Assembly: GCF_022808865.1 (NCBI RefSeq)
Contig: NZ_JAKZLB010000001.1
Coordinates: forward strand, 124,001-188,000
Origin: Geothrix oryzisoli
GTDB lineage: Bacteria > Acidobacteriota > Holophagae > Holophagales > Holophagaceae
Direction: 5' to 3'
DNA: 64,000 nt
Shown one piece after another: positions 1 through 64,000 of the stretch (within the stretch, counting starts at the first letter, position 1; each line of letters starts with the position of its first letter). The notes under the pieces were generated by a model that was not told the origin of the DNA, made no database searches, and was given only the letters and a program-made list of their open reading frames with translations. Position numbers and translations under genes: made by a program.

Positions 1-18
1 CAGGCCCAGCTGGCCACC

Positions 19-666
19 GTGGCCTGCCCCGCCTGTTTCGCGCTGGTGTCGTTGTCGGCCAGCCACTGCCCGGCCTGCGGCGCGGCCATGACCCCCCGGA
101 CGCCCCTCGTGGCCGAGGAAGCCCCTTGTCCCGCCTGCGCCAAACCCCTGGCCGCCGATCGGGTGGGGGACCTCGACGCCCGGGTCTGCCTGGCGTGCGG
201 CGGTCTGTGGATGGATCGGGCCGTGTTCGAGCAGCTGGGCGCCAGCAGGGAACGCCAGGGCGGCGTGCTGGGCGCGCTCCCGGCGCCCGCGGCCTCGCCC
301 GTGGCGGCCCTGGAACCAGTGCAGTACCGTCCGTGTCCCGCCTGCGGAGCGCGCATGAACCGGGTGAACTACGCCCGGCGATCCGGCGTGGTGCTGGATG
401 TCTGCAAGGCCCACGGCCTCTGGTTCGACCGGGATGAGCTGCGCCGGCTCCTGGCCTTCATCGCCGGCGGTGGCCTGGACCGCGCCCGGGAGCGGGACCT
501 GGAGGATCTGAAGGAAGCCAAGCGGGCCGTGGTCCAGGTCCCCGAGCACCCGGCCTCCTCCTGGGAATTCCGCGAGCAGGGGGGCCTGTCGGAGCACTGG
601 CTCTCGGCGGCGGGGCTGGTGGGCTTGGCCCTGGAGGTGGCCGACCACCTCCTGAGTCGCGACTGA
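19..666 (+). CDS. zinc-ribbon (zf-TFIIB family) protein, start uncertain
   Basis: A 215-residue cysteine-rich protein. Cys3, Cys6, Cys17 and Cys20 form a first possible zinc ribbon; Cys37, Cys40, Cys57 and Cys60 form a second that ends in the family signature CLACGGLWMDR; Cys106, Cys109, Cys129 and His132 form a third ending in GLWFDRDEL. The CGGLW-D-R signature is typical of the zf-TFIIB domain, whose exact role is not known. The C-terminus has a short hydrophobic helix. The start used is GTG at 19, but the frame is open to base 1 and no ribosome binding site is visible in the 18 bases before it, so the gene may begin outside the window. Its TGA stop abuts the tpiA stop tail to tail. Confidence 0.75.
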   Translation: MACPACFALVSLSASHCPACGAAMTPRTPLVAEEAPCPACAKPLAADRVGDLDARVCLACGGLWMDRAVFEQLGASRERQGGVLGALPAPAASPVAALEPVQYRPCPACGARMNRVNYARRSGVVLDVCKAHGLWFDRDELRRLLAFIAGGGLDRARERDLEDLKEAKRAVVQVPEHPASSWEFREQGGLSEHWLSAAGLVGLALEVADHLLSRD

Positions 667-1401
667 TCAGCTTGCCTGCTTGACCAGGGTGGCGAACTTG
701 GTGGGATCCAGGCTGGCGCCACCCACAAGGCCGCCGGCCACCTCGGGGATGTCCAGCAGCTCGGGGAAGTTCTCGGGGGTGATGCTGCCGCCGTAGAGGA
801 TGGGCACGGGGCCGAAGCTCAGGTTCAGGAGCGTGCCGACTCGGCCTTTGATGAAGGCGTGGGCCTCCCGGATCTGCCCAGCTTCGGCGCGCAGGCCGGT
901 GCCGATGGCCCAGACCGGCTCGTAGGCCACCCAGAGCGGCGTGGGACCCGTGCGGGCCAGGATGGAGAGCTGGCGGTCCAGGATTTCCAGCGTACGGCCC
1001 TGCTGCCGCTCCTCGAGGGTCTCGCCCACGCAGAGCAGGGGGAGGAGGTTCCAGTCCCGGGCGGCCTTCACCTTGGCGACCAGAGCCTCGTCGGTCTCCC
1101 CGAACAGCTGGCGGCGCTCGCTGTGGCCCAGGATCACCCCCGAGCAGCCCACATCGTGCAGCTGGGCCATGGAGATCTCGCCTGTGTAGGCGCCGCTCGG
1201 CTCGGCGTGGCCGTTCTGCCCGAACACCCGCACCTGGCGGCTGCGGAGGCTGTCGGCCACCGGGCGGATGAGGTGGAAGGGAGGCGCGATGGCCGCCGTC
1301 ACTGAGGGCGACGGGGCGTAGTCCGCCAGGAAGATCTCGCAGAAATCGCGAGCCTGGCCGGACAGGAAATTCATCTTCCAGTTGGCGACGACGAAGCGCA
1401 T
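667..1401 (-). CDS. tpiA: triosephosphate isomerase
   Basis: Interconverts dihydroxyacetone phosphate and glyceraldehyde 3-phosphate in glycolysis and gluconeogenesis, in the cytoplasm. The 244-residue protein has the expected (beta/alpha)8 length and all catalytic residues: Asn7 and Lys9 (VVANWKMN), His93 (LGHSERR) and Glu161 (AYEPVWAIGTG), plus the phosphate-binding LYGGSI loop near 202-207. I chose ATG at 1401; an in-frame TTG two codons upstream is possible but less likely. It is the last gene of a minus-strand series methyltransferase-pgk-tpiA, 68 bp after pgk, so it is probably co-transcribed with pgk. Confidence 0.97.
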   Translation of the reverse strand: MRFVVANWKMNFLSGQARDFCEIFLADYAPSPSVTAAIAPPFHLIRPVADSLRSRQVRVFGQNGHAEPSGAYTGEISMAQLHDVGCSGVILGHSERRQLFGETDEALVAKVKAARDWNLLPLLCVGETLEERQQGRTLEILDRQLSILARTGPTPLWVAYEPVWAIGTGLRAEAGQIREAHAFIKGRVGTLLNLSFGPVPILYGGSITPENFPELLDIPEVAGGLVGGASLDPTKFATLVKQAS

Positions 1402-1423
1402 GGGCAATGGCTCTCGACAATCA

Positions 1424-1444
1424 GCTGTCAGCTGTCGGCTGCCG
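1424..1444. repeat. short tandem GCTGTCA repeat between tpiA and pgk
   Basis: Three head-to-tail heptamers, GCTGTCA then GCTGTCG then GCTGCCG, the last two degenerate. The same heptamer is found in better-preserved copies on the other side of pgk (2712-2746). The role is unknown. Confidence 0.6.
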
Positions 1445-1469
1445 GCTGGGGTGGATGGGTGGAAGCAGT

Positions 1470-2666
1470 CTAGCGGGAAAGGGCCGCCACGCCGGGAAGT
1501 TCGAGGCCGCTGAGGAACTCCAGGCTGGCGCCGCCGCCCGTGGAGACGTGGCTCATGCGGGAGGCCACGCCGGCCTTGTTCACGGCGGCCACGCTGTCGC
1601 CGCCGCCCACCAGCACGAAGGCGCCCTTGTCGGCCGCTTCGGCCAGTTCCTCGGCCATGCTCAGGGTTCCGGCCGCATAGGAGGCCATCTCGAAGACCCC
1701 CATGGGACCGTTCCAGAGCAGGGTCATTGCGGCGCGGATCTCAGCGGCATAGGCGGCCACGGTCTCGGGGCCGATGTCCAGGGCCATGCGGTCCGCCGGG
1801 ATGTTCTCGTCCACGGTGATGGCGCAGTCCGCGTCCTCCTTGAACTGGTCGGCCGCCACGTGGTCCAGGGGCAGCAGCAGCCGCGTGCCCTTGGCCTTGG
1901 CCTGCTTCAGCAGGTCCAGGGCCAGGTCCAGCTTGTCCTCCTCGCAGAGGCTCTTGCCGATCTGGAAGCCCTGGGCCTTGAGGAAGGTGAAGCTCATGGC
2001 GCCGCCGATGAGGATGGCGTCGGCCTTGCCGAGGAAGTTCTGGATCAGCTCGATCTTGTCGCTCACCTTGGCGCCACCGAAGATCACCACCAGCGGCTTG
2101 TCCGGGTTCTCGGTGACCTTGCCCAGGGCCTTCAGCTCCTTCTCCATGAGGAAGCCGGCGGCCACGCGGTCCTTGGGGAAGTGCGCGACCATGCCGCTCA
2201 CGGAGGCGTGGGCGCGGTGGGCGGCGCCGAAGGCGTCGTTCACGTAGGTGTCGGCCAGCTTCGCCAGGCTTTCGGCGAATTCCTCCTTGTTCTTCGTCTC
2301 GCCCTTCTCGAAGCGCAGGTTCTCCAGCAGCAGGATCTGGCCTGGCTTCAGGGCGGCGGCCTCAGCCTCCACGGCCTCGCCGTTCACGTAGCTGGCCAGC
2401 CGGCAGTCGAAGCCCTGCTCCTTCAGCCAGGCGGCCACGGGCGCCGCACTGAAGGCGGCCTCGAAGCCCTTGCCCTCGGGCCGGCCCAGGTGGGAAGCCA
2501 GTACCACGGAGGCCCCGCCTTCCAGCAGGCACTTCAGGGTGGGAAGGGTCTCCCGGATCCGGGTGGCGTCCGTGATGCGGCCCTCCTTGAGCGGCACGTT
2601 GAGGTCCGCCCGGAGGAAGACGCGGCGGCCCTTGACGTCGAGATCCCGCACCGACTGGAAGCCCAT
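1470..2666 (-). CDS. pgk: phosphoglycerate kinase
   Basis: Transfers phosphate from 1,3-bisphosphoglycerate to ADP, the first ATP-forming step of glycolysis. The 398-residue length is normal. Recognisable family motifs in order are RADLNVP near residue 18, SHLGRPEG near 60, [13 protein letters not shown] near 160, FGGAKVSDK near 195 and the nucleotide-binding [13 protein letters not shown] near 365. The ATG at 2666 is preceded by AAGGAG at ideal spacing, which favours it over an in-frame GTG at 2681. It lies upstream of tpiA in the same direction, a common arrangement (gap-pgk-tpi), although no gap gene is in the window. Confidence 0.98.
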
Positions 2667-2711
2667 GGCTGCTCCTTGCACTTGGAAAGATCCATTCTGA
2701 CGGAAGAGGAG

Positions 2712-2746
2712 GCTGTCAGCTATTGGCTGTCAGCTGTCAGCTGTCA
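2712..2746. repeat. tandem GCTGTCA heptamers between methyltransferase gene and pgk
   Basis: Copies of GCTGTCA occur at 2712-2718, 2726-2732, 2733-2739 and 2740-2746, the last three perfectly tandem. The repeat overlaps the 3' end of the methyltransferase gene, encoding its last residues and stop. The same word flanks the other side of pgk. Confidence 0.7.
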
Positions 2747-3507
2747 GTGGTCGGAGCCTTCTCGAAGATCCCGATCCAGCGGGGACTGTCCTCGTGGAAG
2801 GCGGCGCCGGCGTAGGTGCCCATGACGCTGCGCAGGCCCAGGCCGGCGATCCGGGCCATGGCCTGGAGTGCGGCGGGGTGGTAGAGGCGCACGCTTTCCA
2901 TGGCCTCGCGGGTCTCTCCCGTGTCGAGGCGGGTGAGCGTCATGCGCTTCACGATGCGCTCACCCTCGATGACTCTCCGGCTCAGGACCCGCACGCCAGC
3001 GCGTTCCAGGGTGTCCTGGGGGACCAGGCTCCGCACCACCTCATCGGCATTGAGGTAATCCATCAGGAGCACGCCGCCGGGCCGCAGGAGGCGCCCCAGG
3101 TCCACCAGCAGCGCGCGATTCTGTTCGTCCGAGAAATAGCCGAAGGGCGTGAACCAGAGGCAGACGCCGGAGAGGGTCCCGGGCTTGACCGGGACGGTCC
3201 GCATGTCCCCCCGCAACAGCCATGGGCGCAAGTCGGCAGGCGCCAGGTCCAGCAGGGCGGGGGAGAGGTCCATGCCGAAGGCCAGGGGGTTGGTCCGGCG
3301 CAGGATCTCGAGGTGGCGCCCCGTGCCGCAGCCCAGGTCCAGCACGGGCCCCCGGCCGAGTTCCGGGGCCTCCTGCAGGGCCCGGCCCACGGCCAGGCGT
3401 GCCTCTCCGGCGTCCCGGTGGGCGTAGAGCAGGGCGTAGTCGTCATCGAACCACGCTTCGAACCAGTCGGCCAAGGCAGCGCCCTCTGAAAAAACCAGAG
3501 TATCCAA
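2737..3507 (-). CDS. class I SAM-dependent methyltransferase
   Basis: A Rossmann-fold methyltransferase of about 256 residues. Motif I, the SAM-binding loop, is VLDLGCGTGRH at residues 55-65; an acidic residue after the second strand (FGMDLS, near 82) and the post-I region fit the class. The substrate cannot be told from the sequence. The start is uncertain: the longest frame opens with TTG at 3507 without a clear ribosome binding site. It is divergent from rbfA with a perfect 8-bp GC hairpin (3511-3528) in the gap and precedes pgk-tpiA by 70 bp. The stop codon falls within a heptamer repeat. Confidence 0.8.
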   Translation of the reverse strand: MDTLVFSEGAALADWFEAWFDDDYALLYAHRDAGEARLAVGRALQEAPELGRGPVLDLGCGTGRHLEILRRTNPLAFGMDLSPALLDLAPADLRPWLLRGDMRTVPVKPGTLSGVCLWFTPFGYFSDEQNRALLVDLGRLLRPGGVLLMDYLNADEVVRSLVPQDTLERAGVRVLSRRVIEGERIVKRMTLTRLDTGETREAMESVRLYHPAALQAMARIAGLGLRSVMGTYAGAAFHEDSPRWIGIFEKAPTTDS

Positions 3508-3510
3508 GCC

Positions 3511-3528
3511 GGCGGCCCGGGGGCCGCC
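3511..3528. other. 8-bp perfect GC-rich hairpin between divergent genes
   Basis: GGCGGCCC and GGGCCGCC are perfect complements separated by two bases. It sits at the 5' side of both the methyltransferase gene and rbfA, so it is not a normal terminator. It could be an operator or a transcript-leader hairpin; no function is shown. Confidence 0.4.
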
Positions 3529-3553
3529 CGTCGAGGAGAAATTCCCGGTCGGC

Positions 3554-3559
3554 TACACT
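3554..3559 (+). promoter_or_regulatory. candidate -10 element of rbfA-truB
   Basis: TACACT matches the sigma-70 -10 consensus at four of six bases and lies 21 bp before the rbfA ATG. The surrounding decamer GCTACACTGG also occurs in front of dus at 17889-17898. No good -35 box is visible at the expected spacing. Confidence 0.35.
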
Positions 3560-3579
3560 GGGAGCTGCAAAGGAACCTC

Positions 3580-3972
3580 ATGCAACGCCCCGAACGCCTT
3601 GAAGACCAGGTCCACTTCCTCCTCTCCACGCTCGTGCAGCGCGAGCTCCGGGATCCCGAGCTGGGCTTCGTGACCCTCACGGCCGTCCGCCTTTCGCCGG
3701 ATCGCAGCGTGGCCAAGGTGTATTTCACCGTGCTTCCCGCCAACGGCGGCGACCAGGAGGCCCAGGATCTCCTCACCCGCAAGGCCCTGGGTCGCGCGGC
3801 GGGCTTCCTGCGCAGCCAGCTGGCCACCCGCCTCAAGATGCGCCGGGTGCCCGAGCTGCGCTTCTTCCCGGACGGCACCCTGGAGGATGGCAACCACATG
3901 GAGACCCTGCTCGCCGAGATCGAGAAGGAGCGGGCCGCGCGGCCTGCGGATCCGGAAGCGGAAGAAGGCTGA
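3580..3972 (+). CDS. rbfA: ribosome-binding factor A
   Basis: A 130-residue cold-shock ribosome maturation factor that binds the 30S subunit and helps 16S rRNA 5'-end processing. The KH-like fold is recognisable from the N-terminal RLEDQVHFLLSTLVQREL helix, the DPELGFVTLTAVRLSPD strand region and the VPELRFFPDGTLEDG segment near residue 92. AAAGGAA precedes the ATG. Its TGA is followed with no gap by the truB ATG, so the pair is translationally coupled, the classical rbfA-truB order. Confidence 0.95.
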   Translation: MQRPERLEDQVHFLLSTLVQRELRDPELGFVTLTAVRLSPDRSVAKVYFTVLPANGGDQEAQDLLTRKALGRAAGFLRSQLATRLKMRRVPELRFFPDGTLEDGNHMETLLAEIEKERAARPADPEAEEG

Positions 3973-4866
3973 ATGGTCGAGTCCGGCATCCACCTCGTCC
4001 ACAAGGCCGTGGGCCAGAGCAGCTTTGACGTGATCCGGGCCTTCAAGCGCCGGGCCTTCGAGGCCGGCCAGAAGAAGCTGGCGCTGGGTCACGGCGGCAC
4101 GCTGGATCCCTTCGCCGACGGCCTGCTGCTGGTGCTGGCGGGCCAGGCCACGCGGCTGATGGAGCTGATGCATCCCCTGCCGAAGGCCTATGTGGCCGAA
4201 ATCGCCTGGGGCCTGGAAACGGACACCTGCGACCTGCACGGGAAGCCGGTGTCGGAATCGGAGGCTCGGCCCTCCCAGGCCGCCCTGGACGCGGTCCTGG
4301 CGCCCTTCCTGGGCTGGACCGAGCAGGTGCCCCCTGCCACCAGCGCGAAGAAGATCGACGGCGAGGCTGCCTACAAGAAGGCCCACCGGGGCGAGGATGT
4401 CGTGATGAAGCCCTGCCGGGTCTTCCTGCTGTCGGCCCGCTGGAGCGCCCACGACTTGCCGCGGCGGAGCACCCTGGTGCTGACCTGCCGGGGCGGTTTC
4501 TACGTGCGCAGCCTGGCCCGGGATCTGGGCCGCGCCCTGGGCTGCGGCGCCCACCTGACGGCCCTCCACCGTACGGCCATCGGGCCCTGGACTGACCCTG
4601 GCGAAGGCCGAGAGCAGCTGCTCACCGGCGTCGACCTGCTGCCCTGGTGCCCGTCGCGCCTGCTGTCCGATGTCGAAGCGGACCACCTGAGCCATGGCCG
4701 GGCCATCCCCGAGGGTGAACGCCAGCCTGCGACCTGGGCCATGCCCGATGGGTTCCCGGACCCCGCCGCGCCGCTGCGCGCCCTGCACGAAGGTCGGCTG
4801 GTGGCGCTGCTCAAGAGTGCCGAAGGCGGGCTTCGCACCTTCGCGAACCTGCGGGGCGGCCTCTAG
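3973..4866 (+). CDS. truB: tRNA pseudouridine(55) synthase
   Basis: Makes pseudouridine at position 55 in the T loop of tRNAs. The 297-residue protein carries the catalytic motif GHGGTLDPFADG with the nucleophilic Asp near residue 43, followed by the VLAGQATRLM segment; the RGGFYVRSLARDLG segment near residue 176 is the second conserved block of the family. The start codon follows the rbfA stop directly. The gene ends at a TAG that is 44 bp from the convergent gene at 4911. Confidence 0.96.
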   Translation: MVESGIHLVHKAVGQSSFDVIRAFKRRAFEAGQKKLALGHGGTLDPFADGLLLVLAGQATRLMELMHPLPKAYVAEIAWGLETDTCDLHGKPVSESEARPSQAALDAVLAPFLGWTEQVPPATSAKKIDGEAAYKKAHRGEDVVMKPCRVFLLSARWSAHDLPRRSTLVLTCRGGFYVRSLARDLGRALGCGAHLTALHRTAIGPWTDPGEGREQLLTGVDLLPWCPSRLLSDVEADHLSHGRAIPEGERQPATWAMPDGFPDPAAPLRALHEGRLVALLKSAEGGLRTFANLRGGL

Positions 4867-4910
4867 AGGGCCTCTCCGCTCTCAATATGGATCAGTCAGT
4901 GGCTGAAGGC

Positions 4911-5450
4911 CTAGGGGCGCTGCCGCTTGAACTGGATGCGACTGCGGACCACGAGGGGCTTGCCCCCCTCGGCGACTTCGAAGGTCTCCACGTATTCGTC
5001 GGGGGACACCACTTCGAAGGTCTCCCTGGCCTTCCAGGTGGCGGGGGCGTTGTCCAGCTGCTCGCTTTCGAAGACCAACTTCGTGGGGCCGCTCTGGGTC
5101 TTCGAGAGGACGAAGATGCCGTTGACGCGCTCCTGGTGGAACTGGCGGAACAGCACAGTCTTCCGGGCCCTGTCCTGCATCAGGAAGCTCGCGTAGTTGA
5201 GCACGGTCCCATCGGTATGGAGCGGCTGGGGCGGGAAGCTGGCCATGCTCCGCTCCTGGAGGTACTCGCCGCTCAGGATGAACCGGTAGCGCCGCGTGAC
5301 GGTGCCCGTGCCCTGCTCGCCTGTGACGGCTCCCCGCCACTCTCCCACCAGGAACCGGAGGGGGGACCAGGGATCCGAGGGCCTGTCCTGGGCCTGGGCC
5401 AGGGGAGCGGTTCCGATCAGGCAGGCGAGCGCCAGGGCGAACTTGGTCAT
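4911..5450 (-). CDS. secreted protein of unknown function (lipocalin-like/DUF1579-like)
   Basis: A 179-residue protein with a clear signal peptide: MTK, a hydrophobic stretch to about residue 17, then AQAQ as a likely signal peptidase I site. The mature part begins with SPLRFLVGEWRG, an opening typical of small beta-barrel families such as DUF1579 or nitrobindin-like proteins, and ends with strand-rich sequence. I infer a periplasmic ligand-binding or structural role only from this look. GAGGATG precedes the ATG. It is 50 bp downstream of the cysteine-containing gene at 5501-5764. Confidence 0.75.
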   Translation of the reverse strand: MTKFALALACLIGTAPLAQAQDRPSDPWSPLRFLVGEWRGAVTGEQGTGTVTRRYRFILSGEYLQERSMASFPPQPLHTDGTVLNYASFLMQDRARKTVLFRQFHQERVNGIFVLSKTQSGPTKLVFESEQLDNAPATWKARETFEVVSPDEYVETFEVAEGGKPLVVRSRIQFKRQRP

Positions 5451-5500
5451 GACATCCTCGAGCGGGACAAAGCAACAGCTTAACCGCTCTCGAGGTGTCC

Positions 5501-5764
5501 TCAGTCCTGGGCGGGCACCTTTGCGGCCAATTCATCGAGGACCGCCAGCATGTGCTGGCACTCCTCGCAGCTGGTATGCGGGCTTCCGCAGGGGAAGCCG
5601 TCGCTCTGCAGGCCCAGGCACCGGGGCTGCTGGATGAAGCGCACCAGCTCGGCCATGAGGCCGGAGACCTTCGCCCGGAGCGGGCTGTCCGGGATCTCCC
5701 GGAGGGCCATGACGATCTTCCATTCCTCGGCATTGAGGGTGGTCTGGATGGTGGTGTCCGTCAT
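5501..5764 (-). CDS. small cysteine-motif protein downstream of the oxidoreductase genes
   Basis: An 87-residue protein without a family I can name. The first 60 residues look helical; the second half has four cysteines in the spacing C-x9-C-x6-C-x2-C, which could bind zinc or an iron-sulfur cluster. AGGAGG precedes the ATG at 5764 at good spacing, which rules out the longer frame upstream. It starts 26 bp after the stop of the beta-gamma oxidoreductase subunit and is likely in the same transcript, so an accessory role for that enzyme is possible but not shown. Confidence 0.7.
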   Translation of the reverse strand: MTDTTIQTTLNAEEWKIVMALREIPDSPLRAKVSGLMAELVRFIQQPRCLGLQSDGFPCGSPHTSCEECQHMLAVLDELAAKVPAQD

Positions 5765-5790
5765 GGCTGCCTCCTGAGGGAGATGCCGAC

Positions 5791-7221
5791 CTACTTGGCG
5801 AGGGCTTCCACCGACTTGATGCCCCAGGCGAAAGCCTCTTCGTTGAGGGGGATCAGGGCGCACTTGTCCTTCAGGGCCACGCGGATGGCCGTGAGCATGG
5901 TGTCCTTGGGGAAGATGTTCGTGGCGGCCTGGAGAGCGCCCAGGGCCACGATGTTCTTCACCACGGCCTTGCCCAGGTCGGTGGCGATGCCCGTGAAGGG
6001 CACGGGGAACAGCTTGATGCTGGGATCCAGCGCGGGGGCGTCGGTCACCACGGAGCTGTCGTAGATGATGAAACCACCCTTGCGGACCGTGGGGCCGAAC
6101 TTGGCCAGGCTGGGCGCGTTGAAGGCGATGAGCACCTGGGGATCGGGCGAGCCGGGGTTCAGCACCTCGTCCTCGGCCACGTGGACATCGGCGTAGGAGG
6201 TGCCGCCACGGCTCTCGGGGCCGTAGCTGGGGATGTGGGTGGCGTCGAAGCCCTCGCTGATGGCCGCCCGGGCGATGAGCATGGCCGCGGTCTGGGCGCC
6301 GTCACCGCCGGAGCCGGCCAGCTTCAGCGAGATGTCGTTCAGCGCCAGATGGGTGGGGAAGCCCTTGCAGAAGCGCTCGGGGTGCTCGGAAGTGGCCCCG
6401 GCCAGGCTGAGGATCTTCTCGCCCTTGAAGCAGGGCGCATTCCGCTTGAACCAGGGATCGACCGTGAGGTCCTTCTTCACGCCCAGCGGGTAGACGGGCT
6501 CCATGCACTCCTTGACCCACTTCTCGGTGTCCTCGGGGTTCATCTTCAGGTGGGTGGGGCACTCGGCCAGCACCTCGATGAAGGAATACCCGCGGCCTTC
6601 CACCTGGAGCTTGATGGCCTTCTGGATGGCCTTCTTGGCCTTGATGCGCTGCTTGGCGTCGTAGAGCGCGACGCGCTCCACGTAGACGGGGCCGTCAAGT
6701 CCGGCGATGAGCTCGGCCATCTTGAGGGGCTGGCCGTTGTACTCGTTGCGGCCCGCCGGGCTGGTGGTGCTGGTCTGGCCCATCAGCGTGGTCGGGGCCA
6801 TCTGGCCGCCGGTCATGCCGTAGATGGCGTTGTTGATGAAGATGACGGTGATCGGGGCGCCCAGCTGGGCCGTGGCCACGGTCTCGGCGAGGCCGATGGA
6901 GGCGAGGTCGCCATCGCCCTGGTAGCTGATGACCACGCTCTCGGGGTTGGCGAACTTGTGGCCCAGGGCGACCACGGGCGCGCGGCCGTGGGCCGCCTGG
7001 GTGTTGCCCACATCGAAGTAGTAGTAGAGGAACACGGAGCAGCCCACGGGACTCACGGCCACCGTGCGGTCCTGGATGCCCAGCTCGTCGATGGCATCCG
7101 CCAGGTACTTGTGGGCGAGCCCATGGCCGCAGCCGGGGCAGTAATGCGTGGCGTGGCCCTTCAGGCCCTCACCGTGGGAGTGGCGCTCGAACCTGTCGTA
7201 GAAGACGCTGGTCTTGCTCAT
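5791..7221 (-). CDS. 2-oxoacid:ferredoxin oxidoreductase, fused beta and gamma subunits
   Basis: A 476-residue fusion. Residues 1 to about 260 are the thiamine-diphosphate-binding beta subunit: YCPGCGH near 28, the TPP/magnesium motif GDGDLASIG near 100 and the NNAIYGMTGGQ block near 130. From about residue 285 to the end is the gamma subunit (GSGGDGAQTAAMLIARAA, SYGPESRGG). With the alpha subunit it would decarboxylate a 2-oxoacid to the acyl-CoA and reduce ferredoxin. Beta and gamma are often separate genes; the fusion is a notable feature. The start overlaps the alpha-subunit stop by ATGA. The substrate (branched-chain 2-oxoacid, 2-oxoglutarate or pyruvate) cannot be fixed from sequence reading; VorB/KorA-type alpha suggests one of the first two. 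Confidence 0.92.
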   Translation of the reverse strand: MSKTSVFYDRFERHSHGEGLKGHATHYCPGCGHGLAHKYLADAIDELGIQDRTVAVSPVGCSVFLYYYFDVGNTQAAHGRAPVVALGHKFANPESVVISYQGDGDLASIGLAETVATAQLGAPITVIFINNAIYGMTGGQMAPTTLMGQTSTTSPAGRNEYNGQPLKMAELIAGLDGPVYVERVALYDAKQRIKAKKAIQKAIKLQVEGRGYSFIEVLAECPTHLKMNPEDTEKWVKECMEPVYPLGVKKDLTVDPWFKRNAPCFKGEKILSLAGATSEHPERFCKGFPTHLALNDISLKLAGSGGDGAQTAAMLIARAAISEGFDATHIPSYGPESRGGTSYADVHVAEDEVLNPGSPDPQVLIAFNAPSLAKFGPTVRKGGFIIYDSSVVTDAPALDPSIKLFPVPFTGIATDLGKAVVKNIVALGALQAATNIFPKDTMLTAIRVALKDKCALIPLNEEAFAWGIKSVEALAK

Positions 7222-8618
7222 GCGAGCACCTCCTTCCGGCCCAGGACCCGGGTCATGATTTCGTTCTGCTGAGGCAGGACACCGCCCATGCGGCGCACGG
7301 ATTCGATCTCGGGGAACTGGCGGACGCCGGCCTTGCTGAGGGCGAGGCGGACCTCATCCTCCAGCTGGCCTGCGCTGGCCTCCACCACCACCAGGCGCTG
7401 GGCGCCATGGATGGCGGCCTTCAGGTCCTCCACGGGGAAGGGCCAGAGGGTGATGGGCCGGAAGAGCCCGGCCTTGATGCCCTGGTGCCGCAGCTCCTGG
7501 ACCGCGCCCTTGGCGGTGCGGGCCGGCGTGTTGCAGGCGATGAGGACCACTTCCGCGTCGTCGCAGAGGTAGGTCTCGGCGCGCGCTTCCACCTGCATGG
7601 CCTCGTACTTGGCGTTCAGGTGGACGTTGTGGGCCTCGAGGTCGCTCTCCGTGAGGAAGATGGAGGTGATGACGTTCCTGCGGTGCATGGCGTCGCCATA
7701 GACCGCCCACTTGGGGATGCCGGGCTTGATCATCGTATCGGGCAGCTGGACCTTGCCGGTCATCTGGCCCAGGTAGCCGTCGCCGAGGAGGATCACGGGG
7801 TTGCGGTATTTGAAGGTCAGCTCGAAGGCCAGCATGGTGAGGTCGAGCATCTCCTGGGGCGTGGAGGGGGCCAGCACCAGGGCCCGGGTGTTGCCGTGGC
7901 CCAGACCGTGGCAGGCCAGCTTGATGTCGGCCTGTTCGGGGGCGATGTTGCCGAGGCCCGGGCCGCCTCGCATGACGTTGACGAAGACGCCCGGCAGCTC
8001 GGCGCCGATCATGTAGGACACGCCCTCCAGCATCAGGCTGAAGCCCGGCGAGGAGGTGAAGGTCATGGTGGGCAGGCCGGCGCCGGCGGTGCCGTACATC
8101 ATGTTCACGGTGGCCACTTCGCTCACGGCCTGGATGAAGGTGCCGTCCAGCTTGGGCAGGAACTTGGCCATCAGCTCGGCGCCCTCGGTGGAGGGGGTGA
8201 TGGGGTAGCCGTAGACGTGGCGGCAGCCCGCCAGCAGCGCGCCCAGGGCCGAGGCGTAGGTGCCCTTGATGACCAGGGGTTCCGTGCTGGGCAGGGGCAT
8301 CACTTCCGAGGGGATGTCCACGGGCTCCGGGGCTTCACTGGGCCGCACGCCGAAGATCTTGGCGGGGTCCTCCAGCTCGAAGTCCTGGATTTCGCCTTCG
8401 TGGGCGGGCCGCAGGCCGTAGGGCTCGGGGCAGGCGTCCATGCACAGGCCGCAGGCATTGCAGTTCGTCAGATCCAGTTCCACGGGCACCAGGCCGGTCA
8501 TGGAGTTGATCTGGTCGCTGAGGGTGATGCAGTCCTTGGCGCAGGCGTCGAGACACCGGCCGCAGCCCTTGCAATACTCCGGCAGCAGGAAGGGTTTCGG
8601 TCGTTCTTTGAGGGCCAT
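7218..8618 (-). CDS. 2-oxoacid:ferredoxin oxidoreductase, fused ferredoxin (delta) and alpha subunit
   Basis: A 466-residue fusion. The first 60 residues hold two 4Fe-4S motifs, CKGCGRCLDAC with a fourth Cys in AKDC, and CNACGLCMDACPEP. The rest is the alpha subunit with the conserved AGCRHVYGYPITPSTE segment near 135, the SEVATVNMMYGTAGAG block and TFTSSPGFSLMLEG. It is the catalytic partner of the downstream beta-gamma gene, overlapping it by four bases. GGAG precedes ATG 8618, and the region upstream of that codon in the same frame lacks family similarity. VorB/KorA-like, so branched-chain 2-oxoacids or 2-oxoglutarate are the likeliest substrates (inference). Confidence 0.93.
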   Translation of the reverse strand: MALKERPKPFLLPEYCKGCGRCLDACAKDCITLSDQINSMTGLVPVELDLTNCNACGLCMDACPEPYGLRPAHEGEIQDFELEDPAKIFGVRPSEAPEPVDIPSEVMPLPSTEPLVIKGTYASALGALLAGCRHVYGYPITPSTEGAELMAKFLPKLDGTFIQAVSEVATVNMMYGTAGAGLPTMTFTSSPGFSLMLEGVSYMIGAELPGVFVNVMRGGPGLGNIAPEQADIKLACHGLGHGNTRALVLAPSTPQEMLDLTMLAFELTFKYRNPVILLGDGYLGQMTGKVQLPDTMIKPGIPKWAVYGDAMHRRNVITSIFLTESDLEAHNVHLNAKYEAMQVEARAETYLCDDAEVVLIACNTPARTAKGAVQELRHQGIKAGLFRPITLWPFPVEDLKAAIHGAQRLVVVEASAGQLEDEVRLALSKAGVRQFPEIESVRRMGGVLPQQNEIMTRVLGRKEVLA

Positions 8619-8749
8619 GGGAACTCCATGCAGGGACGCAGGTCCTAACCAGGGGGAAGTGTCATGCCCGGCCCGTGTGCGCGCGGTCACAAGCGGGCTG
8701 CGACGCAGACCGCCGCCGACCGAAAGGTCAGGAATGGTGTGCAGACAGA

Positions 8750-8772
8750 GCGGTCTGCGGGGGACAGACCGC
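8750..8772. terminator. weak hairpin downstream of nadK
   Basis: GCGGTCTG pairs perfectly with CAGACCGC across a 7-base G-rich loop. It lies 26 bp past the nadK stop, as a terminator would, but no T-tract follows on the minus strand. The rest of the 8619-8797 gap shows nothing else I recognise. Confidence 0.35.
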
Positions 8773-8797
8773 CGGTTGGGAGTCGGGGGCCTGGACC

Positions 8798-9676
8798 CTA
8801 CCGATCCCCCCAGTGCAGCTTCTGCTGGAGCAGGGCGAAGAAGTCGAGGCCGGGCCGCTGGAGCAGGGTGATACGGGTCTGGGCCTGGCGCAGGCGCACC
8901 TCGTCTCCGGGCAGCAGGTGGTGCCCGATCTGGCCATCCAGGGTGAGGTGGGCGTCCTCCGCCTCCTCCAGGGTGATGCTGATGGGCTGGGACGCCGGCA
9001 CCACCGAAGGCCGCAGCGTCAAGGTATGCGGGCAGATGGGCGCGATGACGAAGGCCTCCAGGCTGGGATGCAGGATGGGGCCGCCTGCGGATAGCGCGTA
9101 GGCCGTGGAGCCGGTCGGCGTCGCCACGATGAGGCCGTCGGCCTTGATGGGACCGGCGTCCTGGTCGCCCACCCGCAGGTGCATGTCCATGATCCGGGCC
9201 AGGGCGCCCTTGGCCACCACCGCGTCGTTCAGCACCGTCTGGCGCGCCAGCAGCCGGTCGCCGCGCCAGAGCTCCACTTCCAGGGTGGGGCGCCGGTCCG
9301 CGACGAGGGTTCCCGCCAGGAAGGCCTGCACCGCCCCGGCGGTCTCGGAGACGGGATGGGCCGTGAGGAAGCCCAGGGAACCGAGGTTGATGCCCAGGAT
9401 GGGCGTGCCCCGCATGCCCACGCGCCGGGCGGCATGAAGCAGGGTGCCGTCACCGCCGAGCACCAGGCAGAGGTCTGCGACGGGACCGGAGGCGCCCAGG
9501 TCCGGGTCCAGGGTCAGCCGGGTGGGATCCAGGCCGGCCTGCGCCCAGGCTTCGGCCAGCTCCGGCTCACCCGTCACGGTCCAGCCGCGCTCGAGGAAGG
9601 GGGGCAGGGCCTCGCGCAGGGTGGAACCCAGTCGCGGGGATTTGGCCTTGGCCACGAGGATCAGTCGCTGGGGCAT
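8798..9676 (-). CDS. nadK: NAD kinase
   Basis: Phosphorylates NAD+ to NADP+ using ATP or polyphosphate. The 292-residue protein has the family GGDGTLL motif (near residue 60) whose Asp is catalytic, the NE/D motif region TVLNDAVVAKG near 135, and the glycine-rich TPTGSTAYALSAGGPI block near 160-175. I chose ATG at 9676, giving MPQRLILVAK, a normal first strand. Its start is only 29 bp from the divergent PBP1A start, so both promoters must share or overlap that space. A GC hairpin follows the stop at 8750-8772. Confidence 0.95.
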   Translation of the reverse strand: MPQRLILVAKAKSPRLGSTLREALPPFLERGWTVTGEPELAEAWAQAGLDPTRLTLDPDLGASGPVADLCLVLGGDGTLLHAARRVGMRGTPILGINLGSLGFLTAHPVSETAGAVQAFLAGTLVADRRPTLEVELWRGDRLLARQTVLNDAVVAKGALARIMDMHLRVGDQDAGPIKADGLIVATPTGSTAYALSAGGPILHPSLEAFVIAPICPHTLTLRPSVVPASQPISITLEEAEDAHLTLDGQIGHHLLPGDEVRLRQAQTRITLLQRPGLDFFALLQQKLHWGDR

Positions 9677-9705
9677 GGCAACAACTCTACCGCTATCCTT
9701 GGGGC

Positions 9706-12189
9706 ATGGCTTCCACCCATGCCTCCTCACCCAACTCTCCGCGCCGGTGGCTCGGTCGGGCCTTGTGGGCGCTCCTGGCCCTCGCAGTGGCCGGCGGCGC
9801 CACCCTGGCGGTGTCCTGGTCCGTGCTCTCCCGCGATGCCGACAGCTTCCTCACCCTGTTCGCGCTGCGCGTGCCCAAGACCATCACGAAGGTGCTGGAT
9901 CACGATGGCAACGTCATCGGCATTTTCGCGGAGGAACACCGGGTGGTGATTCCCTATGGCGACATCCCCAAGGCCTTCGTGAACGCGTTGATCGCCACGG
10001 AGGATGCGGATTTCTGGGGGCACAGCGGCGTGTCCGCCCGGGGTGCCCTCCGGTCGGTCAAGAACATGGTCACCAGCTTCGGCCGCCGTCGCGAAGGTTT
10101 CTCCACGCTCACCATGCAGCTCATCCGCACCGTCACGGCCAAGCGGCAGAAACGCCTGGACCGCAAGCTCAAGGAGATCATCCTCGCCCGCAAGCTGGAG
10201 AAGGCCTACTCCAAGAAGCAGATCCTGGAGATGTACGCCAACGAGGTGTACTTCGGCGGTGGGCGCTATGGCATCGAGGCGGCGGCGGAGTTCTACTTCG
10301 GGAAGAGCGCCCCGCAGCTCAACGTGGAGGAATGCGCCCTGCTGGCCGGGCTGGTACAGAACCCGAACTGGTACAACCCCTACAACCCGGATCCCCGGGC
10401 CCGCGCCGCGGCCAAGGCCCGGCGCAACCACGTGCTGGTCCGCATGGTGAAGGAAGGGTATCTCAAGGCACAGGAGGGGAGCCTCCTGATCGACAAGCCG
10501 ATCCGCCTGGCGCGTGAGAATGCCAGCGAGGAGGCCGTCGCCCCCTATGTGGTCGAGGAGGTCCGCAAGTACCTCTACGAGAAGTACGGTCGCGAACAGG
10601 TCCTGAACGGCGGCCTGGAAGTGACGACCACCGTGGACAGCTTCTGGCAGGAGGCCGCCAATGAGGCCGTGCGGAATGGCCTGAAGGCCGTGGACCGGCG
10701 TCGCGGCTTCCGGAAGGATGCCGTCCAGTTCGTGACGGATCCCGAGACGACCCAGCTCAATGGCTGGCGTCGCTACTTCGAGAACGGCGACAACGTCCGG
10801 GGCGTGATCCTGGGCTGGAAGGCTGGCAAGGCCCAGGTGCGCATCGGCAAGGCCACCCTGGAGGTTCCCGAGGCAGCCTTCGGCTGGATCGGCAAGGACC
10901 CCCAGAAGCTGCTCCCCCGGGGAGCGGCCCCGCTCTTCCTTGTGAAGACCACCGAGGACGGCACCCCGAAGGCCCTGGAACTGGACCAGGAGCCCCAGGT
11001 GGAGGGGGCCCTGATGGCCCTGGATCCCAAGACGGGCGAGATCCGGGCCATGGTGGGCGGCTACGACTTCAACCGCTCCAAGTTCAACCGTGCCCTCCAG
11101 GCCCAGCGCCAGGTGGGATCGACCATGAAGGCCTATGTCTACGGCGCGGCTTTCACCGCCGGGAAGACGCCGGCCAGCATGGTGCTCGACGTGCCGACAC
11201 GCTTCCTCGACACCGTGGATTTCCTGACGGTCACGAACCCGGATGGCACCTCGGAGTACAAGCCCCTGCGCGGCGGCGTGAAACCCTACGAGCCCAAGAA
11301 CTACGAACGGGATTTCTGGGGGCCCATCCCCATCTGGGAGGCCCTGCGCGATTCCCGCAATGTGCCGGCAGTGCGCACCCTGGAAGAGACGGGCGTCCTC
11401 AACGTCATCGACTACGCCCGCAAGTGCGGCATCACGAGCAGCATCCCGCCCTATCCCAGCATGGCCCTCGGCTCGGCGGACCTCACCCTCAAGGAGATGG
11501 TGCGCGGCTACGCCACCATCGCCAACGGTGGCCTCCAGGCGCCCGTGCCCTTCTTCATCAAGAAGGTGGTGGATCGCAACGGCCGCGTCCTGGAGAGCCA
11601 CAACGGCGCGGCCACTGAGCAGGTGCTGGACCCCCAGAGCACCTATCAGCTCATCCAGTGCCTCCAAGGCGTGGCCACCAGCGGCACCGGTGCCCGCAGC
11701 AACGAACTGGGCTGGCCGGTGGCCGGCAAGACGGGAACCACCGACGACCATACCGATGCCTGGTTCCTGGGCTTCTCCACCCGCGTCGTGTGCGGCGTGT
11801 GGGTGGGACTGGACGAGAAGAAGACCATCTTCCGCGGGGCGGATGGCGCCAAGGTGGCCCTGCCCATCTGGGTTGATTTCATGAAGGCGGCCCTGCCCAC
11901 CACCCCGCGCGAGGAGTTCCAGGCCCCCGAAGGCATGGAGTGGGCGGACATCGACCGCTACACGGGCCTGCTGGCGACCTCCGCCACGGCCGACAAGGTC
12001 ATCCACTTGGCCTTCAAGCCCGGAACCGTCCCGAAGTCGGGCAGCGACGCCGAGGCCATCCAGAAGGTGAAGGAGGCCCGGGACAAGGCCGCGGGCCAGC
12101 CTGTGGAAGTCAGGGTCTGGGGCCGCCCGAAGCCGGCTGAGGAGGCCCCCAAGCCCGTGGACCTCAACGCGACGGATCCGAATTCCTAG
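9706..12189 (+). CDS. mrcA: bifunctional penicillin-binding protein 1A (class A PBP)
   Basis: Polymerises lipid II and cross-links peptidoglycan in the periplasm. The 827-residue protein has one N-terminal membrane anchor at about 17-40, then a GT51 glycosyltransferase domain with catalytic Glu99 in ATEDADFW and the STLTMQLIRT block. The transpeptidase domain has Ser472 in GSTMK, the SxN motif in DSRN near residue 554, and KTGT with Lys675. An insert between the domains (about 310-430) fits the OB-like domain of PBP1A. Length is usual for Gram-negative-type PBP1A. A TATCCT -10-like box 14 bp upstream suggests a very short leader. Terminated by a strong bidirectional hairpin. Confidence 0.95.
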   Translation: MASTHASSPNSPRRWLGRALWALLALAVAGGATLAVSWSVLSRDADSFLTLFALRVPKTITKVLDHDGNVIGIFAEEHRVVIPYGDIPKAFVNALIATEDADFWGHSGVSARGALRSVKNMVTSFGRRREGFSTLTMQLIRTVTAKRQKRLDRKLKEIILARKLEKAYSKKQILEMYANEVYFGGGRYGIEAAAEFYFGKSAPQLNVEECALLAGLVQNPNWYNPYNPDPRARAAAKARRNHVLVRMVKEGYLKAQEGSLLIDKPIRLARENASEEAVAPYVVEEVRKYLYEKYGREQVLNGGLEVTTTVDSFWQEAANEAVRNGLKAVDRRRGFRKDAVQFVTDPETTQLNGWRRYFENGDNVRGVILGWKAGKAQVRIGKATLEVPEAAFGWIGKDPQKLLPRGAAPLFLVKTTEDGTPKALELDQEPQVEGALMALDPKTGEIRAMVGGYDFNRSKFNRALQAQRQVGSTMKAYVYGAAFTAGKTPASMVLDVPTRFLDTVDFLTVTNPDGTSEYKPLRGGVKPYEPKNYERDFWGPIPIWEALRDSRNVPAVRTLEETGVLNVIDYARKCGITSSIPPYPSMALGSADLTLKEMVRGYATIANGGLQAPVPFFIKKVVDRNGRVLESHNGAATEQVLDPQSTYQLIQCLQGVATSGTGARSNELGWPVAGKTGTTDDHTDAWFLGFSTRVVCGVWVGLDEKKTIFRGADGAKVALPIWVDFMKAALPTTPREEFQAPEGMEWADIDRYTGLLATSATADKVIHLAFKPGTVPKSGSDAEAIQKVKEARDKAAGQPVEVRVWGRPKPAEEAPKPVDLNATDPNS

Positions 12190-12217
12190 GGTGGGTCTCA
12201 AACCACAGGGCACAATA

Positions 12218-12257
12218 GGCACAAAACGAGGGCGCCACGGCGCCCTCGTTTTGTGCC
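12218..12257. terminator. bidirectional intrinsic terminator between PBP1A and helicase genes
   Basis: A perfect 19-bp inverted repeat (12218-12236 and 12239-12257) with a GC-rich centre and A/T-rich base, so either strand gives a strong hairpin with a TTTT stretch in its 3' arm. It lies 29 bp after the mrcA stop and 25 bp after the convergent helicase stop. Confidence 0.85.
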
Positions 12258-12281
12258 CTGGACTGACGCCAGGAGGGCCTG

Positions 12282-13889
12282 TTACTTCTTCTTCCAGGCC
12301 TTGGCCGGAGCGGCCTTCCAGGGGCGGGGCGTGTCCTTGGGGGCGGGGCGGTCCTCCCAGGTCCGGTTGGGGCGCGCCGCGGCCTCCGGCTTGGGCTTCT
12401 GGTAGGGCCGGGGCTTGTCGTCGAACTCGCGGCGGGGCTTGAAGCTGCCATCGGGGCGGGTCTTGGAGAAGGAATCGGGCTTCGGCGCCTCGCCGCGGGC
12501 GGCACTGCGCTCCGCATAGGAGCGCTGGGGCCGGGGGCCGCCTTCCTTGCGCTCACGGGCGGTGTCGAAGCGGGGCTTGGCCTTCTTCTCGGGCTCGTTC
12601 GGCAGGTCGAAGCCCGAGGACTGCTCGGCCTGGACGAGGCCCAGAAGACCCGCCACCAGGCGAACGGGATCGCCCTCCCTCAGCAACTGGGCGGCCTGGG
12701 CCAGCAGGGCGGCGCTGGCGGCGCCCTGGATGCCCTCCAGGAGCCGGGTGGTCTGGGCCTCGCGGATCTCCGCGGGGGTGGGCACGGCCCGCCAGTCGAG
12801 CTTGAGGCCGCCCCGGCGGCCCCAGGCCAGCAGGATGCGGCTTTCCTTCCAACCCACCAGGGCCAGGCTGGTGCCCTTGGCGCCGGCGCGGCCCGTGCGG
12901 CCGCTGCGGTGGATGTAGTTCTCGAGCTGGGTGGGGATGCCCACATGCACCACCAGCGGCAGGCCCGTGATGTCGAGGCCCCGCGCCGCCACATCGGTGG
13001 CCACCAGGTAGCGCAGCTTGCCGTCCTTGAACTGCCCCAGGATGCGCGTGCGGGTGGCCTGGGCCAGGTCGCCGTGCAGGAAGGCCGCGGCCAGGCCGGA
13101 GACCGTCAGCTCTTCCGCGACTTCCTCGGTCTGGGCCTTGGTCTTGGTGAAGATCAGCGCGGAGCTGGGCTGGTCGCGGAGCAGCAGGTTCACGAGGGCC
13201 CGCACATGCTGGTGGTCGGGCACCAGCACGGGGGTGTGCGCGATGTCCGCATGCACCGCGTGCTCGCCCGCCTCGGCCAGCTGGATCTGGACGGGATCCT
13301 TGAGGAAGCGCTTCGCGAGCTTGGCGATGGGGACCGGCAGGGTGGCCGAGAAGAGGTAGGTCTGGGGGCCTTCGGGCACCTTGGCGAGGATGGTCTCCAC
13401 ATCCTCGAGGAAGCCCATGTTCAGCATCTCGTCGCACTCGTCGAGGACGATCATGCTCACGCGGCTGAGGTCGAGGGTGCCCCGGTTCAGATGGTCCATC
13501 ACGCGGCCCGGCGTGCCCACGACCACCGGAGAGCCCATCTGCAGGGACTTGATCTGGGGAGGGTAGGCCACGCCGCCGACGAGGTTGGCGATGGGGAGCT
13601 TGGGCATGAGGCTGTGCAGCTCGGCGCCCACCTGTTGGGCCAGCTCCCGCGTGGGGGCGAGAATCAGGGCCTGGGGGTGGCGCTCATCGGAGAGCCGGTG
13701 CAGCAGGGGCAGGCCGAAGGCCAGGGTCTTGCCTGAGCCGGTGCGGCTCTGCACGAGCAGGTCGCGGCCTTCGAGCCCCGGCTTGAAGGTCTGGGCCTGG
13801 ACCGGCATGGGGGTCTCGAAGCCGCGCTTGGCCAGGGCGGCCAAAAGGGCTTCGCTGCAGCCGAGGGCTGCAAAAGTCGTATCACTCAC
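12282..13889 (-). CDS. DEAD-box-family RNA helicase with DECD motif II
   Basis: ATP-dependent RNA helicase of 535 residues. In order: Q-motif region (FETPMPVQAQ, 24-33), Walker A SRTGSGKT (48-55), PTRELAQQ (79-86), motif II as DECD (150-153) rather than DEAD, SAT near 180, and motif VI HRSGRTGRAG near 330. The last 115 residues are Lys/Arg/Pro-rich and disordered-looking, suited to RNA binding. GTG start at 13889 with GGAG six bases upstream. DECD variants are known in active DEAD-box proteins, so ATPase activity is still expected. Likely role is ribosome assembly or cold adaptation, by family (inference). Confidence 0.92.
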   Translation of the reverse strand: MSDTTFAALGCSEALLAALAKRGFETPMPVQAQTFKPGLEGRDLLVQSRTGSGKTLAFGLPLLHRLSDERHPQALILAPTRELAQQVGAELHSLMPKLPIANLVGGVAYPPQIKSLQMGSPVVVGTPGRVMDHLNRGTLDLSRVSMIVLDECDEMLNMGFLEDVETILAKVPEGPQTYLFSATLPVPIAKLAKRFLKDPVQIQLAEAGEHAVHADIAHTPVLVPDHQHVRALVNLLLRDQPSSALIFTKTKAQTEEVAEELTVSGLAAAFLHGDLAQATRTRILGQFKDGKLRYLVATDVAARGLDITGLPLVVHVGIPTQLENYIHRSGRTGRAGAKGTSLALVGWKESRILLAWGRRGGLKLDWRAVPTPAEIREAQTTRLLEGIQGAASAALLAQAAQLLREGDPVRLVAGLLGLVQAEQSSGFDLPNEPEKKAKPRFDTARERKEGGPRPQRSYAERSAARGEAPKPDSFSKTRPDGSFKPRREFDDKPRPYQKPKPEAAARPNRTWEDRPAPKDTPRPWKAAPAKAWKKK

Positions 13890-13986
13890 TGGTATCTCCC
13901 GGGGCTATCCCTGCGCGAGTGTGCCGAATGGCAGTCTCTGTTGGCGAACAGCGCCAGCCGGGAGGGGCCCAAACGATCAGCATCCC

Positions 13987-15096
13987 ATGAAACGCCTTGA
14001 TATTCCAGGAAGAATCGCGGATCGGGCATACTGGTCCATGCCCCTTCCCGACGATCGCATCCTCACGCTGCCCCTCGGTTCCGAGCCCTCGCTCCAGCGG
14101 CGCTACATGGTGCTCGACGAGGATCTCCCGGCCAATGTGCGGTTCGGCCTGATCCTGGAGGTGCTCGACAAGGTGGCGGAGGAATGCGCGCTCGACTACG
14201 TGCGGCGCATCCATCCCCAGGCCCGCGTGGTGACGGCGGCCATCGACAACATCTACGTGCGCAGCGCCGCGGACGTGCGTCGGGACCTGGTGTTCCGCGC
14301 CCGGATCAACTTCGTGGGTCGCACCAGCCTGGAAGTGGGCATCCGCGTCGAGCACGCCGCCGGTCCCGATGGCAGCCCACCCGCGCACATCGCCTCCTGC
14401 TACTTCACCATGGTGGCCCGGAGCACCACGGGAGCCGGCGCGGAGAGCCTGGTGCTGCCCTCGTTCGGCCCCGACGACGCCCTGGCGGTGCGGCGGTGGG
14501 AGCGGGCCATCGCGCGACGGGAGGGCTACCGCCAGCAGCTGCACCAGGCCCAGGAACCCCCCACCCGCGAGGAGTACGCGCTCCTCACGTCCCTCCACGC
14601 GGCCCAGGACGAACCCGGTTTCCGCGGGCTGATGGCGGCGGATTGCGTCACCAGCGGGTGGGAGCGCACCTATCCCGAGCACGAGAACGTCCCCACGAAG
14701 ATCTTCGGCGGGCACCTGATCCGGCAGGCCTTCGAACAGTCCGCCATCTGCGCCGAGCAGGTGGCTCCGCACCGGCCCGTGATCGTGGCCGTGAACCGCA
14801 TCAACTTCGTCCAGCCCGTGCGGATGGGCGACAAGCTCCAGTTCCTCAGCCGGGCCGTGTATTCCGGGAACACCAGCGTCTGCGTGGAGACGGACATCAT
14901 CCGCGTCAGCCGCGACCGGACCCAGACGAACCTCTCCAACAGCTGCGTGTTCACCTTTGCGAACGTGGACGAGGAGCTGCGTCCCCAGCCCGTGCCGCCC
15001 ATCTATCCCACCACCTACGCCGAGGATGCCCGCTACCTGGCCGCCCACCGACGCCGCGCCGCGCGGCTGGCCTGGCAGGCGTCGCGGAGGCGGTAA
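13987..15096 (+). CDS. acyl-CoA thioesterase, double hotdog type
   Basis: A 369-residue protein with two tandem hotdog domains, the layout of ACOT9/ACOT12-like acyl-CoA thioesterases. The first half has the ALDYVRRIHPQARVVTAAI segment, the second IFGGHLIRQAFEQS and FVQPVRMGDKLQF, typical hotdog strands with the FGG(H/Q)-type motif. It probably hydrolyses fatty or branched acyl-CoA; the substrate is unknown. ATG 13987 gives the best length; ATG 14038 is an alternative, with the possible -10 box CATACT just before it. No strong ribosome binding site is seen for either. sixA follows after 9 bp. Confidence 0.82.
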   Translation: MKRLDIPGRIADRAYWSMPLPDDRILTLPLGSEPSLQRRYMVLDEDLPANVRFGLILEVLDKVAEECALDYVRRIHPQARVVTAAIDNIYVRSAADVRRDLVFRARINFVGRTSLEVGIRVEHAAGPDGSPPAHIASCYFTMVARSTTGAGAESLVLPSFGPDDALAVRRWERAIARREGYRQQLHQAQEPPTREEYALLTSLHAAQDEPGFRGLMAADCVTSGWERTYPEHENVPTKIFGGHLIRQAFEQSAICAEQVAPHRPVIVAVNRINFVQPVRMGDKLQFLSRAVYSGNTSVCVETDIIRVSRDRTQTNLSNSCVFTFANVDEELRPQPVPPIYPTTYAEDARYLAAHRRRAARLAWQASRRR

Positions 15097-15105
15097 GATC
15101 ACCGC

Positions 15106-15582
15106 ATGACCACGCTCCTCCTCATCCGCCACGGCATCGCCGAGGACCTCCACCCCGGCCAGCGCGATTCGGACCGCGCCCTGACGCGGGAGGGCTGGAC
15201 CAAGACCCGCGCGGCCATGCACGGCCTCGTCGCCCGCGGCCATGTCCCCACCCGGGGCTTCAGCAGCCCCTACCGGCGGGCCGTGGAGACCATGGCCTGC
15301 CTCCAGGAGGCGGCGGGGGCCTTCCCCCTGGAGACCTCGCTGATGGTGCTTCCGGAGAGCCGGGTCCCGCAGGCGGACCTCTGGCTGCGCGGCCTGGCGG
15401 CCGAAGCAGACGGCACCCTGGCGGTCATCAGCCACCAGCCGTTCCTCGGCGAGCTGATCTTCCACCTCACGGGACGCAACTTCGAAGTGAAGAAGGCCAG
15501 CTGCACCGTCATCCGCTGGGAGGACGGCCTCTGGCGCTTCGAACGGCAGTACCAGCCTTCGGAACTGAGGCACGGCGCATGA
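15106..15582 (+). CDS. sixA: phosphohistidine phosphatase SixA-like
   Basis: A 158-residue histidine-phosphatase-superfamily protein. The catalytic RHG is at residues 8-10 (LLLIRHGIAED), the second Arg in SSPYRRAVET near 53-59, and the second catalytic His in VISHQPFLGE near 109. Length and layout match SixA, which dephosphorylates phosphohistidine in signalling proteins. The substrate here is inferred from family only. Its stop overlaps the next ATG by four bases (ATGA), linking it to the hydrolase. Confidence 0.88.
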   Translation: MTTLLLIRHGIAEDLHPGQRDSDRALTREGWTKTRAAMHGLVARGHVPTRGFSSPYRRAVETMACLQEAAGAFPLETSLMVLPESRVPQADLWLRGLAAEADGTLAVISHQPFLGELIFHLTGRNFEVKKASCTVIRWEDGLWRFERQYQPSELRHGA

Positions 15583-16415
15583 GGCCTCAGCCCACCTTCG
15601 CGACGCTCGGCTCGGGAGTGAAGCTCCACTACCGCGTCCAGGGCAACCCCCAGGGGCCCTGGCTGGTGCTGCTGAACGGCCTGCTGTCGGACACCACCAT
15701 GTGGGCCGGCGTGCTGCCCGGCCTGATGGACCGCTACCGTGTCCTCACCTTCGACAGCCGGGGGCAGGGCAAGTCCGAGGCGCCCGTGGAGGGGCCCTAT
15801 CCCACGGCTCTGCTGGCTGCGGAGACCTGGGAGCTGTTCGGGCTCCTGGGGGTGGAACGCCCGTGGCTGCTGGGCCTCTCCAACGGCAGCGCCATGAGCC
15901 TGGAGCTGCTCACGACCCACCCCGGCGCCTTTGCGGGAGCGGTCCTCACGAGCGCCATGCCCCGCATCGACTTCGCCATGGCCCTCAAGGCCGAGCACTG
16001 GGCGCACTGCCTGGAGGTCGGCGGGCCCCTCATGCAGTTCGATGCCGTGGCGCCCTTCCTGTGGGGCGATGCCTTCCTGGAGGCGCGCCACGGCGTCTTG
16101 CGGGCCTACCACCAGGTCGTGACGGGCGGCACCGACAAGCCCATGCACGGGAACCTGCACCAGATCCGGGGGATCCTGGGCTGGGACATCCGGGAGCGGT
16201 TGAGTCTCATCCAGGATCCGGTGCTGCTCCTCTCCGGCGCCGAGGACCTGCTGACCCCTCCGTGGAAGTGCCGGGAAACAGCCCAGTCCATCCCGGGCGC
16301 TTCCTTCGAGGTCGTGCCCGGCATCGGGCATGCCTACCCTGTGGAGGATCCCAAGGGGTTCGTTGCGAGGACTCGCGCCTTTATGGATAAAGTCGACACC
16401 GGGTTTGGCCGATAG
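15579..16415 (+). CDS. alpha/beta hydrolase
   Basis: A 278-residue alpha/beta-hydrolase-fold protein. The nucleophile elbow is GLSNG with Ser101; the triad is completed by Asp223 (SGAEDLLTP) and His251 (GIGHAYP). The oxyanion region is LLNGLLSDTTMW near 31-42 and the DSRGQGKS block (59-66) is typical of the esterase/haloperoxidase-like group. The substrate is not apparent. It overlaps sixA by ATGA and precedes rho; a possible rho promoter begins inside its last codons. Confidence 0.88.
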   Translation: MRPQPTFATLGSGVKLHYRVQGNPQGPWLVLLNGLLSDTTMWAGVLPGLMDRYRVLTFDSRGQGKSEAPVEGPYPTALLAAETWELFGLLGVERPWLLGLSNGSAMSLELLTTHPGAFAGAVLTSAMPRIDFAMALKAEHWAHCLEVGGPLMQFDAVAPFLWGDAFLEARHGVLRAYHQVVTGGTDKPMHGNLHQIRGILGWDIRERLSLIQDPVLLLSGAEDLLTPPWKCRETAQSIPGASFEVVPGIGHAYPVEDPKGFVARTRAFMDKVDTGFGR

Positions 16416-16433
16416 GGGAAACTGGCCTACCAT
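16405..16433 (+). promoter_or_regulatory. candidate promoter of rho
   Basis: TTGGCC at 16405-16410 and TACCAT at 16428-16433 are each four of six matches to sigma-70 boxes with a 17-bp spacer. A start near 16440 would give a leader of about 43 nt before the rho ATG. Confidence 0.35.
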
Positions 16434-16482
16434 ACATCCTTCCCCGAGCCACTCCCGACTCGCCCTGCCCCCGAGGTGACCT

Positions 16483-17775
<1,293 letters not shown>

Positions 17776-17781
17776 CGGCCC

Positions 17782-17814
17782 GGCCCGGAATCCGGCTGGG
17801 CCGGATTCCGGGCC
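17782..17814 (+). terminator. GC-only hairpin after rho
   Basis: A perfect 14-bp stem (17782-17795 with 17801-17814) and a 5-base loop CTGGG, seven bases past the rho stop. There is no T-tract, so it may act as an RNA 3'-end barrier or only weakly as a terminator. Confidence 0.5.
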
Positions 17815-17886
17815 CACCCCGACACGCCCCCCCCCCCGGCCGCTCGCGCCCGGCCCCTGAGTGGGGCTGGGCCGGATTCCGGGCCC
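17794..17886. repeat. 22-bp direct repeat pair around a C11 tract, rho-dus spacer
   Basis: An identical 22-bp sequence occurs at 17794-17815 and 17865-17886. Between them is an uninterrupted run of 11 C at 17827-17837. The first copy includes the loop and right arm of the hairpin after rho. The second copy ends just before the dus promoter region. Confidence 0.75.
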
Positions 17887-17890
17887 CCGC

Positions 17891-17896
17891 TACACT
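17891..17896 (+). promoter_or_regulatory. candidate -10 element of dus
   Basis: TACACT in the decamer GCTACACTGG, 17 bp before the dus ATG. The identical decamer precedes rbfA. No convincing -35 box. Confidence 0.35.
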
Positions 17897-17913
17897 GGAA
17901 GGTCGGACAGACC

Positions 17914-18894
17914 ATGACCTTCCCGCATTCACCCTTCCAGATCCGCGACGTCGAGGTGCCCAACCGCCTCGTGATGGCGCCGCTACATGAGATCACCGAC
18001 CAGCCCTTCCGGAAGTTCATCCGGGAGATCGGGGGGGTGGGGCTGGTGGTGTCGGAGATGATCAGCAGCGAGGCGCTGATCCGCCACGCGGTGAAGGCCG
18101 AGAAGATGATGGCGGCCACGGGTGAGCGGCCACTCTCCATGCAGATCTCCGGGGGACGCCCGGAGGCGCTGGCCGAGGGCGCGGCGCTGTGCGAGACCGC
18201 CGGGGCGGATCTGGTGGACCTGAACATGGGCTGCCCGGCCAGCAACGTCACCAAGGGCGGCGCGGGCTCCGCCCTGCTCAAGGACATCCGCCTGGCGGAG
18301 CGCTGCGTCACGGGCATGGTGAAGGCCGTGAAGGTGCCCGTGACCGTGAAGATGCGCGCGGGCTGGGACGCCTCCCAGAAGGAGCGGGGCGAGTTCCTGG
18401 ACTTCCTGCGCATGTTCGAGGCCGCGGGCGTGCAGGCGCTGGCCATCCATCCCCGGACCCGCGCCCAGCAGTACGAGGGCCACGCGGACTGGAGCATCAT
18501 CGCCCGGGCCGTGGAGGCGGGCACCTCCTATCCCATCATCGGCAACGGCGACGTGAATCTCCGGGAAGATGCGTACCGCATGGTCGAGGAGACGGGCTGC
18601 GCGGCCGTGATGATCGGCCGGGGCGCCCTCTACAACCCCTTTCTCTTCCGGCAGATCCTGGAGCCGGCCTTCGTCGTGACCACGGAGATGCGCATCGACG
18701 CCACCCTGCGGCTCTTCCAGATCCTGCTGGACCTGCTGGAGCCCCGGGAGGCCCTGCACAAGATCAAGAAGATCGGCGCCTGGTTCACCAAGGGCGTGCC
18801 CGGCGGCCACGGCTTCCGCCAGAATCTCCACGCCGCCAGCGATCCCCAGGCCCTCATGGCCGCCATCGACGCGCTGAGGCACCAGGCGGCTTAG
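17914..18894 (+). CDS. dus: tRNA-dihydrouridine synthase (DusB-like)
   Basis: FMN-dependent reduction of uridine to dihydrouridine in tRNA. The 326-residue TIM-barrel protein shows [12 protein letters not shown] (22-33) for FMN binding, NMGCPAS with catalytic Cys107, KMRAGWD near 148, [17 protein letters not shown] near 172-188 and the FMN-phosphate loop IIGNGDV and [14 protein letters not shown] precedes the ATG. The stop overlaps the stop of the convergent HerA-like gene by four bases, so no terminator separates them. Confidence 0.95.
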
Positions 18895-20363
18895 CGCCTG
18901 CGTCCTCCGCCTCCGAAGATGGACCCCATGACGCCCCGGATGATCTGGCGGCCGATGGAGCTGCCGGCGGCGCGGATGACGCTCTTGCCGAAGGCCTCGA
19001 TCATGGAGTCGCTGCGCCGCGCGGGTTCCTTGTCGGCCTTGGCTTCCGCCTTGGCCTGGGCCTCGGCGGCCTCCTGCTGCATGGCCTGTTCGGCGCGGGC
19101 CTTGAGCTTCTCGAAGGCGCTCTCCCGGTCCACGGCCTGCTCATAGTGGCCTGCCAGGAGAGAGGTCTTGATGACCTGCTGCCGCTCCTCTGGCGTGATG
19201 GGCGAGAGCTGGCTCTGGGGTGGGCAGACGAAGGCGCGCTCCACGATGCCGGGACGGCCCTTCTCGTCCAGCAGGGACACCAGGGCCTCGCCCACGGCCA
19301 GTTCAGTGATGGCAGTCGCCACGTCCAGGTCCGGGTTGGCCCGGAAGGTCTCGGCGGCGGCCTTCACAGCCTTCTGGTCGCGGGGCGTGAAGGCGCGCAG
19401 CGCATGCTGCACGCGGTTGCCCAGCTGGCCCAATACCTTCTCGGGGATGTCCAGCGGGTTCTGGCTCACGAAGTAGACGCCCACCCCCTTGGAACGCACC
19501 AGGCGCACCACCTGCTCGATCTTGTCCAGCAGGGCGTCGGGCGCGTCATTGAAGAGGAGGTGCGCCTCGTCGAAGAAGAAGGCCAGCTTGGGCTTCTCGG
19601 GATCGCCCACCTCGGGCAGGCGCTCGAAGAGCTCCGACAGCAGCCAGAGGAGGAAGGTCGCGTAGAGCTTGGGCGCATTGATGAGCTTGTCCGCCGCCAG
19701 GATGTTGATGACGCCCCGGCCCTTGGCGTCTGTCTGGATGAGATCGTCGAGGTCCAGGGCGGGTTCGCCGAAGAAGACCTCGCCGCCCTGGCTCTCCAGC
19801 TCCAGCAGGCCGCGCTGGATGGCGCCGATGCTGGCGGCGGAGACATTGCCGTACTGGGTCTTGAACTCGGCGGCATGGTCGCCCACGAACTGGAGCATGC
19901 TGCGCAGGTCCTTGAGGTCGAGCAGCAGCAGGCCGTTGTCGTCGGCGATCTTGAACACCAGGTTCAGCACGCCGCCCTGGGTGTCGTTGAGGTTCAGCAG
20001 CCGGGAGAAGAGCAGGGGCCCCATGTCGCTGATGGTGGTGCGCACCGGGTGGCCCTGCTGGCCGTAGAGGTCCCAGAACGCCACGGGATAGCCCTGGTAT
20101 TCGAAGCCCTCGAGCTTCAGCTGGTCGACGCGCTCGGCCACCTTGGGGTTGTCACCGCCGGGCTTGCAGAGGCCCGGCAGGTCGCCCTTCACGTCCGCCA
20201 GGAACACCGGCACACCGATGGCGGAGAACCGCTCGGCCATGGTGCGCAGCGTCACCGTCTTGCCGGTACCTGTGGCTCCGGCCACCAGCCCGTGGCGGTT
20301 GGCCATGCGGGGCAGCAGGACGAGATCAGACGCGCCTTTGGCGATCAGCAGGGGCTCGGACAT
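18891..20363 (-). CDS. HerA/DUF853-type P-loop ATPase
   Basis: A 490-residue ATPase of the helicase-HerA-like (DUF853) family. Walker A is GATGTGKT at 29-36, Walker B is [12 protein letters not shown] near 265, and the [22 protein letters not shown] segment near 305 is characteristic. The C-terminal 60 residues contain an Ala/Lys/Glu-rich coil and a Gly-rich tail. Family members are predicted DNA-translocating or helicase-like ATPases with poorly known roles. It lies 35 bp after the CDF transporter gene in the same direction. Start ATG 20363 gives the normal [10 protein letters not shown] opening. Confidence 0.88.
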
Positions 20364-20398
20364 GGGGGCCTCGTGAAGGTGGAGGGGATGCGATCGAT

Positions 20399-21388
20399 TC
20401 AGGCCGGCCCTGCGGCCGTGGCCTCTTCCAGGGAGAAGGCCGTATCGCCGGTCTGGGGCGCCCGCCGGATGGCACAGGCCTCGGCCGGGCAGCGCTCGCA
20501 GTAGAGGCGTCCGCAGGGATCCACGTGCGTGTGCACCTCCCCTTCGATGTCGGCCCCCTCCAGCGCACGCTTGCCGAAGCCTTCGCAGAGGTCGTGGGCC
20601 TGGCGCACGGGGTAGTACTCGGGCACGACCATGTGCACGTCCACGTGGGTGTACCGGCCTGAACGGAAGGTCCGCATCTCGTGGACGGCGATGATGTCCC
20701 AGGTGCGGGTGCGGTTCATGGCCGCCAGGACCTTGCTGAGCACTTCGGGATCCTCCATGTCCAGCAGGGCCTGGGAGGATTCCTTCACCAGCCGGAAGCC
20801 TGTGCGGGCCAGCAGGAGGCCGACGATCATGGCCATGACGGGATCGAGCCACTTGATGCCTGTGAGCTTCACGGCCAGCAGGCCGGAGGCGATGCCCACG
20901 GTGGTCCAGAAGTCGGAAAGGATGTGGTGGCCGTCCGCCTCCAGGGCCCGGGAGCGGGTCTTGCGGCCCTGGGTGAGGAGGAACCAGCCCAGCAGCCCAT
21001 TGAGGGCGCCGGCCAGCAGGTTGACGGCCAGGCCCCGGCCCAGGTCCTTCAGCACCACACCGTGGATGAGCCCCTCGGCGGCCTCGAACAGGATGAAGGC
21101 GGCCGCCAGGGAGATGAGGCCACCCTCGAAGGCGGCGCTGAAGTGCTCGATCTTGCCGTGGCCGTAGGGATGTTCCTTGTCCGCGGGCTTGCCTGAGAAG
21201 ACCACGGCGCCCAAAGCGAAGATGGCGGCCACGACGTTCACGACGCTTTCGATGGCGTCGGATTTCAGGGCCACGGATCCCGAGAGCAGGTAGGACAGGT
21301 ATTTCAGGCCGAGGACCGCCACCCCTGCCGTGATGGACAGGAGGGCGATGCGGACCCGGGATCGCTGTTCGAGGTGTTCGGCGGACAT
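20399..21388 (-). CDS. cation diffusion facilitator metal exporter with cysteine-rich C-terminus
   Basis: Proton-coupled efflux of Zn2+, Fe2+ or similar divalent cations across the inner membrane. The 329-residue protein has about six membrane segments between residues 15 and 205, the metal-site Asp in SDAIES (near 43) and HHILSD (near 153), the [11 protein letters not shown] block near 73-83, and a cytoplasmic C-terminal domain. Beyond the usual end it carries a cysteine cluster [14 protein letters not shown] (C-x4-C-x2-C-x4-C), unusual for CDF proteins. GGAG precedes ATG 21388. Confidence 0.92.
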
Positions 21389-21433
21389 GGCAACTCCGGC
21401 CTCCACGGTACCAGCCGAAAGGAGGAAAGGACT

Positions 21434-21517
21434 CACGAAGGGCACGAAGGGAAAACGAGAACACGAAGACAAAGACTCATCCTTCGTGGTCCGGCTCGAT
21501 TCTTCGCGCCCTTCGTG
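21434..21517. repeat. CACGAAG inverted-repeat cluster
   Basis: Three CACGAAG words (21434, 21443, 21462) are followed by two inverted CTTCGTG words (21482, 21511). CACGAAGGGC at 21434-21443 pairs perfectly with 21508-21517, and CACGAAG at 21462-21468 with 21482-21488, giving nested hairpins. The element is less GC-rich than its surroundings and lies between the unknown gene's 3' end and the CDF gene start. Confidence 0.6.
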
Positions 21518-21533
21518 GAGATCTTTTGCGGGT

Positions 21534-22721
21534 CTATTCGAAGTCCTCGAAGAGCCCCCGCTGGAACCCATTCCCGGGGTCGGCCGGGAAGGGGAAGGCC
21601 GCCGGTGCGGACCAGGGACGATCAGGATCGAAGGGCGCCGGGGGCGGCAAGTCCGGCGGCAGCCAGCGGAGGGCGGGGGCAGGCTGGATCTGGGCCAGCA
21701 TGGCCTGGGCCCCGGCCTCGGGCGGCACGGCGGGTACCCGCAGGAGGATGGTGGGGGGATGGTCGAGGGTGTCGGTCCAGCCGGCGGGCTGGAGGGCGCG
21801 GGCCTCCAGGGGCGCGGGGTCGCGCGGGTCTGCGGCGAGTCCGGGCGTGAAGGCGCCGGGCGCGGGCGGAAGGGGCAGGCTCGCTCGCCAGGGCAGGCCT
21901 TCCCGAAGCGCCTGGCGCCCGAGCAGAGCGGCGATCCGCGGATCGCCGCAGGCACCCAGGTGGATCGGCGTTCTCAGCCGTTCCTGGAGCAGGGCCTTCA
22001 GGGCGCGAAGCTGCCCGAAGGCGGCGGGCCAGGCGCCTCCGGCCCGCTGGAACTCGATGCCGCCTGCCAGGGCCAGCCGCCAGCCCGCGGCCCGGCGCAG
22101 GAAGGGGAGGTCCACCCAGGCGTTCGCTGACAGGCGCTGGGCCAACCCCCGTTCCGCCGCGCCCTGGGCCTCCGACATGGCGGTGATCAGGGCTTCGCCG
22201 GAGGCCAGGGTGGAGAGGGCTCCGAGGGGCAGGGTCACTTCACCCCAGAGCCAGCCGGGGGGCACTTCGTCGCCGGGCGCGGGCGTGCCCAGGTCCGGCA
22301 GGCGCCAGGTCGTGGCGACCCGCGGAACCCAGCCGACCACGCCCTGGCGCCAGGCTTCGCCGAGGGGTCCCTCGGGCATCTCGGGGGTGTGGAGCCAGGC
22401 CCGGAAGGCGCCGCCGGGGAGCTGCGCCGCCGCCTCCGGCCCGAGGTGCAGGGCCAGCCCGGGGATGGCGGAGATGGCCTCCCACCAGCCTTGCCGGGAC
22501 TCGGCGGGCAGGGCCTCCATCCAGGCCGGGGGATGGTCCCAGATCAGGCCAAAGCCCCCGGGGAGCAGGGCCGCCAGGTTCATGAGCCGGGCCAGGGCGC
22601 GGCCCGGCGCCGCATGGACCGAGGCCAGCCCTTCTTCGAGGAAGCGCGAGCCCGACCAGCCCGCCCAGGGGCCGTCCGTGGCAGCGCGCAGCATGAAGCC
22701 CCGGCCTTCGTCCTCCGTCAC
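21534..22721 (-). CDS. hypothetical protein coupled to thiD
   Basis: A 395-residue protein I cannot assign to a family. It is rich in Ala, Gly, Leu, Pro and Trp, has no signal peptide, no clear membrane segment and no nucleotide-binding loop. The N-terminal half has regularly spaced Trp-containing segments (WAGWSG, WWEAIS, WLHTPEMPEG); the last 60 residues are Pro-rich and look extended. Start is GTG 22721 with GGAGG five bases before it, overlapping the thiD stop as GTGA, so translation is coupled. A thiamine-related role is only a guess from position. Confidence 0.7.
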   Translation of the reverse strand: MTEDEGRGFMLRAATDGPWAGWSGSRFLEEGLASVHAAPGRALARLMNLAALLPGGFGLIWDHPPAWMEALPAESRQGWWEAISAIPGLALHLGPEAAAQLPGGAFRAWLHTPEMPEGPLGEAWRQGVVGWVPRVATTWRLPDLGTPAPGDEVPPGWLWGEVTLPLGALSTLASGEALITAMSEAQGAAERGLAQRLSANAWVDLPFLRRAAGWRLALAGGIEFQRAGGAWPAAFGQLRALKALLQERLRTPIHLGACGDPRIAALLGRQALREGLPWRASLPLPPAPGAFTPGLAADPRDPAPLEARALQPAGWTDTLDHPPTILLRVPAVPPEAGAQAMLAQIQPAPALRWLPPDLPPPAPFDPDRPWSAPAAFPFPADPGNGFQRGLFEDFE

Positions 22722-23566
22722 CGGGCCTCCCCGGCAGCGGATGCTGATCTCAGGGCCATGGGCGCGAACATGGGCCGGCCCGCGCCGCCCGGCGTGAAGG
22801 CCAGGGCCCAGCTCTCCCGGAGGCGACGGGCGGACTCCCGGGCGGCGGCGCGATCCTCGAGGCCTCCCAGGCGCAGGCCGAGCCAGGTGGCGGACAGGAG
22901 GCAGCCCGTGCCGCGGCGCTGGCCGGGCAGGCGTGGCGCGGCCTCGAGGCGTTCGATGCCCTCCCGGGTGATCCACAAATCCTGGATCAAGTCCCCCGGG
23001 GCATGGCCGCCCTTGAGCCACACGGCCGCGGCACCAGCCTCGAGCCAGGGCGTGGCCAGCCGTTCCGGGGCGGCCCCTTGGATGGCCTCGGGAGGCAGAC
23101 CGGCGAAGGCGGCGGCTTCGCCCCGGTTGGGGCTGACCACCCAGCCGCCCATGGGCAGCAGGTCCGCAGCCATGCGGCGCAGATCGCCGCCGTCGTGCAG
23201 GCCCACCCCGGCGCTGGGGGCCAGGATGGGGTCCCAGATGCGCACGGGCGGTGCGAGGTGGCGCAGGGTGGCGCAGAGCCGCCGAAAGGGGCCGGCCTCC
23301 AGGGCGCAGAGGCTGAGCTTCACGCCCCAGCGGCCCGCCAGATGGGGGGCGAGGGTTTCGAGGCGCTGGACCGGGTCCATCCCCGGAGCCTCGATCCGGG
23401 TGCAGGCCAGGCCGTTCTGGAGCGTCTCCGCCAAGCTCACGGCCATGGGCTGGCAACCCAGCTCCGCCAGGGCGAGGGCATCGCGCAGGAGACCTGCTCC
23501 CCCGGACGGGTCCATCCCGCCCAGGCACAGGGCGACCGGCGGGGCGCTGAGGCGAGAGTCATCCAT
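22718..23566 (-). CDS. thiD: hydroxymethylpyrimidine/phosphomethylpyrimidine kinase
   Basis: Phosphorylates HMP and HMP-phosphate in thiamine synthesis. The 282-residue ribokinase-like protein has the ALCLGGMDPSGGAGLLRD opening (near 12-29), the VVSPNRGEAAAFAG block near 145 and the anion-hole/catalytic segment GQRRGTGCLLSA near 217 with Asp replaced by Gly-Thr-Gly-Cys context typical of ThiD. ATG 23566 is the likely start; a GTG seven codons upstream lacks a ribosome binding site. The thiamine link is of interest because the oxidoreductase at 5.8-8.6 kb needs thiamine diphosphate. Confidence 0.88.
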   Translation of the reverse strand: MDDSRLSAPPVALCLGGMDPSGGAGLLRDALALAELGCQPMAVSLAETLQNGLACTRIEAPGMDPVQRLETLAPHLAGRWGVKLSLCALEAGPFRRLCATLRHLAPPVRIWDPILAPSAGVGLHDGGDLRRMAADLLPMGGWVVSPNRGEAAAFAGLPPEAIQGAAPERLATPWLEAGAAAVWLKGGHAPGDLIQDLWITREGIERLEAAPRLPGQRRGTGCLLSATWLGLRLGGLEDRAAARESARRLRESWALAFTPGGAGRPMFAPMALRSASAAGEAR

Positions 23567-23722
23567 GGCGAAGTCCCAGGATGACACAGGATGAGGGCCC
23601 GGCGCTCCTCTCGAGGCTCATCCGGATCACAAAGAAAGACGGGGTTTACAGCGCTCCGACCGGGGGAAAACGAGGGTCCGGGCCCCACACGGGTTCCAAC
23701 GGGTCATGGGCCATTAATATTT

Positions 23723-23769
23723 AAAAAAAGCGCTTTGACGCGAAACAGGGCCCACCGAAGCGGGCCCTG
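23723..23769 (-). terminator. intrinsic terminator of the HU gene
   Basis: Reading on the minus strand, CAGGGCCC and GGGCCCTG form an 8-bp stem (23746-23753 with 23762-23769), 37 bp past the HU stop, followed by an AAAGCGCTTT hairpin that runs into seven T residues (23723-23729). The two parts together look like a reliable intrinsic terminator. Confidence 0.75.
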
Positions 23770-23806
23770 CGATCCTGGTGTCCGGCCGAAGCCGGTCAGG
23801 CTGGTC

Positions 23807-24103
23807 CTACTTGCGCTTCTTGCCGCCCTTGCCGTTGACTTCGTCAGCGAGCTTCTTGCCGGGCTTGAACTTGGCGACCTTCTTGGCAGCGATCTTGATG
23901 GGCTTGTTGTCGCGGGGGTTGCGGCCGGTCCGGGCGCCACGGTTGGCGACGGAGAAGGTGCCGAAGCCCACGAGGGTGACCTTGTCGCCGGTGCGCAGAG
24001 CGCCGGAGATGCCACCGAGCACCTGGTCCAGGGCCGCAGCGGCCTGGGCCTTGGTGATGCCGGCCTTGTCGGCGACGGCGCTGACCAGTTCAGCCTTGTT
24101 CAT
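23807..24103 (-). CDS. hup: HU-family DNA-binding protein
   Basis: A 98-residue histone-like nucleoid protein that bends DNA. The opening MNKAELVSAVADKAGITKAQ, the VTLVGFGTFSV strand near 43-53 and the DNA-intercalating arm RTGRNPRDNKPIKI with the key Pro are all present; the C-terminus adds a short lysine tail (GKGGKKRK). GGAGG precedes the ATG. It stands alone in a 0.7-kb AT-richer region with its own promoter and terminator, fitting a highly expressed gene. Confidence 0.97.
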   Translation of the reverse strand: MNKAELVSAVADKAGITKAQAAAALDQVLGGISGALRTGDKVTLVGFGTFSVANRGARTGRNPRDNKPIKIAAKKVAKFKPGKKLADEVNGKGGKKRK

Positions 24104-24466
24104 GGAAACCTCCGAATTTGGGGACTGTGTCCCCGGGTTGAGAGAAACGGAATCGGCTCCACGCGGAGACGACCGTGGCTACTGGATTTTCGAATATCAT
24201 TTGCCCGCAAAGGCCCATGAATACTGTATTTCCTAAACTGCCAAGAAGCTACGCCGCAGATGTAGCACGGTCAAGGCTTTTATTTGAAAAAAAAACGGAG
24301 ATCGGCTCCCCTGCGGAATCTAGGCTGGCATGGAACATCCGGATGGGCGGAAATACTGGCACCTAAGTTCCATGGATGGCACAGATCACCGTAGAACGGG
24401 CCATTGGGGAAGAGCCTCGGCGCGGAAGGCCTGCCGAGGGGCGGTTCGGGGCCTATGATGGGTCCT
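24104..24466. other. AT-richer intergenic region upstream of hup and truA
   Basis: A 363-bp stretch without a supported gene. It contains the candidate hup promoter (24246-24274), an A9 run at 24287-24295 and two similar ATCGGCTCC words (near 24151 and 24301). Its base composition is clearly lower in G+C than the surrounding genes. I see no structured RNA that I can name. Confidence 0.6.
24246..24274 (-). promoter_or_regulatory. candidate hup promoter
   Basis: On the minus strand TTGACC (24269-24274) and TAGCTT (24246-24251) are 17 bp apart. The -35 matches five of six bases, the -10 only three. A start near 24239 would leave a leader of about 135 nt before hup. Confidence 0.4.
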
Positions 24467-25258
24467 ATGACGCATCCATACTTCCTCACCGTGGCCTATG
24501 CGGGCGGGGGCTTTCACGGCTGGCAGATCCAGACGAGCCTGCGGAGCGGGCAGGGGGATCTCTGGAAGGCGCTGCGGGCCTTCGATCCGGAGGCGCCCCT
24601 GCCCCAGGGTACGGGGCGCACCGATGCGGGCGTGCATGCCCGGGCGCAGGGCGTGCTGATCCAGGCCAACCGGGAGTGGGATCCCTACCGTCTGCTGGCG
24701 GCCCTGAACGCGCACTTGCCGAGGGATATCCGGGTGATGCGGGCGCAACCCGCGCCAGCAGGGTTCTTCCCGCGCCAGCATGCGGTGGCCAAGCGCTACA
24801 TCTACCGGCTGGGCCTGGGGCCGGCGGAGGATCCTCTGATGGCGCCCTTCCGCTGGCACATCCGCCAGGCCGGACCTCTCGACCTCCTGGCCATGGCCGC
24901 GGCGGTTCCGCCCCTGCTCGGCACCCATGATTTCTCCAGCTTCCGCTGCACCGAATGCGCCGCGAAGACACCGGTCCGGACCCTGCACGGCATCCGGTTC
25001 GCGCCCAGCGAGGGCGGCGTGGACCTCGTCTTCGAGGGCAGCAGCTTCCTCATGCATCAGGTCCGCATCATGACCGGCACGCTGGTGGAGGTGGGGAAGG
25101 GGCGGCGCCGCCCGGATTCTCTCGGCGCCGTGCTGGCCGCGAAGGACCGCACCCGGGCTGGGCTCACGGCACCGCCCGAAGGCCTCTGCCTGGAGAAGGT
25201 CTGGTACGAGGCCGCATGGGCGATCGGCGAGCCCAGCCCCTGGGGTGAGCGGGGTTGA
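24467..25258 (+). CDS. truA: tRNA pseudouridine(38-40) synthase
   Basis: Forms pseudouridine in the tRNA anticodon stem-loop. The 264-residue protein has the FLTVAYAGGGFHGWQ opening (6-20), catalytic Asp53 in GTGRTDAGVHA, the AVAKRYIYRL block and FLMHQVRIMTGTLVEVG near 205. Start ATG 24467 gives the usual length; ATG 24455 and 24458 lie just upstream in frame and cannot be excluded because no clear ribosome binding site is seen. It ends 15 bp before an interleaved inverted-repeat structure. Confidence 0.94.
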   Translation: MTHPYFLTVAYAGGGFHGWQIQTSLRSGQGDLWKALRAFDPEAPLPQGTGRTDAGVHARAQGVLIQANREWDPYRLLAALNAHLPRDIRVMRAQPAPAGFFPRQHAVAKRYIYRLGLGPAEDPLMAPFRWHIRQAGPLDLLAMAAAVPPLLGTHDFSSFRCTECAAKTPVRTLHGIRFAPSEGGVDLVFEGSSFLMHQVRIMTGTLVEVGKGRRRPDSLGAVLAAKDRTRAGLTAPPEGLCLEKVWYEAAWAIGEPSPWGERG

Positions 25259-25271
25259 AGCCGTCCCCGGT

Positions 25272-25335
25272 CCTCAGTCTTCAGTGAGGCTTCGCCCTTC
25301 CCGTCCATTTCTGAAGACTGAGGGCCGAAGCCTCA
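25272..25335. promoter_or_regulatory. interleaved inverted repeats (A-B-A'-B') between truA and convergent gene
   Basis: A is CCTCAGTCTTCAG at 25272-25284, its complement A' is at 25311-25323 (13 bp). B is TGAGGCTTCG at 25285-25294, its complement B' is at 25326-25335 (10 bp). The order A-B-A'-B' means both stems can coexist only as a pseudoknot. B' includes the stop codon of the convergent gene. It may act as the terminator for both genes. Positions and pairings are seen directly; the fold is inferred. Confidence 0.7.
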
Positions 25336-26040
25336 ATCCAGATAGAACCCGACGCCCTGCCAGACCTTGAAGCGGGTCTTGCCGTCCTTCGAGGTGGCTG
25401 GGTCGAAGACGAGCTTCTTGGCCGCCTCCACGCAGGCCTCGCCCGCCTCCTTCACGTCGGGTCCGTCGCCGGGGAGGCCTTGGATCAGGCGGGAGGCGAC
25501 CACCTCGCCCTTCTCGTTCACCAGCACGTTCACCACGACCACGCCCTTGGGCCGGCCGGAGAAGAGCCCTGAAGATTTCAGCCGGGGGACCACCCGGTTC
25601 AGGTTCAGAGGCCGCGCGGGCTGCACCTCCGCACCCAGGATCACCAGATCTCCTTCGGCGGGGACGGCGCTCACCTTCTGGCGGAGTTCCTCGTTCTCGA
25701 CCTTGAGCCTCGCGGCCTCGGCCTTGGCCTCCTCGGCTTCCTGCCGGGCGACCCGGACATCCTTCAGGATGGCGTCGCCCCCGCGCTCGTTCTCCTGGAG
25801 GGTGGCACGGACCTGGTCGGCCTCCTTGCGGGCGGCTTCCGCGGCCGCCTTGGACAAGTCCCGGGCCTTCTGGGCGGCGGCCAGTTCCTGCTGGAGGTCT
25901 TCGGTGGCGGCCAGCCGCTGCTTGAGGCTGTCCCGCTCCTCGGTGAGCTGCCTGACCTGGGCCTGAAGCTGGGCGGGGGTGGGTTTCTTCGCCGCGGCGA
26001 GGGGCAAGGTGATCAGCAGCAGGGCGATGGCGATGCGCAT
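25333..26040 (-). CDS. exported coiled-coil protein with TonB-like C-terminal domain
   Basis: A 235-residue protein with a signal sequence (MRIAIALLLITLPLAAA, 1-17), a long heptad-rich coiled coil from about 20 to 135 (Glu/Ala/Arg/Lys-rich), and a C-terminal domain (about 145-235) with KGVVVVNVLVNEKGEVVASRL-type strands and a FDPATSKDGKTRF segment, as in TonB C-terminal-type domains. It is likely periplasmic. GGAGGC precedes ATG 26040. It follows the DUF4388 gene by 23 bp, so probably one transcript. TonB energy transduction is unlikely without a membrane anchor and Pro-rich linker. Confidence 0.8.
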   Translation of the reverse strand: MRIAIALLLITLPLAAAKKPTPAQLQAQVRQLTEERDSLKQRLAATEDLQQELAAAQKARDLSKAAAEAARKEADQVRATLQENERGGDAILKDVRVARQEAEEAKAEAARLKVENEELRQKVSAVPAEGDLVILGAEVQPARPLNLNRVVPRLKSSGLFSGRPKGVVVVNVLVNEKGEVVASRLIQGLPGDGPDVKEAGEACVEAAKKLVFDPATSKDGKTRFKVWQGVGFYLD

Positions 26041-26063
26041 GGCGCCTCCGGATCCGGGAGGGG

Positions 26064-27188
26064 TCAGCGCAAGGAACCCGGCTGATCGCCTCCCTTGGTG
26101 AGTTTCGATGTCTTGAGAATCCCACGCTTGATGAGCCGCGAGAAGATGGCGAGACACTCATCCTGCTCGAAAGGCGCGATGGTGAGGATGTCGCGGATGG
26201 ACCACAGGCCGTTCACCCGGCTGGCCAGGAAGGCCTCGTTCGGGCCGAGGTCGGTGGTCATCAGTTCATCCAGGGTCACGGCCAGCGCGGGGACCAGCTC
26301 CTGATCCAGCTTCCGGTCGTCCAGGAGATCCTGGACCACGGCCATCATCCTGCCCGCGTCCACATGGCGGGGCTGGTCCTTGAGGATCCGCCGGAGTTCG
26401 ACCTGGGCCTCCTGCAGCTTCTGCTTCTCCATCAGGGCGCGGACCCGCTGGAGATGGAGGCTGGGGTTCTCCCCGAGGTCCCCGCCGGGGTTCACGATGC
26501 GCAGCAGGCCCTTTTCGTGGAGGTCGAAGAGCAGCTTGTTGACCTTGTATTCCGGCATGCGGATGTTCAGGACGAGCTGGTCCACGCGGACATGCCCATC
26601 CATGCGCGCCAGGATGTCCGCATCCTCGGAGGCCAGGGGCAGATGCTCGGCGATGGCTTCGGGAACGGGCGCCAGCACGGCATCACCGCCCCTGATGACC
26701 CGCCGGATGCGCTTCCAGTCGTCCATCCGGCGAGCGCCTTCCAGCACGATGCCGGTGACGTCGAGGCTGAGCAGCATGGCCTTCTGGTGGGAGGCCGCGC
26801 CGTCGTGGTAATCGAAGCTGCCCGAAGGCCAGAGGAAGGTGTCGTAGATGCTCTCTTCGACTTTCAGCTGCACGATGCGCCGGACCTCGGCTTCCGTGAT
26901 CAGCTGGCGGTTGATGAGGATGCGCCCCAGCAGCTGCTGTTCGTCTTCCTGAGTGGCCAGGGCCTCCCGCAGCTGATCTTCGGTGATCCGGTTGAAGGCG
27001 AGCAGGTACTGGCCCAGGTACTCCCGGGGATCGGACGACCAGACGCTGGTGATGCGGCCCTCGTGGAAGGCCATGCGCTTGGTGTGCAGGGGGCCGCGAA
27101 GCTCGAGGACGCCGGTCTTCTTGCCGACGGCCAGCCATTGGAAGATGTCTTCCAGGCTCATCGTCGCCAGATCACCGCTCAACGCCAA
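26064..27188 (-). CDS. DUF4388-domain protein
   Basis: A 374-residue cytoplasmic protein. Residues 1-110 form a DUF4388 domain (ALSGDLATMSLEDIFQWLAV, then KKTGVLELRG), found in bacterial signalling and gliding/secretion proteins. Residues 190-260 and 310-370 look like winged-helix modules (NIRMPEYKVNKLLFDLHEKG; APFEQDECLAIFSRLIKRG). The start is a TTG at 27188: AGGAGG sits seven bases upstream, and the domain's usual first residues begin there, so it beats the first ATG at 27161. The function is unknown; such proteins are often linked to response regulators. Confidence 0.85.
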   Translation of the reverse strand: MALSGDLATMSLEDIFQWLAVGKKTGVLELRGPLHTKRMAFHEGRITSVWSSDPREYLGQYLLAFNRITEDQLREALATQEDEQQLLGRILINRQLITEAEVRRIVQLKVEESIYDTFLWPSGSFDYHDGAASHQKAMLLSLDVTGIVLEGARRMDDWKRIRRVIRGGDAVLAPVPEAIAEHLPLASEDADILARMDGHVRVDQLVLNIRMPEYKVNKLLFDLHEKGLLRIVNPGGDLGENPSLHLQRVRALMEKQKLQEAQVELRRILKDQPRHVDAGRMMAVVQDLLDDRKLDQELVPALAVTLDELMTTDLGPNEAFLASRVNGLWSIRDILTIAPFEQDECLAIFSRLIKRGILKTSKLTKGGDQPGSLR

Positions 27189-27292
27189 GACCGTGCCTCC
27201 TGTCCGGACAAGGCTAACCTGGATCTTGGCTGGAAACCCAGGTCGATCAGGATTCTACAAGCCTCCAGACTCTGCTTCTGGATCGGCCGGAG

Positions 27293-28282
27293 TCAAAGCC
27301 GGGTCAGGGTTTCGCGGATGGCCTGGTTCAGCAGGTCGGGATGGTGCCGGGCCATCGGCGCTTCGGGATCCAGCAGGGGGAAGCGGTGCACAGGAATGCC
27401 CAGCACCTCGCTGGAGGGGGCCAGGATGGGCTCGCCGCCCTCCTCCCGGTAGCGGGCGAGCATCTCGGGCTGGAGCGGGGCCGAATTGGCGATCACGGCC
27501 GAAATGCCCACGCGCCCGAAGGAGGAGATGGCCGCCAGGTGGTTTTCCAGGTCCAGGCCGGAGGATTCTCCGGGTTCAGTCATGAGGTTGGCCACATACA
27601 CCACGGGGGCGCGGGAGATGGCCACCGCCTCCTGGAGCTCCGACAGCAGCAGGTTCGCGATGGTGGAGGTGTAGAGGCTGCCGGGGCTCAGGATCACCAG
27701 GTCCGCCCGCAGCAGGGCGAGAACGGCCTCGGGCAGCGGCTCGGCGCCGGCGGGTTCCATCCACAGGCGCGCCAGAGGCGGACGGCACGAGCCCACGGCG
27801 GTCTCGCCTTCGTAGCGGCGGCCTTCCATGTCTTCGGCGCAGAGCGTGATGGGCACCACGGTGGAGGGGAAGAGCCGGCCCACGGTCACCAGCACGCCCG
27901 AGAGCTGCCGGATGGCCCGCACCCAGTCACCGGTGAGGTCCGCCAGGGCCCAAAGCATGAGGTTCCCCAGGGAGTGCCCGGCCAGGCTGCCGTCCCCCCT
28001 GAACCGGTAGTTCAGGAGATCCGAGAGGGCCGAATCCTCCAGAGTCAGGGCCGAGAGGCAGTTGCGCAGGTCCCCGGGCGGGATGCCGCCAAGTTCGTCG
28101 CGGATCCGCCCGGAGGAGCCACCGTTGTCGGATACGGTGACGATGCCGGTGAGCTTCCAGGGGTCGCGGCTGCGCCCCGCCTCGCGTTTCAGGGACCGCA
28201 GCAGCGCAGCGAGCCCGGTGCCGCCGCCCAGGGCCACCACCTTCAGGGGCTGGTCGGCATGGAGACCCCGGGGCCCTGACAT
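27293..28282 (-). CDS. yvcK: YvcK/CofD-like gluconeogenesis factor
   Basis: A 329-residue member of the YvcK (UPF0052) family, a nucleotide-sugar-binding protein that affects cell wall precursor allocation and growth on gluconeogenic carbon. Key features are the VVALGGGTGLAALLRSL opening (15-31), VTVSDNGGSSGRIR near 49-62, PPGDLRNCLSAL near 68 and NLMTEPGESSG near 232. It is in a minus-strand series after the TPR gene (18-bp gap). Cell wall genes elsewhere in the window (uppP, dcw) suit its suggested role. Confidence 0.92.
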   Translation of the reverse strand: MSGPRGLHADQPLKVVALGGGTGLAALLRSLKREAGRSRDPWKLTGIVTVSDNGGSSGRIRDELGGIPPGDLRNCLSALTLEDSALSDLLNYRFRGDGSLAGHSLGNLMLWALADLTGDWVRAIRQLSGVLVTVGRLFPSTVVPITLCAEDMEGRRYEGETAVGSCRPPLARLWMEPAGAEPLPEAVLALLRADLVILSPGSLYTSTIANLLLSELQEAVAISRAPVVYVANLMTEPGESSGLDLENHLAAISSFGRVGISAVIANSAPLQPEMLARYREEGGEPILAPSSEVLGIPVHRFPLLDPEAPMARHHPDLLNQAIRETLTRL

Positions 28283-28300
28283 GGGACGGTCCGGCGCGGC

Positions 28301-28831
28301 CTAGTGGCCTTCGGTGAAGGCGAACAGAGGGGACTTGCGGACGGAATTGAAGTCCGGCTCCATGTGCCACTGGAAGATCAGGTCCGCTTCCAGTTCCACG
28401 GCCTTCTTCAGGCTTTCCGCGGCGCCCTCGGCGTTTTCCATCTGGGCGAAGGCCACGGCCCGGAGGTAGTGCAGCGTCCCGTGCGTGGGGTGGGCCTTGA
28501 TGGCCTTCTCGAGCTGCTTGAGGGCCCCGTCCGTATCGCGGCGGTTGAGGCTCGCCTGGATCTCGGTGACGGTGTCGGGCGTGGCGACCTTGGGGGGATG
28601 CAGCTTGGATTCGGCCAGGGCGCGATAGACCTGGGCCCGGCGCTTGACCGCCCAGTCACCGGCGGCCTGGGCCTCCACCATCAGGGCATCCAGGGCCTTC
28701 ACGGCCTCGGCGTGCTTGCCGCCTTCCGCAAGCTTCACGGCCTTCGCGAACGCATCTGCGAGCGGGAAAGCCTGGACGGCCGGAGCGGGGGCGGACTTGG
28801 GAGCGTGTTCTGACTTGGCCTTCGTCGCCAT
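28301..28831 (-). CDS. TPR-like repeat protein
   Basis: A 176-residue, mostly helical protein with an Ala/Lys/Pro-rich N-terminus (to about 35) and two or three tetratricopeptide-like pairs after it (for example LKQLEKAIKAHPTHGTLHYL and AVAFAQMENAEGAAESLKKA). It ends with a short segment around DFNSVRKSPLF, often seen at the end of TPR proteins. AGAGGATCC precedes ATG 28831. No partner is known; it precedes yvcK by 18 bp. Confidence 0.78.
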   Translation of the reverse strand: MATKAKSEHAPKSAPAPAVQAFPLADAFAKAVKLAEGGKHAEAVKALDALMVEAQAAGDWAVKRRAQVYRALAESKLHPPKVATPDTVTEIQASLNRRDTDGALKQLEKAIKAHPTHGTLHYLRAVAFAQMENAEGAAESLKKAVELEADLIFQWHMEPDFNSVRKSPLFAFTEGH

Positions 28832-28917
28832 GCGGGATCCTCTGGAAGCCTTGGAGAAACTATAGGATGACAGCTTTTCCCGGGCAAATGGCCCCGACGG
28901 GCCCAGGGAATCCATCC

Positions 28918-30108
28918 TCAGGCCTTGAAGAGGGCCTTCTCACGGTTCAGGATCCGCGTGGAAATCCAGGTCATGAGGGTCGCCAGGCCCACAGTCATGG
29001 CAAAGGCGATGGCGTATTCGCCCCAGTTGGGCTGCTGGCTGAACAGCTTGCGGAGGGCCAGGCAGACGTTCACCACGGGCACGTAGGAGAGGAAGGACAT
29101 CTTGTCCACGCCGGGCGCCATGGTGAACATGCCGAGGAACATCACCAGAAAGATGCCGGGTGCGATCGCGCTGCCGGCCTCGATGGTGTTCCTGGCCTGG
29201 ATGCCCATGAGCAGGATGAAGTTCGCGAAGAACAGGCCCAGGGGAACCATGATGAGGAAGGTGAGGCCCAGGGTCAGGGGGTTGGCCAGGGCGGCCACCG
29301 CCTGCATGGAGGAGTGGGATCCGCCGCCGATGAAGGGGATGGAGAGGGCCATGCTCAGCAGGTTCAGGAGGGCGGAAATGACGCCGATGCTGAAGATGTA
29401 GATCAGCTTGCCGAGGATGATCTGGTTCCGCGGCAGCCGTGTGGCCATGAGGCTGAGCAGGGTCTGGCGTTCCTTCTCGCCTGCCGTGGCGTAGATGCCG
29501 TGCTGCATGGAGCCCGCGTACATCATGATCATCAGGAGGTAGGGCAGCAGCCGGCCCGCGATCTTCCCCATCTGGAGGGAGGCGTCCGCGGCGTTCCTCA
29601 CCTCCAGGTTGAGGGGCTCCGCCAGCTGGGGGGAGGCCCCCAGGGTGTGGAGGCGGCCCTGCACCCAGCTCTTCTCCTGCTCCTTGAGCGTGTCCTTCAG
29701 CCGCTTGAGCGCGACCCCGGAGGCCCGCTCGCTTTCGTCCATGGTGGCGGCCAGGGTGAAGGTCTCCTGCTTCTGCAGGGCCGCGGCCGCTGACGGGGCC
29801 ACTTCCAGGGCCAGCTCCAGCTTCTGGTCTCGGATGGCCTGGTCGAGGCTTCCCTCGGGTCTCGGCACCAGCTCGAAGAGCAGGGGCTGGGCCTTCAGGG
29901 CCGGAGCCAGGACGTCGGAGGGATCGGTCAGGTAGATCCGGCTGGCCTTGTTGCGGTTCTTGGCCTCGTCCCGCTTCTCCATCCGGGCGATCATGCCGAA
30001 GATGGCGGGATAGATCAGGAAGGGCAGCACGAAAGCGAAGAACATCGTCTTGCGGTCCTTCGAGAGTTCCAGGAACTCCTTCTTGGCGATGAGGAGGGCG
30101 CCTCGCAT
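28918..30108 (-). CDS. ABC-2 type export permease (NatB-like)
   Basis: A 396-residue membrane protein with one N-terminal membrane segment near residues 22-42, a large extracytoplasmic domain of about 130 residues, and some five C-terminal membrane segments from about 185 to 385. This is the NatB/ABC-2 layout. The cytoplasmic KEFLELSKDRKTMFFAF opening and GEKERQTLLSLMATRLPR loop match the family. With the upstream ATPase, whose stop overlaps this ATG by one base (TGATG), it forms a complete exporter; sodium or another small compound is a guess by family. Confidence 0.9.
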   Translation of the reverse strand: MRGALLIAKKEFLELSKDRKTMFFAFVLPFLIYPAIFGMIARMEKRDEAKNRNKASRIYLTDPSDVLAPALKAQPLLFELVPRPEGSLDQAIRDQKLELALEVAPSAAAALQKQETFTLAATMDESERASGVALKRLKDTLKEQEKSWVQGRLHTLGASPQLAEPLNLEVRNAADASLQMGKIAGRLLPYLLMIMMYAGSMQHGIYATAGEKERQTLLSLMATRLPRNQIILGKLIYIFSIGVISALLNLLSMALSIPFIGGGSHSSMQAVAALANPLTLGLTFLIMVPLGLFFANFILLMGIQARNTIEAGSAIAPGIFLVMFLGMFTMAPGVDKMSFLSYVPVVNVCLALRKLFSQQPNWGEYAIAFAMTVGLATLMTWISTRILNREKALFKA

Positions 30109-30869
30109 CAGTGGTTCTCCTCGGATTCGGCTGCCAGCTGGAAGAAGACTTCATCGAGGTTCTTCGCGCGCCTCGATTGCAGGAGATCCCGGGGCGGGGC
30201 GTCCCCGTGCAGCTTGCCGTCGAAGATGATGCCCACGCGGTCGCAGATGTCCTCGACCATGGGCATGACGTGGGTGGAGACGATCACGGTGCGGCCCTCT
30301 TCGCGCATGATGCGGAGCAGGTCCAGCACGGTCTTGGCGGTGAGCACGTCCAGGCCGGTGGTGGGTTCGTCGAAGATCACCACCTTGGGATCGTGCAGCA
30401 GTGCCCGGGCGATGCTCACCTTCTGTTTCTGCCCCGAGGAGAAGCCCTCCATCCTCACATCGGCAAAATCCGCCAGCTGGAGCTTATCCAGCAGGTGCAT
30501 GCCCCGGCGCTCCGCGACCTTGGGCTCCACGTCCTGGAATTCCCCAAAGATCCGCAGCAGCTCCCGGGGGGTGAAGCGCGCGTAGACCCCCATGTCCGTG
30601 CTCAGATAGCCCAGGCAGCCGCGAACGGCTTCCGGCCTCTGGCGGGTCTCGTGGCCGCAGACATGGATGGTGCCGGTGTCCGGTTCCATGAGCCCGGCGA
30701 TCATGCGCAGGGTGGTCGATTTGCCGGCGCCGTTGGGGCCCAGCAGACCGTAGATCTCCCCGGGCCTGACTTCCAGCGAGATGCCGCGCACGGCATCGAT
30801 GCGCTTGGTGAGTCGGGTCTTCCGGTCCTTGACGGTGAAGGATTTATGGACCTCACTGAGCTGGATCAC
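30108..30869 (-). CDS. ABC transporter ATPase (NatA-like)
   Basis: A 253-residue ABC ATPase. Walker A GLLGPNGAGKST is near residues 44-55, the signature is SSGQKQKVSIARALLHDP, Walker B VVIFDEPTTGLD, and the switch His in VIVSTHVMPM. I chose GTG 30869 because GGAGG lies four bases upstream; the frame continues to a GTG at 30893 with no ribosome binding site. It drives the permease encoded directly downstream. Confidence 0.92.
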   Translation of the reverse strand: MIQLSEVHKSFTVKDRKTRLTKRIDAVRGISLEVRPGEIYGLLGPNGAGKSTTLRMIAGLMEPDTGTIHVCGHETRQRPEAVRGCLGYLSTDMGVYARFTPRELLRIFGEFQDVEPKVAERRGMHLLDKLQLADFADVRMEGFSSGQKQKVSIARALLHDPKVVIFDEPTTGLDVLTAKTVLDLLRIMREEGRTVIVSTHVMPMVEDICDRVGIIFDGKLHGDAPPRDLLQSRRAKNLDEVFFQLAAESEENH

Positions 30870-30965
30870 CAAGCCTCCGGGTGGGAAGGTCACAGTGTAG
30901 GGGGAAGACCGCCTGCCGGTCGGGTGGACCGGCGAACGGTGCGGTCGGGCCGGTGAACGGCAGTC
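30870..30965. other. upstream region of the ABC exporter operon
   Basis: About 100 bp rich in GGACCGG/CCGGTC words between the ABC ATPase start and the 276-bp element. The words CGGTCGGG and CCGG(C/T)GAACGG are repeated, giving weak hairpins. I see no clear promoter boxes. Confidence 0.4.
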
Positions 30966-31241
30966 TTAGAGTGCCTAACAAAACCCCGACGGGGCCGCGA
31001 GAAAGCCAGGTGGGATGCACCGCAAGGAAGGGCCCGCAGGGCGATGCGGGACATCGTTCAAGGGCCGTGACGCTGCGGGGCGCCCACCTGGCTTTCTCCC
31101 TTCGGGCGAGGGCCGGCGGGCGTCGCGAAGCCGCGTCACGCTCGTCGCGCGTAGTACCCGCTACGCGTCTTCTCGCGTTCCTCGCCTCGCTCGCCCGGCG
31201 ACCCTCGCGCGGTCCCATGGGAGTTTTGCTAGGCACTCTAA
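30966..31241. mobile_element. 276-bp inverted-repeat element (MITE-like or structured RNA)
   Basis: The ends are imperfect inverted repeats: TTAGAGTGCCTAACAAAAC at the left (30966-30984) and its complement with one mismatch at the right (31223-31241). Inside are a 16-bp perfect inverted repeat (30999-31014 with 31083-31098) and a small hairpin around the CGCGTAG/CTACGCG words near 31148-31167. There is no credible ORF inside, so it would be a non-autonomous element or a structured RNA. The right tip overlaps the 3' end of uppP and supplies its TAG stop codon. Confidence 0.72.
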
Positions 31242-32119
31242 TGATGGCCGAGGGCGCCCGTGGCGCTGAGCGCCAGCATCACCAGGCCCAGGCCCAGGCA
31301 GTACAGGGCGAATCCGTTGAGCCTCGGTTTCCGGGTGAACCGGTCGAGGAGCCCGATGGCCATGTAGCCGGAGATGGCCGCGGCGAGGACACCGATCCCG
31401 CAGAGCAGGGCGGGGGAGGCCGAGCCGGCGGGGAAGGCCAAGTCCGCGGGCAGGGGCTGATGGCGGAGCAGGGGCTTCAGCAGGCCCCGCAGCTCCACCA
31501 CGGCGGCCGCCGCGATGGTGGGCACGCCCAGGAGGAAGCTGAACCGCGCCGAGGCCGGGAGCCGCAGGCCCTGGAAGACGCCCATGGAAATCGTGGAGCC
31601 GGACCGCGACAGGCCGAAGCCGCCGCCGATGCCCTGGATGGCGCCCACCGCCAGGGCGTCCGAGGCGCGCAGATCACCGATGCCCCGGCCTGCCTGGTCT
31701 TCATGGCGCAGGTTGTTCCGCTCGCAGCTGAGGCGGTTGGCGAGGTAGAGCAGTCCGGAGGTGCAGACCAGCCCGATCCCGTAGACCCACAGGTGCTCCT
31801 TCGCGGCCTCCTTCACGCCCTTGGTGGCCAGCCCGAAGATGCCCGTGGGGATCATGGCGAGGAACAACCACAGGGCCAGCTTCCGGCCCTCCGCGTCCCG
31901 ACCGATGCACCCCATGGCCACCTGGAACAGCTCGCGGCGGAAATAGATCATCAGGGCGATCAGGGTGCCCCCGTGCAGCAGCACGTCGAAGGCCAGGGGC
32001 ATGGGCCGCCCGCCGAACATCAAATGCTCGGCCAGGGTGAGGTGGGCGGTGGAGGACACCGGCAGGAATTCCGTCAGGCCCTGGATCAGCCCCAGGAGGA
32101 TGGCGTGCAGCAGATTCAT
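31238..32119 (-). CDS. uppP: undecaprenyl-diphosphate phosphatase
   Basis: Recycles undecaprenyl pyrophosphate to the monophosphate carrier for peptidoglycan precursors; an inner-membrane enzyme of the BacA/UppP family. The 293-residue protein has about eight membrane segments, the catalytic GLTEFLPVSSTAHL motif at 14-27, and the second motif GGGFGLSRSGST near 164-175 with the key Arg. The TAG stop lies in the terminal repeat of the 276-bp element, so the C-terminal GALGHH is the last part contributed by the gene proper. It is 38 bp behind the membrane protein gene. Confidence 0.95.
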   Translation of the reverse strand: MNLLHAILLGLIQGLTEFLPVSSTAHLTLAEHLMFGGRPMPLAFDVLLHGGTLIALMIYFRRELFQVAMGCIGRDAEGRKLALWLFLAMIPTGIFGLATKGVKEAAKEHLWVYGIGLVCTSGLLYLANRLSCERNNLRHEDQAGRGIGDLRASDALAVGAIQGIGGGFGLSRSGSTISMGVFQGLRLPASARFSFLLGVPTIAAAAVVELRGLLKPLLRHQPLPADLAFPAGSASPALLCGIGVLAAAISGYMAIGLLDRFTRKPRLNGFALYCLGLGLVMLALSATGALGHH

Positions 32120-32157
32120 TCAGTCCCTCGGCGCAAAGGAACAGTGTGCCAGAGGAA

Positions 32158-32883
32158 TCAGGCCTCCCGCGGAAGCGCCCGCAGGAGGGCGAGGTACTCG
32201 CGGTGCTCCTTCCAGCCCCGGACCATGGCCAGGGCGCTCCAGACGAGGATGCCCAGGAGGAGAATCACCAGGACGATCTGGACGACGGTGGAGGCGGTTT
32301 CCATCGAGGATTGACGGTAGGGTCGGGCGCTCCAGAAGGCCAGGAATGAGGCCAGGAACCAGAGCATGCACTCGCCGACAAGGACGGCATAGACCCGGGC
32401 CTCCTCGATGCCGCGCAGCATCCACGGCGTGGGGGCGAGGTAGAGCAGGGGGAGCCAGAGTGCGGCGAGCGAGGGCATGGTCAGGCAGGCGCCCGCCGGA
32501 TTGGCGCGCAGGAACCCCGATGCGAAGCCAAGGATGCAGAGGCTGAGAAAAACACCGATGAACAGGGCGAGGCCCAGGATCCAGAACCATCTCCGGCGCT
32601 CGTAGGCAGCGTCCGGGCTGGCCTTGACCTCCCCGAGATCACGGTAGAGCACGCGGCCCAGGAGGGTCTTCAGGACCAGCCAGGCGAAGGGCGCGAGCAG
32701 CAGATACTCCAGGAGGTAGTGCCCCATCGGGCGGACTCCCAGCGCATCGACATACATCGGGGCCGTGAGGAAGAGCACCGCCATCAGCCCGCCCAGGGCC
32801 GTGGCCAGGCCGCTCTTGCGGGCCTGGAAGACGGCGTAGTTCCGGGTCAGGGTGGCCAGGGCTTCAAGGTCCGTGGTGGTCAT
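32158..32883 (-). CDS. six-segment membrane protein coupled to a winged-helix regulator
   Basis: A 241-residue integral membrane protein with six predicted hydrophobic segments (about 22-43, 57-76, 99-121, 131-151, 162-184 and 197-218). I recognise no family. Its ATG overlaps the regulator's stop by four bases (ATGA), so the two are translated together and the regulator may respond to the same condition the membrane protein serves. Confidence 0.75.
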   Translation of the reverse strand: MTTTDLEALATLTRNYAVFQARKSGLATALGGLMAVLFLTAPMYVDALGVRPMGHYLLEYLLLAPFAWLVLKTLLGRVLYRDLGEVKASPDAAYERRRWFWILGLALFIGVFLSLCILGFASGFLRANPAGACLTMPSLAALWLPLLYLAPTPWMLRGIEEARVYAVLVGECMLWFLASFLAFWSARPYRQSSMETASTVVQIVLVILLLGILVWSALAMVRGWKEHREYLALLRALPREA

Positions 32884-33203
32884 GGCTTGCCTTCCTTCGG
32901 GAGCAGGGCCCGGAGCTGCTGGTGGTAGGCGCGGAGGGCGGTCCGGCCGTCCTCGGTGATGCGGAAGCTGGTGACGGGGATGCGGCCCTGGAAGGCCTTC
33001 ACGGTTTCGAGATACCCGGCCCCCTCCAGCTTTTGCGTATGGCTTGAGAGGTTGCCCTTGCTGAGGCCCGTGACCCGCTGGAGGAAGAGGAAGGCCACCT
33101 CCTCCGCTGAGGCCAGCACCGTGAGGATGGCGAGCCGGGCGGGTTCGTGGACAATGCGGTCCAGGTCCAGGATGGCTTTGGGGTTGGTTCCTGTTTTGCC
33201 CAT
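32880..33203 (-). CDS. winged-helix transcriptional regulator
   Basis: A 107-residue DNA-binding protein of the small winged-helix type (ArsR/MarR-like, PF13601-like). The core is LDRIVHEPARLAILTVLASAEEV (helix 1-2), the recognition helix GLSKGNLSSHTQKLEGAGYL near 46-65, and the wing KAFQGRIPVTSFRITEDGRTAL. No cysteine metal site is seen. A perfect 11-bp palindrome lies directly before its ATG (33205-33231), which is the likely self-regulatory operator. Confidence 0.88.
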   Translation of the reverse strand: MGKTGTNPKAILDLDRIVHEPARLAILTVLASAEEVAFLFLQRVTGLSKGNLSSHTQKLEGAGYLETVKAFQGRIPVTSFRITEDGRTALRAYHQQLRALLPKEGKP

Positions 33204-33204
33204 G

Positions 33205-33231
33205 AAACAAGTTTGTATTGCAAACTTGTTT
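33205..33231. promoter_or_regulatory. palindromic operator of the winged-helix regulator
   Basis: AAACAAGTTTG and CAAACTTGTTT are perfect 11-bp inverted arms around a 5-base spacer TATTG. The palindrome ends one base before the regulator ATG and begins right after a TTGACA box on the minus strand (33232-33237), so a bound dimer would cover the whole promoter. It is also 39 bp upstream of the divergent threonine aldolase gene. Confidence 0.75.
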
Positions 33232-33269
33232 TGTCAACCACCCATCTCGGCTTGTGTTTGAATCTCCCC

Positions 33270-34298
33270 ATGCGATCCATCGACCTCCGCTCCGACACCG
33301 TAACCCAGCCCTCGAAGGAGATGCGCGCCGCCATGGCCTCTGCGGAGGTCGGGGATGATGTGCTGGAGCACGATCCCACCATGGTCCGCCTGGAGGGCTG
33401 GGTGGCTGAGCTGCTGGGCATGGAGGCGGCCCTGTGGGTGCCTTCCGGCTGCATGGGCAATCTCATCGGCTTGATGCTCCATCTCAAGCGCGGGGATCGC
33501 TTCCTGGCGCCAGCCCAGGCCCATGTCCTGGGCTCGGAGCTCGGCACGGCGGCCTGGCTGGCGGGCGGCATGCCCGAGGCCCTGGCGTGGGACGGCGGCC
33601 CCGGCCGTCCCACGCCGGCCCAGGTGACCAGGGCCGCGGGGGCGCCCGGTCCGTACTACACGCTGCGCACGACGCTGCTTTGCCTGGAGAACACCCACAA
33701 CTTCGCGGGGGGGACTGTGACGCCCCTGGCCGAACACCGCGCCCTGGTGGCTGCCGCGAAGGCCGCGAGGCTGGCCGTACATCTGGATGGCGCGCGGATC
33801 TGGCATGCCGCGGCCGCCCTGGGACTGGCACCCGCGGCGCTGACGGAAGGCGTGGATACCGTGCAGGTCTGTCTCAGCAAGGGCCTGGGCGCGCCCATGG
33901 GGTCGCTGCTGGCGGGCTCGAAGCCCGCCGTCGCCGAAGCCCGGCGGCTCCGCAAGATGCTGGGCGGCGGAGTCCGCCAGGGCGGGGTCGTGGCTGCGGC
34001 GGGCCTGGTGGCCCTGGACTACCTGCCCCGGATTGCCGAGGATCACGCCAAGACCCGGCGCCTTGCGGAAGGGCTGCGGGGGTTCGGCATCGCCGCGCCC
34101 ACGCCCGAGACGAACGTCCTGCTGGTGCCGGTGCCCGATGCGGCGGCGGCCCTGGCGGCCCTGGAATCCGTCGGCGTCAGGGCCCTGCCGGTGGGCTCGG
34201 CCATCCGCTTCATCCCCCACCGCGACCTGGAGATGGCCGACATCGAGGATGCCCTGCGCCGCATCGAGCCCTTGGCCCACCTGCTGCGGACCGCCTGA
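33270..34298 (+). CDS. ltaE: low-specificity threonine aldolase
   Basis: PLP enzyme that splits L-threonine or L-allo-threonine into glycine and acetaldehyde. The 342-residue protein starts with IDLRSDTVTQPSKEMRAAM (family hallmark), has the ENTHNF segment near 146, HLDGARIWHAA near 174-184 and the PLP Lys204 in CLSKGLGAPMGS. The ATG at 33270 has no strong ribosome binding site. It is divergent from the winged-helix regulator and 2 bp ahead of the next gene. Confidence 0.94.
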   Translation: MRSIDLRSDTVTQPSKEMRAAMASAEVGDDVLEHDPTMVRLEGWVAELLGMEAALWVPSGCMGNLIGLMLHLKRGDRFLAPAQAHVLGSELGTAAWLAGGMPEALAWDGGPGRPTPAQVTRAAGAPGPYYTLRTTLLCLENTHNFAGGTVTPLAEHRALVAAAKAARLAVHLDGARIWHAAAALGLAPAALTEGVDTVQVCLSKGLGAPMGSLLAGSKPAVAEARRLRKMLGGGVRQGGVVAAAGLVALDYLPRIAEDHAKTRRLAEGLRGFGIAAPTPETNVLLVPVPDAAAALAALESVGVRALPVGSAIRFIPHRDLEMADIEDALRRIEPLAHLLRTA

Positions 34299-34300
34299 CC

Positions 34301-35167
34301 ATGAAGCTCCGCATGGCCCTCCTGGCTCTGGCGCTCCTCGCCCTCGTGGCGGGGGGCACCTGGTGGTACCTGGATGCCCTGGTGCCGGTGCCGTTGGCTT
34401 CGAACGAACAGCGGTTCGTGCCCGGCCAGCCCGAGTTCGGGGAGGATGAGGCGGTGGTGGAGGTCCTGCTTCCGGCAGGTCCGACCCTCGACGCGTTCCT
34501 CGTCAACCAGTCGGACCTCGCCCTGCTGGAGAAGGCGCCCGAGGGTGGCTGGGCGGGACAGCTGCTGGCGGGGCTTGAAGGCTCACGGCACGGTCGCCGC
34601 TGGCGGCTCGCGGTGAGGCCTGGCTGGCGGTTGCAGAACGGGACCCTGCTCGATGCGGCCCAGATGGCCAAAGCCCTCGCCGCCGAAGCGGGGAAGCTGG
34701 GGGGCACGCTCCGCGTGGTCGACGGGGTCACGCTCGAACTGCGCTTCAGGACCCGCCAGGAAGGGCTCCCCGCCTTGCTCGCCCAGTGGCGGGTTCCCGG
34801 CAGCGGACCGTTCATCCGCCAAGGCTTGACCCTCACCCGCTTCGAGCGGTTCACCCCTGGTCGTCCCGGGCTGGCCGGAGTGCGCATCAGCACGGACCCC
34901 GCCCTGATGGAGAGCCGCGCCTGGGCCGAGGGCCTGGCCGCCCGGCGCTGGGCCTGGGCCGTATTCCCCGGGCAGGTCGCTCCTGAGGACATGGCCAGGG
35001 TCCGCATCGCGCCCTACGACGAGTACCGCACGAAGGACGGCTCCGTGTGGTTCCTCTCCCGGCGCATGCGGCGCCTGAGGCCGGAACCTTCGGACTGGGC
35101 CCGCACGCGGCTGTTCGGTGTTTGGAAGAGCAGCACGGAACTGCCGTACGACCCGCTCGGTTTTTGA
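34301..35167 (+). CDS. membrane-anchored solute-binding-protein-like protein
   Basis: A 288-residue protein with one N-terminal hydrophobic segment (about 6-23) acting as signal or anchor. The middle has RRWRLAVRPGWRLQNGTLL, DAAQMAKALAAE, VDGVTLELRF and VPGSGPFI, which parallel the conserved words of family 5 extracellular solute-binding proteins (peptide/nickel ABC transporters), but the protein is about half the usual 500+ residues. I read it as a truncated or reduced SBP5 relative; no transporter genes are next to it. It follows ltaE after 2 bp and is convergent with yicC. Confidence 0.65.
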   Translation: MKLRMALLALALLALVAGGTWWYLDALVPVPLASNEQRFVPGQPEFGEDEAVVEVLLPAGPTLDAFLVNQSDLALLEKAPEGGWAGQLLAGLEGSRHGRRWRLAVRPGWRLQNGTLLDAAQMAKALAAEAGKLGGTLRVVDGVTLELRFRTRQEGLPALLAQWRVPGSGPFIRQGLTLTRFERFTPGRPGLAGVRISTDPALMESRAWAEGLAARRWAWAVFPGQVAPEDMARVRIAPYDEYRTKDGSVWFLSRRMRRLRPEPSDWARTRLFGVWKSSTELPYDPLGF

Positions 35168-35170
35168 GGC

Positions 35171-36046
35171 CTACTCCAGATTGGCCGATTGCTCGCGGAT
35201 CTGGTCGAGGGCGCCCTTGGCTTCCATGACCGCGCGGGTCATGGCGATGCGCTTGCACTTGCTGCCGGTGGTGTTGAGCTCGCGCAGGACCTCCTGGCAC
35301 CACACGTCCACGGCCTTGCCTTCGAGCCGGCCGCTGGCGAGGCGTTCCGCGAAGTCGTCCAGGTGGGCGGCGAGCCGGGTCAGCTCTTCGCGCACGTCCT
35401 GCCGCTCGGCCAGCACACCGGCTTCCGCCAGCAGCCGCTCGGCGGGCAGCTGGCCCGCGAGACGGGCGTCCTCCAGGAGCTGCTCGATGCGCTGGCGGTA
35501 GAGGCCGGGAAGCTCCGCAGCCTGGAGGTCCGCCTCGGCCTGGAGCCGCTCACACAGGGAACACAGCCGCGCCAGCCCATCCGCGAAGAAAGGGCGCAGC
35601 CGTTCGGCCTCCCGGGCCCGGCCCTCGTTCCAGGTGGCGAGCAGGGCCGCCAGGGCCTCGCGCACGGGGGCCTCCATGCGCTCGCCCAGGTCCGAGGCGG
35701 GCGCCTGGAAGGCGCCGGGCAGGCGGAAGAAGGCCTCCGCGGTGAGGGGCGGCAGGTTGAGCCACTCGGCGTCCTCCTGCCAGCCCTTGGCCACCGCCCG
35801 CAGCAGGGCGCGATTCATGCGGGGCTCCAGCGAGGGCTCGTCCTGCACCTCCACGGTGAGGTCGAGCTTGCCGCGCTGTGCGGCCTCGCGCACCTGGGCG
35901 CGGAGCCCCGCCTCCAGCGGGAACAGGGCGGGGGGCAGGCGCAGGCTGAGATCCAGGGCCTTGCTGTTCACGCTGCGGAGGGACAGCCGAAGCTGCCCGG
36001 CCTCGAGGGGCCGGACGACCTCGGCGAAGGCGGTCATGGATCTCAT
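35171..36046 (-). CDS. yicC: YicC family endoribonuclease/stress protein
   Basis: A 291-residue member of the YicC family, a hexameric endoribonuclease linked to RNA turnover and stationary-phase survival. It opens with MRSMTAFAEV and has SVNSKALDLSLRLPPALFPLE near 25-45 and the C-terminal DVWCQEVLRELNTTGSK and MTRAVMEAKGALDQIREQSANLE blocks that define the family. ATG 36046 gives the usual first residues; an internal ATG three codons later is possible. It is 36 bp downstream of leuD and may be read through from that operon. Confidence 0.94.
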   Translation of the reverse strand: MRSMTAFAEVVRPLEAGQLRLSLRSVNSKALDLSLRLPPALFPLEAGLRAQVREAAQRGKLDLTVEVQDEPSLEPRMNRALLRAVAKGWQEDAEWLNLPPLTAEAFFRLPGAFQAPASDLGERMEAPVREALAALLATWNEGRAREAERLRPFFADGLARLCSLCERLQAEADLQAAELPGLYRQRIEQLLEDARLAGQLPAERLLAEAGVLAERQDVREELTRLAAHLDDFAERLASGRLEGKAVDVWCQEVLRELNTTGSKCKRIAMTRAVMEAKGALDQIREQSANLE

Positions 36047-36082
36047 CAGGTACCCCGGAGGTTGAGCCTCCAGAGTAGCGCC

Positions 36083-36685
36083 TCAGCATCCGCCCACCGC
36101 CAGCCAGGGTGCCTCGACGCGCCGCCGGGTCTCGTAGGCCTCGATTTCCGAGAGGTTCGCCTCGCTGCGCTTGATCTCGTCCATGCCTTCCAGCAGGGCG
36201 GCCTTCCGCGCGGCTTCGATCTCGAAGCGGAAACCGCAGCCGGATCCGCTCACGGTCTGGGTGGACAGGTCCACCGTGAGGGGGCCGGCCTCGGCCGCGA
36301 GTCGGGCGATGGTTTCCGCGGGCAGGACGACCGGCAGGACCCCGTTGGAGAAGCAGTTGTTGAAGAAGATGTCCGCGAAGCTGGGCGCGACGACACAGCG
36401 GATGCCGAAGTCGAGCAGGGCCCAGGGCGCGTGCTCGCGGCTGGAGCCGCACCCGAAGTTGGGCCCCGACAGCAGGATGGTGGCGTTCCGGTAGGGTTCG
36501 CGGTTCAGGACGAAGTCCGGAACCTCCCGGCCCTCCGGATCGTGGCGGAGCTCGTCGAAGAGGTGCCGGCCCAGGCCCGAGCGGACCAGGGTCGTGAGGA
36601 ACTGCTTGGGGATGATGAGGTCCGTATCCACGTTGGCGCGGAGCAGGGGGGCCGCGATGCCGGTGAGGGTCGTGAAGGGCATCAT
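36083..36685 (-). CDS. leuD: 3-isopropylmalate dehydratase, small subunit
   Basis: With LeuC isomerises 2- to 3-isopropylmalate in leucine synthesis. The 200-residue swivel-domain protein has the LLRANVDTDLIIPKQFL segment (15-31), NFGCGSSREHAPWAL near 75-89 and the FADIFFNNCFSNG block. GGAGA precedes ATG 36685; the leuC TGA is one base before this ATG. It lies last in the lysR-leuC-leuD transcript. Confidence 0.96.
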   Translation of the reverse strand: MMPFTTLTGIAAPLLRANVDTDLIIPKQFLTTLVRSGLGRHLFDELRHDPEGREVPDFVLNREPYRNATILLSGPNFGCGSSREHAPWALLDFGIRCVVAPSFADIFFNNCFSNGVLPVVLPAETIARLAAEAGPLTVDLSTQTVSGSGCGFRFEIEAARKAALLEGMDEIKRSEANLSEIEAYETRRRVEAPWLAVGGC

Positions 36686-36686
36686 G

Positions 36687-38096
36687 TCAGTTCTCCAGCA
36701 TCCGGCGAACATCGGTGAAGTGGCCCGTCACCGCGGCGGCCGCAGCCATGGCCGGGCTCACGAGGTGGGTGCGGCTGCCGCGGCCCTGGCGGCCCTCGAA
36801 GTTGCGGTTGCTGGTGCTGGCGCAGCGCACGCCGGCCTCCAGCCGGTCCTCGTTCATGCCGAGGCACATGCTGCAGCCGGGCTGCCGCCACTCGAAGCCC
36901 GCCTCGAGGAAGATCCGGTCGAGGCCTTCGGCCTCCGCCTGCTTCTTGACCAGCCCGGACCCGGGCACGACGAGGGCACGCACGCCCTGCGCCACTTTCC
37001 GGCCCCGGGCCACGAGCGCGGCCTCGCGCAGGTCCTCGATGCGGCCGTTGGTGCAGGAGCCGATGAACGCGACCTGGATCCCGATGGCCTCCATGGGCGT
37101 GCCGGGCTCCAGGCCCATGTATTCCAGGGCGCGGAGGATGGCGTCGCGCTCGTCCGCGGTGCGTGCCTGGGCGGGATCCGGCACGCGGCCCGTGATGTCC
37201 GTGACCCACTGGGGGCTGGTGCCCCAGGTGACCTGGGGGGCTAGGCCGCGGAGGTCGACGACCACTTCCTGGTCGAAGGCCGCTTCGGGATCCGAGGTGA
37301 GGGTGCGCCAGTGGGCCACGGCCGCGTCCCACAGGGCGCCCTTCGGCGCGAGGGGGCGGCCCGCCACATAGGCGAAGGTGGTGTCGTCGGGGGCCACCAG
37401 ACCGGCCCGGGCGCCGCCCTCGATGCTCATGTTGCAGAGGGTCATGCGGCCTTCCAGCGACAATCCGCGGACGGCGGATCCGGTGTATTCCATGACGCAG
37501 CCGGTGCCGCCGGCGGTGCCGATCTGGCCGATGAGGCGGAGGGCCATGTCCTTGGCGCCGGTGCCGGGGGGCAGGGCGCCGTCGAAGCGGACCCGCAGGT
37601 TCTTCGAGCGGCGCTGCGGCAGGGTCTGCGTGGCCATGACGTGCTCGACCTCGCTGGTGCCGATGCCGAAGGCCAGGGCTCCGAAGGCGCCGTGGGTGCT
37701 GGTGTGGCTGTCGCCACAGACCACCGTGGTGCCGGGCAGCGTGAAGCCCTGCTCGGGCCCCACCACGTGGACGATGCCCTGGCGGTCGTCCAGGAGCGGG
37801 ATGTAGGGCACGCCGTGGGCCTTCACATTGGCTTCGAGGGCTTCCACCTGCAGGCGGCAGGTCTCGTCGCGGATGCCCTTCTCCCGGTCCGCCGTCGGCA
37901 CGTTGTGGTCTGCCACGGACAGGATGTTGCCGGGCCGCCGGAGCGCGCGGCCCGCGAGGACCAGGCCCTCGAAGGCCTGGGGGCTGGTGACCTCGTGGAC
38001 CAGGTGGCGGTCGATGTAGATGAGGCTGGTGCCGTCGGCGCGGGTGGCCACCAGGTGCTCGTCCCAGATCTTGTCGTAGAGGGTTCGGGGGCTCAT
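36687..38096 (-). CDS. leuC: 3-isopropylmalate dehydratase, large subunit
   Basis: Iron-sulfur hydro-lyase of leucine synthesis, partner of LeuD. The 469-residue protein has [14 protein letters not shown] at its start, [18 protein letters not shown] near 131-148, and the 4Fe-4S cysteines in [11 protein letters not shown] near 352 and CSMCLGMN near 412-419. Its ATG overlaps the stop of the LysR gene (ATGA), so the regulator and leuCD are in one transcript. Confidence 0.97.
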
Positions 38097-39013
38097 GGAC
38101 GCTTCCTTCCCGGGGCGGGCATGGGTTGGCTGAAGTCGATGGAACGGATCAGGTCGAGGAAGGCCCGCGTGGCGGGGGACAGGGCCGCCTCGCGGCGGGT
38201 GACGATGCGGATGAGCTTCTCCACCTGGAGCTCGCGGATGGGTACCTCCACCAGCCGGCCTTCGCGGACGGCCTCGGTGGTGGTCATCCGGGGCAGGATG
38301 GCCAGCCCGGCACCCAGGGCCACGAACTCCAGGATGGTGGCGATGGACGCGAGCTCCATGGTGAGGCGGAGGGGTGTGTTGCAGCGGGCGAACAACTCGA
38401 TGATGGCGGTCCGGGTGGGCGTGGGGGCGTTGTGCGCCACGAAGCGCTCCTCGCCCAGGTCAGTGATGCTGAGGTTCTTCCGGCGGGCCAGGCGGTGCCC
38501 CGGCGGCATCACCAGCACCATGCGGTCCCGGTGGATGACCTCGCTCACGAGCTCGGGATGGAGGGCGTCGTAGGAGACGAAGCCCACGTCGAGGCGCCGC
38601 TCCAGCACTTCGGTGGGGATGCGCTCGGAGGTCTGCCGGTAGGCCTGGATCTTGATGGCGGGCCACGCCTGCTGATAGGCCAGCAGGATCCGGGGGAGCA
38701 GGAACTCCGACACGCTCTCGTTCGCGCCGATGTTCAGGCGGCCCTGCTGGAGCCCCTTCAGCGCGCCGAAGGTGTCGAGGATCTCCTGGCGCAGGTCGAA
38801 CATGCGCTGCGCCAGAGGCAGCAGGGTCGTGCCGGCGTCCGTGAGGGTGCCCCCCTTGGTGGTGCGGTCCACGAGGGTCTCGCCCAGTTCCTCCTCGAGT
38901 TTCTTCAGGGCGAGGCTCACGGCGGGCTGCGTGCGGAAGAGGCGCTCCGCCGCGCGGGAGAAGCTCTTCTCGCGCGCCACCACCAGGAATGTTTCCAGCT
39001 GCCCGAGGTCCAT
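38093..39013 (-). CDS. LysR-type transcriptional regulator of leucine genes
   Basis: A 306-residue LysR-family regulator. The winged helix-turn-helix is [20 protein letters not shown] with [12 protein letters not shown] (residues 9-50), and residues 90-300 form the effector-binding domain. It is divergent from leuA and is co-translated with leuC, so it most likely binds the palindromic AT-rich region at 39042-39060 and senses a leucine-pathway intermediate such as 2-isopropylmalate (inference from the LeuO/LeuR-type arrangement). Confidence 0.92.
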
Positions 39014-39146
39014 GGACCCTCCGTCGGAAAGTGTAGGGTTTTAAGTATTACTTATGTAATCATAAAAAAAATTAAATGTATTTATGGACCGGATTAGGTG
39101 ATCTTCACTTGATCCCACCGGCGCCAGCCGGTCCAGGAGCACCTTC
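39014..39146. promoter_or_regulatory. leuA-lysR divergent control region
   Basis: 133 bp, strongly AT-rich in the middle. It holds the overlapping palindromes TAAGTA-T-TACTTA (39042-39054) and ATTAC-N4-GTAAT (39047-39060), candidate LysR operators. Farther on, TGGACCGG (39085-39092) can pair with CCGGTCCA (39128-39135), which covers the first base of the leuA Shine-Dalgarno AGGAG; a competing 6-bp hairpin is at 39117-39132. A reading frame from ATG 39076 has four Leu codons of rare type within its first 12 codons. Confidence 0.6.
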
Positions 39147-40706
39147 ATGGGCAGCGAGCGGATCGCCATCTTCGACACCACTCTCCGGGACGGGGAGCAG
39201 TCGCCCGGCTGCAGCATGAACCTGGACGAGAAGCTGCTGATGGCCCGCCAGCTGGAGGCGCTGGGTGTGGATGTCATCGAGGCTGGCTTCCCCGTGGCCT
39301 CGGAGGACGACTTCGCCGCCGTGCAGGCCGTGGCCCGCGAGTGCCGGAAGCCGATCATCGCGGCGCTCTGCCGCGCCCTCCCCAGGGACATCGAGCGGGC
39401 CTGGCAGGCGGTGTCCGGAGCCGCCCGGCCCCGCATCCACACCTTCCTGGCCACCTCGGACATCCACCTGGAGTACAAGCTCCAGAAGACGCGCGAAGAG
39501 GCCCTGGCCATGATCCGCGAGGGGGTGCGGGCTGCCAAGGGTTTCACGGAGGATGTGGAGTTCTCCGCGGAGGATGCCACCCGCAGCGATTGGGACTTCC
39601 TCGTGGCGGTGTTCACGGTGGCCATCGAAGCGGGCGCGACGGTCCTCAACGTGCCCGACACCGTGGGCTACACCGTGCCCGACGAGTACGGCCGCCTCAT
39701 CCGGTACCTGCGCGACAAGGTGCCCGGCATCGAAGGCGTGACCATCAGCGTCCATTGCCACAATGACCTGGGCCTGGCCGTGGCGAACTCCCTCGCCGCT
39801 GTGGCGGCAGGGGCGCGGCAGGTGGAATGCACTGTGAACGGCATCGGCGAGCGGGCGGGCAACGCCGCTCTCGAGGAGCTGGTGATGGCGCTGTCGGTCC
39901 GCCGCGATGTGCTCCCCTTCGAGACCGGCATCCACCGGGAGGCCATCACCCGCGCCAGCCAGACGCTGGCCAACATTACCGGCGTCCAGGTGCAGCCGAA
40001 CAAGGCCATCGTGGGCAAGAACGCCTTCGCCCACGAGAGCGGCATCCACCAGCACGGGATGCTGAGCCACCGCTCCACCTACGAGATCATGACCCCCGAA
40101 TCCGTCGGGGCGAACCGCACGAGCCTGGTGCTGGGCAAGCACTCCGGCCGCCATGCCCTGGGCAAGCGCTTCGCGGAGTTGGGCTACCCCCTGGACAAGC
40201 CGGCCCTGGAAAAGGCCTACAAGCTCTTCACGAAGCTCAGCGACCAGAAGAAGGAGATCTTCGACGAGGACCTGCTCGCCATCGTGCGCGACGGCCTCCC
40301 CCAGATCCCCGAGACCTTCCGGCTTCGCGCGGTGCAGGCCACGGCCGGGACGGCCATGTTCGCCACGGCGCTCGTCACCCTCGGAAGCGAGGCGGGAGAG
40401 GCCACGGAGACCGCCATGGGCGATGGCCCCGTGAACGCCGTCTTCGCCGCCATGGACAAGCTCACGGGATTGAAGGGCCGGCTGGTTGATTTTCGCGTGC
40501 ATTCCATCACGGGCGGCGCGGATGCGGTGGGGGAGGTATTCGTACAGGTCGAGTTCGACGGCGTCATCCAAGGGGGGAAGGGCGCCAGTACGGACATCGT
40601 CGAGGCCGGCGCCCGGGCCTACCTGAATGCCTCCAACAAGGTGCTGTTCGCCCGCCGCCCTGCCGAGCAGCCCGCGGCGGGTCCGGCTCCCGCCGCCACG
40701 AGGTGA
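39147..40706 (+). CDS. leuA: 2-isopropylmalate synthase
   Basis: Condenses acetyl-CoA with 2-oxoisovalerate, the first committed step of leucine synthesis. The 519-residue protein has the TIM-barrel opening [16 protein letters not shown] (6-21), the metal-binding HCHNDLGLA near 204, the regulatory/hinge segment [13 protein letters not shown] near 292-304, and a C-terminal allosteric domain (about 385-500) with [12 protein letters not shown], where leucine feedback inhibition acts in the family. AGGAG precedes the ATG. Confidence 0.97.
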
Positions 40707-40710
40707 TGGC

Positions 40711-40842
40711 ATGAAAGAACAATTGCCCGAGGGCCTTGAATTCACCGCCGCCAGGACGGACATTCCCGTTCCGGCCGCCGCGCTGCCCGCCCCGCCCCAG
40801 GAGGATGGGGCGGACCCTGACCAGTACCTCTGGGGAGTCTGA
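40711..40842 (+). CDS. 43-residue small ORF between leuA and leuB
   Basis: A small reading frame with a good ribosome binding site (GAGGTGAT) four bases before ATG 40711, filling the gap between leuA (stop 40706) and leuB (start 40845). The predicted 43-residue peptide is acidic and Pro/Ala-rich, starts [11 protein letters not shown] and ends DQYLWGV. I know no family. Spacing of 4 bp and 2 bp to its neighbours fits a coupled translation unit. Confidence 0.55.
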
Positions 40843-40844
40843 TC

Positions 40845-41981
40845 GTGGAAGCCCGCATCACCCTTCTTCCCGGCGACGGCGTGGGCCCCGAAGTGGTCCA
40901 CGAGGCCGCCGCCTGCCTCACCGCCGTGGCCAAGGCCTATGGCCACCGGTTCCACCTGGAGGAGGCCCTCATCGGCGGAGCCGCTGTGGATGCCACGGGC
41001 GATCCGTTCCCGGCGGAGACCCTCGCCAAGTGCCAGGCCAGCCGGGCCGTCCTGCTGGGAGCGGTGGGTGGACCCGCCTGGGACCGCCACCCCCGGGACC
41101 AGCGTCCGGAGTCCGGTCTGTTGCGCCTGCGGCGGGCCCTCGGGCTCTATGCGAACCTCCGTCCCGTCAAGGTCCATCCGGCCCTGGAGGATGCCTCCCC
41201 GCTCCGTCCGGAGGTGGTCCGCGGCACGGACCTGATGATCGTCCGGGAGCTGGGCGGTGGCCTCTACTTCGGCGAGCCCCGGTCCTTCTCCGACGAGCGG
41301 GCCGTGAACACGCTGCCCTACACCCGCAGCGAGATCGAGCAGGTCGCCCAGGTGGGCTTCGAGCTGGCCGCCGCCCGCCGGGGCCGCCTGGTCTCCGTGG
41401 ACAAGGCCAACGTGCTGGAGACCTCCCGCCTCTGGCGCCAGGTGGTCGACGAACTGGCCCCGGCCTATCCCACGGTGAAGGTCACCCACGCCTACGTGGA
41501 CAGCTTCGCCATGGCCCTGATCACGCGCCCCCGGGACTTCGACGTGGTGCTGACGGAGAACCTCTTCGGGGACATCCTCAGCGACGAGGCCGCCGTGCTG
41601 GCGGGCTCGCTGGGGCTGCTGCCCTCCGCCAGCCTGGGGGGTCCCGTGGGCCTCTACGAGCCCATCCATGGATCCGCCCCGGATCTTGCCGGGAAGGATG
41701 TCGCCAACCCGATCGGAACAATCCTTTCCGCCGCCATGCTGCTTCGCCACAGCCTCCGGCTCGAGGCCGAGGCCCTGGCCCTTGAAGCCGCCGTGGACCG
41801 CGTGCTCAAGGGCGGCCATGGCACCTCGGATCTCGGGGGCCTCAAGCACCAGCACGGCACCCGGGCCCTCGGCGAGCGGATCCGCGACGCCATCCGCCCT
41901 CCCCGTGCCAAGGGGGCCCGGCTGGCCGATTCCGCGTATTCGTGGTGCGGTTCGCCCGAAGGCGCCCGCTCCCACCTCTGA
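40845..41981 (+). CDS. leuB: 3-isopropylmalate dehydrogenase
   Basis: Oxidatively decarboxylates 3-isopropylmalate with NAD+. The 378-residue protein has [13 protein letters not shown] near 5-17, the substrate Arg cluster ([12 protein letters not shown] near 98-109, [10 protein letters not shown] near 131-140), the catalytic Lys in SVDKANVLE, the metal-site Asps in [12 protein letters not shown] and the NAD-binding [17 protein letters not shown] motif. GTG start at 40845. The tail after residue 355 is longer than usual and ends without known motif. Confidence 0.96.
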
Positions 41982-42019
41982 ACCCCAGTTCCTCTGACCC
42001 TCCACCCGGAACCCTCCCG

Positions 42020-42124
42020 ATGCCCCGCACCGCCACCCCCGCCGACGCGATCCCCGCCTTCGAGGTCGGGTTCCCCGTCGTGATTACCGGCCTGCCCGGG
42101 CTGGTGCTGTGGCTGGCGGGCTAG
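42020..42124 (+). CDS. leader peptide 1 of the ilv attenuator region
   Basis: A 34-codon frame starting at ATG 42020, 38 bp after leuB. Ten of 34 residues are branched-chain: Ile 11 and 22, Val 16, 20, 21 and 29, Leu 25, 28, 30 and 32, concentrated in PVVITGLPGLVLWLAG at the C-terminus. It ends 27 bp before terminator 1. This is the classical form of a leader peptide that senses charged branched-chain tRNAs by ribosome stalling; the ORF and codons are seen, the function is inferred. Confidence 0.6.
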   Translation: MPRTATPADAIPAFEVGFPVVITGLPGLVLWLAG

Positions 42125-42180
42125 GGGAGGGGAGGACACCACACGGACCCCGGCCCCGCACCCCACCAGGCGGGGCCTTT
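42116..42180 (+). terminator. attenuator terminator 1
   Basis: GGCCCCGC (42152-42159) and GCGGGGCC (42170-42177) form an 8-bp stem followed by TTT (42178-42180). An alternative pairing of 42116-42127, at the end of leader peptide 1, with 42148-42159 (nine pairs and an internal loop) would compete with it as an antiterminator. Confidence 0.6.
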
Positions 42181-42249
42181 CTACATCGGCACCCCCCTTT
42201 CCGCACCCTCCCGAGGAACCCCATGACCCGAGCAGAACGGACTCCAGCC

Positions 42250-42278
42250 TTGACTTTTCCCAGACCTCCCCGGAGACT
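42250..42278 (+). promoter_or_regulatory. possible internal promoter between the two attenuators
   Basis: TTGACT (42250-42255) is a five of six -35 match; GAGACT 17 bp later is a weak -10 (three of six). A start near 42285 would place the transcript start at leader peptide 2. Weak evidence. Confidence 0.25.
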
Positions 42279-42286
42279 CGTCCCCC

Positions 42287-42412
42287 ATGAGCCTCTCCTC
42301 CCACAGCCAGCAGACAGCCCCGGCGGTTTCGCCGCTGTCTGTGCGCCCCGTGGCAGGCCTGGTGGCCATTCCCGCCGTGCTGATGATTAGCGGCGAGGTG
42401 GGGGCCTCCTAA
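42287..42412 (+). CDS. leader peptide 2 of the ilvBNC attenuator
   Basis: A 41-codon frame from ATG 42287 to TAA 42410-42412. Twelve residues are branched-chain (Val 14, 19, 22, 26, 31, 38; Leu 3, 17, 25, 32; Ile 28, 34), clustered in GLVAIPAVLMI near the C-terminus. The last codons (GEVGAS) lie in the strand that can pair with terminator 2. Ribosome stalling at the Val/Leu/Ile codons would free this strand. Confidence 0.65.
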   Translation: MSLSSHSQQTAPAVSPLSVRPVAGLVAIPAVLMISGEVGAS

Positions 42413-42468
42413 AAGTTCTCGGAACCAACCGAAACCGGCCCCGCACCTCGAACGATGCGGGGCCTTTT
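42394..42468 (+). terminator. attenuator terminator 2 with antiterminator, directly upstream of ilvB
   Basis: GGCCCCGCA (42437-42445) and TGCGGGGCC (42456-42464) form a 9-bp stem followed by TTTT (42465-42468). The end of leader peptide 2, 42394-42406, can instead pair with 42437-42450 by 13 base pairs with one bulged G, which excludes the terminator. This mutually exclusive pair is the hallmark of transcription attenuation. Confidence 0.75.
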
Positions 42469-42518
42469 CACATCGGTCCTGCCATCCCGAGGTCGGCGGC
42501 CTTCCCAGAAGGAAGACC

Positions 42519-44249
42519 ATGACCAAGTCCGCGACGCACACCGGGGCCCAGCTCATCTGGGAATGTCTGACGCGGGAGGGCGTCACCACCGTCTTCGGCT
42601 ATCCCGGCGGAGCCATCCTCCCCGCCTACGACGCCATGGTGGGCTTCGACATCCGGCATGTGCTGGTGCGCCACGAGCAGAGCGCCGTGCACATGGCCGA
42701 CGGCTACGCCCGCGCCTCGGGCCGCGTGGGGGTCGTGGTGGCCACCTCGGGCCCCGGGGCCACGAACCTGGTGACGGGCCTGGCCACGGCCATGATGGAC
42801 TCCACGCCCCTGGTGGCCATCACGGGGCAGGTGGGCTCCGGTGTGCTGGGCACCGACGCCTTCCAGGAAGTGGACATCACCGGCATCACCCTCCCGGTGA
42901 CCAAGCACAACTACCTGGTCACCCGGGCCGCGGACATCGTGCCCGCCCTGCGGGAGGCCTTCGCGGTGGCGAAGAGCGGCCGTCCCGGTCCCGTGCTGGT
43001 GGACATCACCAAGGACGCCCAGCAGGGCCGGGCGGACCTCGACTGGGAAGCGGCGGAGCCCATCCGGCACCTGCGCCACCTGCCGCCGCCACTGGATCCC
43101 GAGGCCCTGGCCCGCGCCCTGGAGCTGATCCGCCACGCCAAGCGGCCGCTCATCCTGGCGGGCCATGGCATCCAGCTGTCCGGCGCCCGGGCCGAGGTGC
43201 TCACCCTGGCCGAGCGGGCGGACATTCCCTTCGCCCTGACCCTCCTGGGCCTGGGCGCGGTGCCCGCCACCCATCCCCTCAGTCTCGGCATGATGGGGAT
43301 GCACGGCGAGGCCTGGGTCAACAAGGCCATCCAGGAGGCGGACCTCCTGCTGGCCCTGGGCATGCGCTTCGACGATCGCGTGACCGGCAAGCTGAAGGAG
43401 TACGCCCCCCACGCCAAGAAGATCCACATCGACATCGACGCCAGCGAGCTGGGGAAGAACGTGCCCGTGGACGTGGCCATCGCCGGGGACCTGCTCACGG
43501 TCCTGCGCGCCCTGCTGCCGGGTGTCCAGGTGGCCGATCGCTCCAAGTGGCTGAAGCAGATCCGGGGCTGGCGCGGCGACTCCGCCGTCCGCGACATCAA
43601 GAACCTGCCCGACGACGGCCACCTCTACGCCGCCCATGTGATGCACGACCTCTGGCGGCTCACCGACGGCAAGGCGGTGGTGGTGACGGACGTGGGCCAG
43701 CACCAGATGTGGGAGGCCCAGTACTACCACCACGATGCGGAGCGCAGCCTCATCACCAGCGGCGGCGCGGGCACCATGGGCTTCGCCCTCCCGGCCGCCA
43801 TCGGCGCGAAAGTGGCCAGGCCCGAGGCCGAGGTCTGGGTGGTGGCCGGCGACGGCGGCTTCCAGATGACCTTCGCCGAGCTGATGACGGCCGTGCAGGA
43901 AGGCGTGAAGGTGAACATCGCCGTCATCAACAACGGCTTCCTCGGCATGGTCCGCCAGTGGCAGGAGCTGTTCTACGAGGGCCGCTACGCCGCCACGCCC
44001 ATCCTGTCGCCGGACTTCGTGAAGCTGGCCGGTGCCTTCGGCATCCATGGCCAGCGCGTGGATACCCGTGCGGACCTGGCGGGAGCCGTGGGCGCTGCCC
44101 GGGGAGAGCAGGGCACCGCCCTCATCGAGTTCCGGGTGGAGCAGGAGGACAGTGTCTATCCCATGGTCCCGGCCGGGGCGGCGCTGCACGAGATGATCCG
44201 ACGCCCGTCCGCCAGCGCCATTGCCGAAACCGGGTCCGACCCTGTCTGA
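42519..44249 (+). CDS. ilvB: acetolactate synthase, large (catalytic) subunit
   Basis: Makes 2-acetolactate or 2-aceto-2-hydroxybutyrate from pyruvate, the first common step of valine and isoleucine synthesis. The 576-residue TPP/FAD enzyme has the catalytic Glu53 in RHEQSAVHMADGYARASG, the GQVGSGVLGTDAFQEVDI block near 108-125, FAD-domain RFDDRVTGK near 287 and the TPP motif GDGGFQMTFAEL near 446 followed by NNGFLGMVRQWQ. AAGGAAG precedes the ATG. First structural gene after the two attenuators. Confidence 0.97.
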   Translation: MTKSATHTGAQLIWECLTREGVTTVFGYPGGAILPAYDAMVGFDIRHVLVRHEQSAVHMADGYARASGRVGVVVATSGPGATNLVTGLATAMMDSTPLVAITGQVGSGVLGTDAFQEVDITGITLPVTKHNYLVTRAADIVPALREAFAVAKSGRPGPVLVDITKDAQQGRADLDWEAAEPIRHLRHLPPPLDPEALARALELIRHAKRPLILAGHGIQLSGARAEVLTLAERADIPFALTLLGLGAVPATHPLSLGMMGMHGEAWVNKAIQEADLLLALGMRFDDRVTGKLKEYAPHAKKIHIDIDASELGKNVPVDVAIAGDLLTVLRALLPGVQVADRSKWLKQIRGWRGDSAVRDIKNLPDDGHLYAAHVMHDLWRLTDGKAVVVTDVGQHQMWEAQYYHHDAERSLITSGGAGTMGFALPAAIGAKVARPEAEVWVVAGDGGFQMTFAELMTAVQEGVKVNIAVINNGFLGMVRQWQELFYEGRYAATPILSPDFVKLAGAFGIHGQRVDTRADLAGAVGAARGEQGTALIEFRVEQEDSVYPMVPAGAALHEMIRRPSASAIAETGSDPV

Positions 44250-44259
44250 AAGGAATTCC

Positions 44260-44802
44260 ATGCCCCATGTGCTCGTGGTCTATACCGATGATGAACCAGG
44301 CGTCCTGACCCGGGTGGCTTCGCTGTTCCGCCGCCGGGGCTTCAACATCCACTCGCTTACCGTGGGCCCCACCGAGCGTTCCCGGCAGTCCCGCATGACC
44401 ATCGTGGTGGATGCGGAGGAAAGCACCGTGCGGCTGGCGGTGGAACACCTCCGGAAACAGGTGAACGTCCTGGAAGTGCAGCAGCTGGGCGACCGCCCGA
44501 AAGTGGTGCGGGACCTGGCCCTCATCCGGGTGGCGGCGGGACTGGAGGTCCGCTCCGAGATCCTCCAGCTGGCCCAGGTCTTCCGCGCCAACGTGGTGGA
44601 TATCGCCGGGGACAGCCTCGCCATCGAGTGCACCGGCGGCCCCGACAAGATCGATGCCCTGGTGGATGCGCTGCGTCCCTTCGGGATCCTCGAGCTGGGC
44701 CGCACCGGGGCCGTCGCCATGGCCCGGGGGCCCAGGGCCTCACCGGAGGTCCGCCCCGAACGGGTTCCCGAACCGGCCAGCAACCAGGCCATGTCCGTCT
44801 GA
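44260..44802 (+). CDS. ilvN: acetolactate synthase, small (regulatory) subunit
   Basis: Regulatory partner of IlvB giving feedback inhibition, usually by valine. The 180-residue protein has an N-terminal ACT domain ([35 protein letters not shown]) to about residue 75 and the C-terminal ALS_ss domain ([16 protein letters not shown] to about 160), with a short Pro/Glu tail. GAAAGGAA lies before ATG 44260. Ten base pairs from ilvB. Confidence 0.96.
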
Positions 44803-44854
44803 TCTCCGACTTTCCCGACCCACCGACTTCCGACCACCCCACAAGGAGCCTCCC
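44803..44854. other. ilvN-ilvC spacer of repeated CCGACTT-like words
   Basis: The 52-bp spacer is built of near-repeats such as CCGACTT, CCCGACCC, CCGACTTCCGACC. It ends with AAGGAG, the ribosome binding site of ilvC. Confidence 0.45.
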
Positions 44855-45877
44855 ATGGCCAAGATCCACTACGACGCCGACCTCGGCCTCATCCGCGCCC
44901 GCAAGGTCGCCATCCTGGGCTACGGCTCCCAGGGCCACGCCCACGCGCTCAACCTGAAGGACAGCGGCGTCCACGTCCGCGTGGGCCTGCCCGCCAGTTC
45001 GGCCTCCCAGGCGAAGGCCGAAGCCCAGGGCCTCACCGTCATGACGCCCGCCGAGGCCGCCGCCTGGGCGGACGTGATCATGGTGCTCACGCCGGACACG
45101 GGCCAGGCGGCCCTCTACCACGAGGCCATCGAGCCGCACCTGACGCCGGGCAAGACCCTGATGTTCGCCCACGGCTTCAACATCCGGTACGGCCTCATCA
45201 AGCCTCCCGCGGGCGTGGACGTGAGCCTGGTCGCGCCCAAGAGCCCCGGCCACCGCGTCCGCGAGGTCTTCGTGGAAGGCGGCGGCACGCCGGCCCTGGT
45301 GGCCGTCCACCAGGACGCGAGCGGGCAGGCCCAGGCCGTGGCCCTGTCCTATGCGGCAGCCCTTGGCCTGACCCGGGCAGGTGTCCTGGAAACGACCTTT
45401 ACGGAAGAAACCGAAACCGATCTCTTCGGCGAGAAGGCCGTGCTGTGCGGCGGCACCAGCGCCCTGGTGAAGGCTGGCTTCGAGACACTGGTGGAAGCGG
45501 GCTACCAGCCCGAGATCGCCTACTTCGAGTGCCTGCACGAACTCAAGCTCATCGTGGACCTGATGCAGCGGGGCGGCCTCAGCTACATGCGCTACAGCAT
45601 CAGCGACACGGCGGAGTACGGCGACTACACCGGCGGCCCCCGCATCGTGACCAGTCAGACCAAGGCCGAGATGAAGGAGATCCTGAAGGAGATCCAGGAC
45701 GGCCGCTACGCCGACGCGTGGCTCGAGGAGAACCGCACGGGCCGCAAGTGGTTCGAGGCCCAGCGGGCCGCCGATCACGACCACCCCCTCGAGCAGGTGG
45801 GCCGCGAGCTGCGGCGCATGATGCCCTTCCTCGATCCCGTGGAGGCCCCGGCGCCGGCCCCGACGGAGCGCGGCTAG
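44855..45877 (+). CDS. ilvC: ketol-acid reductoisomerase (NADP+), class I
   Basis: Isomerises and reduces acetolactate to dihydroxyisovalerate. The 340-residue length is class I. The NADPH-binding loop is [18 protein letters not shown] (21-38); the C-terminal knotted domain has [25 protein letters not shown], with the magnesium-binding Asp and Glu, near 185-209 and the [15 protein letters not shown] block near 225-239. AAGGAG precedes the ATG. Last gene of leuA-leuB-ilvBNC. Confidence 0.97.
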
Positions 45878-45999
45878 GAGAATCCGGGGGAACGGATAAG
45901 GCTTTTGACTCCAGGTAGAAGGTTGAACCCCGTCACAGGGGGAATGGCCTCACAATAGTCCTTGGGAGATAAGCCTTTTCCGCTCCCCCGGAGCCATGC

Positions 46000-47727
46000 A
46001 TGTCCGAGTCTTTCTTCAACACCGCGTCCCTCCCCACCCTCCAGGGTTGGCAGGCTCCCGGTTCTCTGGATTTCCAGGCCGCCTTCCTTCGGGCCGGCGG
46101 CTGGGCCTTGCCCCGCACTGAGGCCTTTCCGGATGCCGCCAAGCTCCGGGAGCGGCTGCAGGAACTGAAGGCCTCCATGCGCGAAGGCGGCAAGATCGGG
46201 CTGGACCTGCGCGGGCTCCGCGACAGCGCGGACGCCGTCATGGCTGCCGCCCGCGAGGCCGGCGTGGCCTTCCTGCTCCACACGGCGGAACTGCCGCCCA
46301 CGCTGGATCTGCTGCGCCAGGCGAACCTGCCGCGCATCGTGGCGGTCCAGAACGCCGAGGAAGCGGCCCAGGCGAAGGCGGGCGGCGCATCGGCCCTCCT
46401 GGCCCGGCCCGGCCTGGTGGCCGCCCTCCGCTCCCTGGGCCTGCCGGTGATGGCCACGGCCGATACCGAAGCCGAGGCGAAGCAGGCCATGGCGGATGGC
46501 GCCATCGGGCTGCAGCCCCGCACCCCCTCGCTGCTGGATGCGTCACCGCTGGCGGCCTTCCGGTCCCGCCTCATGGCGGGCCTGGATTCCATGGCCCAGA
46601 CCCTGGTGCGCCGGGGTGCCTGCACGCTGCCGCGCCTGCGCATCCGCAACCTCGACCTGGCCTATCCCATCCAGCAGGGCGGCATGGGCGTGGGCATCTC
46701 CTGGGAGGGCCTCGCCGGTGCCGTCGCCCACGAGGGCTGCGTGGGTCTGGTGTCGGCCATCGGCACGGGCTACCACGGCTCCGCCAATCCCAAGATGCGC
46801 CTGGGCCGTCCCGACGGTTCCGATTCGCTGAACCCGCCCAAGGCCCTGGAATGGATCATCCGCGAGGCCCGGGAACGCTCGGCCGGGCGTGGCGCCGTGG
46901 GCGTGAACATCCTCTGCGCCATCGAAGGCTACGAGGCCGCCGTGAAGGCCTCGCTCGCGGGCGGGGCCCAGATGATCGTGTCCGGCGCGGGCCTGCCCCT
47001 GGGCCTGCCGGGCATGGTGGGTGACGCGGATGTGGCCCTGGTGCCCATCGTGTCCTCGGGCCGGGCGCTCCAGGTGATCTGCAAGCAGTGGCAGCGGAAG
47101 TACAACCGCCTGCCGGACGCAGTGGTGCTGGAAGGACCCGAGAGCGGCGGCCACCAGGGCTTCAGCCATGAGGGCTGCGCCGATCCGGCCCACACCCTGG
47201 AGAACATCCTGCCCGAGGTCATCGCAGAGCGGGACAAGTGGGGCGACTTCCCCGTCCTGGTGGCGGGCGGTGTCTGGGACCACGCGGACATCCAGAAGTT
47301 CCTGGCCCTGGGCGCCTCCGGCGTGCAGATGGGCACCCGCTTCATCGGCACCTTCGAGTGCGATGCCTCGCCGATCTTCAAGGAGGTCATCCTCCGGGCG
47401 AAGGCCGAGGACATCGGCCTCATGAAGTCCCCTGTGGGCCTGCCCGCCCGCGGCGTGCGCACCTCCCTGCAGGCACGCATCGAGGCCGGCACCGCGCCCC
47501 AGATCCGCTGCGTCAGCAACTGCCTCTCGCCCTGCGGTCACGGCAAGGGTGCCGCCGCCGTGGGCTACTGCATCGCCGATCGTCTGGCCGATGCCATGAA
47601 GGGCGACCAGGAGAACGGCCTCTTCTTCACCGGCAGCAACGGCGCCAAGCTCCGCGACCTCATCAGCGTCCGCGACCTCATCGAGGAGCTGACTCAGGAT
47701 CCCGGGCTCCAGCGCGTCTACGCCTGA
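46000..47727 (+). CDS. nitronate monooxygenase-like FMN protein with extra N-terminal domain
   Basis: A 575-residue protein. The C-terminal part (about 205-575) is a nitronate monooxygenase/2-nitropropane dioxygenase-type TIM barrel: IQQGGMGVGIS near 224-234, IVSGAGLP near 326, VVLEGPESGGHQG near 376-388 and VLVAGGVWDHADIQKFLALGA. The N-terminal 200 residues repeat this flavour in reduced form (KIGLDLRG, IVAVQNAEEAAQAKAGGASALLARPG), as if a degenerate barrel half had been duplicated. Usual family length is about 320-360. The substrate is unknown; the related FabK and Pfa roles are possible. Preceded by a 122-bp gap after ilvC. Confidence 0.85.
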   Translation: MSESFFNTASLPTLQGWQAPGSLDFQAAFLRAGGWALPRTEAFPDAAKLRERLQELKASMREGGKIGLDLRGLRDSADAVMAAAREAGVAFLLHTAELPPTLDLLRQANLPRIVAVQNAEEAAQAKAGGASALLARPGLVAALRSLGLPVMATADTEAEAKQAMADGAIGLQPRTPSLLDASPLAAFRSRLMAGLDSMAQTLVRRGACTLPRLRIRNLDLAYPIQQGGMGVGISWEGLAGAVAHEGCVGLVSAIGTGYHGSANPKMRLGRPDGSDSLNPPKALEWIIREARERSAGRGAVGVNILCAIEGYEAAVKASLAGGAQMIVSGAGLPLGLPGMVGDADVALVPIVSSGRALQVICKQWQRKYNRLPDAVVLEGPESGGHQGFSHEGCADPAHTLENILPEVIAERDKWGDFPVLVAGGVWDHADIQKFLALGASGVQMGTRFIGTFECDASPIFKEVILRAKAEDIGLMKSPVGLPARGVRTSLQARIEAGTAPQIRCVSNCLSPCGHGKGAAAVGYCIADRLADAMKGDQENGLFFTGSNGAKLRDLISVRDLIEELTQDPGLQRVYA

Positions 47728-47761
47728 GACGGCGGACCTTCCCAGAACAGAAGCATCCCAA

Positions 47762-47828
47762 AGCCATCAAGGCCACCAGGAACCGCCCAGGCGATCCGCC
47801 TTCGCGGCCACTGGTGGCCTTGGTGGCT
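47762..47828 (+). terminator. 18-bp stem downstream of the nitronate monooxygenase-like gene
   Basis: The segments 47762-47779 and 47811-47828 pair along 18 bp with one G-U wobble, 34 bp after the stop. No T-tract follows, but stem strength suggests a 3'-end or terminator structure. The wording (AAGGCCACCAGG / CCTTGGTGGC) looks like a dispersed intergenic repeat. Confidence 0.5.
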
Positions 47829-48010
47829 GGATGGCTGGCCATGCCTTCCTTGTTGATGAGGTCGCAGGCTGGCAGGGGTTCACCTGTAGGTTCCACTTAT
47901 CTATTTTAGAAAATATCGATAAAAAACAATTGATTTTGTGTCTCAGTCATTGAATATGAGAGGCCAGCCCCTGCCTTGCCATCGTTGACCTGCCCCTTGA
48001 GAGGACGGAC
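47829..48010. other. AT-rich spacer before the seven-segment membrane protein
   Basis: The second half (47898-47960) is AT-rich and includes TATCTATTTTAGAAAAT and AAAAAACAATTGATTTT words, with the small palindrome CAATTG; it probably holds the promoter of the next gene, but I cannot pick boxes with confidence. Confidence 0.4.
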
Positions 48011-48724
48011 ATGACCACTGACTCGCGCCCGGCGGCACTGGCTCCGCCCCATCGCCTCTACACCTTCGGAGCCTGGGCCGTCGCCGGCCTCGTGCTCCTG
48101 GGGTTCGCCAAGACCTACTACCTGAAGCTGGCTTTCGGCACGCCGGCGCTCCCGCCCCTGCTCCACCTGCACGGCCTGATCATGAGCCTGTGGTTCGGCC
48201 TGTTCGTGGTGCAGACGCGGCTGGTGGCGATCCGCCGGCTGGACCTGCACAAGCAGCTGGGCCTGCTCGGGGCCTTCCTCGCCGCGGCGGTGCTGGTCGT
48301 CGGTACGGTGACGGCCGTCAACGCCGCCCGCCTGGGGCGCTCCCCGGGGCCGCCGCCCCTGATCTTCCTGGTGGTGCCGCTGGGGGACATGGTGGTGTTC
48401 GGGACCATGGTGGGGGCCGGTCTCGGCTTCCGCGCCCGGGGGGACTACCACAAGCGGTTCATGCTGCTCTCCTGTGTGGGCATCCTCGCGGCCGCCATCG
48501 CGCGAATTCCGCTGGACGCCATCGCCAAGGCGGGCCCTCTGGCCTATTTCGGACTGACGGACCTGGCGGTGATCGGTTGCGCCGTCTATGACCGGCTGCG
48601 GAGCGGCCGCCTGCATCCCGTCTTCCTGTGGGGCGGGCTCTTCATCATTCTGTCGCATTGGCTGCGCCTGGCCCTGGCGGGTACCGGGCTCTGGATGACC
48701 TTCGCCACCTGGGTGACGAGGTAA
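48011..48724 (+). CDS. seven-segment integral membrane protein of unknown function
   Basis: A 237-residue protein with about seven membrane segments (20-40, 57-77, 85-104, 117-142, 156-175, 180-196, 210-230). Conserved-looking His residues occur in LLHLHGLIMSLWF, DLHKQLG and DYHKRFMLL, near membrane faces, as in DUF2306-like or heme-interacting membrane proteins. I do not assign a function. No neighbours in the same operon; a 130-bp inverted-repeat element follows directly. Confidence 0.75.
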   Translation: MTTDSRPAALAPPHRLYTFGAWAVAGLVLLGFAKTYYLKLAFGTPALPPLLHLHGLIMSLWFGLFVVQTRLVAIRRLDLHKQLGLLGAFLAAAVLVVGTVTAVNAARLGRSPGPPPLIFLVVPLGDMVVFGTMVGAGLGFRARGDYHKRFMLLSCVGILAAAIARIPLDAIAKAGPLAYFGLTDLAVIGCAVYDRLRSGRLHPVFLWGGLFIILSHWLRLALAGTGLWMTFATWVTR

Positions 48725-48730
48725 GGTCGG

Positions 48731-48860
48731 TATTCAAAGTGGATGTGAGCCGCGACGCCGTCCCTGAGGGCAAGGGGCGGCGCCCGGCGCGATACGGCGT
48801 CAAGCTCCTCGTCTCGCTTGGGCGGCGCCCCCTTGCGCGGCCAGACCCCACTTTGAAAAC
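48731..48860. mobile_element. 130-bp inverted-repeat element
   Basis: TTCAAAGTGG (48733-48742) and CCACTTTGAA (48848-48857) are perfect terminal inverted repeats; one more flanking match with a mismatch extends them to about 12. Inside are GACGCCGT (48754-48761) with ACGGCGTC (48794-48801), and GCAAGGGG near 48770 with CCCCTTGC near 48829-48836. No coding capacity. It lies between convergent genes and may be a MITE, a REP-like element or a strong terminator. Confidence 0.6.
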
Positions 48861-48870
48861 AGCCCCTGGC

Positions 48871-49872
48871 TCAGCTCGCGTTCGGATGCCGCTCCAGCAG
48901 CTGCCGCAGGGGGGCATTGCGCTTCACGGTGTCCTGGCGGCGGAGGTGGGCGATGAGCTGGGGTGGGGTCGCGCTCCAGCGGCCGAGGTTCTGGATGAGC
49001 AGCGTGGAGACGAAGGTGCGCCGGCAGAGCAGGGCGGTGGCATGGCCATCGAGGGTCAGGCCCACCAGGCTGGCGAGGCAGCGGCCTTCGGTGGTGAAGA
49101 TGAGCTCGGCCTTCTCCTCGCCCGTGCGCTGGGTGAAGCTGGCACGGAGCAGGTCGCGGGCCATGGCGCGCACTTGTTCCGGCGCATCGCGGGAGATGGC
49201 CACCAGGTACTGTTCCAGGAGGCGCCGGGGGGACCAGAGCCGGCGGTAGAGTCCGGTCGGGAGCAGGGGGTTCTGGAGCAGCGCACGGCGGACCCCCAGG
49301 TCGTTCGTGAAGCCGGTGCGGCCGCCCAGGGCCTCCAGGCCGGCGCTGGTGCGGTGGTGGGCGGCGATGAGCCGCGCCTGGACCAGCCCCGCCCGGGGGT
49401 TCTCCAGAACGGCGCGGATGACCTCGGCCGTGGGGTCGAAACACCAGGCGCTCAGCTCGGGTTCCACGGCCACCCGCGCCTGGGCCACCCGCTCGTCCGC
49501 GGGCCGGGCGTGCAGCCGCTGCTCGAAGAGCTGGCGGTGGGTCGCGGCCCGGGCGGCGGCCGTGGGGGCGTCCTCCTCGGCTTCCGCTTCCTGCGACTCG
49601 GTGGCCGGGTCGGCCTCGGGTGGAGGAGCGGCCGGAGTCAGGGCCGAAGTCCGTGGCGCCGGGCGGGGCTCAGGACCCTCCGGCAGCACGGCTCCGAGGG
49701 CCACCAGATCCCGCAGCATGGCCGCGACCCGTTCCTGGGGCATCCCTGTGAGGGCTGCGAGGGTGGGCACGTCCAGGGTCCCGTCCAGCCGCGAGAGGAG
49801 GAAGCCATGGGTGGGGTCGAGCGGCAGCGCGAGGGCATCCACGTCGGTCCGGGGGACGGGTCTCCAGGTCAT
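48871..49872 (-). CDS. hypothetical protein with winged-helix-like N-terminus
   Basis: A 333-residue protein. Residues 10-65 (LPLDPTHGFLLSRLDG, then VPTLAALTGMPQERVAAMLRDLVALGAV) look like the winged-helix opening found in DUF4388-like and related regulators. A Pro/Ala/Glu-rich linker (about 66-110) leads to a helical domain (115-333) whose repeated units (ENPRAGLVQARLIAAHHRTS; LLQNPLLPTGLYRRLWSPRRLL) look like short alpha-helical repeats. No known function. The start ATG 49872 lacks a good ribosome binding site. Confidence 0.7.
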   Translation of the reverse strand: MTWRPVPRTDVDALALPLDPTHGFLLSRLDGTLDVPTLAALTGMPQERVAAMLRDLVALGAVLPEGPEPRPAPRTSALTPAAPPPEADPATESQEAEAEEDAPTAAARAATHRQLFEQRLHARPADERVAQARVAVEPELSAWCFDPTAEVIRAVLENPRAGLVQARLIAAHHRTSAGLEALGGRTGFTNDLGVRRALLQNPLLPTGLYRRLWSPRRLLEQYLVAISRDAPEQVRAMARDLLRASFTQRTGEEKAELIFTTEGRCLASLVGLTLDGHATALLCRRTFVSTLLIQNLGRWSATPPQLIAHLRRQDTVKRNAPLRQLLERHPNAS

Positions 49873-49903
49873 CGGAAGAGCATAGCTTGAACGACGCCGC
49901 GGC

Positions 49904-51268
49904 CTATTCTTCCGCCACGCCCTTCAGCCAGGCCTTGCTCCGCAGGCGCTCCACGCTGGTCTCGGGGTAGAGGTCGAGGGGGCTTTTCCCCTCAAGCCCC
50001 AGGCGGGGCACGGCAGCCGCCGCAAAACCCAGACGGGCGCCCTCCTGGAGCCGCAGGGGCAGCTGGGCCACGGGACGCACTTCGCCCGTGAGGCCCACCT
50101 CGCCCATGAAGAGGCACTTCTCCGCCAGCAGGCGACCCCCGGCGCTGCTGCAGAGGGCGGCGATCACGGCGAGGTCCGCGGCGGGATCCTCGATCTCCAG
50201 GCCGCCGGCCACGTTCACGTAGACGTCCCGGTCGTGCAGCTGCACGCCGCCCCGGCGCTCAGCCACCGCGCAGAGCATGGCCAGGCGCGGTCCGTCGATG
50301 CCCAGGGCCGTGCGGCGGGGGATGCCCAGGCCCGCGGCGGCCACCAGCGCCTGGATCTCCACCACCATGGGCCGGGTGCCGCTGAGCACCACGGTGGCGG
50401 CGCAGCCCGGGCGGGGCTCGGCGTCCAGGAAGAAGGGGTTGCCCTCGGCGGGCACCAGGCCCTTCTCGGTCATGGCGAAGACGCCCAGCTCGAAGGCCGC
50501 GCCGAAGCGGTTCTTGAGGGCGCGGAGCAGGCGGTGGTGGTGGTGGCGATCGCCCTCGAAGGCCAGCACCGTGTCCACCAGGTGTTCCAGCACTTTGGGC
50601 CCGGCCAGGCCGCCATCCTTGGTGACATGGCCCACCAGCACCAGGGGCGTGCTCGTGGTCTTGGCCCAGCGGGTGAGCATGGCGGCGCAGCCGCGCACCT
50701 GGCTCACACTGCCGGCGCTGCTCTCGAAATCAGGATCGAAGAGGGTCTGGATGCTGTCCACCAGCAGCAGGCCCGGCTTCATGCGCTCGGCCTCTTCGAT
50801 GATGCGGCGGACATCCGTTTCCGCCAGCAGGTGGATGCCCGGGTTCTCGGCACCCAGGCGCTGGGCCCGCAGCTTGATCTGGCGCTCGCTCTCTTCGCCG
50901 CTGGCGTAGAGCACGGTGCCTTCCGCCGTGGCCGCCCACTGCAGCAGCAGGGTCGATTTGCCGATGCCCGGTTCGCCGCCCAGGAGGGCCACCATGCCCG
51001 GCACCACACCACCGCCCAGGACCCGATCCAGTTCCACGAGGCCCGTGGGGCTGCGCTGGGTGTCCGCGACATCCACATCGGGCAGGGCCACGGGGCCGGC
51101 GTAGTGGCTCTGGGCGTAGGCCGAGCCCGCCCGCTGGAGGTCGCGCTTCAGGCTTCCGCGCACCTCCTGCACGGTATCCCAGGCGCCGCAGCCTGTGCAC
51201 TTGCCCATGGCCTTGGGATGGCGCGCGCCGCAGGCCGTGCACTCGAACAGGGGGCTCGTCTTGGCCAT
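49904..51268 (-). CDS. radA: DNA repair protein RadA
   Basis: RecA-like ATPase that promotes branch migration in recombination. The 454-residue protein has the zinc finger Cys10, Cys13, Cys24, Cys27, Walker A GGEPGIGKST (97-106), the RadA-specific KNRFG motif in LKNRFGAAFELGVF near 252, and a Lon-protease-like C-terminal domain (SPLDLYPETSVERLR). Its ATG overlaps the stop of the B12-binding gene by one base (TGATG). Confidence 0.97.
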   Translation of the reverse strand: MAKTSPLFECTACGARHPKAMGKCTGCGAWDTVQEVRGSLKRDLQRAGSAYAQSHYAGPVALPDVDVADTQRSPTGLVELDRVLGGGVVPGMVALLGGEPGIGKSTLLLQWAATAEGTVLYASGEESERQIKLRAQRLGAENPGIHLLAETDVRRIIEEAERMKPGLLLVDSIQTLFDPDFESSAGSVSQVRGCAAMLTRWAKTTSTPLVLVGHVTKDGGLAGPKVLEHLVDTVLAFEGDRHHHHRLLRALKNRFGAAFELGVFAMTEKGLVPAEGNPFFLDAEPRPGCAATVVLSGTRPMVVEIQALVAAAGLGIPRRTALGIDGPRLAMLCAVAERRGGVQLHDRDVYVNVAGGLEIEDPAADLAVIAALCSSAGGRLLAEKCLFMGEVGLTGEVRPVAQLPLRLQEGARLGFAAAAVPRLGLEGKSPLDLYPETSVERLRSKAWLKGVAEE

Positions 51269-51666
51269 CAGTCGCGGATTTCCTTCCGGATGAAGGCCAC
51301 GATGTCATCGGTGTTCGTGCCGGGCTGGAAGATCTCGCGGATGCCGATGGCCTTGAGCCCGGGGATGTCGCCATCGGGGATGATGCCGCCGGCGAACACC
51401 AGCACGTCATCGGCGCCCTGTTCCTTCAGCAGGCGCATCACCTCGGGGAAGATCTGGTTGTGGGCCCCGCTGAGGATGCTCATGCCCAGCACGCGGGCGT
51501 CCTCCTGCACCACGGCCGCCACGATCTGCTGAGGGGTCTGGCGCAGGCCGGTGTAGATCACCTCCATGCCGGCGTCCCGCAGGGCCCGGGCCACGACCTT
51601 GGCGCCGCGGTCATGCCCATCCAGACCGGGTTTGGCGACGACGACGCGGATGGGGGTCTGGCTCAT
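51268..51666 (-). CDS. B12-binding subunit of methylmalonyl-CoA mutase type
   Basis: A 132-residue cobalamin-binding domain. The B12 His motif DGHDRG is at 16-21 (D-x-H-x-x-G), SILSGAHN near 72 and [11 protein letters not shown] near 99 complete the fold. Free-standing domains of this size are the C-terminal subunit of methylmalonyl-CoA or isobutyryl-CoA mutases. GGAG precedes ATG 51666. No large mutase subunit is in the window. It is coupled to radA. Confidence 0.9.
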
Positions 51667-51685
51667 GGGGGCTCCGGCGGATGGG

Positions 51686-52141
51686 TTACCAGTTCTCAGT
51701 CTGCCGCAGCGCTTCGTAAAGGCCAATGGCTGCGGCCTGGGCCAGGTTCAGGCTGCGGTGGTGATCGCCCAGCATGGGGATGCGCACCAGATGGTCCTTG
51801 TAGGCTTCCAGGAGGTCATCCGGCAGGCCGACGGTCTCGCGGCCGAAGACCAGTCCATCACCGTAGGCCCAGGGCACCTGCGTGTGGCGGCGGGCCCCCT
51901 TGGTGGTGAAGAACCAGAGGCGCTTGACGGGGCTGCGCGCCTGGAAGTCCTTCCAGTCCTCGTAGTGCGTGGGCTCCAGCTTTTCCCAGTAGTCCAGGCC
52001 CGCCCGCCGCAGGTAGTAGTCGCTGGTATCGAAGCCCAGGGGATGGATGAGGTGCAGCCTGGCGCCGTTGTTCACGCACAGGCGGCCGATGCTTCCGGTA
52101 TTCTGCGGAATCTCGGGTTGATGCAACACAATATGAAACAT
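51686..52141 (-). CDS. trmL: tRNA (cytidine/uridine-2'-O-)-methyltransferase TrmL
   Basis: SpoU-family knotted methyltransferase for position 34 of tRNA-Leu. The 151-residue length is typical for TrmL. Family blocks are [19 protein letters not shown] (4-22), [18 protein letters not shown] near 94-111 and [20 protein letters not shown] near 119-138. The first ATG is used. It is divergent from the HIT gene with only 11 bp between start codons. Confidence 0.93.
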
Positions 52142-52152
52142 GGAGGTCCCTG

Positions 52153-52500
52153 ATGAGCGAGTGCCTGTTCTGCAAGATCGTGCGGAAGGAGATTCCCGCG
52201 GTTCCAGTGTACGAAGATGACAGCCTGCTCGCCTTCAAGGACATCTTTCCGCAGGCCCCGGTGCATCTGCTGCTCATCCCCAAGGCCCACTGCGAGGGCC
52301 TGGCGGACATGACGCCCGAGATCGCCGAGGCGGTGGGGCGCCTTCCCCAGGTGGCCGCGCGCCTCGCCCAGGACCATGGGATCGCCGCCAGCGGCTGGCG
52401 CCTCCTGACCAACAGCGGGCCGGATTCGGGGCAGACGGTCTTCCACCTCCATTTCCACCTGCTGGGCGGCAAACCCCTGGGCGGGAAGCTCTGCCTCTGA
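52153..52500 (+). CDS. HIT-family hydrolase (Hint-like)
   Basis: A 115-residue histidine-triad protein that hydrolyses AMP-amino or AMP-acyl phosphoramidates. CLFCKIVRKEIP at 4-15 and the triad FHLHFHLLGG (His98, His100, His102) are clear. GGAGG precedes the ATG. Its start is 11 bp from the trmL start on the other strand, so the trmL promoter must lie within this gene. Followed by a strong terminator. Confidence 0.95.
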   Translation: MSECLFCKIVRKEIPAVPVYEDDSLLAFKDIFPQAPVHLLLIPKAHCEGLADMTPEIAEAVGRLPQVAARLAQDHGIAASGWRLLTNSGPDSGQTVFHLHFHLLGGKPLGGKLCL

Positions 52501-52530
52501 ACTGAACCCAGATACGTTCTATTCATATTT

Positions 52531-52566
52531 AGCGAAAAAGACACGCGTTTGCGTGTCTTTTTCGCT
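52531..52566 (+). terminator. intrinsic terminator after the HIT gene
   Basis: A perfect 16-bp stem (52531-52546 with 52551-52566) and a GTTT loop, followed by TTTA; the 3' arm itself ends in T5. It separates the HIT gene from the dcw cluster. Confidence 0.85.
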
Positions 52567-52577
52567 TTTATTTCCGC

Positions 52578-52605
52578 TTGTGGCATCTCCGCGTCTTTCT
52601 AGACT
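52578..52605 (+). promoter_or_regulatory. candidate promoter of the dcw cluster
   Basis: TTGTGG (52578-52583) and TAGACT (52600-52605) are three and four of six sigma-70 matches with a 16-bp spacer. A start near 52612 would be inside the first MraZ box, which fits repression. Confidence 0.4.
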
Positions 52606-52609
52606 TTGA

Positions 52610-52654
52610 AGTGGCTCTCAGTGGAGAAAAGTGGTCTGAAGTGGATCAAAGTGG
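52610..52654. promoter_or_regulatory. five MraZ-binding boxes
   Basis: AGTGG is repeated five times at exact 10-bp intervals (first bases 52610, 52620, 52630, 52640, 52650). MraZ binds direct repeats of a (T/G)GGG-type word at 10-bp spacing in the mra promoter of other bacteria, usually three or four of them. Five in register, 47 bp before the mraZ ATG, is a strong operator by pattern. Confidence 0.85.
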
Positions 52655-52700
52655 TCTCTTCCGCTCCCCCAGTATCTCCTGAATGCCTGGTTGAAAGGCG

Positions 52701-53189
52701 ATGCTGGTGCTGCGACTTCGCGGGAACTCACCGGCCACGGTGGATGAGAAGGGACGCCTGAAGCTCCCCTCTTCCTTCAAGGCCGAGCTCGAGACCTTCG
52801 CCCAGGGCGAGGGGGCTCAGGCTCTGCGTGACGGCGGCGCCCTGCGGCACTACCTGACTTCCCTGGACGGCCGCTCCGCCCGCCTCTACCCGATGCCGGT
52901 CTGGGAGGCCATCGAGGCCCGCCTGGCGAACCTGCCCTCCACCAGCCCCGCCAAGCGCAAGTTCCTGGAGACGACCGCCTACTTCGGCAGCGAAGTGGAG
53001 CCGGACGCCCAGGGCCGCTTCGTCATCCCGCCCATCCTGCGCGAGGCCGCCCAGCTCACCGGCGAGGTGGCCGTGCTGGGGCAGATGGACCATCTGGCCC
53101 TGTGGAACAAGGCCGGCTTCGAGCGCCGCCTGGCGGCGGAGCCTCTGGGTGCCGAGGACCTGGCCCAGCTCGCGGATCTGGGGATCTGA
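52701..53189 (+). CDS. mraZ: transcriptional regulator MraZ
   Basis: Regulates its own operon, the division and cell wall cluster. The 162-residue protein has two AbrB-like repeats: ATVDEKGRLKLPSSFK (11-26) and EVEPDAQGRFVIPPILRE near 96-113, each with the D-x-G/K-GR signature. GAAAGG precedes the ATG. Five binding-like boxes precede it. The stop overlaps rsmH by one base. Confidence 0.95.
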   Translation: MLVLRLRGNSPATVDEKGRLKLPSSFKAELETFAQGEGAQALRDGGALRHYLTSLDGRSARLYPMPVWEAIEARLANLPSTSPAKRKFLETTAYFGSEVEPDAQGRFVIPPILREAAQLTGEVAVLGQMDHLALWNKAGFERRLAAEPLGAEDLAQLADLGI

Positions 53190-54148
53190 TGATGACGATT
53201 CCTGTCCATGTCCCCGTGCTGCTCCAGGAAGTGCTGGACCACCTCCTGCTGCCCCCCGCAGCCCGCGTCCTCGATCTCACCTTGGGCCTGGGCGGTCACG
53301 CCGAGGCCCTGCTGGCCCGCTGCGACAAGGCCGCCCGCTACCTGGGTGTGGACCGCGACCCCGAGGCGCGCTACCAGGCCCGCCGGCGCCTGGGCGACGA
53401 CATCCGCCTGGAGATCCTGGCGGGGAACTACGAAGACATCTGGAGCGATGCCCAGTTCCTGGCCTGGAAGGCCGAATTCGCCCCCGGCGGCTTCGACGCC
53501 ATCCTCGCGGATCTGGGCGTGTCCACGCTCCAGCTCCGGACGCCGGAACGCGGCTTCAGCTTCCGGGATGAAGGCCCCCTCGACATGCGCATGGACACCA
53601 CCTCCGGCCCCACTGCCGTGGAGTGGATCGCGGAACAGACGGACGAAAGCCTGGCCGACGCGATCTACCAGTACGGCGAAGAGCGTGCCAGCCGGCCCAT
53701 CGCCCGCGCCATCCTCCGGGCGCACCGCGAGGGCCGGTTGGCCACCACCAAGGATCTGGCCGAAGCCGTCTATACCGTCATCCCCCGGGAACCCGCCAAG
53801 CGGAAAGGCCACAGCGATCCGGCCACCCGCACCTTCCAGGCCATCCGCATCGCCGTGAACGGCGAACTGGACCACCTGTCGGCCGCCCTGGAAACCGCCG
53901 TCGCCAACCTCCGTCCCGAAGGGCGCTTGGCGGTCATCAGCTTCCACAGCCTGGAGGACCGCATCGTCAAGCAGACCCTGCGGCGCCTCGCGGGCATCTA
54001 CGACGGACCGGGCCGGACGGCCCCCGTCGAACTCCCCAGGATCCTCAGGCTCATCCAGCCCGGTGGCATCGCTCCCAGCGAAGCTGAGGCCGCCGCGAAT
54101 CCCCCCTCCCGTTCCGCCCGCCTCCGCGTGGCGGAGCGTCTCCCCTGA
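53189..54148 (+). CDS. rsmH: 16S rRNA (cytosine(1402)-N4)-methyltransferase
   Basis: Methylates C1402 in the ribosomal decoding centre. The 319-residue protein has HVPVLLQEVLDHLL at its start, SAM motif LDLTLGLGGHAEALL near 28-42, GVDRDPEA near 52, DLGVSTLQLRTPERGFSFR near 108-126, the MRMDTTSG block, FQAIRIAVNGEL near 214 and RLAVISFHSLEDRIVK near 243-258. ATG 53189 overlaps the mraZ TGA (TGATG); a second in-frame ATG follows. Confidence 0.97.
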   Translation: MMTIPVHVPVLLQEVLDHLLLPPAARVLDLTLGLGGHAEALLARCDKAARYLGVDRDPEARYQARRRLGDDIRLEILAGNYEDIWSDAQFLAWKAEFAPGGFDAILADLGVSTLQLRTPERGFSFRDEGPLDMRMDTTSGPTAVEWIAEQTDESLADAIYQYGEERASRPIARAILRAHREGRLATTKDLAEAVYTVIPREPAKRKGHSDPATRTFQAIRIAVNGELDHLSAALETAVANLRPEGRLAVISFHSLEDRIVKQTLRRLAGIYDGPGRTAPVELPRILRLIQPGGIAPSEAEAAANPPSRSARLRVAERLP

Positions 54149-54159
54149 TCGAGGTACCC

Positions 54160-54528
54160 ATGGCCGCCGGAACCCTCCCGAGCCCCGCCCCTCCCGTCCG
54201 CATGGTCGAGAGCGAGGGCATCCTGCGCATGCTGCTCCTGGTGCTGGCCCTGGCCATGCCCCTGGCCACCCTTGCCTACCTGAAGATCCAGAGCACGCGG
54301 CTGAGTTATGCCATGGGCGACCTGAAGGAGCGCATCCGCAAGGAAGAGGAGTTCCAGCGCAAGCTCCTGCTGGAACGCAGCCGCTACCAGCGCGACGAGG
54401 AAGTCCAGGGCTATGCCCAGAAGGCCGGCCTCCAGCCCCGCAAGCAGGGGCACCTGATCCGCCGTGCCTTCACGCCCGAGGACCAGCGTCTTGCCAAGCT
54501 CCGCCCCGTCTCGTCCGATGGATTGTAG
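54160..54528 (+). CDS. ftsL: FtsL-like division protein
   Basis: A 122-residue bitopic membrane protein: short cytoplasmic N-terminus, one membrane segment at about 22-41 and a coiled coil (about 43-80) with charged heptads, then a positively charged tail. This is the FtsL form, and the position between rsmH and ftsI is the FtsL position in the dcw cluster. Sequence similarity within FtsL is low, so the call rests on topology and synteny. GAGGTA precedes the ATG. Confidence 0.8.
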   Translation: MAAGTLPSPAPPVRMVESEGILRMLLLVLALAMPLATLAYLKIQSTRLSYAMGDLKERIRKEEEFQRKLLLERSRYQRDEEVQGYAQKAGLQPRKQGHLIRRAFTPEDQRLAKLRPVSSDGL

Positions 54529-54583
54529 TCTGTAGGCTGGGGGCTGCGGCCCCGTCACCGCCTCCACCAGCCCCGGCCTTCCC

Positions 54584-56725
54584 GTGTCCCTCCGTTTCGC
54601 CACCGAGCCCCGTGTCTCCCGCCGCCTCCTGGGCCGGCAGGATCCCCAGGATCTGCTGAGCCAGCGCCTGCCCTGGATCATGGGCGGCATGGCCTTCTGG
54701 GCCCTGCTCATCCTGATGCGGCTGCTCTGGTTGCAGGGGGTGGAGCACAACCGGTACCGGGCGAGGGCCGAGCAGCAGCACACCACCATCGTGCCCATCC
54801 CGCCCATCCGGGGCGAGTTGCGGGACCGCCGCGGAGAACCCCTGGCCATCTCCATCAAGGTCGAGAGCCTCTTCGTGGACCCCCGCGTGTTCTACCCCGA
54901 CTACAAGCCGGGGAAGGGCGAGGACCGGCAGTGGGGCGAGCCCGACCGCAAGGCCGCCTCCGCGGTGGCCGCGAAGCTGGCGCCCATCCTGGAGCAGACC
55001 CGGGGGCAGGTGCTGGAGAAGCTCCTCCGCAAGAAGACCTTCGTCTACCTGGAACGGCACCTGCCGCCCACCAAGACGGCGGCGGTGCGCGCCTTGAACC
55101 TGGATGGCGTGGAGTTCCAGCCCGAGAGCCGCCGCTTCTACCCCCGGGGCAGCCTGGCCGCGCAGATCATCGGTTTCACCAACATCGACGGCTTCGGCCA
55201 GCTGGGCATCGAGCAGACCTATGACAAGCAGCTGGCCGGTGTGAAGGGCGAGCTGATCGCACCGAAGGACGCCCACGGCAAGCTGCTCATCCTGCAGGAG
55301 AACTACAGCCAGGTGCCGGTGAACGGGGCTTCGCTCCAGCTCAGCCTGGACGCCTCCATCCAGCACATCGTCGAGGACGCCCTGGAAGAGGGCGTGCGGA
55401 TCTCGCGGCCCAGGACGGCCTATGCCGTGGTGGTGGACCCCCGCACCGGCGAGATCCTGGCCATGGCAGGCACGCCTACCTTCGATCCGAACCACATCCT
55501 CCCCAAGAAGTTCCGGAATCGCGCCGAGTCCGAGCTCTCGGCCGCCGAGCGGGAGGAGCTGCATCGCGAACTGGAACGCCAGAAGGCGGCCCGCAAGGTG
55601 CATCCCGTGGAGGACGTCTACGAGCCCGGCTCCACCATGAAGATCTTCACGGCGGCCATGGCCCTGGAAGAGCGCAAGGTCCACCTGGGCGAGCGCATCG
55701 ACTGCATGTCGGGCCGCTGGCAATACAGCCCGAAGATCCCGCCCATCACGGATACCCACCGCCACGGCCTCCTCACCTTCGAGGAAGTGCTCTGGCAGAG
55801 CTCCAACATCGGCGCGGCCAAGATCGGCATCCGGCTCGATCCGGCGGCGCACTACCAGTACCTGCGGAAATTCGGGTTCGGGGACGCCACGGGCCTGAAC
55901 TTCCCGGGGGAGAGCTCCGGACGTCTCATCGCGCCGGACCGGTGGAGCGTGCCCACCCAGTACACGATGTCGTACGGCTACGGCCTCAGCACCACGCCCC
56001 TGCAGATCCTCATGGCCGGCTGCGCCCTGGCCAACGGGGGCAAGCTCATGCAGCCGATCCTGGTCCAGCGCATCTACAACGACAAGGGCCTGCTGCTGAA
56101 GGAATTCAAGCCCACGGTGCGCGGGCAGGTCATCAGCGAAGAGACGGCGAACCTGATGAAAGAGACGCTGAAGGGCGTGCTCACCCAGGGCACCGGCAAG
56201 CGGGCCAAGCTCGACAACGGGGTGGAGGCCTTCGGCAAGACGGGCACCAGCCGCAAGCTCATCGACGGACAATACGACCCCAAGCGCCACTACGCCTCCT
56301 TCATGGGCTTCTTCCCGGCGGACAAGCCCCAGTTCGGGGTCCTCGTGATGCTCGACGATCCGGCTGGTGACACCACCGGGGGCGACGTGGCCGCGCCCCT
56401 GTTCAAGCGCATCGGCGACGGCATCCTGCGCTTCCGGCAGACCTCGCCCGATCCGGATCGGGAGGCGGACCTGAAGCTGTCCCTGCGGGACTGGCCCGTG
56501 AGCGAGACGGACGAGGCGGCCCTGCATGTGGAGCGCGGCCGCGTGCCCGACCTCCAGGGGCTCAGCCTGAAGGCTGCCATCCATCGCGTGGTGCTGGTGG
56601 GCGGGAACCCGAAGGTGGAGGCGTCCCCGGGCCAGACGGCCACCCACGTGCTGGGGCAGAGCCCCGCGCCGGGCACGCCGTTGGAGCCGGGCACGGTGGT
56701 GAAGATCAAGGCGGGGCTGCCATGA
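54584..56725 (+). CDS. ftsI: division transpeptidase (FtsI/PBP2-3-like) with PASTA domain
   Basis: Class B penicillin-binding protein for septal cross-linking. The 713-residue protein has a membrane anchor near 32-52, the RGELRDRRGEPLA dimerisation block near 79-91, transpeptidase Ser350 in PGSTMK, SSN near 405 and KTGT with Lys552. A C-terminal PASTA domain (about 645-713) is unusual for Gram-negative FtsI and more like Gram-positive or acidobacterial forms. Start is GTG 54584, 55 bp after ftsL, without a clear ribosome binding site. Its stop overlaps murE (ATGA). Confidence 0.93.
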   Translation: MSLRFATEPRVSRRLLGRQDPQDLLSQRLPWIMGGMAFWALLILMRLLWLQGVEHNRYRARAEQQHTTIVPIPPIRGELRDRRGEPLAISIKVESLFVDPRVFYPDYKPGKGEDRQWGEPDRKAASAVAAKLAPILEQTRGQVLEKLLRKKTFVYLERHLPPTKTAAVRALNLDGVEFQPESRRFYPRGSLAAQIIGFTNIDGFGQLGIEQTYDKQLAGVKGELIAPKDAHGKLLILQENYSQVPVNGASLQLSLDASIQHIVEDALEEGVRISRPRTAYAVVVDPRTGEILAMAGTPTFDPNHILPKKFRNRAESELSAAEREELHRELERQKAARKVHPVEDVYEPGSTMKIFTAAMALEERKVHLGERIDCMSGRWQYSPKIPPITDTHRHGLLTFEEVLWQSSNIGAAKIGIRLDPAAHYQYLRKFGFGDATGLNFPGESSGRLIAPDRWSVPTQYTMSYGYGLSTTPLQILMAGCALANGGKLMQPILVQRIYNDKGLLLKEFKPTVRGQVISEETANLMKETLKGVLTQGTGKRAKLDNGVEAFGKTGTSRKLIDGQYDPKRHYASFMGFFPADKPQFGVLVMLDDPAGDTTGGDVAAPLFKRIGDGILRFRQTSPDPDREADLKLSLRDWPVSETDEAALHVERGRVPDLQGLSLKAAIHRVVLVGGNPKVEASPGQTATHVLGQSPAPGTPLEPGTVVKIKAGLP

Positions 56726-58179
56726 AGCTGGACGCGCTCATCGAGGGATTCGCGGTCCGGCGTTCCGGTTCCGACGCGGAGGTGGTGGATCTCACCAGCG
56801 ACAGCCGCGAGGTCCGCCCAGGGTGGGCCTTCCTGGCCTTGAAGGGCGAGAAGGCTGACGGGACCGCCTATGTGCCCCAGGCTCTGGCCCAGGGCGCCAG
56901 CGCCGTCCTCGCGGAATCCACCGTGGAGGTGCCGGGGGCGATTCCGGTCTGCTCGTTCACGGGGGATCCCCGGCTGCAGATGGCCGGGCTGGCCCGCCGC
57001 CTCCACGGCGCGCCGGACGATCACCTGGCCCTCATCGGCGTCACGGGCACCAACGGCAAGACGACGACCACCACGCTCATCCGCCAGCTCCTGCGTGAGG
57101 CCGGGATCGGCTGCGGCCTGGTGGGGACGGTGCTGAATGCCGCGGGCGACCTGGAAGAGGAAGCGGTCCGCACCACGCCCGAAAGCCCGGCCTTCTACCG
57201 CTGGCTGCACCGCAGCGTGGCGGCGGGCGATGCGGCCTCGGCGGTGGAAGTGAGCAGCCACGCCCTCTGCCTGGGCCGGGTCCACGGCGCACGATTCCGC
57301 GTGGGCGTCTTCACGAACCTCACCCAGGACCATCTGGACTACCACGGCACGCTGGAGGCCTACTTCGAGGCCAAGCGCAGGCTCGTCGCCCAGTGCGACC
57401 GCTTTCTGGTGAATGCGGATGACACCTGGGGTCGTGGCCTCCTGGAACGCGAGGGCCACGTGAGCTACGCCGTGGACCGGCCCGCCTGCTACCGGGCCCA
57501 CGGCTTGGAACTGGGCCCCACGGGCACGCGCTTCACCCTCCACTCCGCTGAGGGAAGCTGGGAGGTCCAGACCCCGCTGCTGGGCCGCTTCAACGTCTAC
57601 AACCTCCTGGCGGCCCTGGCGGCCTGCGCGGAGGCCGGCTTCGACCTGGACCGCCTGGTGCCCGCGGCCCGGAAGGTCAGCGGCGCCCCGGGCCGCCTGG
57701 AGCGCGTGGACTGCGGCCAGCCCTTCGGCGTGATGGTGGACTACGCGCATACCCCGGACGCCCTGGAGAAGCTGCTGGCGGAGGGCCGGCGCCTGCTGCC
57801 GCCGGGTGGACGGCTGCATGTGCTCTTCGGCTGCGGCGGCGACCGCGACCGCGCCAAGCGCCCCCTCATGGCCGCCGCGGTGGCCGCGGGCGCGGACGTG
57901 CTCTGGCACACCAGCGACAACCCGCGCACGGAGGATCCCGAGCGCATCCTCGATGATGCGGCGCCGGGGGTTCCCGAGGCGATCCGGGCCGATCCGGCGC
58001 GGTACCACCGTCAGGCCGATCGCCGCGAATCGGTCCGCCGGGCTCTGGCGGACTGCCGCCCCGGCGACCTGCTGCTGCTTGCCGGGAAGGGCCACGAGCC
58101 CTATCAGGAGATCCACGGTGTGAAGTACCCCTACAGTGATCGGGCCGCCGTGGAAGCCGCGCTGCGGGACGGTCGATGA
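56722..58179 (+). CDS. murE: UDP-MurNAc-L-Ala-D-Glu:meso-diaminopimelate ligase
   Basis: Adds the third amino acid of the peptidoglycan stem. The 485-residue Mur ligase has GVTGTNGKTTTT near 110-121, the QDHLDYHGTLEAYFEAK block near 210-226, VDYAHTPDALE near 334 and the DNPR motif at 399-402, which marks specificity for meso-diaminopimelate. Overlaps ftsI by ATGA and tsaC by ATGA. Confidence 0.96.
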   Translation: MKLDALIEGFAVRRSGSDAEVVDLTSDSREVRPGWAFLALKGEKADGTAYVPQALAQGASAVLAESTVEVPGAIPVCSFTGDPRLQMAGLARRLHGAPDDHLALIGVTGTNGKTTTTTLIRQLLREAGIGCGLVGTVLNAAGDLEEEAVRTTPESPAFYRWLHRSVAAGDAASAVEVSSHALCLGRVHGARFRVGVFTNLTQDHLDYHGTLEAYFEAKRRLVAQCDRFLVNADDTWGRGLLEREGHVSYAVDRPACYRAHGLELGPTGTRFTLHSAEGSWEVQTPLLGRFNVYNLLAALAACAEAGFDLDRLVPAARKVSGAPGRLERVDCGQPFGVMVDYAHTPDALEKLLAEGRRLLPPGGRLHVLFGCGGDRDRAKRPLMAAAVAAGADVLWHTSDNPRTEDPERILDDAAPGVPEAIRADPARYHRQADRRESVRRALADCRPGDLLLLAGKGHEPYQEIHGVKYPYSDRAAVEAALRDGR

Positions 58180-59162
58180 CGCGCCTCCTCCAGGTCACGG
58201 GGCCGGACGATCCGGCCATCCTCGAGGCTGCGGCGGTCCTGGCCCGGGGGGGCCTGGTGGCTTTCCCGACGGAAACCGTGTACGGCCTCGGTGCCGATGG
58301 CCTGAATCCCGAAGCCGTGGCCCGGATCTACGCAGCCAAGGGGCGGCCGGCGACGAACCCCGTGATCCTCCACGTGGCTGATGCCGTCGGCGCCCAGGCG
58401 CTGGTGTCCCACTGGCCCGCGGAAGCGCAGGTGCTGGTGGAGCGGTTCTGGCCCGGTCCGTTGACCCTGGTGCTGCCAGCCTCGGACCGCGTGCCTTCCA
58501 TCGTGCGGGCCGGCGGGCCGTCGGTGGCCCTGCGCTGTCCGGCCCATCCCGTGGCCCTGGCCCTGATCCGCGCGGCGGGCCGCCCCCTGGCCGCGCCCAG
58601 CGCCAACCGCAGCCAGCATCTGTCGCCCACCCTGGCCCAGCACGTGGCCTCCAGTCTGGGCGAGGCGGTGGACCTGATCCTGGACGGCGGCGCCACGGCC
58701 GCAGGCCTCGAATCCACCATCCTCGACCTGGCCGGGGACCGGCCGCGCATCCTGCGCCCCGGCCCCATCGGACCTGCGGACCTGACAGCCCTTCTGGGGC
58801 CCGTGGAGCTGTGGGAGGGCGCGGTCAAGGCGGGCGAGGTGCAGGCCGCCCCGGGCATGGCCGAGCGCCACTACGCCCCCCGCGCGAGGCTGGAGCTGGT
58901 GGCGCCGGGGAGCGGGGTGCGCGGCATCTCCGGTACGGTGGCCTATGTGGGGCTGGGTTCGCTGCCCCCCCTGCCCGAAGGGGTCCGCGGCATCCTCCTG
59001 CCACTGGACGCGGAAGCGGTGGGGACCCGCCTCTACGCCCTCCTCCACGAACTGGACGATGCTGGATTCGAGCGTATCTTCATGGAGCGCCCACCGGAGG
59101 GCGAGCGCTGGCTGGCGGTCCGTGACCGGTTGCGGCGGGCCTCCGCCAAGGAGTTGCCATGA
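58176..59162 (+). CDS. tsaC: L-threonylcarbamoyladenylate synthase
   Basis: Makes threonylcarbamoyl-AMP for the t6A37 modification of ANN-decoding tRNAs. The 328-residue length, with a YrdC domain (about 10-200) and a C-terminal Sua5 extension, is Sua5-type. The FPTETVYGLGAD block is near 30-41, KGRPATNPVILHV near 55-67, and the SANRSQHLSPT block near 143-153. It sits inside the mur genes, overlapping murE and murF by four bases each, so is transcribed with them. Confidence 0.94.
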   Translation: MTRLLQVTGPDDPAILEAAAVLARGGLVAFPTETVYGLGADGLNPEAVARIYAAKGRPATNPVILHVADAVGAQALVSHWPAEAQVLVERFWPGPLTLVLPASDRVPSIVRAGGPSVALRCPAHPVALALIRAAGRPLAAPSANRSQHLSPTLAQHVASSLGEAVDLILDGGATAAGLESTILDLAGDRPRILRPGPIGPADLTALLGPVELWEGAVKAGEVQAAPGMAERHYAPRARLELVAPGSGVRGISGTVAYVGLGSLPPLPEGVRGILLPLDAEAVGTRLYALLHELDDAGFERIFMERPPEGERWLAVRDRLRRASAKELP

Positions 59163-60508
59163 GCCTCTGGTCCCTGTTCCAGGCCGCTTCCCAGGTGGGT
59201 GGCGAGGTCCTGGGGGATGGCGCCGTGGTGCCATCGTCCCTTTCCCTGGATACCCGGACCCTCCAGCCCGGCGCCTGCTTCGTGGCCCTGCGGGCGGAGC
59301 GGGATGGGCATGACTTCGCGAGCCAGGCCGTGGCCACCGGTGCGGCTGCCCTGCTGGTGGATCATCCGGTGGACACCGATTGTCCGCAGCTGGTGGTGCC
59401 CGACACGCTGGCGGCTCTCCAGCGCTGGGGCCAGACCCGGCTGGCGGCGGTCCGGCCGAAGGCCGTGTTCGGAGTCACGGGCAGTGTCGGCAAGACCAGC
59501 ACCAAGGAACTGCTGGCGGCCGCCGTGGGTGGCTGGAAGACGCCGGGCAACCGCAACAACACCCTGGGCCTGCCCGAGGCCCTGGCCACCTTGCCGGAGG
59601 GCCTCGGCGCGGCGGTGCTGGAGATGGGCATGAGCACGCCTGGCGAGATCCGACGCCTCACGGAGATCGCGCCTCTGGACTTCGGTCTCATCACCTTGGT
59701 GGGTACCGCCCACGCCGAGAATTTCGCGAAAGGCCAGCAGGGCATCGCCGAAGCCAAGGGCGAACTGGTGGCGGGCCTGGTCCGGGGGGGCGTCTGGGCT
59801 CACCTCGCCGCGGACCCCTGGTGCGGGTGGATCGCCGAACAGCCCTGGGCCCAGCATGCGGAGGCCCTGCCGGTAGGTGAGGGGCAGGCCTACGGCTGGG
59901 AGGCAGTCGAGTCCCTGGGCGCGGCGGGCGAGGCCTTCCTCCTGCGGACCCCGATGGGGGCGTATCCAGTGCAGATCCAGCTGCCGGGAGAGCACCAGGT
60001 TCGCAACGCCGCCCTGGCGGCGGCCCTCGCCATCCACACGGGCCATGATCCGAAACAGGTGGTCGCAGGCCTCGGCTCGGTGGTGCCCGAGCCCGGGCGG
60101 GGCCGGCTCCATGTGCTCGCTGGAGGCGGCTGCCTGCTGGACGAGACCTACAATGCCAGCCCGGACTCCATCCTCGCCTGTGCTCGGGCCCTGATGCAGC
60201 TGCCTGGCGGTGAGGCCGTTGCGGTGCTGGGCTCCATGCGGGAACTGGGGCCGGAGGCCTCGCGGATCCATCGCGAGACCGGCGCCGCCCTCAAGGCCCT
60301 GGGGCTGGCCAGGCTCTGGGCCTACGGCGACTTCGCGGAGGATTACGCGGAGGGGTTCGGCTTGAGGGCCGTGGCCTTCCCGGATTTCGAGGCCCTCCAG
60401 GAGGACGCCGCCGGCCTCTCCGCAATCCCGCCGGGAGCCCGTATCCTGGTGAAGGGCAGCCGCTTCTGGCGCGCGGAACGCGCGGTGGATTGGCTTCTCC
60501 TCCACTGA
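59159..60508 (+). CDS. murF: UDP-MurNAc-tripeptide:D-Ala-D-Ala ligase
   Basis: Adds D-Ala-D-Ala to complete the pentapeptide. The 449-residue Mur ligase has the ATP loop GVTGSVGKTSTKE near 105-117, NRNNTLGLPEALA near 138, EMGMSTPGEI near 160 and DETYNASPDSI near 330. ATG overlaps the tsaC stop. A 27-bp spacer built of CCAGACTCCGGACC-like words separates it from mraY. Confidence 0.96.
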   Translation: MSLWSLFQAASQVGGEVLGDGAVVPSSLSLDTRTLQPGACFVALRAERDGHDFASQAVATGAAALLVDHPVDTDCPQLVVPDTLAALQRWGQTRLAAVRPKAVFGVTGSVGKTSTKELLAAAVGGWKTPGNRNNTLGLPEALATLPEGLGAAVLEMGMSTPGEIRRLTEIAPLDFGLITLVGTAHAENFAKGQQGIAEAKGELVAGLVRGGVWAHLAADPWCGWIAEQPWAQHAEALPVGEGQAYGWEAVESLGAAGEAFLLRTPMGAYPVQIQLPGEHQVRNAALAAALAIHTGHDPKQVVAGLGSVVPEPGRGRLHVLAGGGCLLDETYNASPDSILACARALMQLPGGEAVAVLGSMRELGPEASRIHRETGAALKALGLARLWAYGDFAEDYAEGFGLRAVAFPDFEALQEDAAGLSAIPPGARILVKGSRFWRAERAVDWLLLH

Positions 60509-60535
60509 CTTCAGACCCCAGACTCCGGACCCCCC

Positions 60536-61624
60536 ATGCTGCCTTGGCTCCTCTATCCCTTCCGCGACGTGATTCCGGGTTTCTCGGTCTTCCGCTACGT
60601 AACCTTCCGCAGCGCCCTGGCCGCCGCCACGGCGATGGTGCTGAGCCTGCTGCTGGGCCCCTGGGTGATCCGCACGCTGACGGCCCTCAAGATGGGCCAG
60701 CACATCCGCGACGTCGGGCCCGAGCACCACCAGAAGAAGGCGGGGACACCCACCATGGGGGGCATCCTCATCCTGCTGGTGATCACGGTGTCCACCCTCC
60801 TCTGGTGCGACCTCAAGAGTGGCGCCATCTGGGTGGCCCTCATGGCCCTGCTGGGCTTCGGCACCGTGGGCGCCTTCGACGACGCGCAGAAGCTCCTCAA
60901 GAAGCAGAATCTCGGCCTCACCAGCTGGCAGAAGATGGCCCTCCTCACGGGCATCTCCCTGGTGGTGGCCTGGCTGATCCTCCACTTCGGGCTGCGGGGT
61001 TCCGCCACCAGCCACCTGTCCGTGCCCTTCTTCAAGAACTTCAAGCCGGATGTGGGCGTGCTTCTCATCCCCTGGATCTGGCTGGTGATGGTCGGGACCA
61101 GCAACGCCGTGAATCTCACCGATGGCCTCGATGGCCTGGCCATCGGCGGCACGCTCATCGTGTCGCTCACCTACGCGATCCTGGCCTACGTGGTGGGCCA
61201 CGCCAAGATCGCGGCCTACCTGGCGGTGCCCCACGTGCCTGGTGGCGCGGAACTGTCCGTGTTCATGGGCGCCATGGCGGGTGCCTGCCTGGGGTTCCTG
61301 TGGTTCAACGCCCACCCGGCGGAAGTCTTCATGGGCGATACGGGCTCACTGGGGCTGGGCGGGGCGCTGGGCACTGTGGCCGTGGTCATCAAGCAGGAAG
61401 TGCTGCTGGTCATCGCGGGCGGGCTCTTCGTGCTGGAGGCCGTGAGCGTCATCCTGCAGGTGGGCAGCTTCAAGCTCCGCGGCGGCAAGCGCATCTTCCG
61501 CATGGCGCCCTTCCACCACCACCTCGAACTGGGTGGCCTCCAGGAAACGAAGGTCGTGATCCGCCTCTGGATCACCGCCATCGTCTGTTCGATCCTGGCC
61601 CTCAGCTCCCTGAAGCTGCGGTAG
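60536..61624 (+). CDS. mraY: phospho-MurNAc-pentapeptide transferase
   Basis: Makes lipid I in the inner membrane. The 362-residue, roughly ten-segment protein has the KKAGTPTMGGILIL block near 70-83, FDDAQKLLKKQNLGL near 116-130 with the catalytic Asp pair, NLTDGLDGLA near 194, FMGDTGSLGLGG near 267-278 and FHHHLELGG near 327. Last recognised gene of the dcw cluster in the window. No clear ribosome binding site for ATG 60536. Confidence 0.97.
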   Translation: MLPWLLYPFRDVIPGFSVFRYVTFRSALAAATAMVLSLLLGPWVIRTLTALKMGQHIRDVGPEHHQKKAGTPTMGGILILLVITVSTLLWCDLKSGAIWVALMALLGFGTVGAFDDAQKLLKKQNLGLTSWQKMALLTGISLVVAWLILHFGLRGSATSHLSVPFFKNFKPDVGVLLIPWIWLVMVGTSNAVNLTDGLDGLAIGGTLIVSLTYAILAYVVGHAKIAAYLAVPHVPGGAELSVFMGAMAGACLGFLWFNAHPAEVFMGDTGSLGLGGALGTVAVVIKQEVLLVIAGGLFVLEAVSVILQVGSFKLRGGKRIFRMAPFHHHLELGGLQETKVVIRLWITAIVCSILALSSLKLR

Positions 61625-61720
61625 GTCTCCCTCCTCGGGGAAAGAGGCGGGTCTCAGGCGGACCCGCCATGGGCTGTCCGGGTCCTCCGGAGCCATTCCC
61701 GGCGGCGGCCGGGGTACAGG

Positions 61721-61750
61721 GAAGGGCCCCGGCCGGAGCCGGGGCCCTTC
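61721..61750. terminator. bidirectional hairpin after mraY
   Basis: A perfect 13-bp GC-rich stem (61721-61733 with 61738-61750) and CGGA loop, 96 bp past mraY and 14 bp past the convergent NHL gene stop. No T-tract, but it separates the two transcripts. Confidence 0.65.
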
Positions 61751-61764
61751 GCCTGGGAATCCTC

Positions 61765-64000
61765 CTACTGGTTCGCGGGTGCCACCACCTGGTAGATCGA
61801 ATGGGGCGTGGATACGGTCAGGTCCCCATCGGCGTTGGCCGTGAGTCCCTGGGGCGCGTAGAGAACCGCCCCGAGCATGCTCTTGCTGGCGTTGTTCCCG
61901 CCATTGTCCGGGTTGAGATAGCCGGGCTTCAGGCCGAACAGCGTCTGGGTCGTGGTGCTGGTGGTGTAGCCGAGCAGGGTGGTGACATTCCCCGTGGCGG
62001 CCTCGATGGCGCGGATGCCGTTCTGGGAACTGGTCGTGCTGCTGCTGAAGTTGTTCACATAGATGTAGCCACCCGCCGACGCGATGCCGAGGGGAGCCAC
62101 GAACTGGGCGGTGGTGTAAGCGCCGTCCACCCAGCCTGCGGTGCCCGTGCCGACGGCCATCTGCACGGTGCCGGTGGTGTCGTACTTCTTCACCTGGCTC
62201 GCGCCGGTGATGGAGACCCACACTGAGCCATCCGCGGCGACGGCCACGCCCGTGGGGTTGGTGCCGGTGGCGGCGACGAAGTCGAGGCTGGCACCCGTGG
62301 TGGCGTCGATCTTGAAGACCTTGGCCGCAGTGGAATCCGTGGCGTAGACGAAACCGCCGGTGGAGTCGACGGCCAGACCCGCGTGGTTCGGAGTGGCTGG
62401 ATAGGTGCCACCGCTCACCGTGAAGGTGGCTTCGGTGAAGGTGCCATCCCCATTGGGAGTGAACTTGCGCAGCTTCTTGGTGGCGCCTGTGTCTCCGACG
62501 AACAGGGCCATGAGGGCGCCCGTCGAAGGGTTCACCTGCACGGCGACGCTCTTGGGTGCGAAGAACGCGATGTTGGTCGCCGTGGCGTCCTTGAGGGTGG
62601 TGACCGTGCCGTCCGTGGCCATGACGCGGACGAGGTTGTTGACCGTGTCCGCGGCGAACGTGAGGCTGCCGTCGGGAAGGGTAGCCAGGTTGGCGCCCGA
62701 AGCGGTTCCGAAGGTGAACTTGGCGCTGACGCCCAGGCCGTCCGCGTTGCCGGTCACCCGGGGCGAACCTGCATAGGCATAGCCCAGGGGCTTGGTGGGG
62801 TCATCGAGGGTGTAGGTCAGCTGGCCCGTGGCGGGGGAGGAGACGGCCAGCACCCGGATGGCCTGGTTGTCGAAGCCTGCACCGGCATCCGCCACATAGA
62901 TCTTCGAACCGGCGGTGCCATCGCCCTGGGCCAGCACGTAGTAGACGTTGCTGAGGCAGGCGGTGGTGGAGGTGGGGAGGGTCGTGGTCCCATCCAGGGT
63001 GATGCTGGAGGAGGCGTAGCCTTCGAGCTGGGTTCCGGTCTTGCCAGCGATGGTGATGAGGGCGCCGGCGAGGGAGCCGGAGGCCGGAACCATACGGACG
63101 GCGTAGTTGTCGCGGTCCGCGATATAGACATTGCCCGAGGTGTCCACGGAGACGCCCTGGGGGTTCCTCAGCAGGCCGCTGGTGGCAGCCAGGTTGTCGG
63201 CGAAGCCGGCCGTGCCGGTCCCGGCGAAGGTCGTGGCGACCGGGCTGGCGCCCGAGAGGTCGATCTTGACGACCTTGTTGGTGCAGACCACGTAAAGGAG
63301 CTTGCGGCCGCCGTTGAAGTCCTTCGCCATGGCCGTGGCGCTGGACACGCCGCTGGCGTAGAGGTTGGCGACCAGCACCGGGGCGGGGGCCCCCACCGTG
63401 AGGTCCATGGTGTAGAGGTTCCCCGCGGAGGCGGAGTATTCCACGAAGTACATCGTGCGGGTCGCGTCGATCACCAGGGCATTGGTGTTCAGGCTGAAGC
63501 TCGCCACGAGACCGGGCGCGTAGGTGCCATCCCCGTTGGGGGTGAGCTTCAGCAGGCGCTTGGTGGTGTAGCCTTCGCCGCCCACATAGATGTCCCCGGT
63601 CACGGGGTCCACGGCCATGTTGCGGGGGGAGAGCAGGGTGGTGGTGTCGGTGTTGGTGGCAGCCGCGCCGGCCAGGCCAGGGGTCCCGGCGATGGTGGTG
63701 ACCCGCCGGTCCGGCGTGACGCGGCGGACGAGGTTGTTGCTGTAGTCGGCCACGATCAGGGTGCCGTCGTTGGCCTTGTCGTCCCAGACGATGGCGTTGG
63801 GCCGGTAGAAGCGGGCGGTCGAGAAGCCGGTGAGGGGATCCGCGCCGCCGTCCACATTGCCGCGGCCGGAGCTGAAGGAACCCGCCACGTAATGCAGGCC
63901 CTTGGCCGCAACCTTGAGGATGCGGCTATCGCCGCCCAGCGTGTTGGAGCCAGCGAGGGTGAAGCTCTGCCTCCGGACCGGATTGACGGTCGCACTGGTG
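61765..64000 (-). CDS. NHL/beta-propeller repeat protein, 5'-truncated by the window edge
   Basis: At least 744 residues, open to base 64000, so the start (and any signal peptide) is outside the window. It is built of NHL-type units, recognisable from repeated GDIYVGG, GNVYIADRDN, GSLTFAADTVNN and GSVWVSITGA segments with ANVVRV-like linkers, spaced about 40-60 residues apart, giving one or more beta-propellers. It is Thr/Ala/Gly/Ser-rich with few Lys/Cys, as in secreted proteins. Such proteins bind other proteins or carbohydrates on the cell surface. The role here is unknown. A GTG at 63888 is in frame but the open frame upstream argues against it. Confidence 0.85.
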   Translation of the reverse strand, partial: TSATVNPVRRQSFTLAGSNTLGGDSRILKVAAKGLHYVAGSFSSGRGNVDGGADPLTGFSTARFYRPNAIVWDDKANDGTLIVADYSNNLVRRVTPDRRVTTIAGTPGLAGAAATNTDTTTLLSPRNMAVDPVTGDIYVGGEGYTTKRLLKLTPNGDGTYAPGLVASFSLNTNALVIDATRTMYFVEYSASAGNLYTMDLTVGAPAPVLVANLYASGVSSATAMAKDFNGGRKLLYVVCTNKVVKIDLSGASPVATTFAGTGTAGFADNLAATSGLLRNPQGVSVDTSGNVYIADRDNYAVRMVPASGSLAGALITIAGKTGTQLEGYASSSITLDGTTTLPTSTTACLSNVYYVLAQGDGTAGSKIYVADAGAGFDNQAIRVLAVSSPATGQLTYTLDDPTKPLGYAYAGSPRVTGNADGLGVSAKFTFGTASGANLATLPDGSLTFAADTVNNLVRVMATDGTVTTLKDATATNIAFFAPKSVAVQVNPSTGALMALFVGDTGATKKLRKFTPNGDGTFTEATFTVSGGTYPATPNHAGLAVDSTGGFVYATDSTAAKVFKIDATTGASLDFVAATGTNPTGVAVAADGSVWVSITGASQVKKYDTTGTVQMAVGTGTAGWVDGAYTTAQFVAPLGIASAGGYIYVNNFSSSTTSSQNGIRAIEAATGNVTTLLGYTTSTTTQTLFGLKPGYLNPDNGGNNASKSMLGAVLYAPQGLTANADGDLTVSTPHSIYQVVAPANQ

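Follow-up and report, generated by a model that had tools for sequence, protein, structure and literature searches.

Attenuators of Proteobacterial leu and ilv genes, such as E. coli leuL, ilvL and the ilvBN leader, lie upstream of branched-chain amino acid genes and couple a Leu/Val/Ile leader peptide to an antiterminator that competes with a terminator. Leaders with Ile, Val and Leu codons also precede ilvB in Actinobacteria (PMC11857589; PMC1262725), where control-codon changes at Streptomyces coelicolor ilvB were without effect (PMC1262725). Attenuators in tandem are known from Salmonella mgtCBR, termed a singular example of the arrangement for different signals (PMC3641672). Among the attenuators predicted in Acidobacteria, almost none had an assigned function in 2010 (PMC2965389), and searches of the literature on leader peptides of Acidobacteriota or Geothrix yielded no description of such elements. 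The phylum is unstudied with respect to ribosome-mediated attenuation. Here, we analyze two attenuator-like units that stand in series between leucine and isoleucine/valine biosynthetic genes of Geothrix oryzisoli, within a 64,000-nucleotide stretch of genomic DNA (the window).

Results

The minus strand of the window carries leuD (presumed from position alone), leuC and a LysR regulator gene. On the plus strand, leuA and leuB are followed by two short ORFs with hairpins, then by ilvB, ilvN and ilvC. Both ORFs fit in the gap between leuB and ilvB, and each is succeeded by a GGCCCCGC…GCGGGGCC hairpin. The gap between leuA and leuB is itself filled by a 43-codon ORF (40712-40843). Features of the locus are as follows.

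40845..41981, plus strand: leuB (TIGR00169), gene upstream of unit 1 and predicted source of read-through transcripts
42020..42124, plus strand: leader ORF 1, 34 codons, MPRTATPADAIPAFEVGFPVVITGLPGLVLWLAG then stop; begins 38 nt past the leuB stop, has no promoter of its own; most congeners keep the ATG, the stop and a length of 34-36 codons
42077..42115, plus strand: probable leader 1 control codons, V20 V21 I22 (ATT) ... L25 ... L28 V29 L30. L32, from codon usage and codon positions
42113..42132, plus strand: 5' arm of antiterminator 1, CUGG.GGG...GGGG..GGG, spanning the final Leu codon and the UAG stop, from folding
42148..42169, plus strand: 3' arm of antiterminator 1, equal to the 5' arm plus loop of terminator 1, from folding
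42152-42177 (42152..42181 with U tract), plus strand: terminator-like hairpin 1, GGCCCCGC/GCGGGGCC, -17.6 kcal/mol, then a short U tract, TTTCT, from sequence and folding
42250..42278, plus strand: putative unit 2 promoter, TTGACT-17-GAGACT, ending 8 nt 5' of the leader 2 ATG, which would leave the transcript near-leaderless; conserved in 10/10 unit 2 species
42287..42412, plus strand: leader ORF 2, 41 codons, ending in VAGLVAIPAVLMISGEVGAS then stop; rich in ATT Ile codons across 10 leaders
42394..42406, plus strand: 5' arm of antiterminator 2, CGAGGUGGGGGCC, coding for the conserved GEVGA end of leader 2, from folding
42437-42450, plus strand: 3' arm of antiterminator 2, within hairpin 2, from folding
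42437-42464 (42437..42468 with U tract), plus strand: terminator-like hairpin 2, -19.6 kcal/mol, then a U tract, TTTT, from sequence and folding
42519..44249, plus strand: ilvB (TIGR00118), the predicted controlled gene
44221-44802 (frame), plus strand: ilvN (TIGR00119), 3' of ilvB
44654-45877, plus strand: ilvC (PRK05479), 3' of ilvB and ilvN

An earlier note on this DNA had recognized two attenuator-type units with similar cores, an observation that pairwise alignment bore out. Unit 1 aligned with unit 2 at a score of 51, far beyond the 1000 dinucleotide-preserving shuffles used as the null (mean 18.9, maximum 38, 0/1000 as high), and the core, starting at the stop codon, accounted for all of this signal (score 51 by itself, 0/1000 as high). 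Leader ORFs alone did not align (score 17 versus 17.6 for shuffled sequence, with 602/1000 shuffles scoring at least as high). Similarity of the two units is therefore confined to the RNA cores and does not extend to the leaders. The terminator words said to be shared are present in both units, as is ACATCGG after each terminator, at 42183-42189 and 42470-42476, one base from where it had been placed. Additional letters common to both units outside the pairing constraint are the TCGGAACCA-CCGA inner hairpin (seen in L069 unit 1 and unit 2) and TTTYACATC past the hairpin. The units differ in the position of the stop codon relative to the antiterminator arm.

Genome-wide searches extended this likeness. 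A sequence-only model built from unit 1 sequences of 20 species, with no unit 2 included, matched unit 2 at E=9.7e-7 when the entire genome containing the window was searched; the next other place scored 0.016. The same model found unit 2, second only to unit 1, in every searched genome having unit 2 (E 1e-7 to 1e-6). The unit 2 model in turn matched unit 1 at 3.2e-4 in the window's genome (next, 0.55) and at 3.3e-6 in G003. Hairpins of the GGCCCCGC..GCGGGGCC type number 8 genome-wide, with long ACC loops confined to hairpins 1 and 2. Collectively, the hairpin count, the cross-detecting models and the shuffles exclude chance resemblance of GC-rich terminators.

Each unit opens with a short leader ORF carrying pathway amino acid codons at fixed places. 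Leaders had been described as rich in branched-chain amino acids, and they are: they reach 8 Ile, Leu or Val within 16 residues, a density attained by 0.45% of windows in neighbouring proteins. Codon choice is also distinctive. ATT is a rare Ile codon in eight neighbouring genes (3/151) and makes up 29/31 Ile codons in the ten leaders of unit 2, where codons -8, -9 and -14 (counted from the end) account for most of them. In unit 1 leaders ATT was found at codons -13 to -15 (14/14), with the other 37 Ile codons being ATC. Leu is invariant at codons -3 and -5 in 19/19 unit 1 leaders, and at codons -10 and -17 in 10/10 unit 2 leaders. The probable signals differ, being Leu at -3/-5 for unit 1 and Val-Leu-Ile with the rare ATT for unit 2. 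The Shine-Dalgarno sequence of leader 1 is weak.

Computed folds of every unit place a G-rich arm at the leader end in a pairing with the terminator GGCCCC, enclosing a small hairpin of the form UCGG..CCGA or an altered version of it, e.g., UCGAA..UUCGA in L073. In unit 1 this pairing begins at the G of the UAG stop and that first base is paired in nearly all folds, a starting point that comes from folds begun at that G and not from an unbiased search. Folding of wider segments gave longer antiterminators that reach into the leader in both unit types. The antiterminator of unit 2 is a 13-bp helix of CGAGGUGGGGGCC with GGCCCC-G-CACCUCG (-31.8 versus -19.6 kcal/mol for the terminator), and a long helix of this kind appeared in all unit 2 species folded. 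For unit 1 of the window, the extended arm gave -27.4 and the core alone -16.1, versus -17.6 kcal/mol for the terminator. A core antiterminator could be folded in 35/35 distinct units (mean z -2.5, p<0.05 in 29/35). The unit 1 core of the window was the weakest of these by z-score (z -0.9), with the extended arm not counted.

The pairing is maintained through sequence change. Cognate combinations of unit 1 arm and terminator loop paired better than between-species swaps (p=0.0001; 16 distinct pairs, kinship ignored), with GGUUG/CAACC in L086 an example of co-variation. Species carrying both units keep the antiterminator through changes in both arms (GGGGCGGGGA/UCCCGGCCCC), and members of another genus (G056, G057) keep the unit 2 antiterminator with altered bases, GGU..GGGGA with UCCCC..ACC in G057. 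For the core helices a per-pair covariation test came out flat, there being almost no variation in the columns of the arms. The unit 2 antiterminator helix accounts for the conservation of GEVGA at the terminus of leader 2.

The front of a ribosome extends about 12 bases ahead of its A site. Thus, stalls at Leu, Val or Ile codons would leave all or most of the antiterminator arm unoccupied, whereas a ribosome at the stop codon would cover it. Computed pairings of antiterminator and terminator are mutually exclusive, and the antiterminator is one that a ribosome at the stop codon would block. The three-segment arrangement of E. coli was not seen, as the sequence upstream of the arm formed no hairpin that was stable or conserved; a 1:2 pause hairpin, GGCCC-RTG-GGCC, suspected before the Leu codons, was unsupported by folding. 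A search of the window against Rfam returned no match, be it to a T-box, a riboswitch or another Rfam leader.

The promoter pattern of unit 2 was found in 10/10 species as TTGAC(T/A), 17 bases, a -10-like ...ACT and 8 bases to the ATG; a generic promoter scan did not report it. Transcription from this motif would start at or next to the leader ATG. No such motif lies upstream of leader 1 in any species checked, and 16-53 bases separate the leuB stop from the leader 1 ATG across species. Where unit 1 occurs alone, the ~45-50 nt between hairpin 1 and ilvD lack the unit 2 promoter motif, and the ilv genes of these species thus appear dependent on read-through of hairpin 1. Given a promoter motif at unit 2 and none at unit 1, unit 1 would gate only leuA/leuB read-through and unit 2 would gate all transcripts. 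Two complete attenuators do stand between one promoter and one gene set, with unit 2 also having its own promoter motif. The stepwise or AND-type control previously suggested would be restricted to read-through, as the unit 2 promoter would bypass unit 1; the units would make up a layered gate rather than equal locks.

The earlier note had asked whether relatives have one unit or two; tandem units occur in 7 species, a single unit in 24 and none in 3. Among 36 congeners with a leuB match, both units are present in the window's genome, G001, G002, G003, G005, G009 and G046. Unit 1 alone is found in 21 (with a leader ORF in 14; in the other 7 the stop of leuB takes the place of the leader stop), unit 2 alone in 3 (G006, G015, G030) and neither in 3 (G035, G039, G042); 2 have leuB placed elsewhere. 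On a protein tree, the tandem species form one clade, interrupted only by G004, a nested species that has lost both unit 2 and ilvD; species with unit 2 only form a separate clade among unit 1 species. Outside the genus, unit 2-type leaders and a promoter-like TTGAC precede ilvD in G053, G054, G056 and G057, and G052 has a unit 2-like core without the promoter. Leaders of the other genus end in IISGEVGAP (G056) and IISGEVGDP (G057) directly before the stop, and G053 and G054 have their own versions. Two leaders of that genus (L196, L197) contain Val runs and ATT Ile codons, and share the peptide end of unit 2 at ~68% IlvD identity.

Finding IISGEVGAP leaders in another genus makes unit 2 look ancestral and duplication plausible. 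Most simply, unit 2 would be the ancestral form and unit 1 a duplicate of it dating back to the genus ancestor or earlier, with several lines subsequently losing one copy or the other. Duplication of one ancestral unit, as originally proposed, is thus plausible from the occurrence of unit 2 alone in other clades and genera and of unit 1 alone in many species, but not proven. Joint horizontal transfer of unit 2 and ilvD was considered and rejected: ilvD bodies of the tandem clade are no closer to those of unit 2-only species, the likeness stopping with the intergenic part.

Several variants of the locus were seen. In the leuB-stop form (L079, L081, L082, L087-L090), there is no leader ORF and the antiterminator arm abuts the stop codon of leuB; most LeuB proteins of this form have Leu-Pro just before their end. 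The last codons of LeuB itself may act as the sensor in these species. The gene next after unit 2 in close relatives, ilvD, is absent from the window (42466-42519) and from G004. The sole IlvD-like protein of the window's genome is a distant one of 617 aa encoded elsewhere (L159, G000:C1:262232), which suggests loss and replacement of ilvD. G004 (L068), without unit 2 and ilvD, has a 21-codon ORF (MSRSDQLPSPCGAADDLTRTQ then stop) between hairpin 1 and ilvB, and similar short ORFs come after hairpin 1 in other species without ilvD at that place.

Discussion

From the parts and their conservation, the distribution of one and two units, the codon positions, the unit 2 promoter motif and the exclusive computed pairings, we infer that the locus is subject to transcription, termination, translation of leader 1 and a response to aminoacyl-tRNA. 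Both units are probably (about 0.72) ribosome-mediated transcription attenuators in series, unit 1 promoterless and intercistronic and unit 2 a related unit with its own promoter. A ribosome finishing the leader would cover the 5' arm of the antiterminator, allowing the GGCCCCGC...GCGGGGCC terminator to form. A ribosome stalled upstream at Leu, Val or Ile codons would leave the arm free to pair with GGCCCC(GCACC), and polymerase would proceed to ilvBNC. Unit 1 would decide whether polymerase from the leuA-leuB promoter goes on into the ilv genes, and unit 2 would control this leu read-through plus the transcripts from its own promoter. In the predicted net logic, an open unit 2 is needed by every transcript, whether it starts at the unit 2 promoter or comes from the leu promoter through an open unit 1. 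Unit 1 would in this way add a leucine-linked supply of ilv transcript to a basal route under Ile/Val/Leu control at unit 2.

Hairpin 1 might instead be the plain terminator of a leuAB operon and ORF 1 incidental, with unit 2 and its promoter the only regulator of ilvBNC. The conserved unit 2 promoter motif would fit, as ilv expression in the tandem clade needs no read-through, and so would the weak core antiterminator of unit 1 in the window, the weakest observed. A codon-position test of leader selection likewise found no third-position excess among leader 1 substitutions. We nonetheless judge a plain terminator improbable: unit 1 is the sole element in 21 congeners, with no unit 2-type promoter before ilv; Leu codons at -3/-5 are invariant; and arm and loop co-vary, with the antiterminator of the tandem clade kept via changes in both arms. 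Both hairpins are strong by fold. Their U tracts are short (TTTCT, TTTT) and a generic promoter/terminator scan called neither of them on the plus strand, which could point to Rho-dependent termination, or to control mainly on ilvB translation, in place of an intrinsic terminator. That either operates here is very unlikely, since a hairpin with U tract is kept in the units and is stronger in thrA (GGGGCTTTTT), and the ilvB start, some 50 nt away from terminator 2, is not masked by it.

A further alternative concerns origin only and is compatible with an attenuation mechanism, namely that the units are not duplicates and arose separately or by convergence under a design common to the lineage. 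Genus-wide, thrA (aspartokinase/homoserine dehydrogenase) is preceded by an attenuator of the same design with Thr/Ile leaders (L162-L191; in the window's own genome L190, G000:C2 about 445,100). Its parts are a TTGAC promoter, a near-leaderless leader, a GGGGC arm at the stop, a small CTGA..TCAG hairpin and a GCCCCGCG terminator. This kind of attenuator is thus lineage-wide, and part of the design shared by units 1 and 2 would be so too. The failure of the leader ORFs to align, the constraint that paired arms place on sequence and the differing stop position relative to the arm also favour separate origins. However, letters shared by the two units outside the pairing constraint (TCGGAACCA-CCGA and TTTYACATC) speak for common descent, as do scores that set leu and ilv units nearer each other than thr units, and we regard separate origins as a real but unlikely possibility.

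If the two units are indeed related attenuators in series, a more specific picture can be offered, to which we give somewhat less than even odds. Duplication of one attenuator would have created a gate with two promoters and two sensors. The promoterless copy, placed where the leucine genes end, would sense leucine and meter read-through into the shared isoleucine/valine genes, with an antiterminator that spans the copy's own stop codon; the end of leuB would be the leader in some relatives. There, translation of a biosynthetic enzyme would have a direct metering effect on transcription of the pathway genes that follow. More broadly, the locus would illustrate how a small RNA switch, once duplicated, can split one signal in two and link two neighbouring biosynthetic gene sets. 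With one unit, the other, both, none, or a leader replaced by leuB, the genus offers natural variants for tracing the gain, loss and logic of attenuators.

Among known systems, Proteobacterial leu and ilv attenuators resemble the Geothrix units in leader codons, in the opposition of antiterminator and terminator and in position before branched-chain amino acid genes. The Geothrix units differ in that no 1:2 pause hairpin was found, the antiterminator arm adjoins or spans the stop codon, unit 1 is intercistronic and Rfam gives no match. The Corynebacterium glutamicum ilvBNC leader likewise has Ile, Val and Leu codons before ilvB and overlapping terminator and antiterminator, but actinobacterial ilvB leaders are single units for which an anti-antiterminator has been described (PMC11857589; PMC1262725). 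Sinorhizobium trpL offers a parallel to the near-leaderless leader 2 in an mRNA that starts at the leader ATG; it is a single attenuator responding to tryptophan and its start site is known, whereas that of leader 2 is predicted (PMC7298713). Salmonella mgtCBR shares the layout of two short ORFs and two attenuators for different signals, although there a single leader holds both ORFs and responds to ATP and proline (PMC3641672). By comparison, the Geothrix locus has an internal promoter motif at unit 2, a unit 1 placed between two biosynthetic gene sets, leaders that are both rich in branched-chain amino acids, and cores that are alike.
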